Positions 1 to 64,000 of a DNA stretch of 64,000 bases are shown in pieces (the stretch's first letter is position 1; each line of letters begins with the position of its first letter). The stretch is from Rubrivirga marina (GTDB lineage: Bacteria; Bacteroidota; Rhodothermia; Rhodothermales; Rubricoccaceae), in assembly GCF_002283365.1 (NCBI RefSeq), contig NZ_MQWD01000001.1, positions 1,106,202 through 1,170,201 on the forward strand. Reading direction: 5' to 3'. Made by a program: the position numbers and the translations under genes. The notes under the pieces were generated by a model. The model searched no databases. It had not been told where the DNA came from and worked only from the letters and a program-made list of their open reading frames with translations.

Positions 1-577
1 CGAACGACGGCGCCTGGGCGGGGGGCGGCGCGGAGGCGGCCGGGACGGCGGAGACGGCATCGTCGAGGGTCGGCCCGTCGGCGTCGAACTGGACGCGGGG
101 CCAGTGTCGGAGCAGCGTGGTCCCCTCGGCCCCGACGGCGAGGAGGAGCACCTCGTCGGCGCAGGCGACGAGCTGGAGCGACTGGTTCGGACCGAGCGAC
201 CGCGTCTCGATCACGCCGAGCGCGGCGGCGGCGCCCGCAGCGGCGACCGGCCGGCGGCGGTGGAGCACGAGGGCGATCCCGCCCCCGGCCGCCAGCAGGA
301 CGACCGCCAGCACGCGCCCGCCGGTCCAGGACGAGCGGGGCGGCGCGGCGGGCCGCGCGGCGGAAACGCCTTCCGCCGAGACCGTCGCTTCGTTCCGGTC
401 GGCGAGGGTCGTCGCGGCGGCCGGCCGGCCGGGGCCGAAGGCCTTCCCGGCGGCGAGCAGCGCGAGGAGCAGGAGGCTCAGGAGGCCCGCACGGCGCAGA
501 GGGCCCCGATCGAGGGGGAGCGCGGCGAGCCGCGCGCGGAGCGGGGAGGGCGTCGACATCCGGGGAGAGCGAGTCAT
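1..577 (-). CDS. fliO: Flagellar biosynthetic protein FliO, C-terminus beyond the window
   Basis: Partial gene: the reading frame starts at ATG 577 and is still open at base 1, giving 192 visible residues. A hydrophobic helix at about 30-46 and a second at about 87-105 precede a small cytoplasmic domain. That domain contains IETRSLGPNQSLQLV and LLLAVGAEGTTLL, the pattern of FliO (sizing and stability factor of the FliPQR export gate). It follows fliN on the same strand after a 103-base gap, the usual fliLMNO(PQR) order. A second in-frame Met lies at residue 7. FliO is weakly conserved, so the call rests on the C-terminal pattern plus position. Confidence 0.8.
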   Translation of the reverse strand, partial: MTRSPRMSTPSPLRARLAALPLDRGPLRRAGLLSLLLLALLAAGKAFGPGRPAAATTLADRNEATVSAEGVSAARPAAPPRSSWTGGRVLAVVLLAAGGGIALVLHRRRPVAAAGAAAALGVIETRSLGPNQSLQLVACADEVLLLAVGAEGTTLLRHWPRVQFDADGPTLDDAVSAVPAASAPPPAQAPSF

Positions 578-680
578 GCTTCCCGTCTCGCCAATACGAT
601 GCCGCCTGGCCCCTCGGCCCCGACGGCGCCCTCCCTTTCTTCCTCGGCCCCGCCCTGGCCGCCGCCCGCCCGAGGCGGAC

Positions 681-1025
681 CTAGCCGGCCGCCGGGCCGG
701 ACAGGCTCTGGATCCGGACGCCGAACTGGCCGCCGATCACGACGGCCTCGCCCGTCGCGATCCGCCGGCCGTTGGCGTAGATCACGAGCGGCTCGCCAGC
801 GAGGGTGTCGAGCTCGACGACGCTCCCGACGTCGAGCCGGGCGATCTCGCCGAGCGGCATCCGCCGTCGGCCGAATTCGACGCTCAGCTCGATCTCGACG
901 TCGGCCAGCAGGCCGAGCGAGGCGGCCGCGGCGGGAGGCGCCGAGGCACCCGCCGGGGCCGTCTGGGAGTCGGAGAGGTCGGGGAGGGAGGCGGGGGCGA
1001 GCGGGAGGTCGGCGGTCTCGGTCAT
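681..1025 (-). CDS. fliN: Flagellar motor switch protein FliN
   Basis: 114 residues. The C-terminal two thirds is one SpoA (surface presentation of antigens) domain: LLADVEIELSVEFGRR, then LGEIARLDVGSVVELD, then a basic end with IYANGRRIATGEAVVIG. These are typical FliN signatures. FliN forms the base of the cytoplasmic C-ring with FliM. The start codon overlaps the fliM stop by four bases, so the two are translationally coupled. The N-terminus is a short acidic and Ala/Pro linker of normal length. Confidence 0.95.
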   Translation of the reverse strand: MTETADLPLAPASLPDLSDSQTAPAGASAPPAAAASLGLLADVEIELSVEFGRRRMPLGEIARLDVGSVVELDTLAGEPLVIYANGRRIATGEAVVIGGQFGVRIQSLSGPAAG

Positions 1026-1897
1026 CGGTCGGAGGGAGGTTCGGGCGGGGTGAGGACTTGGAGCGCGAGCCGCGCCCCGCGGGTGCCGGCGCGGGCGTCG
1101 AATCGGAGGCGGTCGCCGATCCAGACCGGTAACGGCGCGTCGGGCGGTCGGCCGAGCGGGATCACGTCGCCGACGGCCAGGTGGAGGAGGTCGCCCGCGG
1201 GGAGGCGGACGCGGCCGATCTCGGCGCGGACATCGAGGTGGAGGTCGTCTACGCGCGTCGGTGCGACGGCGTCGGGGGCCATGGCCGGACCCTCGGCCGT
1301 CTCCAGCAGGGCGCGGAGGGTCGGGGCCGGGTACGCGAACGCGAGCCGGGCCGTTCGGCCGTCGATCTCAACCGCGAGATCGACGGCGACCGCCGCGGCC
1401 TCGGGCGGGCCGAGGGGGAGCGCGACGTCCGCCCGCGGCGGGAGCCCGCCCCAGGCCTCGGCGAAGGCCACCGCGACGAGCGGGAGCCAGTCGTGGGCCA
1501 GGACGGACCGCTCGAGATCGGAGAGCGGGCGGCCCTTCTCCGGGAGCGGGTCGGTGCCGCCGAACTGGCGCTCGACGAGGAACAGTGCGAGCGACGTCTC
1601 GAAGCCGAGCGCGAACGGCGGGGTCCCCAGCCCGAACCGGACCGTCGGGTCGCCCAGGCTCCGGTCGACGTCGACGGCCAGGACCTCGACGGCCGACGTG
1701 CACCGGGCCGCGACCGGCGCGCCGAGCGCGTCGCCGAACGCGGCGGCCAGCCCGTCGGCGAGCGCGGCGTGGACGTCGGCGGTGGCCCGGAGCTGGCGGT
1801 CCGAGAAGGACCGCGGCCGGGTGAAGTCGTAGGGCGTCGAGTCGGGCGGGTCGGCCCGCCCGGCGCGGACGAGGGGGGAGAGGGGGGGCGTCGGCAT
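1022..1897 (-). CDS. fliM: Flagellar motor switch protein FliM, without the usual CheY-binding N-terminus
   Basis: 291 residues from the chosen ATG at 1897 (an in-frame ATG at 1927 would add ten residues). The middle domain carries VERQFGGTDPLPEKGR, the counterpart of the GGxG loop that contacts FliG. The C-terminal SpoA domain (about 220-285) carries VRAEIGRVRLPAGDLLHL. The protein sits between FliG and FliN in the C-ring. The first 20 residues are Pro-rich and do not contain the LSQxEIDALL-type helix that binds phospho-CheY in most FliM proteins. It lies between fliL and fliN in the large flagellar operon. Confidence 0.93.
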   Translation of the reverse strand: MPTPPLSPLVRAGRADPPDSTPYDFTRPRSFSDRQLRATADVHAALADGLAAAFGDALGAPVAARCTSAVEVLAVDVDRSLGDPTVRFGLGTPPFALGFETSLALFLVERQFGGTDPLPEKGRPLSDLERSVLAHDWLPLVAVAFAEAWGGLPPRADVALPLGPPEAAAVAVDLAVEIDGRTARLAFAYPAPTLRALLETAEGPAMAPDAVAPTRVDDLHLDVRAEIGRVRLPAGDLLHLAVGDVIPLGRPPDAPLPVWIGDRLRFDARAGTRGARLALQVLTPPEPPSDR

Positions 1898-1966
1898 GCG
1901 GTAGGGGGTCGGCCGGCGCTCTCGCAAGGACCGGGCCAGACGTCGCTCCGTCCGCCCGGCGTGGCG

Positions 1967-2449
1967 CTACTGGAGCACGTACTGCGTGAAGTAGATCCGC
2001 GAGACCGGCCCGTCCTCGCCCAGCATCTCGTTGAACTGGCCGAGGATCTGGGTCTTCAGCGAGTCCCGCCTCGTGATGTCGGTCAGGGTCTCGACGGGCT
2101 GCGCGCTCAGCAGCTCGATCACGGCGTCGACGGCGGCCGGGCGGAGCACGTCGAGCCGGGCCAGCGTCTTGGCGTCCTCGGCCTCGACGCCCACCTTGAC
2201 CATGAGGTACCGCCGGCCGTCGGTCCCGCGCGGGTTGACGACGATCCCGTCGAGCTCGGTGAACTCGCCGTACTCCACGGGAGGGGCCGTGTCGGCGACG
2301 GCGGCGGCGGCCGGCGCGGCGCCCAGGAGGCCGGCCAGCGGGCCGAACTGCGTCAGGCCGAAGGTGGCCGCGACGCCTACCACGAGCGCCAGGATCGGGG
2401 CGAGGACGCGCTTTTTCTTGGGGGCGGCGTCGGGGTCAGCGGAGGCCAT
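1967..2449 (-). CDS. fliL: Flagellar basal body-associated protein FliL
   Basis: 160 residues. A short basic N-terminus (APKKKR) is followed by one membrane helix at about 15-37. The periplasmic FliL domain has YGEFTELDGIVVNPRG, YLMVKVGVE and the family's closing pattern IYFTQYVLQ. FliL surrounds the stator and supports torque under load. The start overlaps the end of motB by 14 bases, so stator and FliL are co-translated. Confidence 0.93.
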   Translation of the reverse strand: MASADPDAAPKKKRVLAPILALVVGVAATFGLTQFGPLAGLLGAAPAAAAVADTAPPVEYGEFTELDGIVVNPRGTDGRRYLMVKVGVEAEDAKTLARLDVLRPAAVDAVIELLSAQPVETLTDITRRDSLKTQILGQFNEMLGEDGPVSRIYFTQYVLQ

Positions 2450-3185
2450 GGGGCAGGGGGGGCTGGGCGCCCGCGACAGGGTCGTCGGGCGAGGTGCGGA
2501 AGAGGACGGTGATGCGGCGGTTGAGCGCCCGGTTCTCGGGCGTGTCGTTCGCGACGCGCGGGCGGAACTCGCCGTAGCCCACGGCGATGTAGCGGTCGGG
2601 CTCGAGCGCCGACGGCTCGGCGGCGAGGAACCGGACGACGGCGGCCGCGCGGGCCGCCGAGAGCTCCCAGTTCGAGGGGTAGGCGGGCGTCGAGATCGGG
2701 ACGTCGTCGGTGTGGCCCTCGACCTCGACGGCCATCGGCCCGTGGATCGCCTCGGCCACGCCGTAGAGGACCTCGCGGGCCGTCTCGTTGAGGGCCACCG
2801 AGCCTGGTGCGAAGGCGACCGAGTCGAGGACGGTCACGCGGATCCCGCGCTCCGTGAGGTCGACGCTGACCGACGCCGCGAGGCCCTTCTCCTGAATCTC
2901 GCGCGCGATGGCTTCGAACACCTCGGCCTGCTCGCGGGCGTCCTGCTGGCCGGCCACGCCCATGATCCCGGGCATGAGCCCCTCCTGCTCCATCAGCCCG
3001 CGGCGCCCGGTAAAGTAGCTGAGGGCCTCCTCGAACTTCTTGACCTCGACCGACGACATCGCCACGAGCATCACGAAAAAGGTCAGGAGCAGCGTCATCA
3101 TGTCGCTGAACGTCGCCATCCAGAACGGCGCCGTCGGCTCCTCCTCTTCCTGCAGGGGCGGGGCGCCCAGGTCCACGAAGTCCAT
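2436..3185 (-). CDS. motB: Flagellar stator protein MotB
   Basis: 249 residues. The single transmembrane helix (about 22-44) contains FWMATFSDMMTLLLTFFVM. Asp28 in it matches the universal proton-carrying aspartate of MotB. A plug-like segment follows, then an OmpA-type peptidoglycan-binding domain (about 130-240) with VEVEGHTDDVPIS and a RAAAVVRFL helix. It anchors the MotA/MotB ion channel to the cell wall. It lies 12 bases after motA and overlaps fliL. Whether it conducts H+ or Na+ cannot be read reliably from this sequence. Confidence 0.95.
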   Translation of the reverse strand: MDFVDLGAPPLQEEEEPTAPFWMATFSDMMTLLLTFFVMLVAMSSVEVKKFEEALSYFTGRRGLMEQEGLMPGIMGVAGQQDAREQAEVFEAIAREIQEKGLAASVSVDLTERGIRVTVLDSVAFAPGSVALNETAREVLYGVAEAIHGPMAVEVEGHTDDVPISTPAYPSNWELSAARAAAVVRFLAAEPSALEPDRYIAVGYGEFRPRVANDTPENRALNRRITVLFRTSPDDPVAGAQPPLPHGLR

Positions 3186-3197
3186 GGCGGCGGAGGG

Positions 3198-3980
3198 CTA
3201 GGCGGCCTTGCGGAGCGGGGTCGGCTCGGCGGCGCCGGCCGGGACGCCGGTGTACCGGCTGAGCTGCTGGGCGAGCGCGCCGGGGGCCTCCCCGGTCAGG
3301 ATGGCGTGGGCCCCGACGCGGATCATCTCGTGGGCCTTGGCCTGGGCCGCGATCTGGGCCTGCACCTTGCCCGCCATCGGCAGGAACACGAGGTTGGCCA
3401 GCAGCGCGCCCCAGAACGTCGTGATCATGGCCACGGCCATGGCCGGGCCGATGGCCGCGGGGTCGTTGAGGTTCTGGAGCATCTGAATGAGCCCGATGAG
3501 GGTACCCACCATGCCGAAGGCCGGGGCGTACATCCCGGCCTTGTTGAACACCTTGACGAGGAGCCCGGGGCCGGCCACGGCCTCGGCGGCCTCGGTCCGG
3601 AGCACGGCCCCGGCCTTCATCGCCGGGACGCCGTCGACGGCCATCTCGATGGCCGACCGGAGAACGGGGTCCTCGATCTCGTCGAGCCGCCCGTCGAGGG
3701 CGAGTGGGCCGTCACGCCGGGCCGTCCGCGCGAGGTCCGTGATCTGGTCCGCGAGCGCCTCGTAGTCCGGTGGCTGGAACCCCAGGAACCCCTTCGTCAG
3801 CGGCACCGCCTGCTTCATCTCGTCGATCGTGAACGTGACGAGCAGCCCGCACACCGTCCCGCCCATCACGATGATGAGCGACATGGGGTCGAAGAACGTG
3901 GCGGCCCCGTCGCCCATGGCGACGGTGCCGAAGATGAGGCCGAGGCCGGCGACTAGGCCGATGGGGGTGGACTTCTCCAT
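3198..3980 (-). CDS. motA: Flagellar stator protein MotA
   Basis: 260 residues from ATG 3980. A longer frame runs upstream to 4112, but the family pattern begins at MEKSTPIGLVAG and the extension is Arg-rich, so the inner start is used. Four membrane helices are visible, with the cytoplasmic charged loop (LARTARRDGPLALDGRL) between the second and third. The conserved GMYAPAFGMVGTLIGL and LLANLVFLPMAGKV segments are present, including the helix 3 proline. The 208-base gap before it is the largest inside this operon. It contains two short hairpins (4031-4047 and 4064-4076) but no promoter I can support. Confidence 0.95.
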   Translation of the reverse strand: MEKSTPIGLVAGLGLIFGTVAMGDGAATFFDPMSLIIVMGGTVCGLLVTFTIDEMKQAVPLTKGFLGFQPPDYEALADQITDLARTARRDGPLALDGRLDEIEDPVLRSAIEMAVDGVPAMKAGAVLRTEAAEAVAGPGLLVKVFNKAGMYAPAFGMVGTLIGLIQMLQNLNDPAAIGPAMAVAMITTFWGALLANLVFLPMAGKVQAQIAAQAKAHEMIRVGAHAILTGEAPGALAQQLSRYTGVPAGAAEPTPLRKAA

Positions 3981-4188
3981 GATGGGGGGCGTGTGGTCCC
4001 GTTCTCGATTCCCCCGGCCGCGCCTGAACCCCTCCCCGTTCGGGAGGCGCTGACGGAAACGGACGGTCCCGGACCGCCCGCGTGATTGAGCCGGCCCGCA
4101 CTCCCGACGCATCGCCCGAACGCACGGCGGCCCCGGAGCCGATCGCCCCAGGGCCGCCGCGGAACCCCTTGTCTCGATCCGGGCGCGC

Positions 4189-5421
4189 CTAGCGCTTGAG
4201 CTGGACCGTCTCCTGCAGCAACTCGTCCGACGTCGTGATGACGCGGGCGTTGGCCTGGTAGCCCCGCTGGGCCACGATCATGTCGGTGAACTCCTGGGCG
4301 AGGTCGACGTTGCTCGACTCGAGCGCGCCCGAGACGATGCCGGCCGCGATCTCGGCCCCGGACCGGCCCACCTGGAGGTCGCCCGACGACGCCGTGGTCG
4401 CGTAGAACCCGTCGCCGATCTGGTTCAGCCCGTCGGGGTTGGCTACCATCCCGAGCGCCACCTGGGCGACCGGCCGGCGGACCCCGTTCGAGAACGACAG
4501 GATGATCCGGCCGTTCTGGTCGACCCCGAAGTCGACGAGGGCGCCCGCGGTCGAGCCGTCCTGGGCCGAGACCGACGCCGTCGTCGAGCCGCCGTACTGC
4601 GTCACGCCCGTGAGGTCGAGGTCGAACGCGAGGGCGGACCCGTTCGGGAACGCCCCGCTGATCTGGACCTCGCCGCCGGCCGTGAGCGTGCCGCTCTCGG
4701 GGTCGAACGTGAGGTCGCCGTTGGCCACCGTCAGGTCCACCTCGGCGTCACCGTCGACCAGCTTGGCCCCGACGACGGACCACGCGTCGTCGCCGGTCTT
4801 GACGATCTCGAACACGGCCGTGTGGGCCGTGCCCGTCCCGTCGTAGATCACCGACGACATCGTGACCGGGTCGTCGGTGCCGACCTCGCGCGCGGCCGAG
4901 AGGTTGCCGGTTGCCGTCATGCTGGACGTCGCGACGGGCGCCGCTGTGGCGGAGGGGTCGATCTGGAGGTCCTGGAGGGCCCCGGTCGCGATCGACCCAT
5001 CGGCGCTGGCCGTCCAGCCCTGGACGCGGAGGCCGCCGGCCGTCACGAGGTAGCCGTCGGCGTCGAACTGCATGGCGCCGTGGCGCGTGAGGACCGTGCC
5101 CTGGGCGCTGTTGGCCAGGAAGAACCCGTCGCCAGCCACGGCGAGGTCCGTCGCGAGGTCGGTGTACTCGAGGGCGCCCTGGCTCCAGATCTGGTCGACG
5201 GCGCTGACGGACACGCCGTTGCCGACGTTCGAGACGGTGGACGGGTTGGAGCCGAGGAGCCGGCCGCCGGTCGAGATGCGCTGGGCGAGGGCGTCCTGGA
5301 ACAGGACGCGGGACCGCTTGAACCCCGCCGTGTTGACGCCGGCGATGTTGTTGCCGATGACGTCGAGGCGGAGCTGGTTGGAGCGGAGACCGGTGATGCC
5401 GGTACGGAGGGAGCGAATCAT
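4189..5421 (-). CDS. flgE: Flagellar hook protein FlgE
   Basis: 410 residues. The N-terminal rod/hook motif reads IGNNIAGVNTAGFKRSR, and a SQGALEYTDLATDLAV then GDGFF segment follows, which is diagnostic of hook and rod proteins. The C-terminus has ESSNVDLAQEFTDMIV then AQRGYQANARVI. The length (410) and an internal domain of about 200 residues fit hook (FlgE) rather than the shorter FlgF/FlgG. It polymerises into the hook with the FlgD cap. It follows the TIGR02530 gene and flgD, the order seen in Firmicutes and spirochaetes. Confidence 0.93.
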   Translation of the reverse strand: MIRSLRTGITGLRSNQLRLDVIGNNIAGVNTAGFKRSRVLFQDALAQRISTGGRLLGSNPSTVSNVGNGVSVSAVDQIWSQGALEYTDLATDLAVAGDGFFLANSAQGTVLTRHGAMQFDADGYLVTAGGLRVQGWTASADGSIATGALQDLQIDPSATAAPVATSSMTATGNLSAAREVGTDDPVTMSSVIYDGTGTAHTAVFEIVKTGDDAWSVVGAKLVDGDAEVDLTVANGDLTFDPESGTLTAGGEVQISGAFPNGSALAFDLDLTGVTQYGGSTTASVSAQDGSTAGALVDFGVDQNGRIILSFSNGVRRPVAQVALGMVANPDGLNQIGDGFYATTASSGDLQVGRSGAEIAAGIVSGALESSNVDLAQEFTDMIVAQRGYQANARVITTSDELLQETVQLKR

Positions 5422-5542
5422 GGGGGGGTGGGGAGGGCCGCGGCGTCGGTCGGTCGGCCACGGCGCCGGCGTCCCGGTGCGCCTCGGGGGCGCGGTGGGT
5501 CCAGCCGAATGGGAGGGAAACGAGGGGGCGGAGACCCCGGGG

Positions 5543-5914
5543 TTAGAGGAGGAGCGCGCTGTCGATCTGCGTGACCGCGCGGTCGCGCATCTCGTCGGGC
5601 GCCAGGGCCGTGACGACGGTCCGGTTCGGGACGTTGACGACGAAGGCGGCGTCGGGCCCGAGAAGGACGGCGTCGCGAGCGCCCTTGGCGTCGAGGGTGT
5701 CGAGGGCCTCGGCGATCCGGGTCTGGAGCGCGTCGGAGAACTCGATCCCCCGGTCGCCGAGCCGCTCGGCGGCGTGCGCCGAGAGGGCGACGGGCCGGCC
5801 GGCGGCGCGCTCGAGGAGGTCAGCGAAGGCGGGGCCTCGGGAGGGCGCGGCGCCCGGCGTCGCGGGCGGGGCCGGCGGCAGGGTGACGCGGCCGGCGATC
5901 TGTTGGACGGTCAT
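5543..5914 (-). CDS. TIGR02530-family flagellar operon protein (DUF3766-like)
   Basis: 123 residues. After a Pro/Ala-rich N-terminus the conserved part reads LSAHAAERLGDRGIEFSD, then LDAKGARDAVLL, then AAFVVNVPNRTVVTAL and a terminal TQIDSALLL. This matches the short protein often encoded between flgD and flgE that is annotated only as a flagellar operon protein. Its exact role is not established to my knowledge. Position and coupling to hook genes suggest a hook-assembly role (inference). No membrane segment or signal peptide is seen. Confidence 0.85.
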   Translation of the reverse strand: MTVQQIAGRVTLPPAPPATPGAAPSRGPAFADLLERAAGRPVALSAHAAERLGDRGIEFSDALQTRIAEALDTLDAKGARDAVLLGPDAAFVVNVPNRTVVTALAPDEMRDRAVTQIDSALLL

Positions 5915-5960
5915 GGCATAGGCGGGAGGGTGGTGAGGAAGGACCCGGGGGCTTGGGGGG

Positions 5961-6686
5961 TTAGAGGACGGCGAGGAGGGCGTCGAAGGCGAGCGGCCGG
6001 CCGCCGACCCACAGCGCGACGCCGTCGGCGTCGACCGTAATCCGCTCGACCGTGCCGGTCGTGACGGCCGTGGCGCCGACAGGCTGCCCGTCAGGCCCGA
6101 CAGCCGAGACGGACACGGAGTAGGCGCCGGCCGGGGCGTCCGAACCGTCGGCGAGCGCGCCGTCCCACGCGATGGCGTGGGCGCCGGCCTCGAGCGACCC
6201 GGTGCGCAGCGTCCGGACCACGGCGCCGTCGGCGTCGCGGATGGTGACCTCGACCTCGCGCGCCGCGCCGTCGAGGCGGACGGGGACGTCGGTGGCCGTG
6301 GCGCCGTCCCACGAGAGCGTGGCCCCGGCCATCTCGACGGTCTGCCCGATGAGGGCCGTCGCGGCCTGGAGGTCGATCCGGCCCGAGAGCCGATTCGCCA
6401 TGTCGGTCTGGCCGGTGTGGAGGCCGTCGACGGAGCCGGCCAGGGCGGCGAGCTGGCCGGCCTGGGAGCCGATCGCGGCGTTGATGTTCGTCAGCTGCTC
6501 GACCTGGGAGAACTGGGCGAGCTGGGCGGCGAACTCGTGGCCGTCCTGCGGGCTCGTCGGGTCCTGGTTGCGGAGTTGGGCGACGAGGAGTTGGAGGAAC
6601 TCGTCGCGCCCGAGTTGAGCACCGCCCGGGCTCGCCGCGGTGGAGAAGGCAGAGGCCGCCGAGTTGGCAGAGGAGAGGGGAGACAT
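5961..6686 (-). CDS. flgD: Flagellar hook assembly scaffold protein FlgD
   Basis: 241 residues from ATG 6686; an ATG at 6707 would add seven residues and overlap fliK. The N-terminal FlgD core has LGRDEFLQLLVAQLRNQDP, then GHEFAAQLAQFSQVEQL. The C-terminus is an Ig/tudor-like FlgD domain with SWDGALADGSDAPAGAY. FlgD caps the growing hook and is removed when the hook is complete. It sits directly after fliK, the hook-length ruler. Confidence 0.95.
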   Translation of the reverse strand: MSPLSSANSAASAFSTAASPGGAQLGRDEFLQLLVAQLRNQDPTSPQDGHEFAAQLAQFSQVEQLTNINAAIGSQAGQLAALAGSVDGLHTGQTDMANRLSGRIDLQAATALIGQTVEMAGATLSWDGATATDVPVRLDGAAREVEVTIRDADGAVVRTLRTGSLEAGAHAIAWDGALADGSDAPAGAYSVSVSAVGPDGQPVGATAVTTGTVERITVDADGVALWVGGRPLAFDALLAVL

Positions 6687-6694
6687 GGGCTGGG

Positions 6695-8326
6695 CTAGCC
6701 GATCCACTCGCGCCGGCCGGCGGCCGTGCGTGCGATCGGGGGGGGAGGGTCGGGGGAGGCCGCCTCGGGCGCGGCGCCGTCGGTGCCGGAGGACGCGGAG
6801 GGGCGCCGGGCGCCACGATCGGCCGCGTCCTCGCCGCCGGAGTGGGGGCCTGCGTGAGCGCCCGTGTCGTTGAACTGGAGGCGGACGGGCTCAGAAAAGT
6901 GAGCCTCGAGGGCGTCACGGATCCGCGACGCGTGAGCACCGGCCAGCGCCTGGAGCTCGGGGTCGCTGAACTGGACGCGGACGGTCACGGCATCGGCCTC
7001 GCGGACCGTGTCGAGCCGGACGCTTCCGCCCTCAGCCAGCGCAACGCGGACGCTCGTCCGGCCGGCGGGCGTCGCCAGCGCGTGGAGCCACGCCGGGACG
7101 GCCAGGCGAGGAGGGACCGGCGCTTCCGCACGACCGGTAGAGGCGGTTGCGGACGGGAGCGCGAGGGACGCCGCGTCGGGGGTGGCATCGAGGTCGACTG
7201 CGTCGGGGGGCGCGTCGTCGAGGGGGCCGTGCGCTTCGGCCACGGCGGCGGCCACGGCCACGGTCTCCGCAGAGGTCATCGTTGGCGCGGAGCCCGGGGC
7301 TGGGACGACCGGCACCGTGCGGCCAGCGTCGGGCCGAGAAGAGGCCGGGGCGCCATTGGGCCGACGATCCTCGGGGGGGTCGGTGGAGGGGGGCTCCGGT
7401 TCTTTGCGCTCGGAGGAGGGGGACGGGCCGGACGGAGGCTCCGACGGGGAGGCCTCGAAGGTCGGCGCGGTTCGGGCCGGCGGGCGAGGCGAGGCGGAGT
7501 CCGAGGGCGGCTGCGAGGAGGCCGCGGTCGAGACGGCCTTCGGGGAAGGAGGCTCGTCGGGCGCAGCCTCCGGCGTCGCGGGCGTCGCGGGCTCCGTCGG
7601 GCTGGCCGATGCGAGGGGCAGCGCGGCGGAGCCCGCCTCCGGACGCGGCCCGACGGGAGGGCCCGTCGCTGGCCGATCGTTCGTGGGCGAGCGCTGGCTC
7701 TGCTCGTGCGAGCTCCCGCCGAGCTCCCGAGAGGACATGGCGGGGGCGGAGGGAGCGACGGCGGGAGGAGCCGAAGCGGCTCGGGTCGTGATCGCCGGAT
7801 CTGGCACCTCGGCGGTCTCGTCCGCTGTAGGCGGAGCCGCCAGCTGGCGCGGGCCGACCGACGCCGCGGCGTCCGGAGTGGAGGCCGGGGGGCGTCCGTC
7901 GTGTGGCTGAGCCGGGTGACGGAAAGAGGGGCGGTCCGCAGAGTCACCCCCGTCTGGGGCGACCGTCGATCGGGCCGACTCCACGGCCTCGGGTGCAGCC
8001 GCCGGGGCCGCCGGTTCGGCCAGCGGGGCGGCGGGAGAGTCTGCTGCGACGGCCGGCGAGGACGCCGGCGTGGCAGGCGTCCGGGTCTGGAGGAGCTCGA
8101 GATGGGGCGGGGGGGCGCCTGTCAGCTCGGCCGCAGTCGGGTCCGCGTCGCTCGTCCCGTCCGTCACCTCGTCCGGGCGCGTCTCCGAGGCGGGGTGAGG
8201 CACCGCCGACGGTGCGGCCTCGGCCGCGAGGAGGGCGGAGAACCCTTCGGCCGGGGTGCCCGCCGGCGCGTCGTCGCGTGACGGAGCCGAGAGCCGGGTG
8301 GTCAGGGTGTCGAGGAGGGGCATCAT
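6695..8326 (-). CDS. fliK: Flagellar hook-length control protein FliK
   Basis: 543 residues. About 400 N-terminal residues are low-complexity Pro/Ala/Ser/Glu sequence, as expected for a secreted molecular ruler. The C-terminal Flg_hook domain (about 430-510) has GGSVRLDTVREADAVTVRVQ and LEAHFSEPVRLQF, the region that switches FlhB export specificity. Two start codons lie three bases apart (8326 and 8323). The start overlaps the stop of the motE-like gene. The identity rests on the C-terminal domain and position between motE-like and flgD. Confidence 0.88.
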   Translation of the reverse strand: MMPLLDTLTTRLSAPSRDDAPAGTPAEGFSALLAAEAAPSAVPHPASETRPDEVTDGTSDADPTAAELTGAPPPHLELLQTRTPATPASSPAVAADSPAAPLAEPAAPAAAPEAVESARSTVAPDGGDSADRPSFRHPAQPHDGRPPASTPDAAASVGPRQLAAPPTADETAEVPDPAITTRAASAPPAVAPSAPAMSSRELGGSSHEQSQRSPTNDRPATGPPVGPRPEAGSAALPLASASPTEPATPATPEAAPDEPPSPKAVSTAASSQPPSDSASPRPPARTAPTFEASPSEPPSGPSPSSERKEPEPPSTDPPEDRRPNGAPASSRPDAGRTVPVVPAPGSAPTMTSAETVAVAAAVAEAHGPLDDAPPDAVDLDATPDAASLALPSATASTGRAEAPVPPRLAVPAWLHALATPAGRTSVRVALAEGGSVRLDTVREADAVTVRVQFSDPELQALAGAHASRIRDALEAHFSEPVRLQFNDTGAHAGPHSGGEDAADRGARRPSASSGTDGAAPEAASPDPPPPIARTAAGRREWIG

Positions 8327-8862
8327 GTCGCGTCGGCGGCCGTCGTGTCGCGCGAGGCCGCCGCGTGGGCCGGCCCCGACGACCCGCCGGGCAGCCGGTG
8401 GCGGACGAAGGCGGCGGCCTGGGTCGGCGTGAGCGCGTCGAGCAGGCGGAGCCGGTTCCGCGCCGAGGCGGCGTCGTAGAGCCGGACGAACGACGTGCCG
8501 TCGAGCCGCTGGACGACGCCCGAGAGCGCCTCCTCGTCGAGCTTGGTGAGCGTGGACGCGAGGTCGGCCGCCTCGGCCTGGGCCTCCGCTTCGAGCGTCT
8601 GCTCGTCCTCATGCCGGCCCTCGACGAGGACCCGGAGCGAGTCGGCGCGGGCCTCGGCGGCCGCGAGCTCCGTACGCATCTGGGCCAGCTGGCCGCGCAA
8701 CTCGGCGACCTCGTCGGCGCTGGGAGGGGGAGCCGTGAGCGGCGCCGTCGAGTCGGCCGCGGGGCCGCCGAGGGCGGGGACGCCGGGGACCTTGCCGAGG
8801 TAGGCGAGCGCGCCGGCCGTGCCGAGGACGCTGAGGACGAGCGTGAGGAGGGCGGCCTTCAT
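8323..8862 (-). CDS. MotE/FlbB-like coiled-coil flagellar protein
   Basis: 179 residues. An N-terminal membrane helix (about 2-22) is followed by a periplasmic coiled coil (about 50-95). A small MgtE-N-like helical domain comes next: LTKLDEEALSGVVQRL, then LYDAASARNRLRLLDAL. This is the layout of MotE/FlbB/YlxF proteins, which in several bacteria are needed for stator or collar function and are encoded near fliJ/fliK. It overlaps fliJ by four bases (ATGA). The family assignment is from layout and motif; the exact function is inferred. Confidence 0.75.
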   Translation of the reverse strand: MKAALLTLVLSVLGTAGALAYLGKVPGVPALGGPAADSTAPLTAPPPSADEVAELRGQLAQMRTELAAAEARADSLRVLVEGRHEDEQTLEAEAQAEAADLASTLTKLDEEALSGVVQRLDGTSFVRLYDAASARNRLRLLDALTPTQAAAFVRHRLPGGSSGPAHAAASRDTTAADAT

Positions 8863-9308
8863 GACGGGGAGAGGGCCGAGGCGGCGCGTCCGGCGGAGGC
8901 GAGGTCGTCGAGCGCGGCGGTCTCGACGCGGAGGGCGTGGAGACGGTGATCGCGGGCGGCCTCCTCGCGGAGCCCGTCGAGGGCCTCGTGCTGGCGGATG
9001 GCGTCGGCGAGCGCGCGGCGGGCGCGGGCCTCGTCGGCGCGGAGGCGCTCGGCGGCCCGGCGCGCCTCGGCGACGGTGCGGGCGAGGCCGCCGCGGTGGG
9101 CCGCGGCGTGGCCCAACTGGCGGGCGGTCCGGCCGTTGCCGCCCGCCGCGAGCCCGTCCTCGAGCCGGGCCTCGGCTCGGGCCACGTCGGCCTCGGCGGA
9201 GGCCCGCGCGTCGACCGCGCGCCCGAGCGCCTCACGGGCGGCGTCGACGGCGCGCTCGCGGATCTGGAGCACGGGGGTGAGCGCGAACTGGAACGGGCGG
9301 GTCGGCAT
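8859..9308 (-). CDS. fliJ: Flagellar export chaperone FliJ
   Basis: 149 residues, almost entirely predicted coiled coil. It begins with RPFQFALTPVLQIRERAVD, the FliJ family opening (F-x-F-x-LxxVLxxRE). FliJ is the central stalk of the FliI ATPase ring and ferries export chaperones. It lies 49 bases after fliI and overlaps the motE-like gene. Primary sequence of FliJ diverges quickly, so the call also leans on position. Confidence 0.88.
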   Translation of the reverse strand: MPTRPFQFALTPVLQIRERAVDAAREALGRAVDARASAEADVARAEARLEDGLAAGGNGRTARQLGHAAAHRGGLARTVAEARRAAERLRADEARARRALADAIRQHEALDGLREEAARDHRLHALRVETAALDDLASAGRAASALSPS

Positions 9309-9357
9309 CAGGAGCGGTGGGAGGCAGTCGGGAGCCCGGCAATGACCGGGCCAGGAT

Positions 9358-10668
9358 TCAGGAGAGGAGCGCGGCGAGCCGGCCCGCGACGTCGTCGGCG
9401 TCGGCGTCGGCGGGGCCCTGGCGGAGGAAGGCGGTGAGGGCCGGCGCGAGCTCGACGGCCCGGTCGGCCTCGGGGTCCTGGCCCGGCTCGAAAGCGCCGA
9501 CGCGGACGAGCGGCTCGACCTCGCGGTAGGCCGCGATGAGCGCCCGCGCCTGCCGCGCGGCCTCCTGCTGGGCCGGCGGCGTCACGCGCGGCATCACGCG
9601 GCTCACGCTCGCGGGCACGTCGATGGCCGGGAAATGGCCCGAATCGGCCAGCTTCCGCGAGAGGACGACGTGGCCGTCGAGGATGCCGCGGACGGCGTCG
9701 GCGACGGGCTCGTCGAGGTCGCCACCGTCGACGAGGACGGTGAACAGACCGGTGATCGTCCCGCGCGCGCCGGGGCCGGCGCGCTCGAGGAGGCGGGGGA
9801 GGAGCGCGAACACGCTCGGCGTGTAGCCCCGCGTCGTCGGCGGCTCGCCGGCGGCCAGCCCGATCTCGCGCTGGGCTTGGGCCACGCGCGTGACCGAGTC
9901 CATCATGAGGAGGACGTCTTTTCCGGCGTCGCGGAAATGCTCGGCGATGGCCGTCGCCACGAGCGAGCCGCGGACGCGGGCCAGCGCGGCCTGGTCGCCG
10001 GTGACGGCGACGACGACGGATCGCTTGAGCCCCTCCTCGCCGAGCGTGTCGTGGACGAACTCGCGGACCTCGCGGCCCCGCTCGCCGATCAGCGCGATCA
10101 CGTTGACGTCGGCCTCGGAGCGCGCGGCGATCGTCCCGAGGAGCGTGCTCTTGCCCACGCCGGACCCCGCGAAGATGCCGACGCGCTGGCCCTTGGCGAG
10201 CGTGAGGAGCGCGTCGATGGCGCGGACGCCGGTCTTGAGCGGGGCGTCGATGAGCTGGCGGTCGAGCGGCGGCGGCGGCTCGGCCCGGACGGGGCGGCGG
10301 TCGGGGAGCGCCAGCGGGCCCTTCCCGTCGATCGGCCGGCCGGCGGCGTCGACCACGCGGCCCAGGAGCGCGTCGCCGACGGCGACGGCGTGGGGGCGGG
10401 CGGCGCGCTCGACGAGGCTGCCGGCGCGGAGCCCCGCGGCCTCGCCGAGCGGCATCAGGAGCGCGGCCGAGCCGCGGATTCCGATGACCTCGGCCTCGAC
10501 CGGGGCCACGCCGTCGGCCCGGCCGTCGGGTCGGATCGTGCACATCTCGCCGATGGCGGCGTCGAGGCCGGCGGCCTCGACCACGAGGCCGGTCGCGGAG
10601 CGGACGCGCCCGTAGCGGATCGGGCGCGGCGGGGCCTGGCGGAGCTCTTGGAGGCAGTGGCTGAGCAT
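9358..10668 (-). CDS. fliI: Flagellum-specific ATP synthase FliI
   Basis: 436 residues. An N-terminal beta-barrel domain precedes the Walker A motif GIFAGSGVGKSTLLG. The catalytic glutamate region LIGERGREVREF, Walker B DVLLMMDSVTR and the FliI/type III motif GEPPTTRGYTPSVFALLP follow. It energises unfolding and entry of export substrates. It is three bases from fliH, its regulator. Length and motifs are typical. Confidence 0.97.
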   Translation of the reverse strand: MLSHCLQELRQAPPRPIRYGRVRSATGLVVEAAGLDAAIGEMCTIRPDGRADGVAPVEAEVIGIRGSAALLMPLGEAAGLRAGSLVERAARPHAVAVGDALLGRVVDAAGRPIDGKGPLALPDRRPVRAEPPPPLDRQLIDAPLKTGVRAIDALLTLAKGQRVGIFAGSGVGKSTLLGTIAARSEADVNVIALIGERGREVREFVHDTLGEEGLKRSVVVAVTGDQAALARVRGSLVATAIAEHFRDAGKDVLLMMDSVTRVAQAQREIGLAAGEPPTTRGYTPSVFALLPRLLERAGPGARGTITGLFTVLVDGGDLDEPVADAVRGILDGHVVLSRKLADSGHFPAIDVPASVSRVMPRVTPPAQQEAARQARALIAAYREVEPLVRVGAFEPGQDPEADRAVELAPALTAFLRQGPADADADDVAGRLAALLS

Positions 10669-10671
10669 CGG

Positions 10672-11403
10672 CTAGAGCGGGTCGAGGCCGAGGCGGTCGC
10701 GGAGCCCGGCCAGCATCTCGTCGCGGACCCGACGGACGGTGGCGACGGACGTGGTGGCGGTCCAGTCGCCCTCGGCGAGCGACGGGTCGGGCTCCCAGCG
10801 GAGGCCCGGGTGGGCCCCGCCCAGCGACGCGGCGAGGCCGGCCTCCTCGATCCGGAGGAGGTCGACGGGGTGGAGCGCCACGACGACGGGGCCCTCGCCG
10901 GCGAGGGCGTCGATGGCCTCGGCCACGGCCGCCTCGGTGGCCGCCCGCTGGGGGTCGGAGAGGGGCGCGGCGAGGACGGCCTCGGCCGTCTCGATCGCGA
11001 GCGCGGCCAGCGTCGGCTGGAGCTCGCGGACGGCCCCGTCCCACAGTCCGCGCAGCCGCTCGGTGGCGGCGTCGACGGTGGCGGCGCGGGCCTCGGCGGC
11101 GGCTTCTGCCTCGGCGAGCGCGGCCCCGAGGCGGTCGACCTCGGCCTGGAGCGCCTCGACCTCGGCGTCGCGCGCGGCGTGGCCGGCTCGGCGGCCCTCC
11201 TCGAACGACGCGGCGGGGTCCGGCGGGGGCTCGGGCGTGGCCTCCGGCGGGGCCTCCGGCGGGGCGGCGGCGATCAGCCCCGCAAGCGGGACGAACGCAG
11301 GGAGATCGTTGCCAATCACCTGAGCGTCGGCCGTCAGCTCGGCGAAGCGGTGGGGCGCCGGCTCGGCGCCGCGGAGGACACGGACGGGGGGCGACGGCGT
11401 CAC
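10672..11403 (-). CDS. fliH: Flagellar assembly protein FliH
   Basis: 243 residues from a GTG at 11403, one base away from the fliG stop. The N-terminus is Pro-rich. A long helical region (about 65-135) with a GRRAGHAARDAEVEAL start leads to a C-terminal V-ATPase subunit E-like domain ending in DWTATTSVATVRRVRDEML. FliH binds and inhibits FliI and docks it at the C-ring. Position between fliG and fliI is canonical. Confidence 0.9.
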   Translation of the reverse strand: MTPSPPVRVLRGAEPAPHRFAELTADAQVIGNDLPAFVPLAGLIAAAPPEAPPEATPEPPPDPAASFEEGRRAGHAARDAEVEALQAEVDRLGAALAEAEAAAEARAATVDAATERLRGLWDGAVRELQPTLAALAIETAEAVLAAPLSDPQRAATEAAVAEAIDALAGEGPVVVALHPVDLLRIEEAGLAASLGGAHPGLRWEPDPSLAEGDWTATTSVATVRRVRDEMLAGLRDRLGLDPL

Positions 11404-11404
11404 G

Positions 11405-12403
11405 TCAGGCCTCGCTAGGCTCGAGCGAGACCTCGCCGGCCTCAGCCAGCTCGAGCGCCACGCCGACGACGGTCCGCTGGGCGTCCTCGATGTCGGCCGC
11501 GCTGGGCGAGCCGGCCATCTCCATCTCCTCGCGGAGCGCGGCCCCGACGCGCTCGCTCACGCAGGAGAAGAGGCGGTCGGTGAGGGTCGGGTCGGCCCCG
11601 CAGAGGGCGCGGGCGAGCGCGCCCTGGTCGGCGGCGGCGAGGATCCGGCCGAGCGCGCGGCCGTCGAGCCGGGCGAGGTCCTCGAAGACGAAGAGGAGCC
11701 CCTCGATCCGGTCGGCGAGGTCGGGCGTGCGGGCCTTGAGGTCGTCGAGGACGGCCTGCCCGGTCGAGCGACCGGACTGCATGAGGATGTCGGCGGCGCG
11801 CTTGACGCCGTCGGGGCCGACGGGCCGGCCGGCGGGGCCGAACCGCTGGCGGAGCGCGGCGTCGAGCGCGGCGAGCCGCTGCGGCGGGGGCGGCGTCAGC
11901 GTCGAGAGCCGGCGGATCACGTCGGCGCGGGTCTCGGCGGGCAGTTGGGCGAGGGCGTCGGCGGCCGGCCGGGCCGGCAGCTGCGACAGCACGACGGCGG
12001 CCGTCTGCGGGTGCTCGAGCGTGAGGAACGCGGCCAGCTCGGCCGGCGGGACGGACTGGACGAGGTCGAACCCGGTCCCGGCCGTGGCCGCCTCGACGCG
12101 CGGGAGGATGGCCCCGGCGCGGGCCTCGTCGAGCCCGCTCTGGAGGAGGGTCCGGGCGGCGTCGAGCCCGCCGGCGGCGTCGGGCGGCGGCGGCGCGGCC
12201 GAGGCCGACCGGTAGGCGGCCAGGACCTCGGAGACGAGCGGGGCCGGGACGCGGTCGAGGCGGGCGACCTCGACCGAGAGCCGCTCGGCCTCGGCGTCGT
12301 CGAGGGTCGGGAGCAGCTTGCTCGCCGTCTCGACGCCGAGGGCGACGACGAGCACGGCGGCCCGCTGGGTGCCGGTGAGGGCGGCGGCGGAGGGGGCGAT
12401 CAT
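11405..12403 (-). CDS. fliG: Flagellar motor switch protein FliG
   Basis: 332 residues from ATG 12403 (an upstream ATG at 12439 would overlap fliF). The N-terminal domain has LTGTQRAAVLVVALG. The middle domain has EHPQTAAVVLSQLP and the segment GVKRAADILMQSGRSTGQAV. The C-terminal torque domain has LLFVFEDLARLDGRALGRIL and ADIEDAQRTVVGVALEL. FliG joins the MS-ring to the C-ring and contacts MotA. It follows fliF by five bases. Confidence 0.95.
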   Translation of the reverse strand: MIAPSAAALTGTQRAAVLVVALGVETASKLLPTLDDAEAERLSVEVARLDRVPAPLVSEVLAAYRSASAAPPPPDAAGGLDAARTLLQSGLDEARAGAILPRVEAATAGTGFDLVQSVPPAELAAFLTLEHPQTAAVVLSQLPARPAADALAQLPAETRADVIRRLSTLTPPPPQRLAALDAALRQRFGPAGRPVGPDGVKRAADILMQSGRSTGQAVLDDLKARTPDLADRIEGLLFVFEDLARLDGRALGRILAAADQGALARALCGADPTLTDRLFSCVSERVGAALREEMEMAGSPSAADIEDAQRTVVGVALELAEAGEVSLEPSEA

Positions 12404-12408
12404 GGGGG

Positions 12409-13995
12409 CTAGGCAGTGGGGGTGTCCTCGCGGAGCCACGCCCGGACGACGTTGGAGGCGGCCTCGGGGTCAGCGTCGACCGCGGCCCGGAGGTCATCGG
12501 CCAGGGACGAGGTGTTGGCGAGGGCCTGGGCCTCGGGCGAGAGCTTGGCGGCGTACGGGTCGTCATCGACCGCCTCGATGGTGGCCCGGACGGGGGCGCT
12601 CTCGGGGAGCCCCAGGAGCTCGCCGTCCTCGCCGACGGCCAGCCCGTCCCCGAGGAGGCGGTCGGCCTCGGCGGCGTCGAGGGCCAGGGCCTCGCGCTCG
12701 GCCGGCGCGGCGAGCGCGTCGGCCAGCCGCTTCAGCAGGCGGTAGGCCAGGAGGAGGACCAGCAGGACGATGCCGTACCGCAGGCCGAGGCCCGCCCAGA
12801 CCGTCGCGTCGGCCGAGGCGAGGAGGCCGCCGGCCTCGGCCGGCGTCGAGAACCGGAGCTGCTGGACCGCGAACCGGTCGCCGCGCTCCTCGTCGAACCC
12901 GACGGCGTTCTTGACGAGCGACTCGATCTGGCGCAGCTGGTCGTCGGTGAAGGGGGTCGGCGTGTCGGCCTCGGCCGCGGGGTCGGCCGGCGGCGCGGCC
13001 TCGTCGAGGAGGACCGAGACGGTCAGCGCGCGGATCGAGCCGGCCTCCTGCTCCTGCCGCGTCGTCGTCCGCGTGACCTCGTAGTTCCGGACGGTCGACG
13101 TGGCGCCGCCGACCTCACCGGCCTCCTCCTGGAGCTCCTCCGAGAGGACCGTCTGGCTCTCGGGGTCGACGGCGTTCGTCTCCGAGGTCGTGCGCGCCAA
13201 GTCTAGGTCGGCCGCGACGCGGACGACGGCCCGGCCCGGCCCCAGCAACTGGTCGAGCATCGACTGGCCGGCCTCGGCGAGGTGGCTCTCGACCTCCTCG
13301 CGCATCCGGAGCTGGGCCGTCGAGAGGCCGCCTTCGGGGCCGGCCGCGTCGGGGCCCGCGAGCATCCGCCCGGCCTCGTCGAGGACCGTCACCTCGTTCG
13401 TCGAAAGGCCCTCGACGGCGCCGGCCACGAGGGCCGTCACGCCGGCCACCTGGTCCGGCCCGAGCGAGCCGCGCACGCCGAGCACGACCGACGCGCTGGC
13501 CGGGACCTGCCGGTCCTGGAACGGGCTCCGCTCGGGGAGCACGAGGTGGACCCGCGCGCGCTCGACCTGGCGGACCGACGCGATCGTGCGGGCGAGCTCG
13601 CCCTCGAGCGCCCGCTTCACGTTCAGGCGCTGCATGAAGTCGGTCATGCCCAGCGTCCCGCCGTCGAACAGCTCGTAGCCGGCGGGCCCCTCGCTCACGA
13701 CGCCCTCGGTCGCCAGCCGGAGCCGGAGGCCGTAGACGTCCTCGCGTGGGACGTAGATGGAGGCGCCGCCGTCGCGGAGGTCGTAGGCCACGCCCTGGCT
13801 CTCGAGCTGCTCCACGACCTGGCCAGCCTCCTGAGCCGGGAGGCCTCCGAAGAGGAGCGCGTAGTCGGGCTGGCTGGCCCAGCGGGCCACGAGAAGCAGC
13901 GCGCCCACGACCCCCACGACCACGCCCCCCAAGAGGAGGCGCCGGCGCGGCGGCAGCTGTTGGACGGCCTCACGGGCCTGGACGATAGCGGACAT
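12409..13995 (-). CDS. fliF: Flagellar MS-ring protein FliF
   Basis: 528 residues. N-terminal membrane helix at about 20-41, then YALLFGGLPAQEAGQVVEQL and the ring-building motifs FMQRLNVKRALEGELARTI and VHLVLPERSPF. A second membrane helix lies near residue 405. The acidic C-terminal tail (DPYAAKLSPEAQAL onward) is the FliG-binding end. FliF is the inner-membrane platform on which rod and export gate assemble. Normal length for the family. Confidence 0.96.
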   Translation of the reverse strand: MSAIVQAREAVQQLPPRRRLLLGGVVVGVVGALLLVARWASQPDYALLFGGLPAQEAGQVVEQLESQGVAYDLRDGGASIYVPREDVYGLRLRLATEGVVSEGPAGYELFDGGTLGMTDFMQRLNVKRALEGELARTIASVRQVERARVHLVLPERSPFQDRQVPASASVVLGVRGSLGPDQVAGVTALVAGAVEGLSTNEVTVLDEAGRMLAGPDAAGPEGGLSTAQLRMREEVESHLAEAGQSMLDQLLGPGRAVVRVAADLDLARTTSETNAVDPESQTVLSEELQEEAGEVGGATSTVRNYEVTRTTTRQEQEAGSIRALTVSVLLDEAAPPADPAAEADTPTPFTDDQLRQIESLVKNAVGFDEERGDRFAVQQLRFSTPAEAGGLLASADATVWAGLGLRYGIVLLVLLLAYRLLKRLADALAAPAEREALALDAAEADRLLGDGLAVGEDGELLGLPESAPVRATIEAVDDDPYAAKLSPEAQALANTSSLADDLRAAVDADPEAASNVVRAWLREDTPTA

Positions 13996-14025
13996 GGGCG
14001 GGGGAGTCGGGGGGCGGGCTCGCTA

Positions 14026-14343
14026 TCAGACCTGCATCCGCATGAGCTCCTGGTAGCCGTCGAGGAGTTTGTTGCGGACCTCGGTGAGGAGCTGGAAGTG
14101 GAGCTCGGCCTGGTTCAGCGCGATCATCACGTCGTGGACGTTCTCGGTTTCGCCGGCCACGAAGGCCTCGACCTGGGCGTCGGCCGCCTTCTGGGCGCCG
14201 TCGACGCGGTCGACGGCCTGCGCGAGCGTGTCGCGGAAGGCCGGCCCCTCCGAAGGGCCCGGCGTGCCTTCGGACGGCTGGCTCTGGACGCGGACGGGGG
14301 TCCCCGGGCCCTGGGCGCGAGCGGCGATGGCGGCGACGGTCAT
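14026..14343 (-). CDS. fliE: Flagellar hook-basal body complex protein FliE
   Basis: 105 residues. A variable Pro/Gln-rich N-terminus is followed by FRDTLAQAVDRVDGAQKAAD, the conserved helix ENVHDVMIALNQAELHFQLL and the ending NKLLDGYQELMRMQV. These match FliE, the adaptor between MS-ring and proximal rod. The start codon abuts the stop of the 76-residue gene upstream; fliF follows after 30 bases. Confidence 0.95.
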   Translation of the reverse strand: MTVAAIAARAQGPGTPVRVQSQPSEGTPGPSEGPAFRDTLAQAVDRVDGAQKAADAQVEAFVAGETENVHDVMIALNQAELHFQLLTEVRNKLLDGYQELMRMQV

Positions 14344-14573
14344 CAGGCCGAGAGGTCGAGGCGCGCCCCGAGCTGGGGGGCCTGCTGGACCTGCCGGCTC
14401 GGGCCGTAGAGCTTCTGCGCGACGGCCGGCCGCGCGGGGAACGCGTCGGCGATCCGGGCCTCTTCAGCGGCCGTGAGCGGGGCGGCCGGAGCGGCGAGTG
14501 ACGGGCGGGCCGTGCGGGTGGACGGGGCGGTCGGGGCCGTCGGGAGGGCGGTGTGGAGCGAAAGTCCAGTCAT
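14343..14573 (-). CDS. Small conserved-looking protein between flgC and fliE, function unknown
   Basis: 76 residues, no signal peptide or membrane helix. The first 30 residues are Thr/Ala/Pro-rich. The rest has a defined pattern: LTAAEEARIADAFPARP, then AQKLYGPSR, then APQLGARLDLSA. It overlaps the fliE start by one base and lies 46 bases after flgC, so it is inside the basal-body operon. I recall similar short proteins (acidic helix, fP, lYG, lG..iDl) at this place in other flagellated Rhodothermota/Bacteroidota relatives, but cannot confirm this here. A basal-body or export accessory role is an inference from position. Confidence 0.7.
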   Translation of the reverse strand: MTGLSLHTALPTAPTAPSTRTARPSLAAPAAPLTAAEEARIADAFPARPAVAQKLYGPSRQVQQAPQLGARLDLSA

Positions 14574-14619
14574 GGGGTGTGAGCCTGCGTGGTGGTGCTC
14601 GGGCCTCGCAGCGCGAGCG

Positions 14620-15117
14620 TCAGATCTCGAGCGAGCGCTTGATCATCTCCTTGGCCGCCTTCACCGAGGTCAGGTTGGCCTCGTAGATCCGGTTGGCGGA
14701 GATCATGCGCGCCATCTCGTCGACGACGTTGACGTCGGGGTAGTGGACGTACCCGTCGGCGTCCGCGTCCGGGTGCGTGGGGTCGTATTCGAGCCGCTCG
14801 CGGGCCTCGCCTACGACCTCGGTCGTGGGTCCTAGCTCGGGGCCGTTGGTGGCGAGCTGGTGGCGGACGCCTCCGATGTGGCGGCCGTTCGCCGTCTGGA
14901 GCGGGAGCCGGGCCGCGCGGAGGGAGGACTCGAAGGCGCGGAGCGCGGCGGGCGCCTCGTGGACGGCTCGCTTCGGCTGGTACGGCGTGCCGTCGGCCGT
15001 CCGCGTGGTGGTCGCGTTGGCGATGTTTTCGGTGGCCACGCCGAGCGCAACGCGCTGGGCCTCGAGGCCCCGGGCGGCCGTCCGGAACGGGCTGAACGAG
15101 CGGAGCGGAGACAGCAT
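14620..15117 (-). CDS. flgC: Flagellar basal-body rod protein FlgC
   Basis: 165 residues. The N-terminal rod motif is present in a variant form (GVATENIANATTTRTADGTP). The strongly conserved FlgC ending is intact: GYVHYPDVNVVDEMARMI, then ANRIYEANLTSVKAAKEMI. FlgC is a proximal rod subunit built on FlgB. It begins two bases after the flgB stop. Confidence 0.94.
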   Translation of the reverse strand: MLSPLRSFSPFRTAARGLEAQRVALGVATENIANATTTRTADGTPYQPKRAVHEAPAALRAFESSLRAARLPLQTANGRHIGGVRHQLATNGPELGPTTEVVGEARERLEYDPTHPDADADGYVHYPDVNVVDEMARMISANRIYEANLTSVKAAKEMIKRSLEI

Positions 15118-15119
15118 CG

Positions 15120-15452
15120 TTAGCCCGCGCGCCCGGTGATGCCCGTCCGGATCCGAGCGAAGTGCTCGTGGAGCGCCCGCGTCGCCAGCTGCACGCGCAT
15201 CTGGGTGTCGGCGATCTCCATCAACTCGTCCTCGAGGAGCGGCGCCCGGCCTTCCTCGACCATCTCTGCTGCGACGGCGTCGACGTCCCCGTCAGCGCTG
15301 CGGCGGGCGTCCTGCAGCGACTCCTCGAACCGGACCGCGAGGCGGTTGTAGCCCGGCGTGTCGAGGTTGGCGACGTTGGAGGCGAGGCTTTCGAGGCGAT
15401 ATGTGTACGCCTGCATCGCGTTCTGAAGCAGGCGGAGAGGGGGGGGCGTCAC
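15120..15452 (-). CDS. flgB: Flagellar basal-body rod protein FlgB
   Basis: 110 residues from GTG 15452. A frame extends to an ATG at 15530, but that start lies on top of the sigma-54 promoter and adds 26 residues not seen in FlgB. The GTG gives the usual opening TPPPLRLLQNAMQAYTYRLE. The rod motif SLASNVANLDTPGYNR follows, and the protein ends in TQMRVQLATRALHEHFARI. It is the first gene of the large basal-body/motor operon, 51 bases after the predicted transcription start. Confidence 0.9.
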   Translation of the reverse strand: MTPPPLRLLQNAMQAYTYRLESLASNVANLDTPGYNRLAVRFEESLQDARRSADGDVDAVAAEMVEEGRAPLLEDELMEIADTQMRVQLATRALHEHFARIRTGITGRAG

Positions 15453-15513
15453 GAGTCGAAGGAGGGTGGGAACCGGTGGGTGCGGATACCGCTGGGGGAC
15501 GTCCTGAGGTTTT

Positions 15514-15530
15514 CGCCGAAACCGTGCCAA
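15514..15530 (-). promoter_or_regulatory. Sigma-54 promoter of the flgB operon
   Basis: Minus-strand sequence TTGGCACGGTTTCGGCG. The -24 element TTGGCACG is a full match to the sigma-54 consensus. The -12 element has the invariant GC (15516-15515), exactly ten bases from the invariant GG (15528-15527), but CG instead of the preceding TT. Predicted start is near 15503, 51 bases before the flgB GTG. A sigma-54 activator gene is divergently encoded 187 bases away. Confidence 0.75.
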
Positions 15531-15716
15531 CGCCTCCGATGGCCGCCAGTGGCGGCGTTAGTCGTGCATGCGAGAGGGTTAGGCCACGGTCAGGGTCCGT
15601 CCTGCACCGGGAAAACCCTTCCGGCGGCGGCAGCATCAGCCGGCCGGCGGGAGCCCCCTCCTCAAGGGCTATGTGTGGATGTAACCTTGTGTTTCTAGAG
15701 TTCGCCTCCCCCCGGA

Positions 15717-17123
15717 ATGCCCTCCGCGCCTGACACGGCCCGTCCCCGCGTGCTATTCGTCGATGATGAGTTGCCTCTTCGTGACGTCGTATCTCGCCTG
15801 TTGGATCGCCGCGGGGTCGACGTCACGACGGCCGGCGACGCGATCACGGCCGTCGAGATCCTGCGCGACGAGCCGTTCGACCTCGTCCTGACGGACTTCC
15901 AGATGCCCGGCATGGACGGGCTCGAGCTGCTGGCCCACGTGCGCGAGCACTACCCGGATCTCCCGGCCGTCATGATCACGGGCCACGCGAGCGTCCAGCA
16001 CGCGGTCCGAGCCATGGCCGGGGGGGCCGTCGATTACCTCCCGAAGCCGTTCGCCGTCGACGCCCTCGCGGAGCGCGTGCTCGAGCAGATCAGCGCGCGG
16101 GCGGCTCGTCGGGCGAGGCGGGCGGCCCGGCCCGATCGGCCCGTTCCGGCGAAGCGGCTGGCCGCCGGGGGGTTCGTCGGCGAGCACCCCGCGATCGTCC
16201 GGCTCCGCAACCTGGTCGACCTCGTGGCGGCGAGCCAGGCGCCCGTGTTCGTCCACGGTGAGAGCGGGACGGGGAAGGAGGTCATGGCCCGCTACATCCA
16301 CCAGCGGAGCGAGCGGCCCGGCCCGTTCGTGGCCATCAACTGCGCGAACCTCCCGCGCGAGCTCGTCGAGAGCGCGCTGTTCGGGCACAAGAAGGGCGCG
16401 TTCACGGGGGCTACGGGCGACCACACGGGCGTGTTCGAGGAGGCCCACGGCGGGACGCTCCTGCTCGACGAGGTGACCGAGGTGGAGCCGGCCGTCCAGG
16501 CCAAGCTCCTCCGGGTGCTCCAGGAGGGCGAGGTCCAGCCGGTCGGCGCGAAGCGGCCGAAGAGCGTCGACGTCCGGATCGTGGCGACGACGAACCGGGA
16601 CGTGTCGGGGGCGATCGCGGAGGGCGCGTTCCGGGAGGACCTCTACCACCGCCTCGCCGTCTTCCCGGTCAGCCTGCCGCCGCTCCGAGAGCGCGGCGAC
16701 GACATCCGGCTCCTCGCCGAGCGGTTCGTCGAGAAGTACCGGGCGCTCTACGGGCTCGGGCCGAAGACGATCGCGCGCGAGCTGATGGACCGGTTCCTCG
16801 CGTCGGCGTGGCCCGGCAACGTCCGCCAGCTCGAGAACCTCGTCCATCGGGGCGTCGTGCTCTCGGCCGGTCGCGAAGCGATCGAGGTCGGCGACGTGGA
16901 GCACGTGGACCTCATCGACGCCACGCCGTCGGAGGGGGAGCACCGCCTGGCCCCTCGCGCCCATGCCGTGACGACGCTCGACGAGATGGAGCGGGCCATG
17001 ATCCTCCGGGCGCTTGAGGAGACGGGGGGCAACCAGGTCCAGGCCGCCGAGCGGCTGGGGATCAGCGACCGAACGATCCGGAACAAGCTCAAGCGATACA
17101 AAGAAGAGGGGCACGTCGACTAG
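15717..17123 (+). CDS. Sigma-54-dependent response regulator, FlrC/FleR-like flagellar activator
   Basis: 468 residues in NtrC layout. The receiver domain (about 10-125) has the acidic pair FVDDE, phospho-acceptor Asp60 in LVLTDFQMPGMDG and Lys110 in DYLPKPF. The AAA+ domain (about 152-390) has Walker A GESGTGKE at 181-188 and the sigma-54 contact loop GAFTGA at 227-232. The C-terminal Fis-type helix-turn-helix has NQVQAAERLGISDRTIRNKL. It is the only plus-strand gene in the flagellar locus and diverges from flgB, whose promoter is of sigma-54 type. Control of the flagellar sigma-54 class is therefore the natural inference. No cognate kinase is adjacent. Confidence 0.9.
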   Translation: MPSAPDTARPRVLFVDDELPLRDVVSRLLDRRGVDVTTAGDAITAVEILRDEPFDLVLTDFQMPGMDGLELLAHVREHYPDLPAVMITGHASVQHAVRAMAGGAVDYLPKPFAVDALAERVLEQISARAARRARRAARPDRPVPAKRLAAGGFVGEHPAIVRLRNLVDLVAASQAPVFVHGESGTGKEVMARYIHQRSERPGPFVAINCANLPRELVESALFGHKKGAFTGATGDHTGVFEEAHGGTLLLDEVTEVEPAVQAKLLRVLQEGEVQPVGAKRPKSVDVRIVATTNRDVSGAIAEGAFREDLYHRLAVFPVSLPPLRERGDDIRLLAERFVEKYRALYGLGPKTIARELMDRFLASAWPGNVRQLENLVHRGVVLSAGREAIEVGDVEHVDLIDATPSEGEHRLAPRAHAVTTLDEMERAMILRALEETGGNQVQAAERLGISDRTIRNKLKRYKEEGHVD

Positions 17124-17134
17124 CGACGTGCCCC
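17108..17134. terminator. Hairpin overlapping the activator stop codon
   Basis: Perfect 11-bp inverted repeat GGGGCACGTCG / CGACGTGCCCC with a five-base loop ACTAG that contains the TAG stop of the sigma-54 activator. It lies between convergent genes (activator and flgM). There is no clear U-tract, so its efficiency as an intrinsic terminator is uncertain. Confidence 0.6.
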
Positions 17135-17137
17135 CGT

Positions 17138-17157
17138 GGCTCGTACCCCTACGAGCC
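17138..17157. terminator. Second hairpin between the activator and flgM
   Basis: Perfect 8-bp stem GGCTCGTA / TACGAGCC with a CCCC loop, three bases beyond the previous hairpin and before the flgM stop at 17193. Likely serves the minus-strand flgM transcript or acts bidirectionally. No U-tract is visible. Confidence 0.5.
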
Positions 17158-17192
17158 CCCAGCCCGGTTGCCCGGGAGTCGTACCGGCCCGG

Positions 17193-17546
17193 CTACTCCG
17201 CGAGGTCGCGGGCCGCGGCCTCCGCGATCCGGTCGATGGCGGGCGGGTTGTCGTAGTACCCCGTCCGGACGCGCTCGCGGAGCTCGTGGAGCCGGGCGGC
17301 GTCCATCTCGCCGCCCTGTCGGAGGGCGAGGCGGGCGACCTCGATCTCGAGGCTGCCCGCCTCGGGGGCGCCGGCAGCGCGGGCGCGGGCCGCATCGGAG
17401 ATCTCCAGCCGGTCGCCCTCGCTGGGCGCGGCGCCAGCGGGCGCGGTGTCGGAGCGGGGCCCCTCGGCCGACGCGGCGTCGGATCGGACCGGGCCGACGG
17501 CGGCGGCCGCAGCGGCGGGGGAGTCGGAGGCGGGACGGATGGTCAT
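17193..17546 (-). CDS. flgM: Anti-sigma-28 factor FlgM
   Basis: 117 residues. The N-terminal half is disordered, Ala/Ser/Pro-rich, as expected for a protein secreted through the hook. The C-terminal half has the FlgM pattern DRLEISDAARARA, then RLHELRERVRTGYYDNPPAIDRIAEAA split over two helices. FlgM holds FliA inactive until the hook is complete. It is monocistronic with its own sigma-28-type promoter directly upstream, so it is under feedback control. No fliA gene is in the window. Confidence 0.88.
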   Translation of the reverse strand: MTIRPASDSPAAAAAAVGPVRSDAASAEGPRSDTAPAGAAPSEGDRLEISDAARARAAGAPEAGSLEIEVARLALRQGGEMDAARLHELRERVRTGYYDNPPAIDRIAEAAARDLAE

Positions 17547-17577
17547 GGCGGAAACGGCAGCGGGGCCTGTAACGGAC

Positions 17578-17604
17578 TCATCGAAGGGGGGCGGGCGACT
17601 TTAA
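17578..17604 (-). promoter_or_regulatory. Sigma-28-type promoter of flgM
   Basis: Minus strand: -35 TTAAAG, 14-base spacer after the AAA, -10 TTCGATGA. The -10 box is identical to that before flagellin and differs from enteric GCCGATAA. Its end lies 31 bases from the flgM ATG. Confidence 0.68.
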
Positions 17605-17622
17605 CCCCGTCCCGAAAAAAAA

Positions 17623-17955
17623 TCAGCGCGGGGCCGTATCGAGGAGGGGGCGCACGGCCGCGGCGGCGTAGCGCCCCTGGGCCGCGGCGACGCGTTCGGT
17701 GCTGGCGCGGGCGTCGTCGAGCGTCGCGTGGAGGTCGGCGAGGGCCGTTCGGAGCCGGCGGTCCTGGTCGCGGAAGCGGACGGCGGCGGCGGTCGGCGGG
17801 CGCATGCGGGGCGCGGCCGACAGCGCGTCGATGACGCGGGCCCGCTCGGCGAGGGCGTCCGCCGCGGCACCGAGGTCGCCGGCCTCCAGGGCGTACACGA
17901 CCCGGTCGCCGGCCTCGAGGGCCGCCTCGTGAAGGTCGGGGGTGGCGTCGGTCAC
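17623..17955 (-). CDS. Putative flagellar export chaperone, FliT-like
   Basis: 110 residues from GTG 17955, two bases after the fliD stop. A longer frame (to 18078) would lie inside fliD and is rejected. The product is all-helical with LHEAALEAGDRVVYALEAGD, FRDQDRRLRTALADLHATL and RVAAAQGRYAAAAV, without membrane or signal segments. Being last in a fliS-fliD-X operon, it is probably the FliT-type chaperone of FliD. Sequence identity to FliT is too weak to assign by motif, and a separate FlgN is present elsewhere (23770-24183). Confidence 0.6.
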   Translation of the reverse strand: MTDATPDLHEAALEAGDRVVYALEAGDLGAAADALAERARVIDALSAAPRMRPPTAAAVRFRDQDRRLRTALADLHATLDDARASTERVAAAQGRYAAAAVRPLLDTAPR

Positions 17956-17957
17956 GG

Positions 17958-19415
17958 CTAGAAGTAGAACAGCGACATGAGCGACGACTGCTGGGACTGG
18001 GCGACCGTCGAGATCTGCTCGAACTGGGCGAACTGGGCGCGCAGCGACTCCTCGCGGAACGAGAGCCGGGCCTCCCACCGCTCGATCTGGGTGTCGAGCC
18101 GCTTGATCCGCGCGTCGGCCGTCTCCTTGCGCTGCTCGATCGTGCCGGACGAGCCGAGGAGCCCGTCGATCCGGCCGGCCAGTCGCGCCACGTAGCCGTC
18201 GTCGTCGGTGAACAGGCGGCCGACGGCGTCGGGCGAGGCGGCGATGGCCGCCTCCAGCGCCGCCGTGTCGATGGTGAGCGTCCCGTCACGCTCGGTGGTG
18301 ATGCCGAGGTCGGCGAGCCCGCGGAACGTGCCGTCGCCGGCCGCGCGGGTGAGGTCCGAGCGGAGGCCGGTGCGGAGGCCGCGGACGGAGGCGTCGCTGG
18401 CGAACGTTCCCCGCGTGCCGGCGTCGGCGTCGACTTTCGTCTTCGTGTTGAGGAACGTGGCGAGGCCGTTGTAGGCCTTGACGAACGCTTCGACCTCCTT
18501 GCGGATGCCGGCTACGTCGGTCCCGACGTCGAGCGAGACGGCCGCGTCGGTCGGCGCCGTGAGCGTGAGCGTGACCCCGTCGAGCGCGTCGTCGACGGTG
18601 TTGCTGTCGCGGTACATCGTGAGGCCGTCGAGCGTGAACGACGCGCTCAGCGCCGAGTCCTCGGCGCCGGTCCCGACGGCGTGGACGGCCCCGCCGCCCG
18701 TGCCGGAGGCGGCCGTGGTTCGGTCGACCTCGAGCGCGGCGAGGAGACCGTCAGGGTCGGAAAAGGTGAGGCGGTTGGCGTAGCCGGTGGCGTGGCCGCG
18801 CAGCGAGAGCCGCGACGTGCCGGCCGTCTCGTGGACGACGGAGGCGCCGAGGCCGGTCCCCTCGGCGAGGCGGCCGTCGCCCTCGGCCTCCGTCACGGCC
18901 GCGTTGACGGCGCTGGCGATCCCGGCCAGGACCTCGTCGTCGGTCGCGTCGGCGGCCACGGCGTAGGCCACCTCGAGGGCGACGGGGTCGCCCTCGGGCT
19001 GGGCGACGTGGACGGTGAACGAGGTCGTCGTCCCGCCGAACTGCGTGGCGAGCGCGGTGCCCGCGGCGTCGACCCGCTTCGAGATCCGGGCGTCGGCGCG
19101 GGCCAGCTGCGTCACGCGGACGTCGTGCTGGCCGAAGGCCGCGTCGTCGCTGGCGGAGGCCGTGAACCCGGCGCCGGACCCGGGCGTCGCGCGGCGCCCG
19201 GCGAACGGGGCCCGGAGCGGGTCGGCGAGCCGGTCGAGCACGGCGTCGAGGGCCGAGGCCTTGCTCGAGAAGTCGCTGAGGACGCCTTTGTAAACCGAGT
19301 GCTCGGTCTGCTCGGCCCGCAGCTTCAGCTTCGGCTGCGACTCCACGGCGATCACCTGACTGATGAGCTGCTCGTAGAGCGAGCTCGAGTTGTAGATGGT
19401 GGAGAGGTTGGCCAT
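17958..19415 (-). CDS. fliD: Flagellar filament capping protein FliD
   Basis: 485 residues. The N-terminal D0 helix has SSSLYEQLISQVIAVESQPK. A variable middle follows, then the FliD C-terminal domain with VEAFVKAYNGLATFLNTKTK, GLADLGITTERDGTLTIDT and a terminal coiled coil ending RAQFAQFEQISTVAQSQQ. FliD caps the filament and catalyses flagellin insertion. It sits between fliS and the FliT-like gene, likely one sigma-28 transcript. Confidence 0.94.
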   Translation of the reverse strand: MANLSTIYNSSSLYEQLISQVIAVESQPKLKLRAEQTEHSVYKGVLSDFSSKASALDAVLDRLADPLRAPFAGRRATPGSGAGFTASASDDAAFGQHDVRVTQLARADARISKRVDAAGTALATQFGGTTTSFTVHVAQPEGDPVALEVAYAVAADATDDEVLAGIASAVNAAVTEAEGDGRLAEGTGLGASVVHETAGTSRLSLRGHATGYANRLTFSDPDGLLAALEVDRTTAASGTGGGAVHAVGTGAEDSALSASFTLDGLTMYRDSNTVDDALDGVTLTLTAPTDAAVSLDVGTDVAGIRKEVEAFVKAYNGLATFLNTKTKVDADAGTRGTFASDASVRGLRTGLRSDLTRAAGDGTFRGLADLGITTERDGTLTIDTAALEAAIAASPDAVGRLFTDDDGYVARLAGRIDGLLGSSGTIEQRKETADARIKRLDTQIERWEARLSFREESLRAQFAQFEQISTVAQSQQSSLMSLFYF

Positions 19416-19424
19416 GGAGCGGGA

Positions 19425-19763
19425 TCAGGCGGCTGCGAGGGCCGGGGCGCGCTCGGCGGCGAGCGGGCCGGCCCGCCACGCCTCGCGGAGCCCGCCGAGG
19501 AGCTCGGCGACCGTCGTGAAGTCGCCGGCGGTGACGGCGCGGAGGGAGAACTCGTAGAGGCCCTGGAGCTGGGCCGCGATCTCGCCGCCCCGCTCGAGGT
19601 CGAGGGCGGCCGTGAGCTCGACGAGGGCGCGGCGCGCGCGCGAGGCGTCGCCGGCGTGCGCGGCGGCCACGCCGATCTCGTAGAGCTTGTCGACGAGGGC
19701 GGCAGGCGAGGCGGAGCGCACGGCTTGCTGCTGGTAGAGGCGGACGGCGTGGAGAGCGGGCAT
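19425..19763 (-). CDS. fliS: Flagellar export chaperone FliS
   Basis: 112 residues from ATG 19763 (an in-frame ATG at 19793 would add ten). It begins VRLYQQQAVRSASPAALVDK followed by LYEIG, the FliS family opening, with a helical body including YEFSLRAVTAGDF. FliS binds the C-terminus of flagellin to stop early polymerisation. It lies between flagellin and fliD, with a sigma-28-type promoter 47 bases upstream. Confidence 0.88.
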   Translation of the reverse strand: MPALHAVRLYQQQAVRSASPAALVDKLYEIGVAAAHAGDASRARRALVELTAALDLERGGEIAAQLQGLYEFSLRAVTAGDFTTVAELLGGLREAWRAGPLAAERAPALAAA

Positions 19764-19809
19764 GGCAAGCAAAGGGTGTTCCGGGGCGGGCATCGTGCCC
19801 GTACCGCTC

Positions 19810-19837
19810 TGATCGAACGCCGTGGCCGGTCTTAAAG
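19810..19837 (-). promoter_or_regulatory. Sigma-28-type promoter of fliS-fliD
   Basis: Minus strand: -35 CTTTAAG, about 14-base spacer, -10 TTCGATCA (one base different from the flagellin and flgM -10 boxes). It lies 47 bases before the fliS ATG and downstream of the flagellin terminator hairpin. Confidence 0.6.
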
Positions 19838-19859
19838 GGGGGCGACGGCGCGGCCGCGG

Positions 19860-19902
19860 AAAAAGTGTCCGGCCCGCCAGCGCAGCGCGCCGGCGGGCCG
19901 GA
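19860..19902 (-). terminator. Intrinsic terminator of flagellin
   Basis: Minus-strand hairpin with an 11-bp perfect stem TCCGGCCCGCC / GGCGGGCCGGA (19892-19902 and 19868-19878) and a 13-base loop. It is followed by CAC and a run of five T (19864-19860). It lies about 70 bases beyond the flagellin stop and separates it from the fliS promoter. Confidence 0.75.
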
Positions 19903-19973
19903 AAGGGCGGGGCCCGGAGTGGTCGCCAGAACCGGGGGCCCCAGAGGCCCCGCCCTGGCCGCTCTCGGCGGGC

Positions 19974-21143
19974 CTAGAAGAACGAGAGGACCGACTGGCC
20001 GCTCGCGTTCGACTGGGCGAACATGGCCGAGCCCGTCTGCTGGAGGATCTGGAGCTTCACGATCTCCATCTGCTCCTTGGCGAAGTCGGCGTCGGCGATC
20101 CGGCTGTTGGCCGCCTCGTAGTTCGTCTTCGAGGTCTCGAGGTTCTGGGCCTTGAAGTCGAGCCGGTTCTGGACGTCGCCGAGGCTGGAGGCCGTCCGGC
20201 TGATCGACGAGATGGCCGCGTCGATCGTCGTCAGCGCATCGGCCACGCCCGAGTCTGAGGTGAGGTCGAGCGAGCTGGTGAAGTCGCCCTCCGTGACGGC
20301 CTCGGTCTTGGCCGTCAGGTTGAGCGTGAACTTGTCGCCGCTGGTCGCGTTGGTGTCGACCTCGATCGTGACGCCTTCGAAGCCACCCTTGGCCTCGTTG
20401 TTGGCATCGGCGATGGAAATGGTCTGCGTCCGGCCGTCCTCGTCTTGGTAGGTCAGGTCCGAGCCGTCGACGGTGAATTCGATGACCTTGTCCTCGGTGC
20501 CGGAGTAGGCGCCGCCGAGCGTGAAGCCGCCGGTGGTGATGGCCGTGCCGTCGCCGTCGTCGCTAACCGAAGAGACGGTCGCCACGGCATCCGCAGCGGG
20601 GGTGGTGGTGGTAGCGACCGTCCCGATGCCGAGCGACGAGACGCTGGTGCGGCCGATCGTGGTGCTGAAGGTGTCGCCGGACTTGTCGCCCACCTGGAAG
20701 GAGAGGTCGGTGCCCGCAGCGTCGTTGGTGAAAAGCTTGGTGCCGTTGAAGTTGGCGCCGCCCAGGATGTCCGAGACCTCGGCGCCGAGCGCCGCGACCT
20801 GGCTCTGGATGGCGGCGCGCTCTTCGTCGCCCATCGAGCTGTTGCCGGCCTGGACGGCCTTCTCCTTCATCGTCTGGAGGATATCCATCGTGGACCCGAG
20901 CGCACCCTCGGCGACGGTCAGCATCGACTTGGCGTCGCCGATGTTGCCGAGCGCCTGAGCCTGGCCCCGCGTCGTGGCCTGGAGCTTGTTCGAGATCGTG
21001 AAGCCGGCCGAGTCGTCGGCGGCCGAGTTGATCCGGCTGCCCGTGGCGAGGCGGAGCTGGCGGGAGCCGATCTCGCTCGTCGTCTTGTTGAGCGAGGACA
21101 GCGCGAGCGCCGACTGCGTGTTGGTGTTGATGCGGAAGGACAT
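19974..21143 (-). CDS. fliC: Flagellin
   Basis: 389 residues from ATG 21143. The longer frame to 21398 runs across the promoter and is rejected. The N-terminal D0/D1 has MSFRINTNTQSALALSSLNK, LATGSRINSAADDSAGF and LGSTMDILQTMKEKAVQAGN. The C-terminal D1/D0 has SLGDVQNRLDFKAQNL, NSRIADADFAKEQMEIVKLQ and ASGQSVLSFF. The central variable domain is short, about 170 residues, so the filament surface is probably simple. It is the only flagellin in the window and has its own sigma-28-type promoter and terminator. Confidence 0.96.
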   Translation of the reverse strand: MSFRINTNTQSALALSSLNKTTSEIGSRQLRLATGSRINSAADDSAGFTISNKLQATTRGQAQALGNIGDAKSMLTVAEGALGSTMDILQTMKEKAVQAGNSSMGDEERAAIQSQVAALGAEVSDILGGANFNGTKLFTNDAAGTDLSFQVGDKSGDTFSTTIGRTSVSSLGIGTVATTTTPAADAVATVSSVSDDGDGTAITTGGFTLGGAYSGTEDKVIEFTVDGSDLTYQDEDGRTQTISIADANNEAKGGFEGVTIEVDTNATSGDKFTLNLTAKTEAVTEGDFTSSLDLTSDSGVADALTTIDAAISSISRTASSLGDVQNRLDFKAQNLETSKTNYEAANSRIADADFAKEQMEIVKLQILQQTGSAMFAQSNASGQSVLSFF

Positions 21144-21501
21144 GGCGTGTACCCGTGGGGCGGTGTGGTGAGGTTCTGGCGAGCCGGGCTGTCCGGCCTC
21201 TGGCTCACTCATCGAAGCGCCCGGCGGGCTCTTTACCCTGGAGATCCTCCCCGCCACCGTTTTTCGTCTACCCGTCGCGGTGGGAACGAAACCGTTCCGT
21301 CGCGGCGACGCCAGACGCCGATCGGGCGGCCGCGGGCGGAGGGCGGGGCGGCCTGGTGCCGTGCCCGCCCTACCCGCCTCGGGGGCACCCGGCGCCACTC
21401 GGGACCGACCGATCGCTCGGGACCGTCCGAGGGCCGTTGCCTCGAGAGCGCCCGGCGCGGCGTCGCTCGACCGGTGGGGCCTGGCCTCCGGAGGACCTCG
21501 C
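21144..21501. other. 358-base intergenic region between flgL and flagellin
   Basis: No coding region is supported. The right part near flgL holds only GC-rich sequence with a short palindrome CCTCCGGAGG before the flgL stop. The left part carries the sigma-28-type flagellin promoter (21209-21235) and an A/T-richer patch (GAAAAAC on the minus strand, near 21260) that could help promoter activity. The frame covering part of it on the minus strand is an upstream extension of flagellin without support. Confidence 0.6.
21209..21235 (-). promoter_or_regulatory. Sigma-28-type promoter of flagellin
   Basis: Minus strand: -35 TAAAGAG, exactly 15 bases, -10 TTCGATGA. Spacing is that of FliA promoters (TAAA-N15-GCCGATAA), and five of eight -10 bases agree with the enteric consensus. 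Predicted leader is about 60 bases. Confidence 0.72.
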
Positions 21502-22389
21502 CTACTGGAGGTAGTCCAGCAGCGACATCTGGACCGTCGCGGCGGAGGCGCGGAGGGCGGCCTCGAGGCCCGTCTGGCGGCGCTGGAGCTCGCCGAGGAC
21601 CTCGGTCAGGTCGATCTCCTCAATCGACGCGCGGCGCTCGCCGATCAGGACGTCCTGCGTCTCGACGGCGTCGCGGGCGTGGGCGAGCGTCCGCGAGACG
21701 GCCCCGCTCTGGCCGCCGAGGCGGGCGTAGTGGTCGATCCCGGCGTTGGCCCCGTCGAGCGCGGCGGCCAGCGCGTCGGCGTCGCCGGAGCGGATGGCGT
21801 CGGCGAGGGCCTGGAGCCGGTCGGTCGCCGGGACGCCGCCAATGTGGAGGGCGTCGGTGGCGTTGAGCGTGACGGTCACGCCCGGGGCCACCTCGCGACG
21901 GCGCTGGCCCGAGAAGTCGCCGGGCGCCAGCGTTCCGTCGGCGTGGACGGGAGCGGTGTCGGTCGCGTTGCCGGCAAAAAGGTGCTCGTCGCCGCTCTTG
22001 GCGTTGAGCCGGGCGATGACCTCCTCCCGGAGTGACTCGACCTCGTCGGCGAGGCTCTCGGTGTCGAGGACGCCGTTGGCGGCGCGGAGGCCGAGGTCGC
22101 GGGCGTCGGCGAAGAGGTCCGAGAGGCCGTCGAGCTCGGCTTGCGTCCGGTCGGTCCAGAGCGTGGCCGCGTCGAGGCTCCGGCCGTACTGCGCGAGCCG
22201 GTCCTGGACCCGGCCGAGCGTGCGGGCCTGCGTGAACCCGCCGGGGTCGTCGGACGGCCGCTGGATCCGGTAGCCCGTCGCGAGCTGGCTGTTGAGGACG
22301 TCGACGGCCGTGCGGGCGTCGGGGAGTGCCCGCCGGGTCCCCGATTGGGCGACGGCGCGCGTGAGCGCGGTGACGACGGGGCGGGGCAT
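21502..22389 (-). CDS. flgL: Flagellar hook-associated protein FlgL (HAP3)
   Basis: 295 residues. Flagellin-like ends: VDVLNSQLATGYRIQRPSDD at the N-terminus and a C-terminal helix with LQRRQTGLEAALRASAATVQ and SLLDYLQ. FlgL joins hook-side FlgK to flagellin. It follows flgK by 22 bases and is the last gene of the flgF operon. Confidence 0.92.
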   Translation of the reverse strand: MPRPVVTALTRAVAQSGTRRALPDARTAVDVLNSQLATGYRIQRPSDDPGGFTQARTLGRVQDRLAQYGRSLDAATLWTDRTQAELDGLSDLFADARDLGLRAANGVLDTESLADEVESLREEVIARLNAKSGDEHLFAGNATDTAPVHADGTLAPGDFSGQRRREVAPGVTVTLNATDALHIGGVPATDRLQALADAIRSGDADALAAALDGANAGIDHYARLGGQSGAVSRTLAHARDAVETQDVLIGERRASIEEIDLTEVLGELQRRQTGLEAALRASAATVQMSLLDYLQ

Positions 22390-22411
22390 GGCGCGGCGCC
22401 GGACGGCGGGG

Positions 22412-23767
22412 CTAGAGGGCGAGGAGCGTGTCGAACAGGGTCGTGGCCGTCTCGAGCACGCGGGCCGAGGCGGCGTACGACTGCTGGAACTGGATGAGGT
22501 TGGCCATCTCCTCGTCGAGCGAGACCGACGAAACGCCCGCGCGGAGGGCCTCGGCGTGGGCCGTGACGGCCGCGCTGGCCGTCGCGCTCGACGCGGCCCG
22601 CCGCGCCTCGGTGCCCACGTCGGCCAGGAGCCGCGCGGCGTCCGCCCCGACGGCGTCGCCGAGGCCGGCGAGGAGCGTGGCCACGCTCCCGTCGCCCGGC
22701 CCGCCGGTCCCGGCGGCGACGGCCTCGGCCGAGAGACCGGGCGCGAGGGCGAACGTGGCCGCCGTCGTCCCGGTCGGGTCGAAAAAGTCGAGGCCGGACG
22801 AGCCGTCGAGGCCGGTCCCGCCCGCGTGTGCGGCGTTGACCTGGGAGACGACGCTTCCCACGAGGGCGTCGAGCCCCGCGCGTGCCGTGGGGAGGGCCAT
22901 GCCGATGACGTGGAGGCCGGCCCCGAGGGCGCCGTTCTCGATGCCCGGCAGGGGGAGCGGCGCGTCGGACCCCGTGGCCCGGATAGCCGGTGTGGCGACG
23001 GCCGGGGGGAGGGCCAGCCGGAGCGGGAGCGCGTCCTCGCCCTGGACGGCCATCATTCCGCCGATCGAGAGCGAGACGGTCCCGTCGGCCTGGGCCTCCA
23101 CCTTGAACGGAGCGAGGCCGGCGAGCTCGTCGAGCAACTGGTCGCGGCGGTCGAGCGCGTCGAGGTCGTCGGCGCCCTGCGAGCGGGCCGTGCGGATGGC
23201 GACGTTGAGGCCGGCGACCTCGGCGAGCAGTCCGTTGGTGCGGTCGATGGAGCCGCGGAGGTCGGCCGCGGCCGAGGCGCCGAAGGCGTCGAGCCGCTCG
23301 GCCGCGCCGCGGACGGTCTGAGTAAGGTGGCCGGCGGCGGCCAGGAGCGCGTCGCGCGTGCCGAGGTCGGTGGGCGCGTCGGCGACGTCGGACCAGGCGG
23401 CGAAGAAGCCGCCGACGGCGCCGAGGAGCGCGTCGCCGCCGTCGGGCGCCAGCTGGCCCTCGAGCCCGGCGAGGAGGAGCGCGCCCTGCTCGGCGCCGCC
23501 CGTCCCCGCGCGGCCCTGGCGGACCGCCGCGTCGAGGACCCCGTTGCGGACCCGTTCGAACCCGCCGATATGGACGCCCGCGCCTGCGCTCGGGAGCCCG
23601 CGGATGACGAGGCCGCCCCGCGTGGCGGGCGTGGCCCGGAGCCCGACCGTTCGCCGCGTGTAGCCGGGCGTCTCGACGTTGGCGATGTTCTGGCCGGTCG
23701 CGTTCGTCGCGGCCATGCTCGCGAGGAGGCCCTGGCGGGCGGTCGAGAAAAGGCTGTTGAGGCTCAT
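22412..23767 (-). CDS. flgK: Flagellar hook-associated protein FlgK (HAP1)
   Basis: 451 residues from ATG 23767 (the frame extends to 23866 inside flgN, rejected). The N-terminus is SLFSTARQGLLASMAATNAT with the rod/hook motif GQNIANVETPGYTRR. The C-terminus has SLDEEMANLIQFQQSYAASA and RVLETATTLFDTLLAL, typical of FlgK. It forms the first hook-filament junction layer. The chaperone gene flgN is two bases upstream, consistent with pairing. Confidence 0.95.
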   Translation of the reverse strand: MSLNSLFSTARQGLLASMAATNATGQNIANVETPGYTRRTVGLRATPATRGGLVIRGLPSAGAGVHIGGFERVRNGVLDAAVRQGRAGTGGAEQGALLLAGLEGQLAPDGGDALLGAVGGFFAAWSDVADAPTDLGTRDALLAAAGHLTQTVRGAAERLDAFGASAAADLRGSIDRTNGLLAEVAGLNVAIRTARSQGADDLDALDRRDQLLDELAGLAPFKVEAQADGTVSLSIGGMMAVQGEDALPLRLALPPAVATPAIRATGSDAPLPLPGIENGALGAGLHVIGMALPTARAGLDALVGSVVSQVNAAHAGGTGLDGSSGLDFFDPTGTTAATFALAPGLSAEAVAAGTGGPGDGSVATLLAGLGDAVGADAARLLADVGTEARRAASSATASAAVTAHAEALRAGVSSVSLDEEMANLIQFQQSYAASARVLETATTLFDTLLAL

Positions 23768-23769
23768 GG

Positions 23770-24183
23770 CTAGCCGGTCTGGCGGACGCGCCCTGGTCCG
23801 GATGCGCCGACGGCGCCCTGGGCGGTGTAGACCTGGGCCGTCGGCGGGGCCGTCAGCTGCTGCCACGCCCCGAGGAGGTCGCGGCCGAGGGCGACCGCGT
23901 GGGTCAGCGCGAGCTCGAGGTCGTCGCAGGCGGCGCGGGCCTCGCGGGCGGCGGCCTCGAGGGCGGTCCGCTGCTCGGGCGCCGCGGCGGGCGCGTCGGG
24001 CGCGGCCACGCGGCGCTCGCGAGCGCGGCGCCGGCGGTCGAGCTCGGCCACGGCGTCGAGCGTCTCGGCCGAGGCGGCCTCGAACGTCTCGGGCGAGGCG
24101 TCGCGGAGGGCGGCGAGCTGGGCGCGGGCGGCGTCGCGGAGGGCGGCGAGCGCCTCGCGCTCGGGAGCGAACACGTCGGTCAT
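23770..24183 (-). CDS. flgN: Flagellar export chaperone FlgN
   Basis: 137 residues, helical. Features include LDAVAELDRRRRARERRV, a leucine-rich second helix LELALTHAVALGRDLLGAW and the ending QVYTAQGAVG, like the YxxxG end of FlgN proteins. FlgN escorts FlgK and FlgL to the export gate. Location directly before flgK-flgL supports it. It overlaps flgJ by four bases. Confidence 0.78.
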   Translation of the reverse strand: MTDVFAPEREALAALRDAARAQLAALRDASPETFEAASAETLDAVAELDRRRRARERRVAAPDAPAAAPEQRTALEAAAREARAACDDLELALTHAVALGRDLLGAWQQLTAPPTAQVYTAQGAVGASGPGRVRQTG

Positions 24184-24626
24184 GGGGAGTCCTCGAGGGG
24201 ATCGATGGAAACGGGCGGGTCTTGAGCGGGCGGGTACAATCGGAGCGCCTCGTCCATCGACATCGCCCGTCGCGGGGTGCGCGCCGCGGGGCCGCCCGCC
24301 TCAGGCGCGGCGTCGCCGAGGCCGGCGGGGTCAGCCGGGAGCCGCCCGGCCCGGGCCCACTGCGCCATCAGGAGGTCGGCGATCCCGAACGTTCCGGTGT
24401 CGACGAGGTGGTCGGTCAGCGTGTCGGTCAGCGTGTCGCGCTGGAGGTCGGCCTGGCCGGTCATCATCCCCTCCTCCTCGCTCTGGAAGAGGTCCTTCGT
24501 CATGACCTCGACGAACTGGCGGACGAGGACGGCCTCGAACTGGCGGGCCGCCTCGACGGGGTCGTCGGGCGCGGCGGCCCGGGTGGGGCCGGGGCCGGCG
24601 GCGGTCGCGGGGGAGATCGGGGTCAT
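24180..24626 (-). CDS. flgJ: FlgJ-like rod-binding protein, no muramidase domain
   Basis: 148 residues. The core (about 20-95) has AARQFEAVLVRQFVEVMTKD, GMMTGQADLQRDTLTDTL and TGTFGIADLLMAQWA, the FlgJ N-terminal rod-binding domain. The C-terminal glucosaminidase domain of enteric FlgJ is absent, as in many non-proteobacterial FlgJ proteins. A separate wall hydrolase would be needed for rod passage. It sits between flgI and flgN. Confidence 0.88.
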   Translation of the reverse strand: MTPISPATAAGPGPTRAAAPDDPVEAARQFEAVLVRQFVEVMTKDLFQSEEEGMMTGQADLQRDTLTDTLTDHLVDTGTFGIADLLMAQWARAGRLPADPAGLGDAAPEAGGPAARTPRRAMSMDEALRLYPPAQDPPVSIDPLEDSP

Positions 24627-24635
24627 GGGGCGGGG

Positions 24636-25751
24636 CTAGAGGACGACGAGCTCGCCCTGGAGCGCGCCCGCGCGGTCGATGGCCTGGAACACGGCGATCA
24701 CGTCGCGGGCCGCCAGTCCGAGCTCGTTGAGCGCCGCCGCCAGCTCGGCGACCGTCGTGTTCGGCTGGAGCACGACCGACCGGGCCGGCGCCTCGTCGAT
24801 GTCGACGCTGCCGACGGGCACGGCGACCGTCTCGCCGTTGCGCGAGAACGGCCCGGGCTGGGAGATCGCGGGGTCGACGGCCGTCGAGATCGTCAGCGAG
24901 CCGTACGTGATCATGACCTCGGCGATGGAGACGGCGCCGCCCGCCACGATCGTCCCGGTCCGCTCGTTGACGACGACGCGCGCGGGCACGTCGACGCCCA
25001 CGCGGAGCCCTTCGAGCGCGGCCATCAGCCCGGCCGGCCCGCCCGCCTCGGCGGGCACTTCGACCCGGACGAGCCCGGCGTGGACCGTGTTCGCGGCCCC
25101 CGGGAACGCCGCGTTGACGGCCTCGGAGATGGCGGCGGCGTTCGTGAAGTCGGGGTCGCGGAGGACGAGGTCGAGCGCGCCCGTCGGGAGCGCCGTCCCC
25201 GCCGTCAGGCGGACGATCCCGCCCGACGGCACGCGGCCCGTGTTGGTCGGGCCCGTCCGCGCGGAGGTCCCGGCGGCGTCGGCCAGGAGCGTCCCGGTCA
25301 GGACCGGCCCCTGGGCCATCGCGTAGACCTCGCCGCCGCTCAGCATGTCCTGGAGCGGCGTCTGGAGCAGGACGCCGCCCGACAGCGAGCGCGCGTCGCC
25401 CAGCGAGGCGACGGTCACGTCGACGGACGAGCCGGGCCCGGCGAACGGGTCGAGCGTGGCCGTGACCATCACGGCCGCCGCGTTGCGCGAGCCGAGGTGC
25501 TGGGGGTCGACGGCGATCCCGAACCGCTGGAGCATGTTGGCGATGCTCTGGACGGTGTACGGCGCGCCGGACCGGCCCCGTGCGCGGTCGCCGGTCCGGT
25601 CGAGCCCCACGACGATGCCGTAGCCGGTGAGTTGGACGGGCGCGGCGCCGGCCGGGACCACGAGGTCCTTGAGCCGGGCGCTGGCGGTCGTCTGGGCCGG
25701 GGCGTCGGCGGCGAGGGCCGCCAGGAGGAGAATGACGAGGAGCGGGCGCAT
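24636..25751 (-). CDS. flgI: Flagellar P-ring protein FlgI
   Basis: 371 residues from ATG 25751. The longer frame to 26342 overlaps flgH and is rejected. A Sec signal peptide (MRPLLVILLLAALAADAPAQ) precedes TASARLKDLV, QLTGYGIVVGLDRTGD and YTVQSIANMLQRFGI. The C-terminus has SIAEVMITYGSLTIS and TVAELAAALNELGL. FlgI forms the periplasmic bushing in the peptidoglycan layer. It directly follows flgH. Confidence 0.95.
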   Translation of the reverse strand: MRPLLVILLLAALAADAPAQTTASARLKDLVVPAGAAPVQLTGYGIVVGLDRTGDRARGRSGAPYTVQSIANMLQRFGIAVDPQHLGSRNAAAVMVTATLDPFAGPGSSVDVTVASLGDARSLSGGVLLQTPLQDMLSGGEVYAMAQGPVLTGTLLADAAGTSARTGPTNTGRVPSGGIVRLTAGTALPTGALDLVLRDPDFTNAAAISEAVNAAFPGAANTVHAGLVRVEVPAEAGGPAGLMAALEGLRVGVDVPARVVVNERTGTIVAGGAVSIAEVMITYGSLTISTAVDPAISQPGPFSRNGETVAVPVGSVDIDEAPARSVVLQPNTTVAELAAALNELGLAARDVIAVFQAIDRAGALQGELVVL

Positions 25752-25753
25752 GG

Positions 25754-26383
25754 CTAGGGGGTGCCGGCGGCGCCGGCGGCGGACGCGCCGAGGACGACGG
25801 CGCCCACGATCACGGCGGCCGTGCCGACGAGCGTGAGGAACCGCCCGCGCAGGAACGACGGGCCGCGGCCCTCCTGCTGGTAGGCCACGTCGGCCCCGGC
25901 GATCTGGTAGGACAGGACCGTGTTGGCCGTCGTCACGTCGGCCGGGCGGACGAGCCCGCGGACCGTCATGAGGTGGACGTCGCCGTCCACGTTCAGCCGG
26001 CGCTCGCCCTCGATGGCCAGGTTGCCGGCCGGGTCGACGTCGACGACGCGGGCCGTGATCGTGCCGGAGAGGAGGTCGCTCTGGACCGTCCGGCTGTCGG
26101 CGTCGCGCTGGCCGCCGACGCGGGCGTCGAGGCCGAAGTACCCGCCGAGCGACGACGAGCCGGCCCCCGAGACCGCCGAGGTGGCCTGGGCCGAGCTCTC
26201 GGACTGGCGCCGCGCCGACGTCCGCTCGGCGAGGACGACCGTGAGGAGGTCGCCGGCCTGGTAGGCGCGGAGGTCGGAAAAGAGCGAGACGGGCCGCCGT
26301 GGGGCGGGCTCGGCCGCCGGCTCGGCGACGGGCTGGGCCCACACCGGGGCGGCGACGAGCAGGAGGAGCAGGACGCGGGTCAT
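25754..26383 (-). CDS. flgH: Flagellar L-ring protein FlgH, not a lipoprotein, with a C-terminal hydrophobic segment
   Basis: 209 residues. The FlgH core is clear: SLFSDLRAYQAGDLLTVVL, then ITARVVDVDPAGNLAIEGER and VRGLVRPADVTTANTV. Two departures are visible. The signal sequence (MTRVLLLLLVAAPVWAQP) has no lipobox cysteine, whereas classical FlgH is a lipoprotein. The C-terminus ends in a hydrophobic stretch of about 22 residues (roughly 182-203), where the usual protein ends in a short strand. It should form the outer-membrane bushing of the rod. Between flgA and flgI. Confidence 0.9.
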   Translation of the reverse strand: MTRVLLLLLVAAPVWAQPVAEPAAEPAPRRPVSLFSDLRAYQAGDLLTVVLAERTSARRQSESSAQATSAVSGAGSSSLGGYFGLDARVGGQRDADSRTVQSDLLSGTITARVVDVDPAGNLAIEGERRLNVDGDVHLMTVRGLVRPADVTTANTVLSYQIAGADVAYQQEGRGPSFLRGRFLTLVGTAAVIVGAVVLGASAAGAAGTP

Positions 26384-26386
26384 GGG

Positions 26387-27052
26387 TCAGAGGGTGGCGG
26401 TCCAGTCGCCCTCGCCGGGCGCGGTGAGCTGGACGCGGTAGGTGGCGCCGGTGGCGGCGCAGACGGCGCGGACGGTCTCGCCGAGGGCCCCGCGCTCGCG
26501 GGCCTCGCAGTCGAGCGTGACGGCCACGGCGCCGCGGGCGTAGCGGACGCGGAGGGCGTCGCCGGTCTCGGCCGCGGCCGGGGCCTCGACGAGCCGGCCG
26601 GTGAGGACGGTCCCGGCGCGGAGCGACCGGGCGGCCGTCCAGCCCGCACCGAGCGCGTCGGCGGGGAGAACGGCGGACAGGCGGGTGGTCTCGACGCGGT
26701 CGAGGCGGACCGCACCGGCGACGGGCTCCCCTCGATCGACGTCGGTGATCAGGACCGGCGCGGTCTCGAACACGGCGACCTCGAGGTAGGCCCAGCCGGC
26801 GGGCGCCCAGGTGCCGTCGGGCTCCTGCGCTTCCACTTCGGCCGAGACGCGCCCGCGCGGGGCCGCGTCCCGGAACCGGACGCGGAGCGGGGGCGGCGCG
26901 GCCTCGGCCCCGCCGCTGAGGCGGACGACGCGGACCTCGGCGTCGGGCCAGACGTCGGCGACGGCCGCCTCGGCGGCCGCGACCACGTCGGCCTCGGTCG
27001 CCGAGGCGGCCGGGGCGGCGAGGAGCGCGAGCAGGAGGCCCAACCGGGTCAT
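26387..27052 (-). CDS. flgA: Flagellar P-ring assembly chaperone FlgA
   Basis: 221 residues. Signal peptide (MTRLGLLLALLAAPAASA), an N-terminal helical/beta domain, then a SAF domain with VLITDVDRGEPVAGAV, RSLRAGTVLTGRLV and GDALRVRYARGAVAVT. FlgA is the periplasmic chaperone for FlgI. It overlaps flgG by four bases and precedes flgH and flgI. Confidence 0.9.
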   Translation of the reverse strand: MTRLGLLLALLAAPAASATEADVVAAAEAAVADVWPDAEVRVVRLSGGAEAAPPPLRVRFRDAAPRGRVSAEVEAQEPDGTWAPAGWAYLEVAVFETAPVLITDVDRGEPVAGAVRLDRVETTRLSAVLPADALGAGWTAARSLRAGTVLTGRLVEAPAAAETGDALRVRYARGAVAVTLDCEARERGALGETVRAVCAATGATYRVQLTAPGEGDWTATL

Positions 27053-27834
27053 CGCTTGACGCCGTTGGCGATCTGGAGCATCTCCTCGCCGGCCTGCACC
27101 ATCTTCGAGTTCATCTCGTAGGCCCTCTGGGCCGCGATGAGGTCCACCATCTCCTGGACGACGTCGACGTTGGAGCCCTCGAGGAAGCCCTGCTGGATCG
27201 TGCCGAGGCCGTCCTCGCCGGGCGGTGCGATGACGGGCGCCCCGCTCCCCTCGGTCTCGGCGAACAGGTTGCCGCCGAGCGCGCGGAGCCCGGCCGGGTT
27301 CTGGAACCGCGACAGCTCGACCTGCCCCAGCTCGACCGGCTCGGTCTCGCCGGGCAGCAAGGCGCGGACCGTCCCGTCGGCCTGGACCTGGACCTCGAGC
27401 GCGTCGGGCGGGACCTCGATGCCGGGGTCGAGCGCGAACCCGCTCTGGGTCACGAGGAGCCCGTCGGCCGTCAGCGTGAACGCGCCGTCGCGGGTGTAGG
27501 AGCGGCTGCCGTCGGGCATCTGGACGGCGAAGAAGCCGTCGCCGTTGATGGCGAGGTCGAGCGCGTTGCCGGTCTCGCTGAGGCCGCCCTGCGTGAACGT
27601 CGCGACGGTGGCGACGGCGAGGGCGCCGTGGCCCATCTGGAGCGAGGCCGGCGCGCCGGCCGCCCCGTCCTCGCCGCCCGCCGCGCGGACGCGCTGGTAC
27701 AGGAGGTCCTGGAAGGCGACCCGGTTCCGCTTGAACCCGGTCGTGTTGGCGTTGGCGAGGTTGTTCGCCGTGTTGTCGACGCTCGTTTGTTGAGCGCTCA
27801 TGCCGAGGGCGGCGGTGCGGAGGGCGCGGAGCAT
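27049..27834 (-). CDS. flgG: Flagellar distal rod protein FlgG
   Basis: 261 residues. Opens with LRTAALGMSAQQTSVDNTAN and the rod motif NLANANTTGFKRNRVAFQ. FTQGGLSETGNALDLAINGD is followed by GFF. It ends FLEGSNVDVVQEMVDLIAAQ and RAYEMNSKMVQAG. The size and the full set of FlgG signatures distinguish it from the paralogous FlgF just upstream. Confidence 0.96.
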   Translation of the reverse strand: MLRALRTAALGMSAQQTSVDNTANNLANANTTGFKRNRVAFQDLLYQRVRAAGGEDGAAGAPASLQMGHGALAVATVATFTQGGLSETGNALDLAINGDGFFAVQMPDGSRSYTRDGAFTLTADGLLVTQSGFALDPGIEVPPDALEVQVQADGTVRALLPGETEPVELGQVELSRFQNPAGLRALGGNLFAETEGSGAPVIAPPGEDGLGTIQQGFLEGSNVDVVQEMVDLIAAQRAYEMNSKMVQAGEEMLQIANGVKR

Positions 27835-27892
27835 GGGGCGGGAGGGATGAGGGGAAGGAGGGACGCCAGGGGGATCTGCGTCTCCCTCTGGA

Positions 27893-28612
27893 TCAGAACG
27901 TGCCGAGGTCGCGGGTGACGGCGCCGAGCGTCTCGTCGGTGGTGCGGAGCGCCTTCTGCTGGCTCTCGAAGAGCCGGACGTGGTTCATGAGCTCGACCAT
28001 CTCGCCGACGGCGTCGACGTTGGAGCCCTCGAGAAAGCCCTGACGGACGCGGGCCTCGGCCGGCGCGAGCGCCAGCCCGGTGCCGTCGAACGTGGCCCCG
28101 TCGAGGCGGGCTAGCTGACCCGGGTCTTCGACGGCGACCGTCTGGACCCGCCCGGCCAGGACGCCGCCGACGGTGACGTCGCCGGCCGTGTCGACGGCGA
28201 TCTCGCCGCCGGAGGGCGGGAGCGTCAGCGGCGTCCCGTCGTCGCGGAGGAGGAGGTGGCCCTGCGGCGAGCGGACGGTCCCGTCACCGTCGAGGACGAA
28301 CGCGCCGGCGCGCGTGAGGCGCGTCCGGCCGTCGGCGTCCTGGATGGCGAAGAAGCCGTCGCCGTCGAGCGCGAGGTCGAGCGCGTTGCCGGTCTGGATG
28401 AACTCGCCCGGCGCGAGGTCGGCGACCTGCCCGCCGACGCGGGTGCTTTGCGGCGCGCCCTCGGCGTCGATCCGCTCGCGGAGCGCCGTCGCGAAGGCCT
28501 GGTCGCGGCGGTAGCCGACGGTGCCCGCGTTGGCGAGGTTGTTCGCGACGCGGTCCTGGCGCTGGGCCAGCTCGGCCATGGAGGCGGCGGCGTTGCGGAG
28601 GCGGAGGAGCAT
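27893..28612 (-). CDS. flgF: Flagellar proximal rod protein FlgF
   Basis: 239 residues from ATG 28612 (the frame extends to 28747 but the rod motif starts here). It has RQDRVANNLANAGTVGYRRD, FIQTGNALDLALDGDGFFAI and the closing GFLEGSNVDAVGEMVELM. It is a FlgG paralogue, and its place directly before flgG identifies it as FlgF. First gene of the flgF-flgL operon, with a candidate sigma-54 promoter 29 bases upstream. Confidence 0.93.
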   Translation of the reverse strand: MLLRLRNAAASMAELAQRQDRVANNLANAGTVGYRRDQAFATALRERIDAEGAPQSTRVGGQVADLAPGEFIQTGNALDLALDGDGFFAIQDADGRTRLTRAGAFVLDGDGTVRSPQGHLLLRDDGTPLTLPPSGGEIAVDTAGDVTVGGVLAGRVQTVAVEDPGQLARLDGATFDGTGLALAPAEARVRQGFLEGSNVDAVGEMVELMNHVRLFESQQKALRTTDETLGAVTRDLGTF

Positions 28613-28640
28613 GGGGGCGGGGCGGTTGGCCCAGCGCCTC

Positions 28641-28657
28641 TGCAAATGCCCCGCCGC
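28641..28657 (-). promoter_or_regulatory. Candidate sigma-54 promoter of the flgF operon
   Basis: Minus-strand GCGGCGGGGCATTTGCA. The -12 element TTGCA is a full match. The invariant GG (28655-28654) is ten bases from the invariant GC (28643-28642). The -24 element is GGCGGG rather than GGCACG, so it is weaker than the flgB site. Predicted start about 18 bases before the flgF ATG. Confidence 0.5.
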
Positions 28658-28766
28658 GCCCCCGCGGCCCGATTCCGCGCCCCACGGCCACGTCGGCCGC
28701 GTCGTCCCTTTCCGGACTGCGGAAAGTCGTTCCGCCATCGCGCCCACGGCGCCGGCCTCAACGAAC

Positions 28767-28797
28767 GACGGCCCGCGCTTTTCCAGCGCGGGCCGTC
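28767..28797. terminator. Hairpin between tRNA-Lys and flgF
   Basis: Perfect 13-bp inverted repeat GACGGCCCGCGCT / AGCGCGGGCCGTC with a five-base loop TTTCC. It lies six bases downstream of the tRNA 3' end on the minus strand, so it probably ends the tRNA transcript ahead of the flgF promoter. Only a weak T-rich tail (GTTCGTTG) follows. Confidence 0.6.
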
Positions 28798-28803
28798 TCA
28801 GGG

Positions 28804-28877
28804 TGCCCCCAGTAGGATTCGAACCTACGACACGCGGATTAAGAGTCCGCTGCTCTAACCAACTGAGCTATAGGGGC
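28804..28877 (-). tRNA. tRNA-Lys (anticodon CUU)
   Basis: 74-nt cloverleaf. Acceptor GCCCCTA pairs with TGGGGGC (one G-U pair). D-arm GCTC-AGTTGGTTA-GAGC, anticodon arm GCGGA-CTCTTAA-TCCGC with CTT at positions 34-36, variable loop GTGTC, T-arm GTAGG-TTCGAAT-CCTAC. Discriminator base A. The genome continues CCC, so the 3' CCA is not encoded and must be added enzymatically. Confidence 0.97.
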
Positions 28878-28881
28878 ACCC

Positions 28882-28911
28882 GCAAGGTACAGAGCCCCCC
28901 AGCGAGGGCAA
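28882..28911 (-). promoter_or_regulatory. Possible Bacteroidota-style promoter of tRNA-Lys
   Basis: Minus strand TTG (28911-28909), 19 bases, then TACCTTGC (28889-28882). This resembles the -33 TTTG / -7 TAnnTTTG pattern used by housekeeping sigma in Bacteroidota. The start would fall at or next to the mature 5' end of the tRNA, which is unusually close, so confidence is limited. Confidence 0.38.
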
Positions 28912-28939
28912 GCGGAGGCGTTATGAAACTGCGACCCCG

Positions 28940-28975
28940 CCCGCCTCGGCACCCGCGCGGAGCCACCGAGGCGGG
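28940..28975. repeat. Palindromic intergenic repeat, copy 1
   Basis: CCCGCCTCGG ... CCGAGGCGGG with a 16-base loop, nine bases beyond the stop of the minus-strand lipoprotein gene. Confidence 0.85.
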
Positions 28976-28984
28976 AGCGGTGGG

Positions 28985-29572
28985 TTAGAACGAGACCGGG
29001 AAGGCCACGTCGACGTCGATCTCGTCGCTCGTCGCCGTCGAACTCGTCTTCGGGCCCTCGTCGAAGTGGTAGAGGAGCACGTTCATCGTGCCCGTGCCTG
29101 ACGCGCCGGCGGCCGTCGTGACCTGGAACGTGAGGCCGACGGCGTAGTCGCCGCCGTTCTCGTCCTCCGACGTGTAGTCGCTCTCGGAGTCCGTGACAGT
29201 CACGGTCCCGAGCGAGGCCGGGGAGAGGGCGTAGCGGAATAGGTGCTCCTCCGACTCCTCCTCGATCTCCTCGGTGATGTCATCGTCGTTGAACGTGTCC
29301 CGCAGCTGGATCGACCCGTTGTACGTGGTGCCGGGTTCGAGGGCCAGCGCCGTAGGCGTGAACGTCGGGTTCGTGCCGTCCGCGTCGAAGTTGGCCTGGA
29401 TCGTGACCGGCGAGGCCGTGCTCGACGTGGGCGTGAGCGAGAGCGTGACCTGCGTAATGAGCTCCTCCTCGCCGGCGTTGCCGTCCGGCGCACCGGAGTC
29501 GCAGGCGGTGAGGGAGAGGGCGCCCAGGAGGGCGAGCGCGCCGAGGGCGCGCGTCGTGTTGTGCGTAACCAT
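28985..29572 (-). CDS. Small lipoprotein paired with a TonB-dependent receptor
   Basis: 195 residues from ATG 29572. Signal peptide with lipobox ALSLTAC, so Cys24 is the probable lipidation site. The mature part starts acidic and contains VTLSLTPTSS, a Tyr-Asn-Gly segment TTYNGSIQLRD and the acidic stretch ITEEIEEESEEHLFRY. I recall a family of Bacteroidota lipoproteins with this ITEEIxEE..EH pattern encoded next to TonB receptors and named only for a predicted type 1 periplasmic binding fold. The receptor gene is 100 bases upstream on the same strand, so metal or substrate capture for it is the inference. Confidence 0.75.
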   Translation of the reverse strand: MVTHNTTRALGALALLGALSLTACDSGAPDGNAGEEELITQVTLSLTPTSSTASPVTIQANFDADGTNPTFTPTALALEPGTTYNGSIQLRDTFNDDDITEEIEEESEEHLFRYALSPASLGTVTVTDSESDYTSEDENGGDYAVGLTFQVTTAAGASGTGTMNVLLYHFDEGPKTSSTATSDEIDVDVAFPVSF

Positions 29573-29672
29573 GGGAGTGGGGGGAGGGAGTGGACGTCGC
29601 CCCCGAGAGGCCAACCGGCCCGCTCGGCCGGCGACAGGGAACGGCCGGGACGGTCCCGGCCGAGTCGGTCGC

Positions 29673-31997
29673 CTAGCCGAGCGGGACCGCCACGCGGAGC
29701 GTGACGTTGCGGCCGGGCTCGTCGACGAAGTAGCGGAAGCGCCCGAGGGCGTCGCGGTACCGGACGTCGAACAGGTTCTGGACGCCGAGCTGGACCCGGA
29801 ACGGGGCTCCGACCCAGTCGACGGTCCCGCCGAGGCGGAGCCCGACGAGCGTGTAGCCGGGCGGGTACGGCGCGGCGAGGTAGGCCCCGGGCTGGACCCG
29901 GTCCTGCCGCGTCACGTGCTGGACGTCGGCCTCGGCGAAGAGGCCGTCGAGGCCGAGCGCGCGGCCCGGCTCGACGCGGACGTGTCCGCCGAAGCGGTCC
30001 GACGGGACGCCGTAGAGCGGGCCGCCGAGGTCGAGGTTGTCGGCCCGGAGGACCGACGCCCGCGCGCCGAGGTCGAGCCAGTCGAGCGGGCGGATCTCGA
30101 CCTGCGCGTCGACGCCCGCCAGCCGGGCGTCGGTGTGCGTGTAGGCGTAGGTCGGGAAGGTGCCCCGGATCGTGACCGTCGGGTCCGGCTGCTCGAGCGC
30201 GTAGACGTAGTCGAACACGTGGTTGACGTAGCCCGCGACCTCGGCGCTCACGTGCTCGCTCTCGTGGCGGAGCGTGGCGTTGACGTCGAGGCTCCGCTCG
30301 ACGCCGAGGTCCGGGTCGCCGATCTCGAACTGGGCCGTCCCGTGGTGGACGCCGAACGAGTACAGCTCGCTCACGTTCGGCGGGCGCCACGCGCTGCCCA
30401 CGTTGCCGGCGATGCTCCAGTGCTCGCCTAGCGAGTACAGGCCGCCGAGGACGGCCGCGCCGCCGACGAACGTCCGGCGGACGTCGGCGAACCCGCGCGT
30501 CTCGACGTCGCGCGGGAAGGCCCGCTGCGTCCGCGCGTCGAGGCGGAGGCCGGCGTCGAGCGTCAGCCGGCCCGTCGCCGCGAACGAGCCGTGGGCGAAG
30601 AGGCCGCCGTCGTACGCCCGGAAGTTGGGGACGAGGAAGCCCGTCTCGCCGTTCTCGTTGAGCTGCGTCCGCGCCTGGAGTCCGACCGTGAGCCGCGCCC
30701 GGTCCGAGACGTTCGGCTCGACCTTGAGATCGACCGATTGCGTGAGGAGCGAGAGGTCGAACGAGGGCGCCTCGCCCGGCGTCTCCTCGAACCGCCCGTG
30801 CGCGTCGAACTCCTGGCGGCGGTTGTTCTGGACCGCGTACTGCGCGTCGACGTGGTGCCCGTCGCCGAACGTCGTGTGGGCGTGGAGGCTCGCCACGTCG
30901 TGCGTGACGGCCTGCTTCGGGGCCTCGATCTCGTACGAGAACTGGTAGTCCCACGCCGGGTCCGGCCCGCCGCGGGCGATGATCTCTTCGAGGTTGCGGA
31001 GGTTGCCGAAGTGGGAGCCCTTGTAGATCCCGAGCTCGGTGGTGTACCGGCGGAGGTGGCCGTCGACCTCGAGCGGGCCGCGGCGGTAGCCGAGCGTGAG
31101 GTGCCCCGCGGCCTCGGCGAACGCCGAGTTGCGGATGACGACGTCGGGCGTCCGGGCGTCGCCGGCGCGGCGGACCGAGCCCTGGAGCCGCCACGCGAAC
31201 CCGGGCAGCGCCTCGGAGGCGCCCTCGACGACCGCCGAGCCGGCGCCCTGGCCGCTGTTCGAGAACGCCTGCAGCGAGAGGTCGCCCCCGACGCCCGGCT
31301 CGAACACGAGGTCCGGGTCGTCGATCCGGACGACGCCGCCGATGGCGCCGGCCCCGTACTCGACGCCGGCCGCGCCCTTGACCACCTCGATCCGCCCGGC
31401 CGCGAACGGGTCGATCTCGGGCGCGTGCTCGCCGCCCCACTGCTGGCCCTCTTGGCGGACCCCGTTCTCGAGGATCAGCACGCGGTCGGAGTGGAGCCCG
31501 CGGACGACGGGCTTCTGGATCGTCGGGCCGGTCGAGAGCGACGTGACGCCGTTGAGCCGGGCGAGCGTCTCGCCGAGCGAGGCGCCGCGGAGCTCCTCGA
31601 GGTCCTCGGCGTCGAGCACGTCGACGGCGCGCGTGTCGCGCCCGAGGCGCTCTTGCGCCTCGTCGGCGGTGACCTCGACCTCGTCGAGCACGTCCTCCGC
31701 CGGCGCGAGGCGGACGTCGAGCGGCACCGTCCGCGGCACCCCGATCACGTCACGGAACGGCTCGTAGCCGACGAAGCTCACGACGACGGTCGCGGTGTCG
31801 GAGGGGAGGTCGGGAATCGAAAAGCGGCCGTCGGCGTCGGTGGCCGCCGCGCGGTCCAGCGTGGGCAGGCGGACGGCGGCGCCGGGGAGCGGGTCGCCGG
31901 TGGCCGCGTCGGTCACGCGGCCGGAGAGGGATTGGGCGGAGACCGCGCCGCCCAGGAGGGCCAGCGCGACCGCCAGGAGAAAGCGGGGGGAGGTCAT
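29673..31997 (-). CDS. TonB-dependent outer-membrane receptor, ZnuD-like
   Basis: 774 residues. Signal peptide to about residue 21, then a carboxypeptidase-regulatory-like domain (LSGRVTDAATGDPLPGAAVR, about 23-110). The plug domain has VVRGLHSDRVLILENGVRQE, WGGEHAPEIDPFAAGRIEVV and GAGAIGGVVRI. A 22-strand-type barrel ends FRYFVDEPGRNVTLRVAVPL. The His-containing plug segment and several His-rich loops (ASLHAHTTFGDGHH) resemble ZnuD-type zinc receptors, but the substrate is not proven. Downstream is its lipoprotein and upstream a His/Cys-rich small protein, suggesting a metal-uptake operon. Confidence 0.85.
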   Translation of the reverse strand: MTSPRFLLAVALALLGGAVSAQSLSGRVTDAATGDPLPGAAVRLPTLDRAAATDADGRFSIPDLPSDTATVVVSFVGYEPFRDVIGVPRTVPLDVRLAPAEDVLDEVEVTADEAQERLGRDTRAVDVLDAEDLEELRGASLGETLARLNGVTSLSTGPTIQKPVVRGLHSDRVLILENGVRQEGQQWGGEHAPEIDPFAAGRIEVVKGAAGVEYGAGAIGGVVRIDDPDLVFEPGVGGDLSLQAFSNSGQGAGSAVVEGASEALPGFAWRLQGSVRRAGDARTPDVVIRNSAFAEAAGHLTLGYRRGPLEVDGHLRRYTTELGIYKGSHFGNLRNLEEIIARGGPDPAWDYQFSYEIEAPKQAVTHDVASLHAHTTFGDGHHVDAQYAVQNNRRQEFDAHGRFEETPGEAPSFDLSLLTQSVDLKVEPNVSDRARLTVGLQARTQLNENGETGFLVPNFRAYDGGLFAHGSFAATGRLTLDAGLRLDARTQRAFPRDVETRGFADVRRTFVGGAAVLGGLYSLGEHWSIAGNVGSAWRPPNVSELYSFGVHHGTAQFEIGDPDLGVERSLDVNATLRHESEHVSAEVAGYVNHVFDYVYALEQPDPTVTIRGTFPTYAYTHTDARLAGVDAQVEIRPLDWLDLGARASVLRADNLDLGGPLYGVPSDRFGGHVRVEPGRALGLDGLFAEADVQHVTRQDRVQPGAYLAAPYPPGYTLVGLRLGGTVDWVGAPFRVQLGVQNLFDVRYRDALGRFRYFVDEPGRNVTLRVAVPLG

Positions 31998-32082
31998 CGG
32001 TGCTGTCGCAGGACCGCGGACGCGCGGTCAGAGCCAGAGCCGGCGCACGCGCGCCGGACGAACCGCTGCCCCGGGGGCAGCG

Positions 32083-32430
32083 CTAGGCGACAGCGGGGGG
32101 GCCTCGGGCCGGGGCGACCGCCCGGCGGAAATCGACGTAGGCCTCGACCGCGGCCTGTTGGCGGTCGGGGTCGGCGACGGAATCGGCGGGGTCGACGACG
32201 TCGTCGAGCATGGCGAAGCTCAGGCCGGAGCAGACTGCGCAGTCGATGGCGTGGACGTCGCCGCCGGTGCACGGCGTCGAGGCGTGGTCGGCCCCGTCGT
32301 CGTGGTGGTCCGCCTCGTGCGACTGTTGGGCCTCCGCCCACTCGACCGCGTGCGCCGCCCGGTGGACGGACGACGCGCCGAGCCCCGCGAGGAGCACGGC
32401 GAGCAGGAGCAGGGCGGGGGCGCGACGCAT
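32083..32430 (-). CDS. Small His/Cys-rich exported protein, DUF2946-like
   Basis: 115 residues. N-terminal hydrophobic segment (ALLLLAVLLAGLGASSVH) and a histidine-rich stretch SHEADHHDDGADH. A cysteine cluster follows (TPCTGG, then IDCAVCSGL). The layout resembles DUF2946-type proteins often found beside metal-related TonB receptors. It starts the putative operon with the ZnuD-like receptor 85 bases downstream. Metal binding in the periplasm is a reasonable inference; there is no direct evidence for which metal. Confidence 0.65.
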   Translation of the reverse strand: MRRAPALLLLAVLLAGLGASSVHRAAHAVEWAEAQQSHEADHHDDGADHASTPCTGGDVHAIDCAVCSGLSFAMLDDVVDPADSVADPDRQQAAVEAYVDFRRAVAPARGPPAVA

Positions 32431-32463
32431 CGGGGGGCTAACGTACGAACACGTCGAGCGGTG

Positions 32464-32514
32464 CCCGCCTCGGCGACCTCACGGAGACTCCGAGGAGAGA
32501 GGCGCCGAGGCGGG
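32464..32514. repeat. Palindromic intergenic repeat, copy 2
   Basis: CCCGCCTCGGCG ... CGCCGAGGCGGG with a 27-base interior that itself has a small CTCC/GGAG inverted repeat. Five bases beyond the stop of the T9SS beta-helix gene. Confidence 0.85.
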
Positions 32515-32519
32515 CGGGG

Positions 32520-34064
32520 TCAGCGCGCGACCGTGAGCGGGAGCGCCGCGAACGTCTCCGTCGTCGACACACGGACGATGTAGACGCCCGCGGGGAGGCC
32601 CTCGACTGGGACCGGCACCGTCTGCCGACCTGCTGCCCGCGCGCTCGCCAGCTGCCGGACGACGCGGCCGAGCAGGTCGACGATGGAGACCTCGACCGCC
32701 CCGGTCTGCGCCACGTCGAACGACACGGCCACGCCGGTGGCAGCCGGGTTCGGAGTCAGCGCGAGCCCGAGCGCCGCGCCCGGCCCGTTCTCCGTCGCCA
32801 CGTTGTCGACGGCGTCCACGTCGATGGCCTCGCTGAACTCGCTCGTGTTGCCGTTGGCGTCGGTGGCCGTGGCCGTCACGTAGAGGCCGGGGTCGACCGG
32901 CTCCGCTAGCTCGATGGAGAACGGGGCGTCGCCGTCGGGGCCCGTCGTCACCTCGGCCGCCCCCAGGAACGCCTCGCCTTCACCGTAGCCGGTCGGGTCG
33001 ACCGCGCCGTTGGCGAACAGCTCGACCCGGTACGTCCCGTTCGGTCGCGACGAGAGCGTCCCCGTGATCGTCGTCGTCGTCGTGTTGGAGTAGGTCGTGG
33101 CCGCGTCGAGGACGGGGAAGTTCTGTCGGTCGTTCGGGCCGCTGTCGCCGTCGCCGGGGTCGTTGGGCGTCCGCCCGTCGGGTTTGATCTCGATCCCGAG
33201 GGAGCCGTTCTCGAAGATGGCGTTGCCGAGGATCCGGTTGCGGACGCTCGACGCCTCCTCGATCTGGACGCCGTTGTCGCCGCTGTAGGCGATCACGTTG
33301 CCCTCGCCCGGCTCGGTCCCGCCCACGACCGAGTCGGCCGCGCCGAACTGGAGCTCGACCCCGTCGTCGCCGTTGCCGAGAGGGCTCTCGCCGTCGACTG
33401 CGACGCCGATGTAGTTGCCCTGGATGACGTTCCGGAGCGCCACGTCGTCTTGGCCGAGCTCGTTGTACCCGTCCACGTCGACGCCGTCCGTCGTGTTGCC
33501 CGAGATGAGGTTGCGGGCGGAGGGCGAGGCCCCGCCGATCACGTTGTCCGATGAGGCCACGTCGAACCCGTCGTCGCCGTTCGGCATGGCCATCGTGCCC
33601 GTCACGTCGGTCCCGACGAAGTTGCACTCGAACGTGTTGCCCCCCGCGCCCTCGACGTCGAACCCGTCGCTGGAGAACCGGTGGATGACGAGCCCGCGGA
33701 CGGTCGCGCCGCCGCCGCGTTCGATCTGGATGCCCTCGATGTCGCTGCCCGCCTGCTGCCCATCGAGGACGATCTGGAGCGTGGCCGGCCACGTCTCGCA
33801 GTCGGCCCCCTGCTGCGTGAGCCCGTCGATCACGACGGGCTCGAGGACCGACGGCAGTTGCGAGAGCGGCCGGATCGTGTGCGGGCCGCCGCCTGGGATG
33901 TCGAACGCGATGACGTCCTGGCCGTCGCCGTTGGGCGCGTTGTTGGCGTCGACGATGGCCGCGCGGAGGGAGCCCGGTCCGGCGTCAGCGACGGTCGTGA
34001 CCGTGAACGTGGTCTGGGCCGCGACGGCCGGGGCGAGGAGGGCGAGGAGAAGCAAGGGGCGCAT
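32520..34064 (-). CDS. Secreted right-handed beta-helix protein with T9SS sorting domain
   Basis: 514 residues from ATG 34064. Signal peptide RPLLLLALLAPAVAAQ, then FTVTTVADAGPGSLRAAI, the opening common in surface repeat proteins. Parallel beta-helix coils follow (about 60-290) with NxIxGN-type turns such as NLISGNTTDGVDVDGYNE and NRILGNAIFENGSLGIEI. An Ig-like region is next, then a C-terminal Por/T9SS domain (LALTPNPAATG, then LLGRVVRQL and GLPAGVYIVRV). Predicted to be exported by the type IX system and attached or released at the surface. No catalytic residues can be named. Confidence 0.82.
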   Translation of the reverse strand: MRPLLLLALLAPAVAAQTTFTVTTVADAGPGSLRAAIVDANNAPNGDGQDVIAFDIPGGGPHTIRPLSQLPSVLEPVVIDGLTQQGADCETWPATLQIVLDGQQAGSDIEGIQIERGGGATVRGLVIHRFSSDGFDVEGAGGNTFECNFVGTDVTGTMAMPNGDDGFDVASSDNVIGGASPSARNLISGNTTDGVDVDGYNELGQDDVALRNVIQGNYIGVAVDGESPLGNGDDGVELQFGAADSVVGGTEPGEGNVIAYSGDNGVQIEEASSVRNRILGNAIFENGSLGIEIKPDGRTPNDPGDGDSGPNDRQNFPVLDAATTYSNTTTTTITGTLSSRPNGTYRVELFANGAVDPTGYGEGEAFLGAAEVTTGPDGDAPFSIELAEPVDPGLYVTATATDANGNTSEFSEAIDVDAVDNVATENGPGAALGLALTPNPAATGVAVSFDVAQTGAVEVSIVDLLGRVVRQLASARAAGRQTVPVPVEGLPAGVYIVRVSTTETFAALPLTVAR

Positions 34065-34125
34065 GAGCGGAGGGGAAGGGAGTCCCACACAGAAGCGGAA
34101 TCCCCGACCGGACCGGCTCACCTCT

Positions 34126-34160
34126 CCGCCTCAGTCTCCCCACGGAGTCCTCGAGGTGGG
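34126..34160. repeat. Palindromic intergenic repeat, copy 3 (degenerate)
   Basis: CCGCCTCAG ... CTCGAGGTGGG: the same element with one or two changes per arm, ending five bases beyond the stop of the CDC48-like gene. Confidence 0.6.
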
Positions 34161-34165
34161 CGGGG

Positions 34166-36487
34166 TCAGGAGGCGCCGTTCCCGTCGCTCGTCGCGATCT
34201 GGAAGCCAATGGGGCGGCTGCCGCGCGGGTCCTCCTGCTTGAGCTGCTTCCGCATCCGCTCGTACTCCTTCTCGACCTCCGGCGTCACGCTCGGCCGCGT
34301 GTCCTCGAGCGCCCGCTCGAAGTCGCTAGAGGTGACGGTCTCGGTGTCGAGGTCGGCGCGGAGCGCCAGCAGGCCGGCCTTCCGGACGAGGTTCTCGAGG
34401 TCGGCCCCGGAGAACCGCTCGGTCCGCTCGGCGAGAGAATCGAGGTCGACGTCGTCGGCGAGCGGCATGGCGCCGGTCTGGATCTCGAGGATCCGGCGGC
34501 GGCCCTCCTGGTCGGGCACCGGCACGTACACGATCTCGTCGAACCGGCCCGGGCGGAGGAGCGCCGGGTCGAGGAGCGTCGGCCGGTTCGTCGCGCCGAC
34601 GACCACGACGCCCTGGAGCTCTTCGAGCCCGTCCATCTCCGCGAGCAGCGTGTTGACCACGCGCTCGGTCACGTTCGAGTCGCCGAACGAGCCGCCGCGG
34701 GCCGGCGCCAGCGCGTCGATCTCGTCGATGAAGATGACCGTCGGCGAGACCTGGCGGGCGCGCTTGAAAAGCTTCGACACCTGCTTCTCGCTTTCGCCGA
34801 CCCACTTGCTCAGCAGGTCGCTCGACTTCGTCGCGATAAAGTTGGCCTCGGCCTCGCGGGCGACGGCCTTCGCGAGGAGCGTCTTCCCGTTGCCGGGAGG
34901 CCCAAAGAGGAGGAAGCCACGGGCCTGGCGGATGCCGAGCCGGCGGAACGCGTCGGGGTGCTTGAGCGGGAGCTCGATACCTTCCTGGAGCTGCTGCTTC
35001 GTCTCCTCCAGCCCGCCGATGTCGTTCCAGCCGACGTTCGGGACCTGGATCTGGATCTCGCGGAGCGCGCTCGGCTGGACCCGCTTGATGGCGTCCCCGA
35101 AGTCGTCGTCCGTTACGACGAGCTCGTCGAGGACCTCGGCCGGGATCTCGTCCAGGTCGAGGTCGAGCCCGGGGAGGACGCGCCGGAGCGCAGAGATGGC
35201 GGCCTCACGCGCCAGCGCGCCGAGGTCGGCCCCGACGAACCCGTAGGTCGTCCGCGCGAGCGTCTCGAGGTCGACGCCCTCGGCGAGCGGCATCCCTCGG
35301 GTGTGGATGTTGAGGATCTCCCGGCGGCCCTGCGTGTCCGGCACGCCGATCACGATCTCGCGGTCGAACCGGCCCGGCCGGCGGAGCGCCTCGTCGATGG
35401 CGTCCGGCCGGTTCGTCGCGCCGATCACGACGACGTTGCCGCGGGCCTCCAGCCCGTCGAGGAGCGTCAGGAGCTGGGCGACGACGCGGCGCTCGGCCTC
35501 GCCGGTCTCGTCGCGCGCCGGCGCGATCGAGTCGATCTCGTCGATGAAGATGATGGCCGGCGCCTGCGCTTCGGCCTCCTCGAACACCTCGCGGAGGCGG
35601 CCCTCGCTCTCGCCGTAGTACCGGCCCATGATCTCGGGCCCGTTGATGACCGAGAAGTGGGCGTTCGTCTCGTTGGCGACGGCGCGCGCCAGCAGCGTCT
35701 TGCCGGTCCCGGGCGGTCCGTAGAGGAGCACGCCCTTCGGCGGGTCGATGCCGAGGCGGGCGAACAGCTCGGGGTGCTTGAGCGGGAGCTCGATCATCTC
35801 GCGGACCTGGTCGACCGTGTCGCCGAGGCCGCCGATGTCGTCGTAGGTGATGCCGATGGGCGGCTCGCCGTCGCTGGGCTCCTGGTACTCCGGGAGGAGC
35901 TCGATCTCGGTCTGCTCCGTGACCTGGACGATCCCGCGCGGGCTCGTGCTCGTCACGATGAGGCGGATCTCCTGGAGCCCGAACGCCCGCTGCTGGCCGA
36001 ACAGGCGCTGCGCGACCTCGGGCGGGAGGCCGGGGATCCCGTCCTGCGGGCCGGGCTGGCTGCGGTAGACGCTCGTCGAGACCGTGTCGCCGGTCACGAG
36101 CGGGCGGCCGAGGAGCGTCCGGAGGAGCGCCTGGCCGCGGCCCTGGAGGCGGACGCCCGGCTGGGCCGGCGCCAGCGTCACCCTCGCCGCCGGCTGGACG
36201 CGCGCGACGGCGACCTCGACGTGGTCGCCCATCGACACGCCGGCGTTGGCGCGGACGAGGCCGTCGAGGCGGATGATCCCGAGCCCGGCGTCGGCGGGGT
36301 AGGGCGGGAAGGCGATGGCGGCCGTCGTATTTTTCGGCCCACGGAGCTCGACGATGGCGCCGGGCGAGACGCCGAGCTCGGTCAGCGCCTCCTGGCTCAG
36401 CCGAGCGATGCTCTTGCCGAAGTCGGGGTTTTGGGCGCCGGCCACCTGGAGCCGGACGGTGTCGGTCTGAGTCGGGACTTCGGCCAT
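34166..36487 (-). CDS. CDC48/VAT-like double AAA+ ATPase
   Basis: 773 residues. A CDC48-type N-domain (about 8-185: FGKSIARLSQEALTELGV, then GPKNTTAAIAFPPYPADAG) precedes two AAA+ modules. D1 has LYGPPGTGKTLLARAVANET, FIDEIDSIAPAR and GATNRPDAIDEALRRPGRFD. D2 has FGPPGNGKTLLAKAVAREA, FIDEIDALAPARGG and GATNRPTLLDPALLRPGRFD. This is full-length CDC48/p97/VAT architecture, a hexameric unfoldase best known in archaea and eukaryotes and only scattered in bacteria. D2 Walker A has Asn in place of the usual Thr (GNGKT). The C-terminus lacks an HbYX proteasome-docking end. Single-gene unit flanked by repeats. Confidence 0.95.
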   Translation of the reverse strand: MAEVPTQTDTVRLQVAGAQNPDFGKSIARLSQEALTELGVSPGAIVELRGPKNTTAAIAFPPYPADAGLGIIRLDGLVRANAGVSMGDHVEVAVARVQPAARVTLAPAQPGVRLQGRGQALLRTLLGRPLVTGDTVSTSVYRSQPGPQDGIPGLPPEVAQRLFGQQRAFGLQEIRLIVTSTSPRGIVQVTEQTEIELLPEYQEPSDGEPPIGITYDDIGGLGDTVDQVREMIELPLKHPELFARLGIDPPKGVLLYGPPGTGKTLLARAVANETNAHFSVINGPEIMGRYYGESEGRLREVFEEAEAQAPAIIFIDEIDSIAPARDETGEAERRVVAQLLTLLDGLEARGNVVVIGATNRPDAIDEALRRPGRFDREIVIGVPDTQGRREILNIHTRGMPLAEGVDLETLARTTYGFVGADLGALAREAAISALRRVLPGLDLDLDEIPAEVLDELVVTDDDFGDAIKRVQPSALREIQIQVPNVGWNDIGGLEETKQQLQEGIELPLKHPDAFRRLGIRQARGFLLFGPPGNGKTLLAKAVAREAEANFIATKSSDLLSKWVGESEKQVSKLFKRARQVSPTVIFIDEIDALAPARGGSFGDSNVTERVVNTLLAEMDGLEELQGVVVVGATNRPTLLDPALLRPGRFDEIVYVPVPDQEGRRRILEIQTGAMPLADDVDLDSLAERTERFSGADLENLVRKAGLLALRADLDTETVTSSDFERALEDTRPSVTPEVEKEYERMRKQLKQEDPRGSRPIGFQIATSDGNGAS

Positions 36488-36584
36488 GTCGATGCGGGAT
36501 CGGGGCCGGTTCCACGAGGAGCCGCGCGCGATGTTCGGCCCCTCACGGACGCTTCAGGGAGCGAGCCCGTCGCCGCTCCGGCTC

Positions 36585-36610
36585 CCTCGGCCTCGGCGCC
36601 GAGGTGGGGC
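36585..36610. repeat. Palindromic intergenic repeat, copy 4 (short)
   Basis: Contains the perfect palindrome CCTCGGCGCCGAGG (36591-36604) and part of the outer arms. 11 bases beyond the stop of the outer-membrane beta-barrel gene. Confidence 0.65.
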
Positions 36611-36620
36611 GACCGGAGTG

Positions 36621-37319
36621 CTAAAACGTGAACGTCACGCCGAGGTGCGGGGCCAGGAAGTCCGTCCGCGACCGGCGCGGGTACACGCGGATCGTCCCGT
36701 CGCGGAACCGGTCGATGTCGCCGCGTCCGAGGAACGTCGCTTCCGTGCCCGAGAGGTAGCGGACGCGGGCGTCGAGCGAGACCGACCCGGGGCGCCCCTC
36801 ATCGGTGTCGAACGACCCGAGGCGGACCTGCACACCGAGGCCGGCGCCGGTCGTGAACGCGAGGTCGTCGTAGTTGACCGACGAGAGCGGCTCGCCGTAC
36901 CCGCTGCCGTAGTGGTCGTCGTCGCCGACGCTCGTCTCGGTGAACAGGTACGTCAGCCCGGCCACGCCGTCGACGTACGGTCGGACGGCGCCGCCGGGGA
37001 CCTGGAGCCGGAGGACCGCCAATCCCTGGGCGAGGTTGTTCGACGTCGTCACGCCGACGCGGACGTCGGGGATCGTGAGGGAGAGCGGGACTTCGCGGCG
37101 CTCGTAGCCGTAGAGCGCGACGGTCCCTTCGAGTCCGACGGCGACCGGCGAGCGTGGGACGTTGTAGAAGGCGCCGACCGCGAGCCCGCCGCCGGCCGTT
37201 CCGAGCGCGTCGGCGAACGAGCCCTGGGGGACGGCCGCGAAGCCGGAGACGGTGACCGACGGCTGGGCCGAGACGGCGACCGAGGCGAGCAAGGGCACGA
37301 GGAGGAGCAGGGTGCGCAT
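36621..37319 (-). CDS. Outer-membrane beta-barrel protein, function unknown
   Basis: 232 residues from ATG 37319. Signal peptide RTLLLLVPLLASVAVSAQ is followed by alternating amphipathic strands (VTVSGFAAVPQGSFADAL, VAVGLEGTVALYGY, FTTGAGLGVQVRLGSF). It ends in LGVTFTF with terminal Phe, the barrel-insertion signal. Size suggests an 8-10 stranded OmpW/OmpX-like barrel. No specific family could be named. Confidence 0.75.
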   Translation of the reverse strand: MRTLLLLVPLLASVAVSAQPSVTVSGFAAVPQGSFADALGTAGGGLAVGAFYNVPRSPVAVGLEGTVALYGYERREVPLSLTIPDVRVGVTTSNNLAQGLAVLRLQVPGGAVRPYVDGVAGLTYLFTETSVGDDDHYGSGYGEPLSSVNYDDLAFTTGAGLGVQVRLGSFDTDEGRPGSVSLDARVRYLSGTEATFLGRGDIDRFRDGTIRVYPRRSRTDFLAPHLGVTFTF

Positions 37320-37574
37320 GGCCAGGGGGAGAGGAGGTGTGAGCACGTTCTCTGCCGCCGCGCGCTCGCCTCAGGTCACACGGGCAAGCCCCGTTTCTGA
37401 AGGGGTTGGCGACGGGTCCGATACAGATCTCTCGCTGTCGGGCCGAGGCCCTGGGTCGAGGTCAGGTCGACCCCGACGGGCGCGCCCCGGCGAACGGAGG
37501 GCGACGGCGCGGGTTGACGTCCTCCACTTATCCCTCCGCCCGGGGATCTCGAGTCCATCCTCTACACCGTCTAC

Positions 37575-38252
37575 GTGGCCTCCATGGCCGCCGGCGCGCT
37601 CCTGTTCATTACCTGGTCTCGTGACCCGAAGGGCGTTCCGGTCTGGGAGTACCTGGTCGCCGCGATCATCCCGGTGTGGTCGGGCCTCGCCTACCTCGCG
37701 ATGGGGCTGGGCCTGGGGACCGTCGAGGTCGCCGGTCAGACGACCTATTGGGCCCGCTACGCCGATTGGGTGGTCACGACCCCGCTCCTCCTGGCGGCCC
37801 TCTGGATGACGGCGACGACGCGCTCCGACAAGCGGCCCCACGTCCCGACGCTCCTCACGCTCGTCGCCGCCGACGTGGTGATGATCCTGTCCGGTCTCGT
37901 CGCGGACCTGTCCGAGGGCAGCGCGCGCCTCGTGTTCTACGGCGTCGGCGTGGCCGCATTGGCGGTCGTGTTCTGGACGGCGTTCACGTCGCTGCGCCGG
38001 GTGGCCCATCAGGACGCCGCAGTGGGGCGGATCTACGACCGCGTCGCCCTCTACCTCGCCCTGTTCTGGGTCGGCTACCCGCTCACCTGGATCCTCGGGC
38101 CGTCGGGCTTCGGGGTCGTCGGCCAGGACGTCGACACGGCGCTGTTCATCTTGCTGCCGATCTTTTCCAAGGTCGGGTTCAGCGTCTACGACCTGAGCCT
38201 GCTCCGCCGGCTGAGCACCGAGGGCGCGCGGGTCCCGGCGCGCCCCGCTTGA
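37575..38252 (+). CDS. Xenorhodopsin (Anabaena sensory rhodopsin clade); true N-terminus lies upstream
   Basis: Retinal-binding seven-helix protein. From this GTG it has 225 residues, but homology continues upstream without a break (DLESILYTVYV from 37545), so the start is unresolved. Counting from codon 37542, the numbering matches Anabaena sensory rhodopsin as I recall it: helix C YWARYADWVVTTPLLLA with Asp75, Thr79 and Ala86 (BR Asp96 site), retinal Lys210 in LLPIFSKVGFSVYDL, Pro206 replacing the otherwise near-universal BR Asp212, and Asp217 on the cytoplasmic side. The GYPLTWILGPSGFG segment also matches. Pro206 plus Asp217 is the xenorhodopsin signature; characterised members include inward proton pumps. 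No retinal synthesis or transducer gene is adjacent. Confidence 0.88.
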   Translation: MASMAAGALLFITWSRDPKGVPVWEYLVAAIIPVWSGLAYLAMGLGLGTVEVAGQTTYWARYADWVVTTPLLLAALWMTATTRSDKRPHVPTLLTLVAADVVMILSGLVADLSEGSARLVFYGVGVAALAVVFWTAFTSLRRVAHQDAAVGRIYDRVALYLALFWVGYPLTWILGPSGFGVVGQDVDTALFILLPIFSKVGFSVYDLSLLRRLSTEGARVPARPA

Positions 38253-38383
38253 TCACCGAGCCGGGCCCGCAACGGGTGCGCCGTGGCCTCCCCGAGTGTC
38301 TCGCGGTGGGAGTTCGGGGCGGGCACGGCAGAGGAGAAGGGGCCGTCGTCCCTGTGGATCTCGCTGCGCCGAGGGTGACATCG

Positions 38384-38420
38384 CCCGCCTCGGTGGCTCC
38401 CCGGAGCCCGCCGAGGCCGG
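38384..38420. repeat. Palindromic intergenic repeat, copy 5
   Basis: CCCGCCTCGGTGGCTCC / GGAGCCCGCCGAGGCCGG nested stem. It lies 131 bases after the xenorhodopsin stop and 37 bases before the antiporter ATG. Confidence 0.75.
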
Positions 38421-38456
38421 AGGTGTGGGTACCATCGGGCGTCCCCCCGCCCCGCC

Positions 38457-39881
38457 ATGCCGCCCGAGATCGACCCGACCTGGACCAGCCTCCTCCCACC
38501 GATCCTCGCCATCGGCCTCGCCATCGGGACGCGGCAGGTGTACCTCTCGCTCGGGGCCGGCGTGTGGCTGGGCTACACGATCCTGGCCGGGTGGAACCCG
38601 CTCGCTGGCCTCGGCGGTGCCATTGAGGGGGCCGTCGGCGTGTTCGGGGACGCCGGCAACACGCGCGTGCTGTTGTTCACGCTCGTCATCGGGGCGCTCA
38701 TCGCGACGGTCGAGGCGTCGGGCGGCGTCCGCGGGTTCATCGACACGCTCGAGAAACGGGGCTGGGCGTCGTCGAAGCGCGGGGCGCGGCTGTTGTCGTT
38801 CCTCGTCGGGATCGTCATCTTCATCGAGTCGAACATCACGGTGCTCGTGGCCGGCGCCGTGTCGCGCCCGCTGTTCGACCGCCAGCGGAGCAGCCGCGAG
38901 ATGCTGGCCTACCTCATCGACTCGACGAGCGCGGCCGTCTGCATCCTCATCCCGCTCAACGCGTGGGGCGCCTACGTCCTCGGGCTCCTCAACGAGCAGG
39001 GCGTCGAGGAGCCGCTCCGCCTGTTCGTCCAGTCGATCCCGTTCAACATCTACGCCATCGCCGCGGTGCTCCTGGCCGGCGTCGTGGCCGTCACCGGCTG
39101 GGCGTGGGGACCGATGAAGCGGGCCGAGGACCGGGCCTCGCGCGGCGAGCTGTTCGATCCCGCCGCGGCGCCCGACGTGGACGAGTCGGCCCTCGTGCCG
39201 GAGCCGATCGGGACGATCCCGCCGCGCCTCGTCAACATGCTGGTGCCGCTGGGGGTGATGGTCGTCATGATGCCCGTCGGGCTCCTCGTCACGGGCGACG
39301 GCAACCTCCTCGACGGGTCGGGCTCGACGAGCGTGCTGTGGGCCGTGCTGAGTGGCCTCCTGGTGGCGTGGGTCCTCATGCTCGTCCAGCGCGGGATGAC
39401 GGTCGAGCAGCTCACGACGACCGGGCTGAAAGGGGCGGGCGGGATGCTCGGGATGGCCTTCGTGCTCCTGCTCGCCCTCTCGCTCGGGAGCATCACGCGC
39501 GAGCTGGGGGCCGGCGTCTATGTCGCCTCCGGCGTGGCCGAGGCAGGCGTGGGGCCGGCGCTCCTCTTGCCGCTCGTGTTCGTCACCGGCGCGTTCGTCG
39601 CGTTCTCGACCGGGACGAGCTGGGGCACGTTCGCCATCATGATCCCGATCGCCGTTCCGGCCGCGGCGGCGCTCGGGCTGCCGCTCGCGCCGTTCCTCGC
39701 CGCGTCGCTGGCCGGCGGCATCTTCGGCGACCACGCCTCGCCGATCTCCGACACGACGATCGTCTCGTCGCTGGCCGCCGCCACGGACCACATCTCGCAC
39801 GTCCGGACGCAGCTGCCGTACGCGCTCCTCGCGGGCAGCGTCGCCATCGTGGGGTTCGCCCTCATCGGCGCGCTCGTGTAG
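38457..39881 (+). CDS. NhaC-family Na+/H+ antiporter
   Basis: 474 residues, about 11-12 membrane helices. Conserved NhaC/ion-transporter segments include FIESNITVLVAGAVSRPLFD, AYLIDSTSAAVCILIPLNAW, AFSTGTSWGTFAIMIPIA and GGIFGDHASPISDTTIVSS. It exchanges sodium (or another cation or organic anion in some relatives) for protons across the inner membrane. It lies downstream of the xenorhodopsin on the same strand but is separated by a palindromic repeat, so co-transcription is uncertain. Substrate is inferred from family only. Confidence 0.88.
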   Translation: MPPEIDPTWTSLLPPILAIGLAIGTRQVYLSLGAGVWLGYTILAGWNPLAGLGGAIEGAVGVFGDAGNTRVLLFTLVIGALIATVEASGGVRGFIDTLEKRGWASSKRGARLLSFLVGIVIFIESNITVLVAGAVSRPLFDRQRSSREMLAYLIDSTSAAVCILIPLNAWGAYVLGLLNEQGVEEPLRLFVQSIPFNIYAIAAVLLAGVVAVTGWAWGPMKRAEDRASRGELFDPAAAPDVDESALVPEPIGTIPPRLVNMLVPLGVMVVMMPVGLLVTGDGNLLDGSGSTSVLWAVLSGLLVAWVLMLVQRGMTVEQLTTTGLKGAGGMLGMAFVLLLALSLGSITRELGAGVYVASGVAEAGVGPALLLPLVFVTGAFVAFSTGTSWGTFAIMIPIAVPAAAALGLPLAPFLAASLAGGIFGDHASPISDTTIVSSLAAATDHISHVRTQLPYALLAGSVAIVGFALIGALV

Positions 39882-39892
39882 CCGGGAGGGGG

Positions 39893-39921
39893 CCGCCTCG
39901 GCGGCTGACCCGCCGAGGCGG
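39893..39921. repeat. Palindromic intergenic repeat, copy 6
   Basis: CCGCCTCGGCGG / CCGCCGAGGCGG with a five-base loop, between the convergent antiporter and coiled-coil genes. Confidence 0.85.
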
Positions 39922-39949
39922 GCGGGGTGGCTGCGCCGCCGCTCTGCGG

Positions 39950-40138
39950 TCAGGCGCGGAGCCGCTCGTTCTCCTCGGTCAGCCGGGCGACCTCCTGGAT
40001 CGAGCCCTTGAGGTGGGCGCGGAGGTTCTCGTGCTCCTCCCGGAGGGCGGCGAGGTCGCGCTTGAGCTGGTCGATCTCGGCCTTCACCTCGCGGAGGCGG
40101 GCCTTCGGGACTCGGATCGTGTCGGCGTCGTCGCTCAT
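39950..40138 (-). CDS. Small coiled-coil protein, function unknown
   Basis: 62 residues. After MSDDADTIRVPKARLREV the whole chain is one heptad-patterned helix (IDQLKRDLAALREEHENL, IQEVARLTEENERLR). No membrane segment. It resembles small ZapB/SlyX-like helical proteins in composition only; no assignment is made. It follows the zinc-ribbon/PPC gene on the same strand by 55 bases. Confidence 0.6.
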   Translation of the reverse strand: MSDDADTIRVPKARLREVKAEIDQLKRDLAALREEHENLRAHLKGSIQEVARLTEENERLRA

Positions 40139-40193
40139 GTCGGGGCGTGGCGCCCGGCGGTGGGGTCGGCCGAAAGCTACGGCGGGGGCGGCC

Positions 40194-41777
40194 TCAGCGC
40201 CGCCCGCCGTCCGGCGCGTTGTCGATGGGCTGCGGCCGGTAGTTCTCGTCGTCGTTGGCCGGCGGCGGCGGGGTCTCGCGGCCGAGGGCGTCGGCGCCGG
40301 GCAGGCGCGGGATGTCCTCGGACGTCACGGCCGCCTCCTGCTCCAGCGTCGTGCGCGCCACGCCGCTCCCGTCCGTCGCCCCGACGATGACGCGGTACGT
40401 GCCGGCCGAGGGGAGCGTCAGGCGAAGCCGCGCGCGGTCGCCGTCGGGCGAGGCCGGCGTCCGCTCGCCGTCGGGCCCGACGAGCGTGAGCGACGGCGTG
40501 AACCCCTCGGCGCGGACCTCGAGGCGGACCCGGTCGCCGACGCGGCCGCGGATCGAGTAGGTCTGGGTGTCGCCGGCCTGGAGCGAGTCGGTCACGGCCT
40601 GGCCGTTCGTCGGGAGCGTCCGCGTCACGACCTGCTCGGGCTCCTCGGCCGCCTCGACGGCGAGCTGGACCGTGTAGGCCCCGGTCTTCCCGGCCGATTG
40701 CGACGTGACGACGAGCGTGTGCGTCCCGTCGCGCTGGGGCGTGAACACGAACGTGACCACGCCACCGGCCCGGCCCGTCTCGCCGCTCACGGCCCCGCCT
40801 GGGCCCTCCATCTGGACGACCGGCGCGAACGCGCTCGACCGGACGGTCACGGTGTGCTCGCGGCCGGCCGCGCCCGTGAACCGGTAGCGGTCGCGGAAGA
40901 AGCCCTCGACGCGCTCGCTGAACTTCCCGAGCTCGGCCTGGACCGCCGAGCCGTTCGGCGTGAGCGGGCGGACCGGGTTCTCGCTCACGATCCGGAACGC
41001 GTAGTCGCCCGTCTCGCCCGGCCGGCGCGCGGCGATGAGGATCCGGTAAAGGCCTGGCCCGCGGAGGCCGGTCACGGCCACGACGCGCGCGCCCGTGTCG
41101 GGGTCGTCGGAGAGCGTCTCGGCCTCGACGCGGTCGCCCTCGGGCGTCTCGACCACGAGGTCCGGGAAGAAGTCCTCGGAGGAGGCGCGGAAGGCGAGGA
41201 CGGCGCCGGACGAGTCGGCGGCGAACGTGTAGAGGTCCTGGTAGCGCCCGTCGGGCGTCTGGTAGTCGCCTTCGGCGAGCGAGCCCTCGACGAGGCTCGG
41301 CTCGGCGATGACGATGGCCTGGGGCCCGGTCGGGCCCGCCGGCGTGTCGTCGGTCTCGACGACGGTCGTGTCGTTGCCGTCACGGAGCATCCCCACGACG
41401 ACGATGCCGAGCACGACGAGCCCGGCCACGCCCACGGCCACGAGGAGCCACGTCAGCCAGCGGCCCTTCGGCTCCTCGGGCGGGGGCGCCGGGCGGGCGG
41501 CGCCTCGGGCGGGCGGTCGCGGCGCCGCGGTCGCAGCGCCGTCGCCTGCGCTCAGCGCGGCCGAGACGTCCCACGCGGCGGCGCGGCGGTGGCCGTTGGG
41601 GCAGCCGCCGAGGGCCTCCCACGTCTCGCGCAGCGACACGGTCCCGCACGCGTCGCACATCACGACCTCGTTGGTCGGGCGGAAGGGGGTGCGGGTCAGC
41701 GGATCGGCGACGCGGGCGCGGAGGAAGCGGGCGTCGGCGTCGGCGTCGAGGCGGTGGAACTCGGGCACGGCGGTCAC
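40194..41777 (-). CDS. Zinc-ribbon / single-TM / triple PPC-domain membrane protein
   Basis: 527 residues from GTG 41777 (a TTG at 41795 and a GTG at 41768 are alternatives). The cytoplasmic N-terminus has a Cys/His cluster (MCDACGTVS, then WEALGGCPNGH) like a RING-type or zinc ribbon. A Pro-rich linker and one membrane helix (WLTWLLVAVGVAGLVVLGIV) follow. Then come about three extracytoplasmic PPC-like beta domains, each with the GDxxxYxF / xLYRxxV pattern (YQDLYTFAADSSGAVLAFRA; DRYRFTGAAGREHTVTVRSS; TQTYSIRGRVGDRVRLEVRA). The C-terminal tail is Pro/Asn-rich. PPC domains usually sit in secreted peptidases; no protease domain is present. Function unknown. Confidence 0.8.
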   Translation of the reverse strand: MTAVPEFHRLDADADARFLRARVADPLTRTPFRPTNEVVMCDACGTVSLRETWEALGGCPNGHRRAAAWDVSAALSAGDGAATAAPRPPARGAARPAPPPEEPKGRWLTWLLVAVGVAGLVVLGIVVVGMLRDGNDTTVVETDDTPAGPTGPQAIVIAEPSLVEGSLAEGDYQTPDGRYQDLYTFAADSSGAVLAFRASSEDFFPDLVVETPEGDRVEAETLSDDPDTGARVVAVTGLRGPGLYRILIAARRPGETGDYAFRIVSENPVRPLTPNGSAVQAELGKFSERVEGFFRDRYRFTGAAGREHTVTVRSSAFAPVVQMEGPGGAVSGETGRAGGVVTFVFTPQRDGTHTLVVTSQSAGKTGAYTVQLAVEAAEEPEQVVTRTLPTNGQAVTDSLQAGDTQTYSIRGRVGDRVRLEVRAEGFTPSLTLVGPDGERTPASPDGDRARLRLTLPSAGTYRVIVGATDGSGVARTTLEQEAAVTSEDIPRLPGADALGRETPPPPANDDENYRPQPIDNAPDGGRR

Positions 41778-41909
41778 GGGCAGAGGGGCGGTCAAGCTAG
41801 CGCGCGCCGCGCGGGGCGTCCTTCACGGGACCGCCGCCAGCGGGGCCGGCGGGCCCTCTCGCGTAGCCGAGGTCCAACGCTCCGGGCCGCCCCCGTCGTC
41901 TGTCTCCCC

Positions 41910-41929
41910 CCGCCTCGGCACCGAGGCGG
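41910..41929. repeat. Palindromic intergenic repeat, copy 7
   Basis: CCGCCTCGGCACCGAGGCGG, compact copy with a minimal loop, 14 bases beyond the folE stop. Confidence 0.85.
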
Positions 41930-41943
41930 AGGCACCCGGCGGG

Positions 41944-42597
41944 CTACCCCGAGATGAGCCGCATGAACTCGGACCGCGTGTTCGCGTTGTCGAGGAAGAC
42001 GCCGCTCATGGCGCTCGTCGTCGTCATCGAGTTCTGCTTCTCGGCGCCCCGCATCATCATGCAGAGGTGCTGGGCCTCGATGACGACGGCCACGCCCTCC
42101 GGCTTCAGCACGCGGTCGACGGCGTCGCGGATCTCGAGCGTCAGCCGCTCCTGGACCTGGAGCCGCCGCGCGAACACGTCCACCACGCGCGGGATCTTGC
42201 TCAGCCCGACGATGTGCCCGTTCGGGATGTAGGCCACATGGGCCTTGCCGAAGAACGGGAGCGCGTGGTGCTCGCAGAGGCTGTAGACCTCGATGTCCTT
42301 AACGAGGACCATCTCGGAGTAGTCCTCGGCGAAGAGGGCCGAGCGCAGCACCTTGTCGGGGTCGAGCCCGTAGCCGTGCGTCAGGAATTGCCACGCTTTG
42401 GCGACGCGCTCGGGCGTCTTCAGCAGGCCCTCGCGCTCGGGGTCCTCGCCGACGAGTTCGAGCTGGCGCTTCGAGAGCGCGGCGAGCTCGGCCGTCGTGT
42501 CGTCGTGGTAGACGTCCTGCCGCTCGTAGAGGAGCGGGCTGGCGTCTTTTACGGCGAGGTCGCTCGCCCCGCCCTCGTGCTGCTCGTTACTCGCCAC
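41944..42597 (-). CDS. folE: GTP cyclohydrolase I
   Basis: 217 residues from GTG 42597. Carries [19 protein letters not shown], the zinc/active-site segments [20 protein letters not shown] and [14 protein letters not shown] (two Cys and the His ligands), and [20 protein letters not shown]. It converts GTP to dihydroneopterin triphosphate for folate or biopterin. It overlaps the upstream pterin synthase gene by 11 bases. Confidence 0.97.
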
Positions 42598-42994
42598 GGT
42601 AGACCACGGAGTTGTTGGGCGTCTCGCGGAGGACGATCTCGTGGAGCCCCGGCACGTGCGGCGCGAGTTGCTCCCAGATGGCGACCGCGAGCGTTTCGGT
42701 CGACGTCTTCTTGCCCTCCAAGAAGGGGACGTCGAGGTTCAGGTTCTTGTGGTCGAGCGGCTCGACCACGCGCTCTTCGAGGACCCGTTTCAGGTCGGCG
42801 AGGTCGACCACGAAGCCGGTGTCGGGATCGGGCTCGCCGGCCACAGTCACGTCGAGCTCGTAGTTGTGGCCGTGCCAGTTGGGGCTGTTGCACTTCCCGA
42901 ACGTCGCCCGATTCCACTCGTCGGACTGGTCCGGGTTGTGGAGGCGGTGGGCGGCGTTGAAGTGGGCCTTGCGGGTGACGTAGACCGTCGGCAT
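42587..42994 (-). CDS. 6-pyruvoyl-tetrahydropterin synthase / QueD family, PTPS-II-like
   Basis: 135 residues. Zinc ligands His in AHFNAAHRL and in [10 protein letters not shown]. The catalytic Cys lies in [13 protein letters not shown] with five residues between Cys and HGH. The CX5HGH spacing is that of PTPS-II (biopterin-type) enzymes, while QueD has CX3HGH. A glutamate in [13 protein letters not shown] completes the pterin pocket. The substrate would be the dihydroneopterin triphosphate made by the overlapping folE. Sepiapterin reductase is not in the window. Confidence 0.88.
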
Positions 42995-43057
42995 GGCAGA
43001 TCGGCGGGGGGCCGTCGGGTACCGCCCGCCGCGCGCGCCGTTCCGGCCGGCTCCCCT

Positions 43058-43091
43058 CCGCCTCGGTGAGTCCGCGGGCGTGCCGAGGCGG
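43058..43091. repeat. Palindromic intergenic repeat, copy 8
   Basis: CCGCCTCGG / CCGAGGCGG with a 16-base loop, two bases beyond the stop of the creatininase-family gene. Confidence 0.85.
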
Positions 43092-43093
43092 GG

Positions 43094-43852
43094 CTACGCG
43101 TAGGCGTCGGCCGGGTCGAGGGCGGCGAGGTCCACGAAGAACGCCGCGATCCGCTCGGCACAGGCGTCGACGAACGCCGCGCCGGCCTCGGGCGTCGCCT
43201 CACGCGGGTCGCCGACGCCCGTGTCGGCCGTGACCTGCCGCCAGTCGCGCGGCGCCCAGGCCCACCCCTCGTTGAAGGCGTCGACGCGCCACCGGCGGGC
43301 CGCCCCGTCGCCGGCCTCGGCGAGCGGGCGGACGAGGTCGGGCCGGAGGTGCATCACGGCGGCCGTCTCGAGCGCGCCCGCGTGGTCGCCGGGCTCGGCG
43401 AAGAACGGCCGGGCGTCGGCCGCGCGCCACCAGTCGAGCGCGCAGAGGAACACGTCGGTTTTCGCCTGGAGCTCGCGGACGAGCGGCTTGAAGTCGTTCC
43501 CGCCGTGCCCGTTGACGATCGCGAGCCGCCCGATCCCCGCGGCCTCCAGGCTGGCCACCACGTCGCGCAGCACGAGCGCCTGCGTCGACGGCCGCATCTC
43601 GACGGTCGGCCCCAGACCAAGCTGCATTGCGTTCGACCCGAACGGGACGGCGGGCAGCACGAGCACGCGGGCGCCGCGCTCCCACGCCCGCCGCGCGGCC
43701 TCCGTTGCCACGCCGCCGGCCAGGATCACGTCCGTGGCGTACGGCAGGTGGAGGTTGTGGGGCTCCGTCGCCCCCCACGGCAGGACGGCGAGGTCGTAGG
43801 CGGTGTCGCGGGCGTCGGCCCAGGTGATCTCGGCGAGGACGTAGGGGCGCAC
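43094..43852 (-). CDS. Creatininase-family amidohydrolase
   Basis: 252 residues from GTG 43852. Metal-binding signatures are PWGATEPHNLHLPYATDV (Glu, His, Asp), IVNGHGGNDF and GDHAGALETA (acidic/His). The family covers creatininase, FAPy-type deformylases in flavin and deazaflavin synthesis, and MftE-like peptidases. The exact substrate here is unknown. It precedes the pterin genes but is separated from them by a palindromic repeat, so a pathway link is only a guess. Confidence 0.87.
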   Translation of the reverse strand: MRPYVLAEITWADARDTAYDLAVLPWGATEPHNLHLPYATDVILAGGVATEAARRAWERGARVLVLPAVPFGSNAMQLGLGPTVEMRPSTQALVLRDVVASLEAAGIGRLAIVNGHGGNDFKPLVRELQAKTDVFLCALDWWRAADARPFFAEPGDHAGALETAAVMHLRPDLVRPLAEAGDGAARRWRVDAFNEGWAWAPRDWRQVTADTGVGDPREATPEAGAAFVDACAERIAAFFVDLAALDPADAYA

Positions 43853-43972
43853 GGTCGGCAGGGGAGGGGGCGGGCGTACGCCTGCCGAGGCCCGACGGTC
43901 CGCCCCGACACGACGAGGCCCCCCGCGAGCCGTCGCCGCGGGGGGCCTGCCGAGCGAGTGAGGTCGTGGCAG

Positions 43973-44374
43973 TTAGAACGCGAGGTCGCCCATGACCGGG
44001 TCGGCGGCCATCTTCGGGTCCGGGCCGTACTCGTTCGGGCCGGAGTCCCCCTCGATGACCATGAAGTAGATGAGCACGAGGCCGAGCAGCGGGATGAGCC
44101 CGAGCAGGAGGAGCCAGCCCGTCTTGCCCGTGTCGTGGAGCCGGCGGATCGACACGGCGATCCCGGGGACGATCACGGCGAGCGCGTACCCGATGTACAC
44201 GAGGTAGCCGAGCCACCCGAGCGGCTCCCAGATCGCGCCGAGGATGCCCGCAACGATCGACAGGCCGATCATGATGCCGACGTTGATGAGCGTAAACATC
44301 CAGTACTCCTTCCGGCGCGCGCGCCCGTCGAAGTCGGCGTAGTGGTTCTTGAGGACGTCGAGGTACCACTCCAT
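43973..44374 (-). CDS. DUF805-family inner-membrane protein
   Basis: 133 residues. Opens MEWYLDVLKNHYADFDGRAR and RKEYWMF, the DUF805 signature, followed by four hydrophobic segments. The conserved IRRLHDTGKTGWLLL loop is present, and an acidic soluble tail ends the protein. Function of the family is not established. Single gene, divergent from purL. Confidence 0.92.
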   Translation of the reverse strand: MEWYLDVLKNHYADFDGRARRKEYWMFTLINVGIMIGLSIVAGILGAIWEPLGWLGYLVYIGYALAVIVPGIAVSIRRLHDTGKTGWLLLLGLIPLLGLVLIYFMVIEGDSGPNEYGPDPKMAADPVMGDLAF

Positions 44375-44826
44375 GGAGGTAGGAGGCTGTGGGAGGGAAG
44401 TCGGGGGGCTGCCCTGAGATACGGCAAACTGGCCATATAGAGGTCAACTCCCTCGCTTCGATGGGCCCGTCTCGGCGGCCCACTCCCATTCAGCTCCCCC
44501 GTCGTCGGCGCATGACCCGTCGGCCCGGTGCGGGCGGAGGCGGGTGAAAGGGGCGGGGTCGACCATGTGAAGGGAAACCGAGCGCCGGCCCGCACGCTCG
44601 AAGCCTTGACGACGACGCACGCCGTCGAGCTGAGCCAGGGGCCCGCTGGCCCGACGCTCACGCGCTCCCGCGACGTCGCGTACTTACGACGAACGCATCC
44701 GCTCGCAGGAACGCCGCCCGCCTCCCTCCGCCTCGGCGTGCCGACGGGGGCCCCGAGGCGGGGCGAGTCCGGCAGTCGCAGGGCCCCGCCCGCCGGTACC
44801 TTTCGGGCCCGTCCTCCCCGCGTCCG
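44375..44826. other. 452-base divergent intergenic region between the DUF805 gene and purL
   Basis: No convincing coding region. It holds repeat copy 9 (44728-44761). After the repeat a TACCTTTC element (44797-44804) matches seven of eight bases of a Bacteroidota -7 box, 22 bases before the purL ATG, though no -33 box is evident. The stretch 44400-44727 has no assigned feature. Because the repeats elsewhere sit at gene ends, a plus-strand untranslated transcript ending at 44761 is possible. Confidence 0.5.
44728..44761. repeat. Palindromic intergenic repeat, copy 9
   Basis: CCGCCTCGG / CCGAGGCGG with a 16-base loop. Unlike the others it lies between divergent genes, with no annotated gene ending beside it. 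Confidence 0.8.
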
Positions 44827-47130
44827 ATGCCGCCCGTCTCCCTCCCCCACGACCGCGAGGTCACGCCCGACCTCGCCCGCGAGCACGGCCTCACCGACGA
44901 CGAGTACGCCCGCGTCTGCGAGATCCTCGGTCGCACGCCGACCTACACCGAGCTCGGCGTCTACTCGGTGATGTGGAGCGAGCACTGCTCGTACAAGAAC
45001 TCGATCGCCATCCTCAAGACGCTCCCGCGCGACGGCGAGAACCTCCTCGCGGCGGCCGGCGACGAGAACGCCGGCCTCGTCGACATCGGCGACGGGCTGG
45101 CGGTCGCGTTCAAGATCGAGAGCCACAACCACCCGAGCGCCGTCGAGCCGTACCAGGGCGCGGCGACGGGCGTCGGCGGCATCCAGCGGGACATCTTTAC
45201 GATGGGCGCCCGGCCCATCGCGAGTCTCAACAGCCTCCGGTTCGGGAGCCTCGACAATCCGCGCGTGCGGTTCCTCTTCGACGGGGTTGTCCGCGGGATC
45301 GGCGGCTACGGCAACTCGTTCGGCGTGCCGACGGTGGCCGGCGAGGTCGTGTTCGACCCGGCCTACGAGGGCAACCCGCTCGTCAACGCGATGTCGGTCG
45401 GGATCGTCAAGGTCGGGGAGACCGTGAGCGCGACGGCGGCCGGCGTCGGCAACCCGGTCTACATCGTCGGCTCCTCGACCGGCCGCGACGGGATCCACGG
45501 GGCGACGTTCGCGAGCGAGGAGATCTCGGAGGAGAGCGAGGCGAAGCGTCCGAGCGTCCAGGTCGGCGACCCGTTCACGGAGAAGCTGCTCCTGGAGGCG
45601 TCGCTGGAAGCCATCAAGACCGGCGCCGTCGTCGGGATGCAGGACATGGGCGCGGCCGGGATCACGTGCTCCTCGTCGGAGATGAGCGAGAAGGGCGGCG
45701 TCGGGATGGACCTCCAACTGGACCGGACGCCGCAGCGCGAGACGGGCATGACGCCGTACGAGCTCCTCCTGAGCGAGAGCCAGGAGCGGATGCTCGTGGT
45801 CGTCGAGAAGGGCCGCGAGGCGGAGGTCGAGGCCGTCTTCGAGAAGTGGGACCTCCACGCCGTCCAGATCGGCGAGGTCACCGATACCGAGCGCGTCCGC
45901 GTGTTCTGGAATGGGGATCTGGTGGTCGACGTCCCGGCGGAGTCCCTCGTGCTCGGCGGCGGGGCGCCGGTCTACCACCGCGAGACGTCCCGCCCGACGT
46001 ACCTCGACGCGACCCAGTCCGCCGACCTCGGCGCGCTCGCGGACCTGACCGGCGAGACGGCTGGCGACGCGCTGGTGAAGCTCATGGGCTCGCCGAACGT
46101 GGCGTCGAAGCGGTGGGTGTTCGAGCAGTACGACCACGAGGTGCGCACGAACACGGTCTCCGGGCCGGGCCCGACGGACGCCGCGGTCGTCCGCCTCAAG
46201 GGCACCGGGACCGACGGCGGCCCCGAGCGCGGGCTCGCCATGAAGACCGACTGCAACGGGCGCTACGTCTACCTCAACCCGCGCCGCGGGGGCCGGATCG
46301 CGGTCGCCGAGGCGGCGCGGAACGTCGTCTGCGCCGGCGGCAGGCCGCTGGCGGTGACCAACTGCCTCAACTTCGGCAACCCGTACAAGCCCGAGGTCTA
46401 CTGGCAGTTCACCGAGGCCGTCGGCGGGATGGGCGACGCGTGCCGCGCGTTCGACACGCCGGTCACGGGCGGGAACGTGAGCTTCTACAACGAGAACCCC
46501 GACGGCGCCATCTTCCCGACGCCGACGATCGGGATGGTCGGGCTGGTCGAGGACGTCGAGCGGGACACGACGACGGCCGCCTTCGTGGCGCCCGGCGACG
46601 TGCTCCTGCTGGTGTCGCCCGCCGGGTGGTGGCAGACGGGCGGGATCGAGGCGAGCGAGTACCTCCACCACGTCCACGGTCAGACGGCCGGGGACGCGCC
46701 GCACCTCGACCTGGGGGAGGAGAAGGCCGTGCAGGCCGCCGTGCTCGACGCGATCCGCGCCGGCCGCGTCCGCTCGGCGCACGACGTGTCGGACGGCGGG
46801 CTGGCGGTCTGCCTCGCCGAGAGCGCCGTGTTCGCCGGCCTCGGCGCCGACGTGGCCCTCCCCGAGACGGGCGCCCGGCTCGACGCGATTCTCTTCGGGG
46901 AGGCCCAGAGCCGCGTGGTCCTGTCCGTCGCCCCCGACGACGCCGAGGCGGTCCGCGCGCTCGCCGAGGCGGCCGGGGCTCAGGCGCTCCCCATCGGGAC
47001 CGTCACGGACGGGCCGCTGCGCGTGTCCGTCGGTGCGAGCCACGTGCTGGAGGTGTCCGTCGACGCGCTCCGCCGGCCGTACGAGACGGCGATCCCGGAG
47101 GCGATGGGCGAGGCGGTCGCGGCCGTCTGA
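44827..47130 (+). CDS. purL: Phosphoribosylformylglycinamidine synthase, large subunit PurL
   Basis: 767 residues, the size of the stand-alone PurL that works with PurS and PurQ (no glutaminase domain). Motifs: [53 protein letters not shown] and, in the second half, [18 protein letters not shown] and [17 protein letters not shown]. It catalyses the ATP-dependent fourth step of purine synthesis. Monocistronic, with a palindromic repeat after the stop. Confidence 0.97.
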
Positions 47131-47139
47131 TCAGCCATC

Positions 47140-47161
47140 CCCGCCTCGGCGCCGAGGCGGG
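47140..47161. repeat. Palindromic intergenic repeat, copy 10
   Basis: Perfect gap-free palindrome of 22 bases centred between 47150 and 47151 (half-site CCCGCCTCGGC), between the convergent purL and sensor-kinase genes. Confidence 0.9.
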
Positions 47162-47166
47162 CGGGC

Positions 47167-48408
47167 TCAGGCCTCGATCTCCTCCAGATCCTGGACCTCC
47201 GCGGGCCGCGCGGTCTCCCCGCGCGGGAGCACGACCGTCACGGCCGTCCCCGACCGCCAGCGGCTCTCGACCGAGATCGTCCCGCCCATGAGCCGGACGA
47301 GCCGCTCGGAGATGGCCAGGCCGAACCCGCCGCCCGGCCGCTCGAAGCCCTGGAAGAGCGTCCGCTGCGCGTCCTCCGGGATCCCGATCCCCGTGTCGAT
47401 TACGCGGACCGAGACGTCCTTTGCGTCGGCGTCGATCTCGACCGTCACGCCGCCCTTCTCCGTGTAGCGGACGCCGTTGCCGACGAGGTGGGCCAGGACC
47501 CGTCCCAGCGCGTTGGCGTCGAGCGTGGCCGGGATCTCGTCGTAGGCCGGCTCGACGTCGAGCGCGACCCCCTTGTCCTCGGCGTAGTGGCGGAGGGGCG
47601 CGACGGCGGCCTCGACCGCGTCGACGACGTCGAGCGAGGCCGGGCGGAGCGTCTCGCGGCGCGCGTCGAGCGTGGCGAGGTCGAGGACCGAGTCGAGCGT
47701 GGCGAGGAGCCGCTGGCCGCCGGCCGCGATGGCGTCGACGAGGCCGCGCTGGGCCTCGTCGACCTCCTCGCGGAGGATCTCGGTGAACCCGACGACCGAC
47801 GTCAGCGGCGTCCGGATCTCGTGGCTCAGCGAGGCGAGGTACTGGCTCCGTACGCGGGCGGCCTCCTCGGCGTGGTCGCGGGCCTCGGCCAGCGCGCGCT
47901 CGCGCGCCCGGCGTTCGCCGACGTCGCGACCGACGGAGAGCACGCGGCGCCGGCCGTCGACTTCGATCGTCTCCGAGACGAGGTCGAGGAGGACCGGGGC
48001 GCCGCTCGGCCCGCTCACGCGGACGTCGGCGCGGGCCCGGCCCGCCGTGGCGGCCTTCGTGAGGTGAGTCCGGAGCGTGGCCCGGTCGGCCACGGCGACG
48101 GCGTCGAGGAGCGAGAGCGACGGGCTCGGCGTGGCGAGGCTGAGCGCGGCCTGCCCGGCCCGGTTCGTCCACAGTCCCGAGCCGTCGGGGTCGTGGACGA
48201 GGACGACGTCGGGCGCGTGCTCCACGAGCCGACGGTAGCGCGCCTCCGACGCCACGACCGATGCGTGCTCGCGTTCCAGCCGGCCACGGACGACGGCCGC
48301 CGCCGCCGCGGCCCCGATCGCGAGGCCGAGCCCGACTCCGAGCCCGACCGCGAGGGGGACCGACACGGCGAGGGCGACGAGCATTCCGACGGAGACGAGA
48401 CCGAACAT
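47167..48408 (-). CDS. PAS-domain sensor histidine kinase
   Basis: 413 residues. A short hydrophobic N-terminus (about 2-42, probably two helices) is followed by a PAS domain (about 55-170: YRRLVEHAPDVVLVHDPDGS). The HisKA domain has the phospho-acceptor His in YLASLSHEIRTPLTSVVGF, and the HATPase domain has VLAHLVGNGVRYTEKGGV, DTGIGIPEDA and GGGFGLAISERLV. It starts three bases after the stop of another kinase gene on the same strand, so the two are co-transcribed. No response regulator is adjacent. Signal unknown. Confidence 0.9.
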   Translation of the reverse strand: MFGLVSVGMLVALAVSVPLAVGLGVGLGLAIGAAAAAAVVRGRLEREHASVVASEARYRRLVEHAPDVVLVHDPDGSGLWTNRAGQAALSLATPSPSLSLLDAVAVADRATLRTHLTKAATAGRARADVRVSGPSGAPVLLDLVSETIEVDGRRRVLSVGRDVGERRARERALAEARDHAEEAARVRSQYLASLSHEIRTPLTSVVGFTEILREEVDEAQRGLVDAIAAGGQRLLATLDSVLDLATLDARRETLRPASLDVVDAVEAAVAPLRHYAEDKGVALDVEPAYDEIPATLDANALGRVLAHLVGNGVRYTEKGGVTVEIDADAKDVSVRVIDTGIGIPEDAQRTLFQGFERPGGGFGLAISERLVRLMGGTISVESRWRSGTAVTVVLPRGETARPAEVQDLEEIEA

Positions 48409-48411
48409 GGG

Positions 48412-50493
48412 TTAGGCGGGAACGCCGAAGGCGGTGGGGGGCGCGGCGTGGGACGAGGCGCCGTCCGCCCGGACGGCCTCGCGCGTCGCGACGAGCTCTT
48501 CGGGCGACGGGATGTGGGGGATCTCGGGCGGCGCCTCGGGCGCGTCCGCGTTGGGGGCGTGGAGCGGGAGGGCCACCTCAAACAGCGTGCCCTCGCCCTT
48601 CTGGCTCCACACGCGGATCTCGCCGCCCATCAGGTCCACGAGCCGCCTCGTGATGGCCAGCCCGAGGCCGGTCCCCTCGAAGTCGCGGCCGTGGCCGTGG
48701 GACTCCTGCTTGAACGCCTCGAACAGCTCGGGCAGGAACGCCTCCGAGATTCCGACGCCCGTGTCCTGGACGCGGATGGCGAAAAAGTCGGGCGCGGCGT
48801 GGAGCGACACGCGGACCTCGCCGCGCTCGGTGAACTTGATCGCGTTGCCGACGAGGTTCGTCACGACGCGGCCGAGGGCCGGCTCGGAGTGCGTGGCCGG
48901 CACCGACGACGCCGTCGACTGGAGGTGGAGCCCGAGCCCCTTCTGTTTGGCGAGGGGCGCCAGGAGCGCGACCGACTCGCGCACGACGACGGCCGCGTCG
49001 ATCGGCTCCGGCAGGACCCCGGCCCGCTCGGCGTCGAGGCGGGCGAAGTCGAGGATGTCGTTGAGTGTGTCGAGCAGGCGCTGGCCGCCCGTCCGGATCG
49101 TGTCGGCGTACTCGTAGAGGTCGTCGGCGACCTCCTCCCGGAGGATGTCGGCGAAGCCGAGGATGGCCGTGAGCGGCGTCCGGATCTCGTGGCTCATGTT
49201 GGCCAGGATCGCGCTCTTGAGGCGGGCGGCCTCCTCGGCCTGCTCGCGGGCCTCCTCGGCGGCCGAGATGGCCGAGAGGAGGCCGTGCTCGTAGGCCCGG
49301 CGCTCGGTCACGTTCCGGGCGATGGCGACGAACGTCCGACCCTCCTGGAGCCGGCGCGTCACGATCTCGTAGGGGACGTGGGTGTGGTCGGCCCAGGTCA
49401 GCTCGAGGACCCCCGAGGCCGACCCCTTCTGGTCGGCCTCGGCGAGGTGGAGCGAGGCCTCGTCCTCGTCGGCGGCGAGCTGGGCGAGGCGGACCGAGCG
49501 CCCGTCCGGTCGGTCGCCGTTGACGTCGATCCCGAAGGCCCGCTGGGCGGCCCGGTTGGCCTCGATGACCTCCCCGCCTCGCTTCACGTCCAGGAGCAGG
49601 ACGGGGTCGGCCGCTGCGTTGAAGAGGTGGCCGTAGCGGACCTCCGAGGCCCGGAGGGCCTCCGATCGCTTCCGTACCTGGCGCCGGAGGAGGACGGCCC
49701 ACAACACCGCGATGAGGAGCAGCCCGGCCACGCCGAGCGCCCCGTTGCGGTATTCGGTCGGCGAGAGCCCGGCCTTCTTGACGTCGCCGTCGACGAGCGG
49801 GTAGACGAGGTACGAGCCGTCGTAAGGCGGCTGAGGGTCGTACTGGGCCGCGATGCCGCGGACGCGCGCGTAGTCGCCGATCCGGACGGCGTCGAACGAG
49901 ACGGGCGCCGGCCGGAGCGTGTAGGCGAAGACCTGAATGAGGTCGGTCCCGCTCAACAGGATCATGATCCGCCCACCGGGGGTGTTCTCGATCTCGAGCA
50001 CCCGGCCCTCGACGACGACGAGCTCGCCCTCGTGGCCCTCGATGTCGGGTCCGGAGCCCCCGTCGGGCCGCTTGTCCGGGGTCAGCCGGGCGGGCTCGAT
50101 CTCGCGCGCCGGGCCGGGGAGGGCCCGGGCCTCGGGGTTCTGCAGCTCCAGCATCCCGTCGCGGAACCCGAGCGTCCCGGCGAGACGGAGGCTGTCGCCG
50201 GAGAGGACGGCGTCGGCGTCGGGGGGGAAGACGAGGCGGAGCCCGCCGGTGCCGTCCTGGACGTACGCCTCGCCGAGCCCGGCCCGGATGAGCCCCGTCC
50301 CGGCCGTCACCCGCCCCGTCACGACGACGCGCTTGCCGACCCGGTCGGGGACGCCGTCGCCGTCACCGTCGTTGCGGAGGGAGCGGATGGACGAGAGGTC
50401 GCCCTCGCCGGCCGTCTGGGCGTGCGGCGTCCCGGCCGCGCACAGGCAGGCGAGCGCGGCGATCCAGAGGACGCGGGGGCGGAAGCGGGGCAC
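48412..50493 (-). CDS. Sensor histidine kinase with periplasmic OB-fold domain and PAS domain
   Basis: 693 residues from GTG 50493 (a GTG at 50532 would add 13). Signal-like helix RVLWIAALACLCAAG, then an extracytoplasmic region of about 230 residues. It contains OB-fold-like segments VGKRVVVTGRVTAGTGLI with AYVQDGTGGLRLVF, and a second one around GELVVVEGRVLEIENTPG. One membrane helix (ALGVAGLLLIAVLWAVLL), a PAS domain (about 290-400), HisKA with ILANMSHEIRTPLTAILGF, and HATPase with TNLVGNAIKFTERGE and DTGVGISEAF complete it. First gene of a two-kinase operon. OB-fold sensors usually bind oligosaccharide, nucleic acid or metal; the ligand here is unknown. Confidence 0.88.
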   Translation of the reverse strand: MPRFRPRVLWIAALACLCAAGTPHAQTAGEGDLSSIRSLRNDGDGDGVPDRVGKRVVVTGRVTAGTGLIRAGLGEAYVQDGTGGLRLVFPPDADAVLSGDSLRLAGTLGFRDGMLELQNPEARALPGPAREIEPARLTPDKRPDGGSGPDIEGHEGELVVVEGRVLEIENTPGGRIMILLSGTDLIQVFAYTLRPAPVSFDAVRIGDYARVRGIAAQYDPQPPYDGSYLVYPLVDGDVKKAGLSPTEYRNGALGVAGLLLIAVLWAVLLRRQVRKRSEALRASEVRYGHLFNAAADPVLLLDVKRGGEVIEANRAAQRAFGIDVNGDRPDGRSVRLAQLAADEDEASLHLAEADQKGSASGVLELTWADHTHVPYEIVTRRLQEGRTFVAIARNVTERRAYEHGLLSAISAAEEAREQAEEAARLKSAILANMSHEIRTPLTAILGFADILREEVADDLYEYADTIRTGGQRLLDTLNDILDFARLDAERAGVLPEPIDAAVVVRESVALLAPLAKQKGLGLHLQSTASSVPATHSEPALGRVVTNLVGNAIKFTERGEVRVSLHAAPDFFAIRVQDTGVGISEAFLPELFEAFKQESHGHGRDFEGTGLGLAITRRLVDLMGGEIRVWSQKGEGTLFEVALPLHAPNADAPEAPPEIPHIPSPEELVATREAVRADGASSHAAPPTAFGVPA

Positions 50494-50715
50494 GGTGGCT
50501 GGGGGTGCGCCTCGTGTATCGTCCGCCCCCACTCGCTGGATAAGCGCCGGCCCGTCAGGACGGACTCCCTCCTACAGCGCGTTCGCCCCGTAGCTTGCCC
50601 CGATGCCGACTCCGTAAGAGCGCGCCCGGACGCCCCGTCTGAGCCCTCGACAGACTCTGAGAACGAACCCGGCACCGTCCGGGCCGTATCCACACGACCC
50701 AACCCACCTTATCCA

Positions 50716-51051
50716 ATGTCCGCCTACGTCACCGGCACCGACGCCAACTTCGAAGCCGAGGTCCTCAACAGCGACCAGCCCGTCCTCGTCGACTTCTGGG
50801 CCACCTGGTGCGGCCCCTGCCGCACGATCGCGCCCACCATCGAGGAGATCGCCTCCGAGTACGACGGGAAGGCGAAGGTGGTCAAGCTCGACGTCGACAA
50901 CAACCCGCAGACGGCGATGAAGTACGGGATCCGCTCGATCCCCTCGCTCCTGTTCTTCAAGGACGGGAAGCCCGTCGACCAGATGGTCGGCGTGGTGCCG
51001 AAGCGGGTCCTCGCCGAGAAGCTCGACACGCTCGCCGGCCAGGCCGCGTAA
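50716..51051 (+). CDS. trxA: Thioredoxin
   Basis: 111 residues from ATG 50716. Classical thioredoxin: VLVDFWATWCGPCRTIAPTI with the redox pair Cys-Gly-Pro-Cys, the buried Asp (LVDFWA), cis-proline segment GIRSIPSLLFFKDGKPVDQM, and a closing helix. The in-frame extension far upstream belongs to shadow frame of the kinase gene and is rejected. Followed by a strong terminator, then trxB. Confidence 0.97.
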   Translation: MSAYVTGTDANFEAEVLNSDQPVLVDFWATWCGPCRTIAPTIEEIASEYDGKAKVVKLDVDNNPQTAMKYGIRSIPSLLFFKDGKPVDQMVGVVPKRVLAEKLDTLAGQAA

Positions 51052-51072
51052 CGCCCGCCGGCCCGAGCCCTC

Positions 51073-51108
51073 GGGGGCGCCGCCCACCGGTGGCGCCCCC
51101 GCGTTTTT
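51073..51108 (+). terminator. Intrinsic terminator of trxA
   Basis: Stem GGGGGCGCC / GGCGCCCCC (51073-51081 and 51092-51100), extended inward by three more pairs to a CACC loop, followed by GCG and five T (51104-51108). The best intrinsic terminator in the window; it lies between trxA and trxB, so trxB probably has its own promoter or relies on read-through. Confidence 0.85.
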
Positions 51109-51123
51109 AGTTCGTCTCTGCTC

Positions 51124-52188
51124 ATGACCGATCTGCCCACCCCCCTCCCCGACGGCCTCGACTGGGGCGCCGCCGAGCGCCACGCTGTCGTCATCGTCGG
51201 GACCGGCCCGGCCGGGTTCACCGCCGCCCTCTACGCCGCCCGCGCCGGCCTCGACCCGCTCGTGGTCCAGGGCCCGGCCCCCGGCGGCCAGCTCACGACC
51301 ACGACCGACGTCGAGAACTTCCCCGGCTACCCCGACGGCGTCATGGGGCCAGACCTCATGCAGGACTTCGAGAAGCAGGCCGTCCGGTTCGGCGCCGTGC
51401 TCCGCTGGGGGACCGTCACGCACGTCGACTTCTCCGAGACCCCGCACAAGCTCGTGATCGACGAGACGACGCCGATCCTGGCCGACGCCGTGATCGGGTC
51501 GACGGGCGCGAGTGCGAAGTACCTGGGGCTGGAGAACGAGAAGCGCTTGCTGGGGCGCGGCGTCAGCGCGTGCGCGACGTGCGACGGCGCGTTCTTCCGC
51601 GACGAGGAGATCGCCATCGTGGGCGGCGGCGACACGGCCATGGAGGAGGCCCTCTTCCTGACCCGGTTCGCCTCGACGGTCCACGTGATCCACCGGCGCG
51701 ACGCGTTCCGCGCCAGCCAGATCATGCAGGACCGCGTGCTCTCGAACGGGAAGGTCCAGGTCCACTGGAATACCGTCGTGACCGACGTGCTCGGCGACGA
51801 CGCCGTGACGGGCCTCCGGCTGGAGGACACGGAGACCGGCGAGGCGCGCGAGCTGCCCGTGACGGGCTTCTTCGTCGCCATCGGCCACCAGCCGAACACC
51901 GACATCTTCCGCGGCTGGCTGGAGATGGACGACGCCGGCTACGTCCAGACGCACCCCGACTCGACGCACACCGACGTCGAGGGCGTCTTCGTCTGCGGCG
52001 ACGCGCAGGACCACGTCTACCGCCAGGCCGTGACGGCGGCCGGGACCGGGTGCATGGCGGCCATCGACGCCGAGCGCTGGCTCGCCGAGCGCGACGTGAT
52101 CGACGAGACGCGGACCGAGACGGAGTACCACGCGGCCCCGGCCGAGGACTCGGAGACCCACCGGCCCGTCGCCGAGTCCGAAGCGTAA
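51124..52188 (+). CDS. trxB: Thioredoxin reductase
   Basis: 354 residues. FAD-binding VVIVGTGPAGFTAALYAARA, redox centre SACATCDGAFFRDEE, NADPH-binding IVGGGDTAMEEALFLTRFA with HVIHRRDAFRAS, and closing FAD motif GVFVCGDAQDHVYRQAVTAA. It reduces the adjacent thioredoxin with NADPH. The C-terminus is about 20 residues longer than usual and acidic (ESEA end). Confidence 0.96.
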   Translation: MTDLPTPLPDGLDWGAAERHAVVIVGTGPAGFTAALYAARAGLDPLVVQGPAPGGQLTTTTDVENFPGYPDGVMGPDLMQDFEKQAVRFGAVLRWGTVTHVDFSETPHKLVIDETTPILADAVIGSTGASAKYLGLENEKRLLGRGVSACATCDGAFFRDEEIAIVGGGDTAMEEALFLTRFASTVHVIHRRDAFRASQIMQDRVLSNGKVQVHWNTVVTDVLGDDAVTGLRLEDTETGEARELPVTGFFVAIGHQPNTDIFRGWLEMDDAGYVQTHPDSTHTDVEGVFVCGDAQDHVYRQAVTAAGTGCMAAIDAERWLAERDVIDETRTETEYHAAPAEDSETHRPVAESEA

Positions 52189-52210
52189 CCGGGCCGGTCC
52201 CGATCAGCAT

Positions 52211-52729
52211 ATGCGCGCCGCCGTCCTCGTCCTCCTGCTGCTGGCCCCGTCCGCCTCGGCACAGGTGGCGGCCCGGCTGGCCGACCTCCGCCTCGAGACG
52301 GCCGTCCGGCTCGCGCTCGTGGACGACGCGCGGACGCGGGCGCTCGACGTGGCGGTCGCGGCGCGCGACGGCGGCGTCGAGGTCCGCGGCGACGTGCCGC
52401 CGACGCTCCAGCCGCTCGTCGCCGAGATCGCGCGCGGCGTCCGGGGCGTCCGCGTCGTGGGCGGGGCCGCCGTCCCCGACCGGCCGGCGCCCTCGACCGA
52501 CCGGGCGGCGGCGCCGCTCCGGGTCCAGCCGGTGCCCGAGGTGGAGCGGTCTGCGGCCCCGGTCCGGCCGACCTCGACCGACGCCGGCCCGACCTACCAC
52601 ACCGTCGAGCGCGGCGACACCCTCTTCTCGCTCGCCCGCCGCTACGACACGACGGTCCAGGCGATCCTCGACCTCAACGGCCGCGACTCGACGGACATCC
52701 GGATCGGCCAGCGGCTCCGCGTGCGGTAA
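52211..52729 (+). CDS. Exported LysM-domain protein
   Basis: 172 residues. Signal peptide RAAVLVLLLLAPSASAQ. The first mature domain of about 80 residues is BON-like in pattern (ALDVAVAARDGGVEVRGDVP, then GVRGVRVVGGA). A Pro-rich linker leads to a C-terminal LysM domain (HTVERGDTLFSLARRYDTTV, then LNGRDSTDIRIGQRLRV). Probably a periplasmic peptidoglycan-binding protein. It lies 22 bases after trxB. Confidence 0.85.
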   Translation: MRAAVLVLLLLAPSASAQVAARLADLRLETAVRLALVDDARTRALDVAVAARDGGVEVRGDVPPTLQPLVAEIARGVRGVRVVGGAAVPDRPAPSTDRAAAPLRVQPVPEVERSAAPVRPTSTDAGPTYHTVERGDTLFSLARRYDTTVQAILDLNGRDSTDIRIGQRLRVR

Positions 52730-52787
52730 CGCCCGTTGCGGCACCGGCGCGGCGGGAGCGTTCTTGGGCCTCCCCCCCGATCGACCC

Positions 52788-53945
52788 ATGCCGCTCCGCC
52801 TCGTCGCCCTCGTCCTCGTGTTCACCATCGCGGCCTCGGCCCAGTCGCCCGTCGCGCCCGGTGCGGAGCCGGAGCGGATTGCGAGCGGCTTCCAGTTCAC
52901 CGAGGGGCCGGTCTGGTTTGAGGGCACGCTCCTCTTCAGCGACATCCCGGCGAACCGCGTGTATCGGTGGGACCCCGAGAGCGGCCAGACGGAGACGTTC
53001 CTGAGCCCGTCGCAGAAGAGCAACGGACTCGCCCTCGACGCCGACGGGAATCTCCTCCTCGCGCAGCACGCGGCCCAGCGCGTCGCGCGGCTCGACGGCG
53101 ACGTCGAGACGGCGCTCGCGGAGGCCTACGAGGGCGACGCGTTCAACAGCCCGAACGACCTCACGCTCCACCCCGACGGCTCGATCTACTTTTCCGACCC
53201 GACGTGGGGGCTGGAGGGCCGGCCGTCGGAAACCGGGTTCACGGGCGTCTACCGGCTCGACCCGGACGGCACCGTCGACCTCCTCGCCGACGACCTCCAC
53301 CAGCCCAACGGCGTCGCGTTCTCGCCCGACCTCGCGACGTTCTACGTCAGCACGTCGGACGAGCGGACGGTCGTGGCCTACGACCACGCCGACGGCGCGC
53401 TCTCGAACGGCCGCGTCTTCGCGACGCTCACGGGCGGCACGCCGTTCGACGCCGCCGACGGGATGGAGGTCGACGGGCAGGGCCGCCTCTACGTCGCCGG
53501 TCCGCGCGGCGTGTGGATTTTCGCTCCCGACGGGACGGTCCTCGATGTGGTCGACGTGCCGGACCAGACGACGAACGTCGCGTTCGGGCCCGACGACACG
53601 CTCTACATCACCTCCGGCCCCGGCGTCTACCGCCTCTCCCTCGTCGCGGGCACGACGGCGGGCGAGGCCGGTCCGGTCCGCCTCGGGCTCACGATCGAGA
53701 CCGTCGCGCCGAACCCGAGCCGGGGCCTGACCGCCGTCACGATCCGGCTCGACCGGGCGCGCGCCGTGGGGATGGACGTCGTCGATGCGCTCGGTCGGAC
53801 GGTCCGGACGCTCGACCTCGGGCCCCTGGCGGCCGGCGAGCACCGTGCGGAGGTCGACCTCGGTGGGCTCGCCCCGGGCGTCTACACCGTCCGCCTTGAG
53901 GCCGGCGGCCAGCGCGTCACGCGGGCCGTGACCGTGGCGCGCTGA
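52788..53945 (+). CDS. Secreted SMP-30/gluconolactonase-like protein with T9SS sorting domain
   Basis: 385 residues from ATG 52788. Signal peptide RLVALVLVFTIAASAQ. Six-bladed propeller of the SMP-30/gluconolactonase family (about 25-300): FTEGPVWFEGTLLFSDIPAN, NSPNDLTLHPDGSIYFSDPT (metal-ligand Asn and Asp), LHQPNGVAFSPD and DAADGMEVDGQGRLYVAG. The C-terminal Por/T9SS domain has TVAPNPSRG, LGRTVRTLDL and GLAPGVYTVRLEAGG. Likely a lactone hydrolase at the cell surface; the true substrate is unknown. Confidence 0.88.
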   Translation: MPLRLVALVLVFTIAASAQSPVAPGAEPERIASGFQFTEGPVWFEGTLLFSDIPANRVYRWDPESGQTETFLSPSQKSNGLALDADGNLLLAQHAAQRVARLDGDVETALAEAYEGDAFNSPNDLTLHPDGSIYFSDPTWGLEGRPSETGFTGVYRLDPDGTVDLLADDLHQPNGVAFSPDLATFYVSTSDERTVVAYDHADGALSNGRVFATLTGGTPFDAADGMEVDGQGRLYVAGPRGVWIFAPDGTVLDVVDVPDQTTNVAFGPDDTLYITSGPGVYRLSLVAGTTAGEAGPVRLGLTIETVAPNPSRGLTAVTIRLDRARAVGMDVVDALGRTVRTLDLGPLAAGEHRAEVDLGGLAPGVYTVRLEAGGQRVTRAVTVAR

Positions 53946-54129
53946 GGCCCACGACTCCTCGACGAGCGCGAGCGCGTCGCCGTCGAGGCAGAACGTGGAG
54001 CGGCCCGGCGCCAGCGGCTCCTCCCCGGTCTAGTCGATGGGCTGGACGCCGCGTTCGCCCGCCTCGGCCTCGACGCGGACGTGGCCGTCGCGGCCCGCCG
54101 TCTCGGACGGCACGGCCACGCGCCCGGCG
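53946..54129 (-). pseudogene. Possible remnant of a coding sequence, unidentified
   Basis: Between the SMP-30 gene and the M23 peptidase, the minus strand reads as protein-like sequence through an in-frame TAG at 54030-54032: GRDGHVRVEAEAGERGVQPI before it, and EEPLAPGRSTFCLDGDALAL plus VEESWA after it. Codon use (GC-rich third positions) looks coding. No start or family could be recognised, and the neighbouring peptidase stop lies at 54130. It may be a decayed gene fragment or chance in GC-rich DNA. Confidence 0.3.
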
Positions 54130-54735
54130 TCAGCCGCGGACGCCGCGCTCGTAGAGGTCGCTCGCCTGGAACAGCCGGTACGGGTTGACCGGCGTGCCGC
54201 GGCCGCTGCCGCTCTGGCGGAGAACCTGGAAGTGGAGGTGCGGCGGGGTGCTCCGCGCGTTGCCGGTGTTGCCGACGAACCCGAGCACATCGCCCTGGCG
54301 GACCGTCTGGCCCTCCTCGATCCCGGGCGCGTAGGCGTCGAGGTGGGCGTAGTAGAAGTCGTACTCGCCGTCGGGGCTGCGGAGGTAGAGGACCTTCCCG
54401 CCGAGCCGGTTCGTGTGGATTCGCGTGATCTCGCCGTCGGAGATCGCCAGGACCGGCGTCCCGCGCGGGGCCATGATGTCGATGGCGCGGTGCGTCCGAC
54501 CGCCCGAGCGGCGGGCCGAGAACGTGTCGTCGAGATCACTTGGCGCGAGGCCCTCGACGGGCACGAGCAGGCGCTCGGCCGAGAACGAGAGGGCGCGAGT
54601 CGATGCGGACCGCTCGGAGACGGCGCGGACGGGCGGTGCGGACGTCGTGTCGGCCGTGGCGCGGACGGGGGCCTGGGCGAGCGACGGGACGGCGAGGGCG
54701 ACCGCCAGAATCGCGGCGGCGAGCGTGCGGGGCAT
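54130..54735 (-). CDS. M23-family metallopeptidase (LytM), exported
   Basis: 201 residues from ATG 54735. Signal peptide RTLAAAILAVALAVPSLAQ, linker, then a LytM domain with zinc ligands in GGRTHRAIDIMAPRGTPVL (HxxxD) and in TPPHLHFQVL (HxH). Glycine-rich blade GDVLGFVGNTGNA lies between them. Predicted periplasmic peptidoglycan endopeptidase. The second catalytic His is represented by FYYAHLDAY. Single gene. Confidence 0.92.
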   Translation of the reverse strand: MPRTLAAAILAVALAVPSLAQAPVRATADTTSAPPVRAVSERSASTRALSFSAERLLVPVEGLAPSDLDDTFSARRSGGRTHRAIDIMAPRGTPVLAISDGEITRIHTNRLGGKVLYLRSPDGEYDFYYAHLDAYAPGIEEGQTVRQGDVLGFVGNTGNARSTPPHLHFQVLRQSGSGRGTPVNPYRLFQASDLYERGVRG

Positions 54736-54843
54736 GGGCTCCGTGGTGGGGAGCGAAAAAACTAGCGGCACGCCGAGACCGTGGCACTCCTTTTTGCCCT
54801 GCCACCGCATTTTCCAGCCGACGCGCCGTTAGCCCGGCTCCCT

Positions 54844-54863
54844 CCGCCTCGGTGCCGAGGCGG
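54844..54863. repeat. Palindromic intergenic repeat, copy 11
   Basis: CCGCCTCGGTGCCGAGGCGG, compact copy, six bases beyond the proline dehydrogenase stop. Confidence 0.88.
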
Positions 54864-54869
54864 GTGGGG

Positions 54870-55742
54870 TCAGCCGCGGACGAGGGCCTTCAGCACGAAG
54901 AACGCGTTCTCCTTCCGCTCGCGGAGCCGGCGCGAGAAGTAGGGGAGCCACTCGGTCCCGTATGGCACGTAGACCCGCATCCGGTACCCGTCGTTGATCA
55001 GCTGGCGCTGCGTCTCGGGCCGGAGCCCGTAGAGCATCTGGAACTCGAAGGCGTCACGTGAGACGCCCCGCTCCTCGACGAGCTGCTTCACGGACTCGAT
55101 CAGCTCGTCGTCGTGCGTCGCGATGCCCGGGTAGCGGGCGTCGGTGAGGAGCCGGTCCGCGTAGCGCCGGTAGTGCCAGCGGATCGTCGGCATGTCTGGG
55201 TAGGCCAGCGACGGGGGCTCCTTGTAGGCCCCCTTGCAGAGGCGGACGCGCGCGTTCAACGCGCACATCCGGGCCACGTCGGCGTCGGTCCGGTGGAGGT
55301 AGGCCTGGAGGACCGGCCCGACGTGGTCGGGGAAGTCGGGGTAGACGGCCTCGAACACGTCGAGCGTCGACTGCGTGAGGGCCGAGCCCTCCATGTCGAG
55401 GCGGACGAACACGTCGGCCTCCTTCGCTTGCGCCAACAGCGAACGGAGGCTGGCCTCGCAGAGGTCGCGGTCGACGACCTGCCCGATCATCGACAGCTTG
55501 ATCGAGATCCCGACCGCTTCGGGCGCGGCGCCCCGCGCGTCGCGGTAGTCCGCCAGCCGGCCCACGAGGTCGGTGTAGACGCCCGCGAAGGCCGCCGCGC
55601 GGCCCCGGTCGGTGACGTCCTCGCCGAGCAGGTCGAGCGTGACGAAGCGGCCGTCGTCGAGGAGCGGGTCGAGCGCGGGAAGCGCTTCCGACAGGGTCTG
55701 GCCGGCGACGAACCGGCGGGCGAGGGCGAAGGGGAGCGTCAT
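54870..55742 (-). CDS. Proline dehydrogenase
   Basis: 290 residues, stand-alone monofunctional size. TIM-barrel motifs: VGISIKLSMIGQVVD (Lys), VFVRLDMEGSALTQ (Arg, Asp, Glu), RVRLCKGAYKEPPS, GIATHDDELI, FEFQMLYGLRPETQ and the C-terminal substrate helix YFSRRLRERKENAFF with the paired arginines. It oxidises proline to pyrroline-5-carboxylate using FAD and passes electrons to the membrane quinone pool. The P5C dehydrogenase is not adjacent. Confidence 0.94.
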   Translation of the reverse strand: MTLPFALARRFVAGQTLSEALPALDPLLDDGRFVTLDLLGEDVTDRGRAAAFAGVYTDLVGRLADYRDARGAAPEAVGISIKLSMIGQVVDRDLCEASLRSLLAQAKEADVFVRLDMEGSALTQSTLDVFEAVYPDFPDHVGPVLQAYLHRTDADVARMCALNARVRLCKGAYKEPPSLAYPDMPTIRWHYRRYADRLLTDARYPGIATHDDELIESVKQLVEERGVSRDAFEFQMLYGLRPETQRQLINDGYRMRVYVPYGTEWLPYFSRRLRERKENAFFVLKALVRG

Positions 55743-55955
55743 GGGCGGTCGGCGCGGGGCAAGACCAACCCGCGGCCCTCGAAGCTAGTGCCCGGCCCCG
55801 CCGCGCCTCCTCCCTCGAATCGCCACAGAACCCGCCCCAGGGGCGTAGAAGGCGAAGAATCCATTTCCCGGTACAGAGTGTGCGGCACGTGCCGATACAC
55901 GTTTCGTCCTCCCGTTGAGCGCTCTCGGCGTCCAGCGCGTTACGAATCCTCCCTC

Positions 55956-58610
55956 ATGACGCCCATCTCACCCCATTCGTCGTCTCACCCCGTGGCCGGG
56001 TGGATCGATCGGTGGATCGACCCGAACCGGATGCCGGAGGGGCCGCGCGGCATCCGCCAGGCACGGATCGTCGTGGTCGAGGGATGGCTCGGGTTGCTGG
56101 CTCACGCCATCCTGGGCGTGACGCTCGTGCTGGGCGAGGTCCCGATGCTGCCGCTGATCGAGGTGGCCGTCGCCATCGTGCTGACCGTGGCGGCCCTCGC
56201 GGTCGTCCGGTGGGGCGGGCAGGTCGAGGGCGCCGCCTGGGTCCTGGCCCTGTCGCTGGCCCTGACGCCGGTGTTCCAGGCGTCGGTCGACCTCGGCATC
56301 CGCGACCCCGCGCTCGCGCTCGTGATGCTGGCCCCGTTTGCGGGCGCGCTCACGTCGGGCGCCCGGCTGGCGACCGTCTCAGCGGTCGTCGGGGCGCTGG
56401 GCGCGCTCGTCCTGTTCGGGCTCGACGTGATGGGTCTCGCGCCGGAGCCGTTCTCGACGCCCGACGAGGCCGCGGGCTACGCCATCGTCATGGTCACGGT
56501 CGGGTCGGCGCTGTCGGCCACGGCCGGCGTCCTTTACGCCAAGCACACGCGCCACGAGCTCGTCGAGGCCGAAGGGCAGAGCACGCGGCTCGACGCCGCC
56601 CTCCGGGCTTCCGAGGAGCGGTACCGCTCGCTCTTCGACCACATCCCCGTGGGGATGTACCGGTCGGCCCCCGACGGGCGCGTCCTCCTGGCCAACGCCA
56701 CGCTCGCCCGGCTCATCGGCGCGCCGTCGCCCGAGGCGGCCCGGGCCTACAACGCCATCGACTTCTACGTCGACCGCGTCGACCGCGACCGCTTCCGCGA
56801 GACGATCCACCGCGACGGGTTCATCCGCGGGTTCGAGACGCGCTGGCGGCGGCCGAGCGGCGACGTCCGCCACGTCCGGATCGACGCGCGCGTGGCGTTC
56901 GGCGCCGACGGGGAGCCCATGTTCTACGAGGGCGCGGTCGAGGACGTGACGGCCGAGCGGGAGGCGAGGCTCGCGCTCCACCGGAGCGAGGCCCGGTTCA
57001 GGGCGCTCGTCCAGCGCTCGTCCGACGTCGTCGTCGTGGCCGACCGGGCCGACCGGTTCACCTACGTCAGCCCGGCCGTGGGGCCGCTCCTGGGCCACCT
57101 CCCCGAGAGCCTGATCCACACCGCGCTCGTCGACCTCGTCCACCCCGAGGACCGCGACCGCGCCGAGGCGTTTCTGGCCGAGGCCCGCGGCGGCGTCCCG
57201 TCGGCGAGCGTCGAGCTTCGGCTCCGCCACACCGACGGGCACGACGTGTTCGTGGAGGGCGCCGCGACGGCGCTCTACGACGACCCGGCCGTCGGCGGGC
57301 TCGTGCTCAACCTCCGCGACGTGACCGAGCGGAAGCGGGCCCAGGCCGTGCTCGTCCAATCCAAACGCCAGGCCGAGGAGGTCGCCGCGCTCAAGAGCAC
57401 GTTCCTGGCCAACATGAGCCACGAGATCCGGACGCCGCTCACGGCCATCCTCGGCTTCGCCGACGTGCTCGCCGAGGAGGTCACCGACGAGACGCAGGGC
57501 GAGTTCGTCGGGCTCATCGCGCGGAGCGGGCGCCGGCTTATGGACACGCTCAACTCGGTCCTCGACCTGGCCCGCCTCGAGGCCGGCCGTGGCGGGCTCG
57601 TCGAGGAGCGCGTCGACCTCGGCGACCTCGCCCGCGAGGCGGCCGACATGTTCGGACCGGCCGCCTCCGAGAGCGGGCTCGTCATCCGGGCCGAGGTCGA
57701 GCCCGGCGAGCACGCCGTGACGGCCGACGAGGCCGCCGTCGTCCGGGTCCTCCACAACCTCGTGGGCAACGCCATCAAGTTCACCGACGAGGGCAGCATC
57801 ACGGTCGCCGTGCGGACGGACCGGAGCGGCAGCCCGCGTGTCCAACTCGTCGTTCGCGACACGGGCATCGGGGTCGACGAGGCGTTCCTCCCCCGGATCT
57901 TCGGCGAGTTCGAGCAGGAGTCGACCGGGGCGGAACGGAAGTACGAGGGGGCCGGCCTCGGGCTCGCCCTCTCGCGCCAGCTCGTCGACCGGATGGGGGG
58001 CGTGATCACGGTCGACAGCGAGAAGGGCGTCGGGACCGAGTTCACGGTCTCGTTCCCGGCCCTCGTCGCGGGCACCGAGGCGGCCGACGACCGTCCGGTC
58101 GTCCTCGTCGTCGACGACAACGAGCAAGCCCGCGAGATCGCCGTCCACACCCTGGCCGACACGTTCCGCGTGGCGACGGCGGGCGACGGCGAGGGCGCCT
58201 TCGCCGTCATCGAGGCGGACCGGCCCGACGTGGTGCTCCTCGACATCCACCTTGGCCTGTCGATCTCGGGCGAGGACGTCATGCGCCAGCTCCGGGACAC
58301 GCCCGCGTTCGCGGGCCTGCCCATCGTGGCCGTCACGGCGTACGGTCTGCCGGGCGACCGCGAGCGGTTCCTCGCGGCCGGCTTCGACGCCTACCTCACG
58401 AAGCCCTACGCCCGCGCCGATCTCCGCGCGGCCGTCGCGCGGGCCACCCAGGCCCGGACGCACGGCGTGGCCCCGCGGCCCCCGACGCCCGCCGAAGGAG
58501 CCTGGGATGAGGACCCGCCCGGTGGCGGCGTCTACATCTCGCGTGCGGGCCCGTCGTCGGTTTCGCCACCGGCCCGGTCGGCTCCGGCCGTCCCCGACCC
58601 CGCGGCGTAG
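55956..58610 (+). CDS. Hybrid sensor histidine kinase / response regulator
   Basis: 884 residues from ATG 55956; the longer frame upstream is the shadow of proline dehydrogenase. Five to six membrane helices (about 40-200) form the N-terminal sensor region. Two PAS domains follow (YRSLFDHIPVGMYRSAPDGR; FRALVQRSSDVVVVADRADR). HisKA has FLANMSHEIRTPLTAILGF and HATPase has HNLVGNAIKFTDEGSI, DTGIGVDEAFL and GAGLGLALSRQLV. The C-terminal receiver has VVDDNEQAREIA and the phospho-acceptor in VVLLDIHLGLS. The kinase core is very similar to that at 48412-50493. No output regulator is adjacent. Confidence 0.93.
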   Translation: MTPISPHSSSHPVAGWIDRWIDPNRMPEGPRGIRQARIVVVEGWLGLLAHAILGVTLVLGEVPMLPLIEVAVAIVLTVAALAVVRWGGQVEGAAWVLALSLALTPVFQASVDLGIRDPALALVMLAPFAGALTSGARLATVSAVVGALGALVLFGLDVMGLAPEPFSTPDEAAGYAIVMVTVGSALSATAGVLYAKHTRHELVEAEGQSTRLDAALRASEERYRSLFDHIPVGMYRSAPDGRVLLANATLARLIGAPSPEAARAYNAIDFYVDRVDRDRFRETIHRDGFIRGFETRWRRPSGDVRHVRIDARVAFGADGEPMFYEGAVEDVTAEREARLALHRSEARFRALVQRSSDVVVVADRADRFTYVSPAVGPLLGHLPESLIHTALVDLVHPEDRDRAEAFLAEARGGVPSASVELRLRHTDGHDVFVEGAATALYDDPAVGGLVLNLRDVTERKRAQAVLVQSKRQAEEVAALKSTFLANMSHEIRTPLTAILGFADVLAEEVTDETQGEFVGLIARSGRRLMDTLNSVLDLARLEAGRGGLVEERVDLGDLAREAADMFGPAASESGLVIRAEVEPGEHAVTADEAAVVRVLHNLVGNAIKFTDEGSITVAVRTDRSGSPRVQLVVRDTGIGVDEAFLPRIFGEFEQESTGAERKYEGAGLGLALSRQLVDRMGGVITVDSEKGVGTEFTVSFPALVAGTEAADDRPVVLVVDDNEQAREIAVHTLADTFRVATAGDGEGAFAVIEADRPDVVLLDIHLGLSISGEDVMRQLRDTPAFAGLPIVAVTAYGLPGDRERFLAAGFDAYLTKPYARADLRAAVARATQARTHGVAPRPPTPAEGAWDEDPPGGGVYISRAGPSSVSPPARSAPAVPDPAA

Positions 58611-58661
58611 CGGAACCGCGTCGGCGGCCCCTGGTGGACCGCGGGCCCCGTCTCCGCCTCC

Positions 58662-59753
58662 ATGCGTCTCGCCGTCATCGGTGCCGGCCCCGCCGGTCTC
58701 GCCGCCGCCCACGTCCTGTCGCCGGACGTCCACGTCACGGCCTTCGAAAAAAGCCGGGGCGTCTCGGGCCGCGCCGCCACGCGCTGGCGCGACGCGCCGG
58801 GCCAGCCGGCCCTCGCCGAGGCCCACGAGCCGTTCCGCTGGCGTTACGATCACGGCGCGCAGTACCTCGGCCCGGACCCCGACAGCGACGTCGGCCGCTT
58901 CCTCCGTGCCCTCCTCGACGACGACCTCGTAGAGATCGGCGGCGCCGTCTGGCCGTTCGACGACGCCGGCACGCTCCACCCCGACGAAGCCCGCCAGGAC
59001 TCCGCCCGGTGGACGCTCCCCGACGGCATCGCCGGCCTCGGGCGCCGCCTCGCCGAGGCCACGCCGGACCTCGACCTCCGCCTCGAGACCCGCGTCACCC
59101 GGCTCGTCCGTGAGGGGACGTCGTGGACCGTCGAGGCCGACGACGGCGCGCGGCATGACGGGTTCGCCGCCGTCCTCCTGACACCGCCGGCGCCGCAGAC
59201 GGCCGACCTCCTCCGCGCGAGTGACCTCGGCACCGCCGACGCCGCGGCGCTGGCCGACGCGCTCGGCGCCGCCGACTACCGCAGCCAGTTCACCGTCGTC
59301 TGGGCCTTCGACGCCGAGATCGACCGGCCGGCCGACGTGTACGCGCTCGTCAACGCGGCGGGCGAGAGCGGGGGCGGAGGCTATGACGTGGCGTGGGTCG
59401 CCGTCGAGAGCGACAAGCCGAACCGCGCGCCCGTCGGCGCCTCGCTCTTCATCGCCCAGATGGCGCCGGCCTGGACCGACGCTCGCTACGAGGACGCCCC
59501 CGCCGACGTCGTCCGCGCCGCGGCCGAGGCGGTCGAGGGGCTGTGGGGCCCGCTCCCAGATCCGCTCTGGACCGACACGCAGCGTTGGCGGTATTCGCTC
59601 CCAAACGGTGCGGCCGACACCGACACGCTGGAGGCCGCCTCGGAGCACGGCCTGTTCTTCGCCGGCGACTTCACGGCCGGCAAGGGGCGCGTCCACCTCG
59701 CGGTCGAGGAGGGGCGAAAGGCCGCCGAGCGGATCCGCCAGCGGCTCGGCTAG
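58662..59753 (+). CDS. Renalase-like FAD-dependent amine-oxidase-family protein
   Basis: 363 residues. N-terminal dinucleotide-binding RLAVIGAGPAGLAAAHVL, then FEKSRGVSGRAATRWR and YDHGAQYLGPD. A substrate domain follows, and the closing FAD segment is HGLFFAGDFTAGKGRVHLAV. This is the layout of renalase-like flavoproteins, related to phytoene-desaturase-type amine oxidases. Bacterial relatives oxidise NAD(P)H isomers or unknown substrates; the substrate here is not known. Separate from its neighbours. Confidence 0.85.
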   Translation: MRLAVIGAGPAGLAAAHVLSPDVHVTAFEKSRGVSGRAATRWRDAPGQPALAEAHEPFRWRYDHGAQYLGPDPDSDVGRFLRALLDDDLVEIGGAVWPFDDAGTLHPDEARQDSARWTLPDGIAGLGRRLAEATPDLDLRLETRVTRLVREGTSWTVEADDGARHDGFAAVLLTPPAPQTADLLRASDLGTADAAALADALGAADYRSQFTVVWAFDAEIDRPADVYALVNAAGESGGGGYDVAWVAVESDKPNRAPVGASLFIAQMAPAWTDARYEDAPADVVRAAAEAVEGLWGPLPDPLWTDTQRWRYSLPNGAADTDTLEAASEHGLFFAGDFTAGKGRVHLAVEEGRKAAERIRQRLG

Positions 59754-59777
59754 GCCCGCCTCGGTGCCGAGGCGGGC
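59754..59777. repeat. Palindromic intergenic repeat, copy 12
   Basis: GCCCGCCTCGG / CCGAGGCGGGC with a two-base centre (TG), immediately after the stop of the renalase-like gene and before the end of the convergent small membrane-protein gene. Confidence 0.9.
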
Positions 59778-59781
59778 GGGG

Positions 59782-60072
59782 TCAGGTGCCCCGTCGTCCG
59801 TCGGCGAGCTGGCGGCCGGCGTCGGCGAGCGCCCGGTGCTTGACGGCCTCGCCGAACAGACAGAGGCCAGCGTTCACGACGCACAGCGCCGCCGTCCCAT
59901 AGAGCACGAACGGCTCGCCGCGGCCCTTCCGCAGCGTGGCCTCGCCCACGAGCGACAGCCCGAACCCGACGGAGGCCAGCCCTAGCGGCGCGAACCGGCG
60001 CCACGTCTGGAGGTGGCTCTCGACGTTGCCGAGGCGGGCGGGGGCAGAGGGCGGCGGAGGGAGGTCGGGCAT
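59782..60072 (-). CDS. Small two-helix membrane protein, function unknown
   Basis: 96 residues from ATG 60072; an upstream ATG at 60129 overlaps pdxH and is rejected. Pro-rich start [20 protein letters not shown], then two hydrophobic segments ([38 protein letters not shown]) and a short basic tail. No family recognised. Divergent from pdxH by 55 bases. Confidence 0.6.
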
Positions 60073-60127
60073 CGAACCGGAGCGGGCGCGTGTCGTCCTA
60101 GACCGTCCCGGACGCCGCCCGTTCCCC

Positions 60128-60772
60128 ATGCCCCAGACGCCCTCCGTCGCCGACCTCCGCGAGTCCTACGAGCGCGCCGCGCTCGACGCCGCCGACCTCG
60201 CCGCCAGCCCGTTCGACCAGTTCGCCGCGTGGTTCGCCGAAGCGCAGGCCGCCGGGACGCGCGAGCCCAACGCCATGACGCTGGCGACGGCGTCGGCCGA
60301 CGGCGTGCCCTCGGCCCGGATGGTCCTCCTGAAGGGCGTCGACCACGGCTTCTGCTTCTACACCAACCTCGAGAGCCGGAAGGGGCGCGAACTGGACGCC
60401 AACCCGCGCGCGGCGCTCGTCTGGTGGTGGCCCGAGCTCGAGCGGCAGGTCCGGGTCGAGGGCCGCGTCGAACGCGTCGAGGACGACACGGCCGACGCCT
60501 ACTTCGCCAGCCGGCCGCGCGGCTCCCGTCTCGGCGCGTGGGCGAGCCCCCAGAGCCGGCCCGTTCCCGACCGCGCGACGCTCGAGGCCCTGCTCGACGA
60601 GATCGAGGCGGAGACCGACGGTGAAGACGTCCCGCGCCCTGGCTTCTGGGGCGGCTTCCGCGTGACCCCGGACGCCGTCGAGTTCTGGCAGGGCCGGCCG
60701 AGCCGCCTCCACGACCGCCACGTCTACCGGCGAGAGGGCGACGGTTGGCAGACCGAGCGGCTCGCGCCCTGA
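60128..60772 (+). CDS. pdxH: Pyridoxamine 5'-phosphate oxidase
   Basis: 214 residues from ATG 60128. FMN/PLP motifs: [40 protein letters not shown], then [20 protein letters not shown]. The conserved end is [19 protein letters not shown] with the substrate-binding Arg and His. It makes pyridoxal 5'-phosphate. Normal length. Confidence 0.96.
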
Positions 60773-60781
60773 GCCGGTCCC

Positions 60782-60817
60782 GCCCGCCTCGGTCGGTCGA
60801 CGGGGACCGAGGCGGGC
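60782..60817. repeat. Palindromic intergenic repeat, copy 13
   Basis: GCCCGCCTCGGT / ACCGAGGCGGGC with a 12-base loop, between the convergent pdxH and small membrane-protein genes. Confidence 0.9.
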
Positions 60818-60821
60818 GGGG

Positions 60822-61076
60822 CTAGGCGTCGTCGGGAGCCTCCTCGTCCCCGCGGTTGTCCGCCACGCCGCGGAGGTTGGTGATGACGAGGAAGCACTGG
60901 AGCGCGACGAGCGCCCACGCGGCGTCGTGCCAGCCCCAGGCGACCCAGAGGGCGTTCGACACGAGGAACAGGGCGAAGCCGACGAGCCGCCAGTGCCGCG
61001 TGTCGGAGGCGACGAGCCAGCCGGCGGCGACGGTGACGGCGAATGCGGGCCACTGGAGGAGATCGAGCCAGTCCAC
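60822..61076 (-). CDS. Small three-helix membrane protein, function unknown
   Basis: 84 residues from GTG 61076. Three hydrophobic helices: LQWPAFAVTVAAGWLVA, LVGFALFLVSNALWVAWGWH and ALVALQCFLVITNLRGV. The pattern (W..G...SNxLWVxWG...LQ..L...NxRG) recalls half-transporter-size membrane proteins of the SemiSWEET/PnuC-like kind, but no family is claimed. The acidic tail ends at a stop five bases from repeat copy 13. Confidence 0.6.
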   Translation of the reverse strand: MDWLDLLQWPAFAVTVAAGWLVASDTRHWRLVGFALFLVSNALWVAWGWHDAAWALVALQCFLVITNLRGVADNRGDEEAPDDA

Positions 61077-61211
61077 GGGCGAGGAGGGAGGGGAGCGCGC
61101 CAACGGCGACGGCCGCGCGGCGGTCCGGAGTCGGCGCCGTTCGTGGAACGCCCGAGAGGGCCGGCCGGACTCGCGCGATTTTTTTAACATGCAGCCCGTT
61201 CCGCTGCCGCC

Positions 61212-62537
61212 ATGCTCCGCCGACTCGCATCTCTCGTCCTCATCCTCGCCGCCGTGGTGGCGCCCACGTGCGCGCAGGACGCGGCCGTCGTCGCCTTCGA
61301 GGGCGTCACCGTCGTCCCGATGGACCGGGAGCGGACGCTGCCCGGCCACACCGTCGTCGTCCGCGGCGACCGGATCGAGGCCGTGGGGCCCGACGGGAGC
61401 GTCGTCGTGCCGGACGGCGCGACCGTGATCGACGGGCGCGGGAAGTGGCTGGCGCCGGGGCTGGCCGAGATGCACGGCCACGTCCCCCCGCCGAGCGCGC
61501 CGGCAGAGCTCACCGAGGAGACGCTCTTCCTCTACCTCTCGCAGGGGATCACGACGGTCCGCGGGATGCTCGGGGCCGAGGGCCAGCTCGACCTGAAGCG
61601 CCGCGCGAACACGGGCGAGGTGCTCAGCCCGACGCTCTACCTCGCCGGGCCGAGCTTCAACGGCAACAGCGTGTCGTCGCCCGAGCAGGCCGAGGCGATG
61701 GTCCGCCAGCAGGTCGCGGATGGCTGGGACCTCCTGAAGGTCCACCCCGGACTGACGCGCGCCGAGTACGACGCGATGGCCGAGACGGCGAACACGCTCG
61801 GCATCCGGTTCGGCGGGCACGTCCCGGCCGAGGTCGGGCTCGAGCACGCGATCGCCTCCGGCCAGGAGACGTTCGACCACGTCGACGGCTACGCCGAGGC
61901 GCTCGATGCCAGCGCCGGCCCAGTCGACCCCGCCCGCCTCGGCGACCTCGTCCGCCAGTCGCGCGCGGCCGGCGTCTGGATCGTCCCGACGATGGCGCTG
62001 TGGGAGACGATCTACGGCGCGCTCCCGCTCGACACGCTCCGGGCCTACCCCGAACTGGCCTACCTCCCGCCGCAGCAGGTCGAGGGCTGGGTCGGGACCG
62101 TCGAGCAGATCCGCTCCGGGGCCGACTACGACGCCGAGGCCGCTCGCCGGCTCATCGAAGGACGCGACGAGATCCTCCGCGCGCTCCACGCCGGCGGCGT
62201 CCGCATTCTGATGGGCACCGACGCGCCGCAGCTGTTCAGCGTGCCGGGCTTCTCGCTCCACCGCGAGTTCCCGCGGATGGCGGCCGCCGGCATGAGCCCG
62301 TACGAGATCCTCCACTCCGGGACCGCGCTCGTCGGCGAGTACTTCGCCGACGAGGACACGTTCGGCGTCGTCGCGCCCGGCCACCGCGCCGACCTCGTCC
62401 TGCTCGACGCCGACCCGCTGGCCGAATCCGCGAATCTGGCCGAGATCGCCGGCGTCATGGCGCGAGGCCGCTGGGTCGACCGCGCCGACCTCGACGCCCG
62501 CCTCGACGCCCTCCGCTCCAAGTACGCCTCCAACTAA
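61212..62537 (+). CDS. Exported amidohydrolase-family protein
   Basis: 441 residues. Signal peptide RRLASLVLILAAVVAPTCAQ. Amidohydrolase fold with metal motif GLAEMHGHVPPP (HxH), a lysine in WDLLKVHPGLT, His in RFGGHVPAE and FDHVDGYAE, and the closing Asp in RILMGTDAPQL. GHRADLVLLDADPL follows near the end, typical of imidazolonepropionase-like periplasmic hydrolases. Probably a periplasmic dipeptidase/prolidase-like or lactamase-like enzyme; substrate unknown. Its TAA stop is in frame with the NTF2-like sequence that follows at once. Confidence 0.9.
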   Translation: MLRRLASLVLILAAVVAPTCAQDAAVVAFEGVTVVPMDRERTLPGHTVVVRGDRIEAVGPDGSVVVPDGATVIDGRGKWLAPGLAEMHGHVPPPSAPAELTEETLFLYLSQGITTVRGMLGAEGQLDLKRRANTGEVLSPTLYLAGPSFNGNSVSSPEQAEAMVRQQVADGWDLLKVHPGLTRAEYDAMAETANTLGIRFGGHVPAEVGLEHAIASGQETFDHVDGYAEALDASAGPVDPARLGDLVRQSRAAGVWIVPTMALWETIYGALPLDTLRAYPELAYLPPQQVEGWVGTVEQIRSGADYDAEAARRLIEGRDEILRALHAGGVRILMGTDAPQLFSVPGFSLHREFPRMAAAGMSPYEILHSGTALVGEYFADEDTFGVVAPGHRADLVLLDADPLAESANLAEIAGVMARGRWVDRADLDARLDALRSKYASN

Positions 62538-63050
62538 CCCCGACTCCTTCCCGCTCTCGTCCTCCTGTTCGCCGCCCCGGCGTTCGCCCAGTCGACGGCA
62601 CTCTCGGCCGACGAGGCCTCGCCGGAGGCCGTCGTCGAGGCGGCCTGCGCCGCCAGTCAGCGCGCGCCGGGCGAGGCCTTCGGCTGGGCGCGGTTCCGGT
62701 CGCTCTTTCTCCCGCAGGCCACGCTCATCCCGAACACCGAGCAGACCGGCGGCCCGTTCGTCGTCCACACGCCCGGCAGCTTCATCGACCGCGCCGACGC
62801 GAACACGGTCGTCGGCAGCGAGGGCGACCGCGGGTTCGCGGAGGAACAGATCCATGCAGAGGTCTTGGAGTACGGCGACATCGCGCAGGTCTTCTCGACG
62901 TACCAGAAGCGGTTCTGGGGCAGCGACGAGATTCTTGGGCGCGGGATCAACTCGTTCCAACTCGTCCGCCACGACGGCCGCTGGTGGATCGCCGGGATCG
63001 TGTGGGACGAGGAGACCGGTGCCGGGCCGATCCCGGAGGCGTACCGGTAA
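62538..63050 (+). pseudogene. NTF2-like exported protein without an identifiable start codon
   Basis: An open frame of 170 codons runs directly from the amidohydrolase TAA to a TAA at 63050, in the same frame. It encodes a plausible signal peptide (RLLPALVLLFAAPAFAQ) at its very beginning and an NTF2/SnoaL-like domain: FGWARFRSLFLPQATLIP, FSTYQKRFWGSDEILGRG and NSFQLVRHDGRWWIAGIVWD. No ATG, GTG or TTG occurs before the signal peptide; the first in-frame TTG (62865) would remove half of the protein. Either the start codon is lost (pseudogene or sequencing error) or translation depends on the upstream gene. Confidence 0.6.
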
Positions 63051-63062
63051 GGAGGGCACCCC

Positions 63063-63092
63063 GCCCGCTTCGGTGGGGATGCCGAGGCGGGC
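63063..63092. repeat. Palindromic intergenic repeat, copy 14
   Basis: GCCCGCTTCGG / CCGAGGCGGGC (one mismatch in the left arm) with an eight-base loop, between the convergent NTF2-like and CreD-like genes. Confidence 0.85.
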
Positions 63093-63103
63093 GGAGTCGG
63101 GGG

Positions 63104-64000
63104 CTACGCCGGGACGGCCTGCGCGGGCGGCGTCGCGCGGCGGGCGCTGCCGCCGGGGCCCGCGCTCTCGGGCCGCGCCAGCACGGCCTCCCAGTCGAGC
63201 CGGCCCGTCGCCTGCATCACCACGAACAGCGTCGCGACGGAGAGGAGCGTGACGGCCAGCCCGGTCATCCCCTCCAGGAAGAACGTCCCGGCGAAGGCGA
63301 CGAGGTAGACCATCTGCGCGCCGCCGACCTCGACGAGCGCGAACCGCAGACCGGCCACGAGGCGGACGTACGACACCACGAGCCCGACGCTCACGGCCGA
63401 CGCGATCAGCATGGCCGTCGCCACCGACACGTGGTCCACGAGGTAGGCCAGGAGGAGGTGGAATGCGAAGCACGCCGCGCCGAGGAAGAAGTAGTGCATC
63501 GGGTGGAGCCGGACGCCGCGGAGCACGCTCAGCACGAACACGCCGAAGAAGAACAGGAACAGCGAGACGGGCGCGAAGAACGTGACGCGGCTGACCCACG
63601 GGCCGGGGTTCAGGCGCTGCGGCATCTCGACGCCCACGTCGGCCGAGGCCACGAGCGTGCCGTGGTCCCAGACGAGCGTCCACCCGCCGTCGACGCGCTC
63701 CTTCGACGTCGGCGAAAGCGTGCCGTCGGGGAAGTCGATGGCGTCGAAGTCGGTCGTCACGGCCACGCGGACGTCGCGGGCGGTGCGGACGCCGCTGGCG
63801 CTCGGCACCGGCCGGCCGGTCTCGTCGAACTCGACGCCGCGGTGCTCGCCGCCGAAGGCGTAGCGCCACGTCCCGACGCCCTGCGACCCGTACCGCACGC
63901 GGACCTCGGACGATTCGCCTTCTTTCAGGTCGAACGCGTGGCGGATCCGCCCGCCCTCGGCGTCCACATCGACCGCCTTCCCGTCGACCTCGACCGCGAG
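63104..64000 (-). CDS. CreD-like inner-membrane protein, N-terminus beyond the window
   Basis: Partial: 298 residues visible, frame still open at base 64000. A soluble beta-rich part (VRVRYGSQGVGTWRYAFGG, MPQRLNPGPWVSRVTFFAPV) precedes six or so membrane helices. LHPMHYFFLGAACFAFHLLL, the GFxxAxxIAS-like SVATAMLIASAVSVGLVVSY and the closing MQATGRLDWEAVLA match the C-terminal half of CreD family proteins. CreD is induced by envelope stress in some bacteria but its role is not settled. The C-terminal tail is Ala/Pro-rich. Confidence 0.78.
   Translation of the reverse strand, partial: LAVEVDGKAVDVDAEGGRIRHAFDLKEGESSEVRVRYGSQGVGTWRYAFGGEHRGVEFDETGRPVPSASGVRTARDVRVAVTTDFDAIDFPDGTLSPTSKERVDGGWTLVWDHGTLVASADVGVEMPQRLNPGPWVSRVTFFAPVSLFLFFFGVFVLSVLRGVRLHPMHYFFLGAACFAFHLLLAYLVDHVSVATAMLIASAVSVGLVVSYVRLVAGLRFALVEVGGAQMVYLVAFAGTFFLEGMTGLAVTLLSVATLFVVMQATGRLDWEAVLARPESAGPGGSARRATPPAQAVPA

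Follow-up and report, generated by a model that had tools for sequence, protein, structure and literature searches.

A 64,000-nucleotide stretch of the Rubrivirga marina genome (hereafter the window) carries a xenorhodopsin gene whose product, judging from its published relatives, is very probably a light-driven inward H+ pump. We infer from its sequence that this gene is R28XeR of R. marina SAORIC-28T (WP_095509440), which was named, and its inward H+ pump function predicted, in 2018 (PMC5877348). The gene is thus not new, and apart from its physiology and its start codon it adds little to the known family. An earlier note on this DNA had leaned towards inward pumping, which our analysis likewise supports as the likeliest function, but it had missed both the prior publication and the lack of an ordinary start codon at the homologous position.

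37542 to 38252, forward strand: xenorhodopsin gene (R28XeR) of 236 codons plus a stop, counted from the position at which close relatives have ATG

The gene is identified as R28XeR because the helix-C motifs, the set of three rhodopsins and their mutual identities match the published description (PMC5877348). That source gives SAORIC-28T a genome of 4.98 Mbp with three rhodopsins, termed R28XeR, R28HR1 (TSA) and R28HR2 (TTD), and the genome examined here has 4,981,075 bases and three rhodopsin matches. Helix C of the encoded protein, DWVVTTPLLLAA, is that of the R28XeR row in Table 1 of PMC5877348, where RmXeR has T before the last A, and the helix-C sequences of all three rhodopsins in the genome agree with the same table. 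The two further rhodopsins, L002 (TTD) and L003 (TSA), are taken as R28HR2 and R28HR1, respectively. By local alignment, the halorhodopsins encoded here and in a Rubricoccus-type genome (G004) are 74, 62 and 59% identical to one another, compared with published values of 73, 62 and 57% (PMC5877348). G004 encodes two rhodopsins, and helix C of its xenorhodopsin (L006) reads LLLTA, as printed for RmXeR (PMC5877348); the protein is taken to be RmXeR of Rubricoccus marinus.

The reading frame is open from end to end, and its product is a type-1 microbial rhodopsin (Pfam Bac_rhodopsin, E = 4.1e-53) whose nearest solved sequences are those of Anabaena sensory rhodopsin (ASR; E = 6.7e-63) and the xenorhodopsin BcXeR (7ZMY; E = 1.1e-59). 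With the codon at 37542 counted as residue 1, alignment with RmXeR, ASR and BcXeR reveals D75, T79, A86, P206, K210 and D217, which confirms every residue that the earlier note had named (Asp75, Thr79, Ala86, Pro206 and Asp217). The hallmarks of a xenorhodopsin are evident in the retinal lysine K210, the helix-C aspartate counterion D75, and A86 instead of Asp at the donor site. P206 occupies the site of Asp212 in bacteriorhodopsin, and proline at this site has been proposed as diagnostic for xenorhodopsins (PMC3198991). The same proline at the 212 site, together with A86 at the site of the acidic donor (96/108), departs from what is expected of an outward pump. A further claim, that segments of the protein are near-identical to ASR, is true of short blocks (GPSGFG and FSKVGFS, for example), but not of the protein as a whole, where identity is 49%. 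The AlphaFold prediction, for which 24 related sequences were supplied, is a seven-helix model (mean pLDDT 94). Among the 50 structural matches listed for this model, the best is the inward pump BcXeR (rmsd 0.7 Å), ASR crystal structures rank next (1.3-1.7 Å), and bacteriorhodopsin entries lie at 2.1-2.5 Å.

Matches to R28XeR at E = 1e-25 or better occur in three of the 244 genomes of the class, namely its own, G004 and G144. The last of these belongs to another family and holds a third Rhodothermia xenorhodopsin (L137, 9270-9992), 75% identical to R28XeR (177 of 236 residues), with no other rhodopsin match and no PF15461 match in that genome. We built a 52-row tree that includes 23 xenorhodopsins (drawn from 82 plus the G144 protein), takes in all 26 class rhodopsins, and has just two sequences of outward-pump type. 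A branch supported at 99/94 places the 23 xenorhodopsins, R28XeR among them, on one side and 2 DTE, 21 NDQ and 6 TSA/TTD sequences on the other. A separate tree, which included one outward pump and 6 of the 26 class rhodopsins, also holds 26 xenorhodopsins together (98/95). The xenorhodopsin assignment made earlier is borne out by P206, by K210, D75 and A86, and by the 99/94 clade, and R28XeR stands apart from the few outward pumps tried (two and one in the respective trees).

Within the 52-row tree, R28XeR clusters with RmXeR and the G144 protein (100/100), and this clade lies nearer to L013 and Bacillota sequences (86/91). In an 85-row tree, R28XeR and RmXeR pair (100/99) and the nearest sequences are four Erythrobacteraceae xenorhodopsins (92/83), at a node where the program warned of long branches. 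The xenorhodopsin clade is therefore firm, and the sequences placed closest to the Rhodothermia group change from tree to tree; all the trees were built without the PoXeR and NsXeR sequences. Among viral contigs, none of 24 pattern matches for relatives was confirmed, and an exact search for the start region of R28XeR found nothing.

Relatives for site-by-site comparison were the best 80 of 209 loci, from which L077 (without a usable frame) and L064 (short) were dropped to leave 78 aligned proteins. P206 and D75 are invariant in all 78, a count that is partly circular because the search patterns contained this proline and the helix-C aspartate, and their invariance therefore says little. The D217 column holds Asp in 74 of the 78, Glu in 2 and other residues in 2. 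Site 111 is Asp in R28XeR, RmXeR, BcXeR and all 37 non-cyanobacterial relatives, and Gln in ASR and 40 of the 41 cyanobacterial relatives. Here R28XeR sides with the proteins reported to pump rather than with ASR, although the residue marks lineage and does not prove function. The one cyanobacterial relative with Asp111, L017 (Oculatella), occupies a basal position among the cyanobacterial sequences. Site 132 is Trp in all 78 relatives as well as in ASR and BcXeR, Phe in R28XeR and the G144 protein, and Tyr in RmXeR; judging from this alignment, a residue other than Trp marks the Rhodothermia group. Overall, R28XeR departs from the xenorhodopsins at 4 of 56 near-invariant columns (L58, T92, F132 and F148), compared with 3 for RmXeR and none for the median member, which counts against the inward-pump reading.

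Sequence does not reveal which way such a protein pumps, and both the predicted direction and the predicted proton path are drawn from published work on PoXeR, NsXeR, BcXeR and RmXeR. What our analysis shows directly is the residues, the predicted fold, the clade, purifying selection and the Blh gene. RmXeR is reported to pump H+ inward (PMC5877348, which cites Inoue 2018; also PMC7704677) and to undergo a blue shift on acid titration (PMC7704677), and its clustering with R28XeR has been held to suggest inward H+ pumping for the latter too (PMC5877348). In PoXeR, changes at E35, D74, D108 and D216 lower pumping, apart from D216E, which raises it (PMC5118547). The corresponding residues E36, D75, D111 and D217, as mapped by homology without aligning the PoXeR sequence, are all present in R28XeR, RmXeR and BcXeR. 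A literature search, with most subscription papers outside its reach, found the name R28XeR only in PMC5877348 and found no assay of the protein. The two R. marina halorhodopsins were measured in a 2021 screen, whose 6 mentions of Rubrivirga all concern halorhodopsins (PMC7979833).

By analogy with these proteins, retinal would form a protonated Schiff base with K210, and D75 would be its acidic counterion. Replacement of the second counterion (Asp212 in bacteriorhodopsin) by P206 would weaken the counterion interaction; in PoXeR, the proline removes one counterion charge, D216 takes up the Schiff-base proton on the cytoplasmic side, and a tuning role falls to E35 (PMC5118547). Isomerisation by light would turn the Schiff-base proton towards the cytoplasmic side, where it would exit via waters, S214 and the E36/D217 pair. 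In BcXeR and NsXeR, a chain of waters is described that leads to the counterpart of S214, and data for NsXeR dispute the D217 equivalent as first proton acceptor (PMC13093656). The Schiff base would then be reprotonated from the extracellular half, where D76 is the putative proton donor in NsXeR, and the net result would be H+ carried inward.

It is improbable that R28XeR is instead an ASR-like photosensor that acts via another partner with little or no net pumping. The identity of 49% to ASR, which is described as a sensor, and nearly the same residues at the retinal site are what one would expect of such a protein. What inward pumping does for the cell is unclear, and the authors of the PoXeR work suggested a signalling role for that protein. 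However, the R. marina genome (97% complete) yields no match to the ASR transducer ASRT (PF07100), in a search that matched 1 of 14 control genomes, and no transducer family was detected among the seven neighbouring genes scanned, in agreement with the earlier note. The missing ASRT is weak counter-evidence because xenorhodopsin genomes other than that of Anabaena are reported to lack it (PMC3198991). A photosensor role is also opposed by D111 in place of the Gln of ASR and nearly all cyanobacterial relatives, by a chain shorter than the 261 residues of ASR, and by the report that RmXeR, 74% identical to R28XeR, is a pump (PMC5877348). That the protein pumps H+ outward is extremely improbable. 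The fold and the D75/T79 pair are common to R28XeR and outward pumps, but the proline at the Asp212 site and the lack of an acidic donor (A86) argue otherwise, and the tree parts R28XeR from the DTE sequences, with only two outward-pump-type sequences included. Three codons bear on where translation of R28XeR might begin.

37542 to 37544, forward strand: GGG codon where, by sequence comparison, RmXeR and the G144 xenorhodopsin have ATG
37530 to 37532, forward strand: in-frame ATC, a rare table-11 start that may be the true start
37575 to 37577, forward strand: GTG, the first ordinary in-frame start, which leaves 15 of 24 helix-A residues

The frame is open back to 37518 and has no ATG, GTG or TTG before the GTG at 37575; upstream of it, table 11 offers only two ATC codons, at 37530 and 37557. 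Initiation at this GTG would shorten the protein by 11 residues and remove 9 of the 24 that make up helix A, which spans residues 3-26 in the AlphaFold model. G or C occupies the third position in 3 of 8 codons upstream of 37542 and in 10 of 11 from 37542 on, and this shift, in small numbers, points to a coding start near 37542. Values of dN/dS (NG86) are 0.25 relative to RmXeR (228 codons) and 0.23 relative to the G144 gene (236 codons), and the gene has therefore been kept under selection since its divergence from these relatives. Purifying selection on R28XeR is thus clear, but a very recent loss would leave dN/dS unchanged. We consider a recent loss of the start codon, with the frame otherwise intact and no full-length product, quite improbable. 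Such a loss would account for GGG where both close relatives have ATG, for the lack of ATG, GTG or TTG before residue 12, and for a late start that would strike helix A. It fits poorly with 236 intact codons, with dN/dS of about 0.25, with a third-position GC content of 0.94 over the last 225 codons, and with the in-frame ATC four codons upstream of the GGG. A sequencing error or a rare start would explain the GGG codon equally well, and these two and recent loss are indistinguishable. A promoter and terminator scan of positions 37340-38500 found none, and Rfam at its gathering threshold identified one tRNA only in the whole window.

The R. marina genome has one Blh/Brp match (PF15461, E = 2.6e-58); the retinal-forming step is therefore encoded, by a Blh-type gene of the beta-carotene dioxygenase kind that the earlier note had marked for a genome search. 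Among nine other genomes, Blh was found in G004 and G001 and not in the other seven, which include G144, with its xenorhodopsin, and G007, with halorhodopsins.

No outward H+ pump was found among the three rhodopsins of the R. marina genome. All three look like inward pumps, one for H+ (R28XeR, by inference) and two of halorhodopsin type. The TTD halorhodopsin is reported to pump Cl- (PMC7979833), and Cl- pumping by the TSA rhodopsin may be expected by analogy with RmHR. It is conceivable, if unlikely, that the H+ and halorhodopsin pumps jointly import HCl with little net charge. If so, the effect of light would be to make the cytoplasm more acidic, or to adjust its pH, while the membrane potential is preserved; this would supply the physiological reason for inward H+ pumping that is still lacking. 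G144 speaks against strict pairing of H+ and Cl- pumps, since its close xenorhodopsin is the only rhodopsin match in that genome. The physiological roles of inward H+ pumping are largely unclear (PMC13093656), and R. marina, an isolated type strain that has two halorhodopsins in addition to its probable inward H+ pump, offers a system in which the purpose of such pumping is testable.

The genes that flank R28XeR are as follows.

38457 to 39881, forward strand: NhaC-family Na+/H+ antiporter (PF03553, E = 3.2e-51), a neighbour judged functionally unlinked
36621 to 37346, reverse strand: divergent upstream neighbour with no Pfam match; an 89% identical gene in G007 lies beside a site without xenorhodopsin
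34166 to 36487, reverse strand: CDC48-type AAA ATPase; an 82% identical gene lies near RmXeR in G004 (L092)

The antiporter reported in the earlier note is indeed the neighbour, but the effect on ion homeostasis proposed from this proximity did not survive comparison. NhaC is present in nine of nine genomes of the family, and a xenorhodopsin was detected in two of the nine; the seven assemblies with no detected xenorhodopsin are 81-97% complete. We therefore rejected a link between the two genes. Furthermore, the two genes of G004 are more than 1 Mb apart, at 0.30 and 3.10 Mb on a contig of 3.95 Mb. No NhaC was found by tblastn (E = 1e-5) in the flanks of 80 related loci (the best 80 of 209, with flanks of 8 kb or less, shorter at contig ends, and no nanohaloarchaeal locus included). 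PF03553 occurs somewhere in 33 of 49 genomes searched (from 50 of the 80 loci). Scanning 86 of 143 neighbour frames of non-cyanobacterial xenorhodopsins, as called by a crude script, revealed no family in more than 3, and no Na+/H+ antiporter is among the 25 listed of 132 neighbour families. A conserved antiporter neighbour has been described for two nanohaloarchaeal xenorhodopsins (PMC3198991). The adjacency of NhaC to R28XeR looks incidental and carries little weight.

The CDC48-type ATPase gene lies upstream of the xenorhodopsin in both the window and G004, and the immediately adjoining genes differ. G007 is a close relative (its NhaC shows 96% identity) and has the ATPase, divergent neighbour and NhaC genes in the order seen in the window; the divergent neighbour has one further copy (45% identical). 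Two other genes replace the xenorhodopsin between the divergent neighbour and NhaC of G007 (L131, about 9990-11150), and these are 56% and 36% identical to the two genes adjoining RmXeR in G004. An ancient site common to these genomes, followed by loss in some species, would fit this arrangement. No ATPase gene was detected in the stretches around NhaC of G001, G004, G005, G006 and G008.

Compared with known systems, R28XeR shares with ASR (1XIO) 49% identity and the residues Pro206, D75, E36 and D217. ASR differs in having Gln for D111, S86 for A86, a chain of 261 residues rather than 236, and, according to the literature, the partner ASRT, for which the R. marina genome gave no match. BcXeR of Bacillus coahuilensis (7ZMY) has 50% identity, a structure that fits the model to 0.7 Å, and equivalents of D75, P206, S214 and D217, but carries Ser for T79 and Trp for F132. 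RmXeR of Rubricoccus marinus shares 74% identity over 228 residues, all key residues and a nearby CDC48-type ATPase gene; unlike R28XeR, it has an ordinary ATG start, Y132 in place of F132, and no adjoining NhaC. In the features compared, we found no difference between the gene in the window and R28XeR of R. marina SAORIC-28T, and the two are alike in helix-C motif and in the three-rhodopsin set of their genomes.
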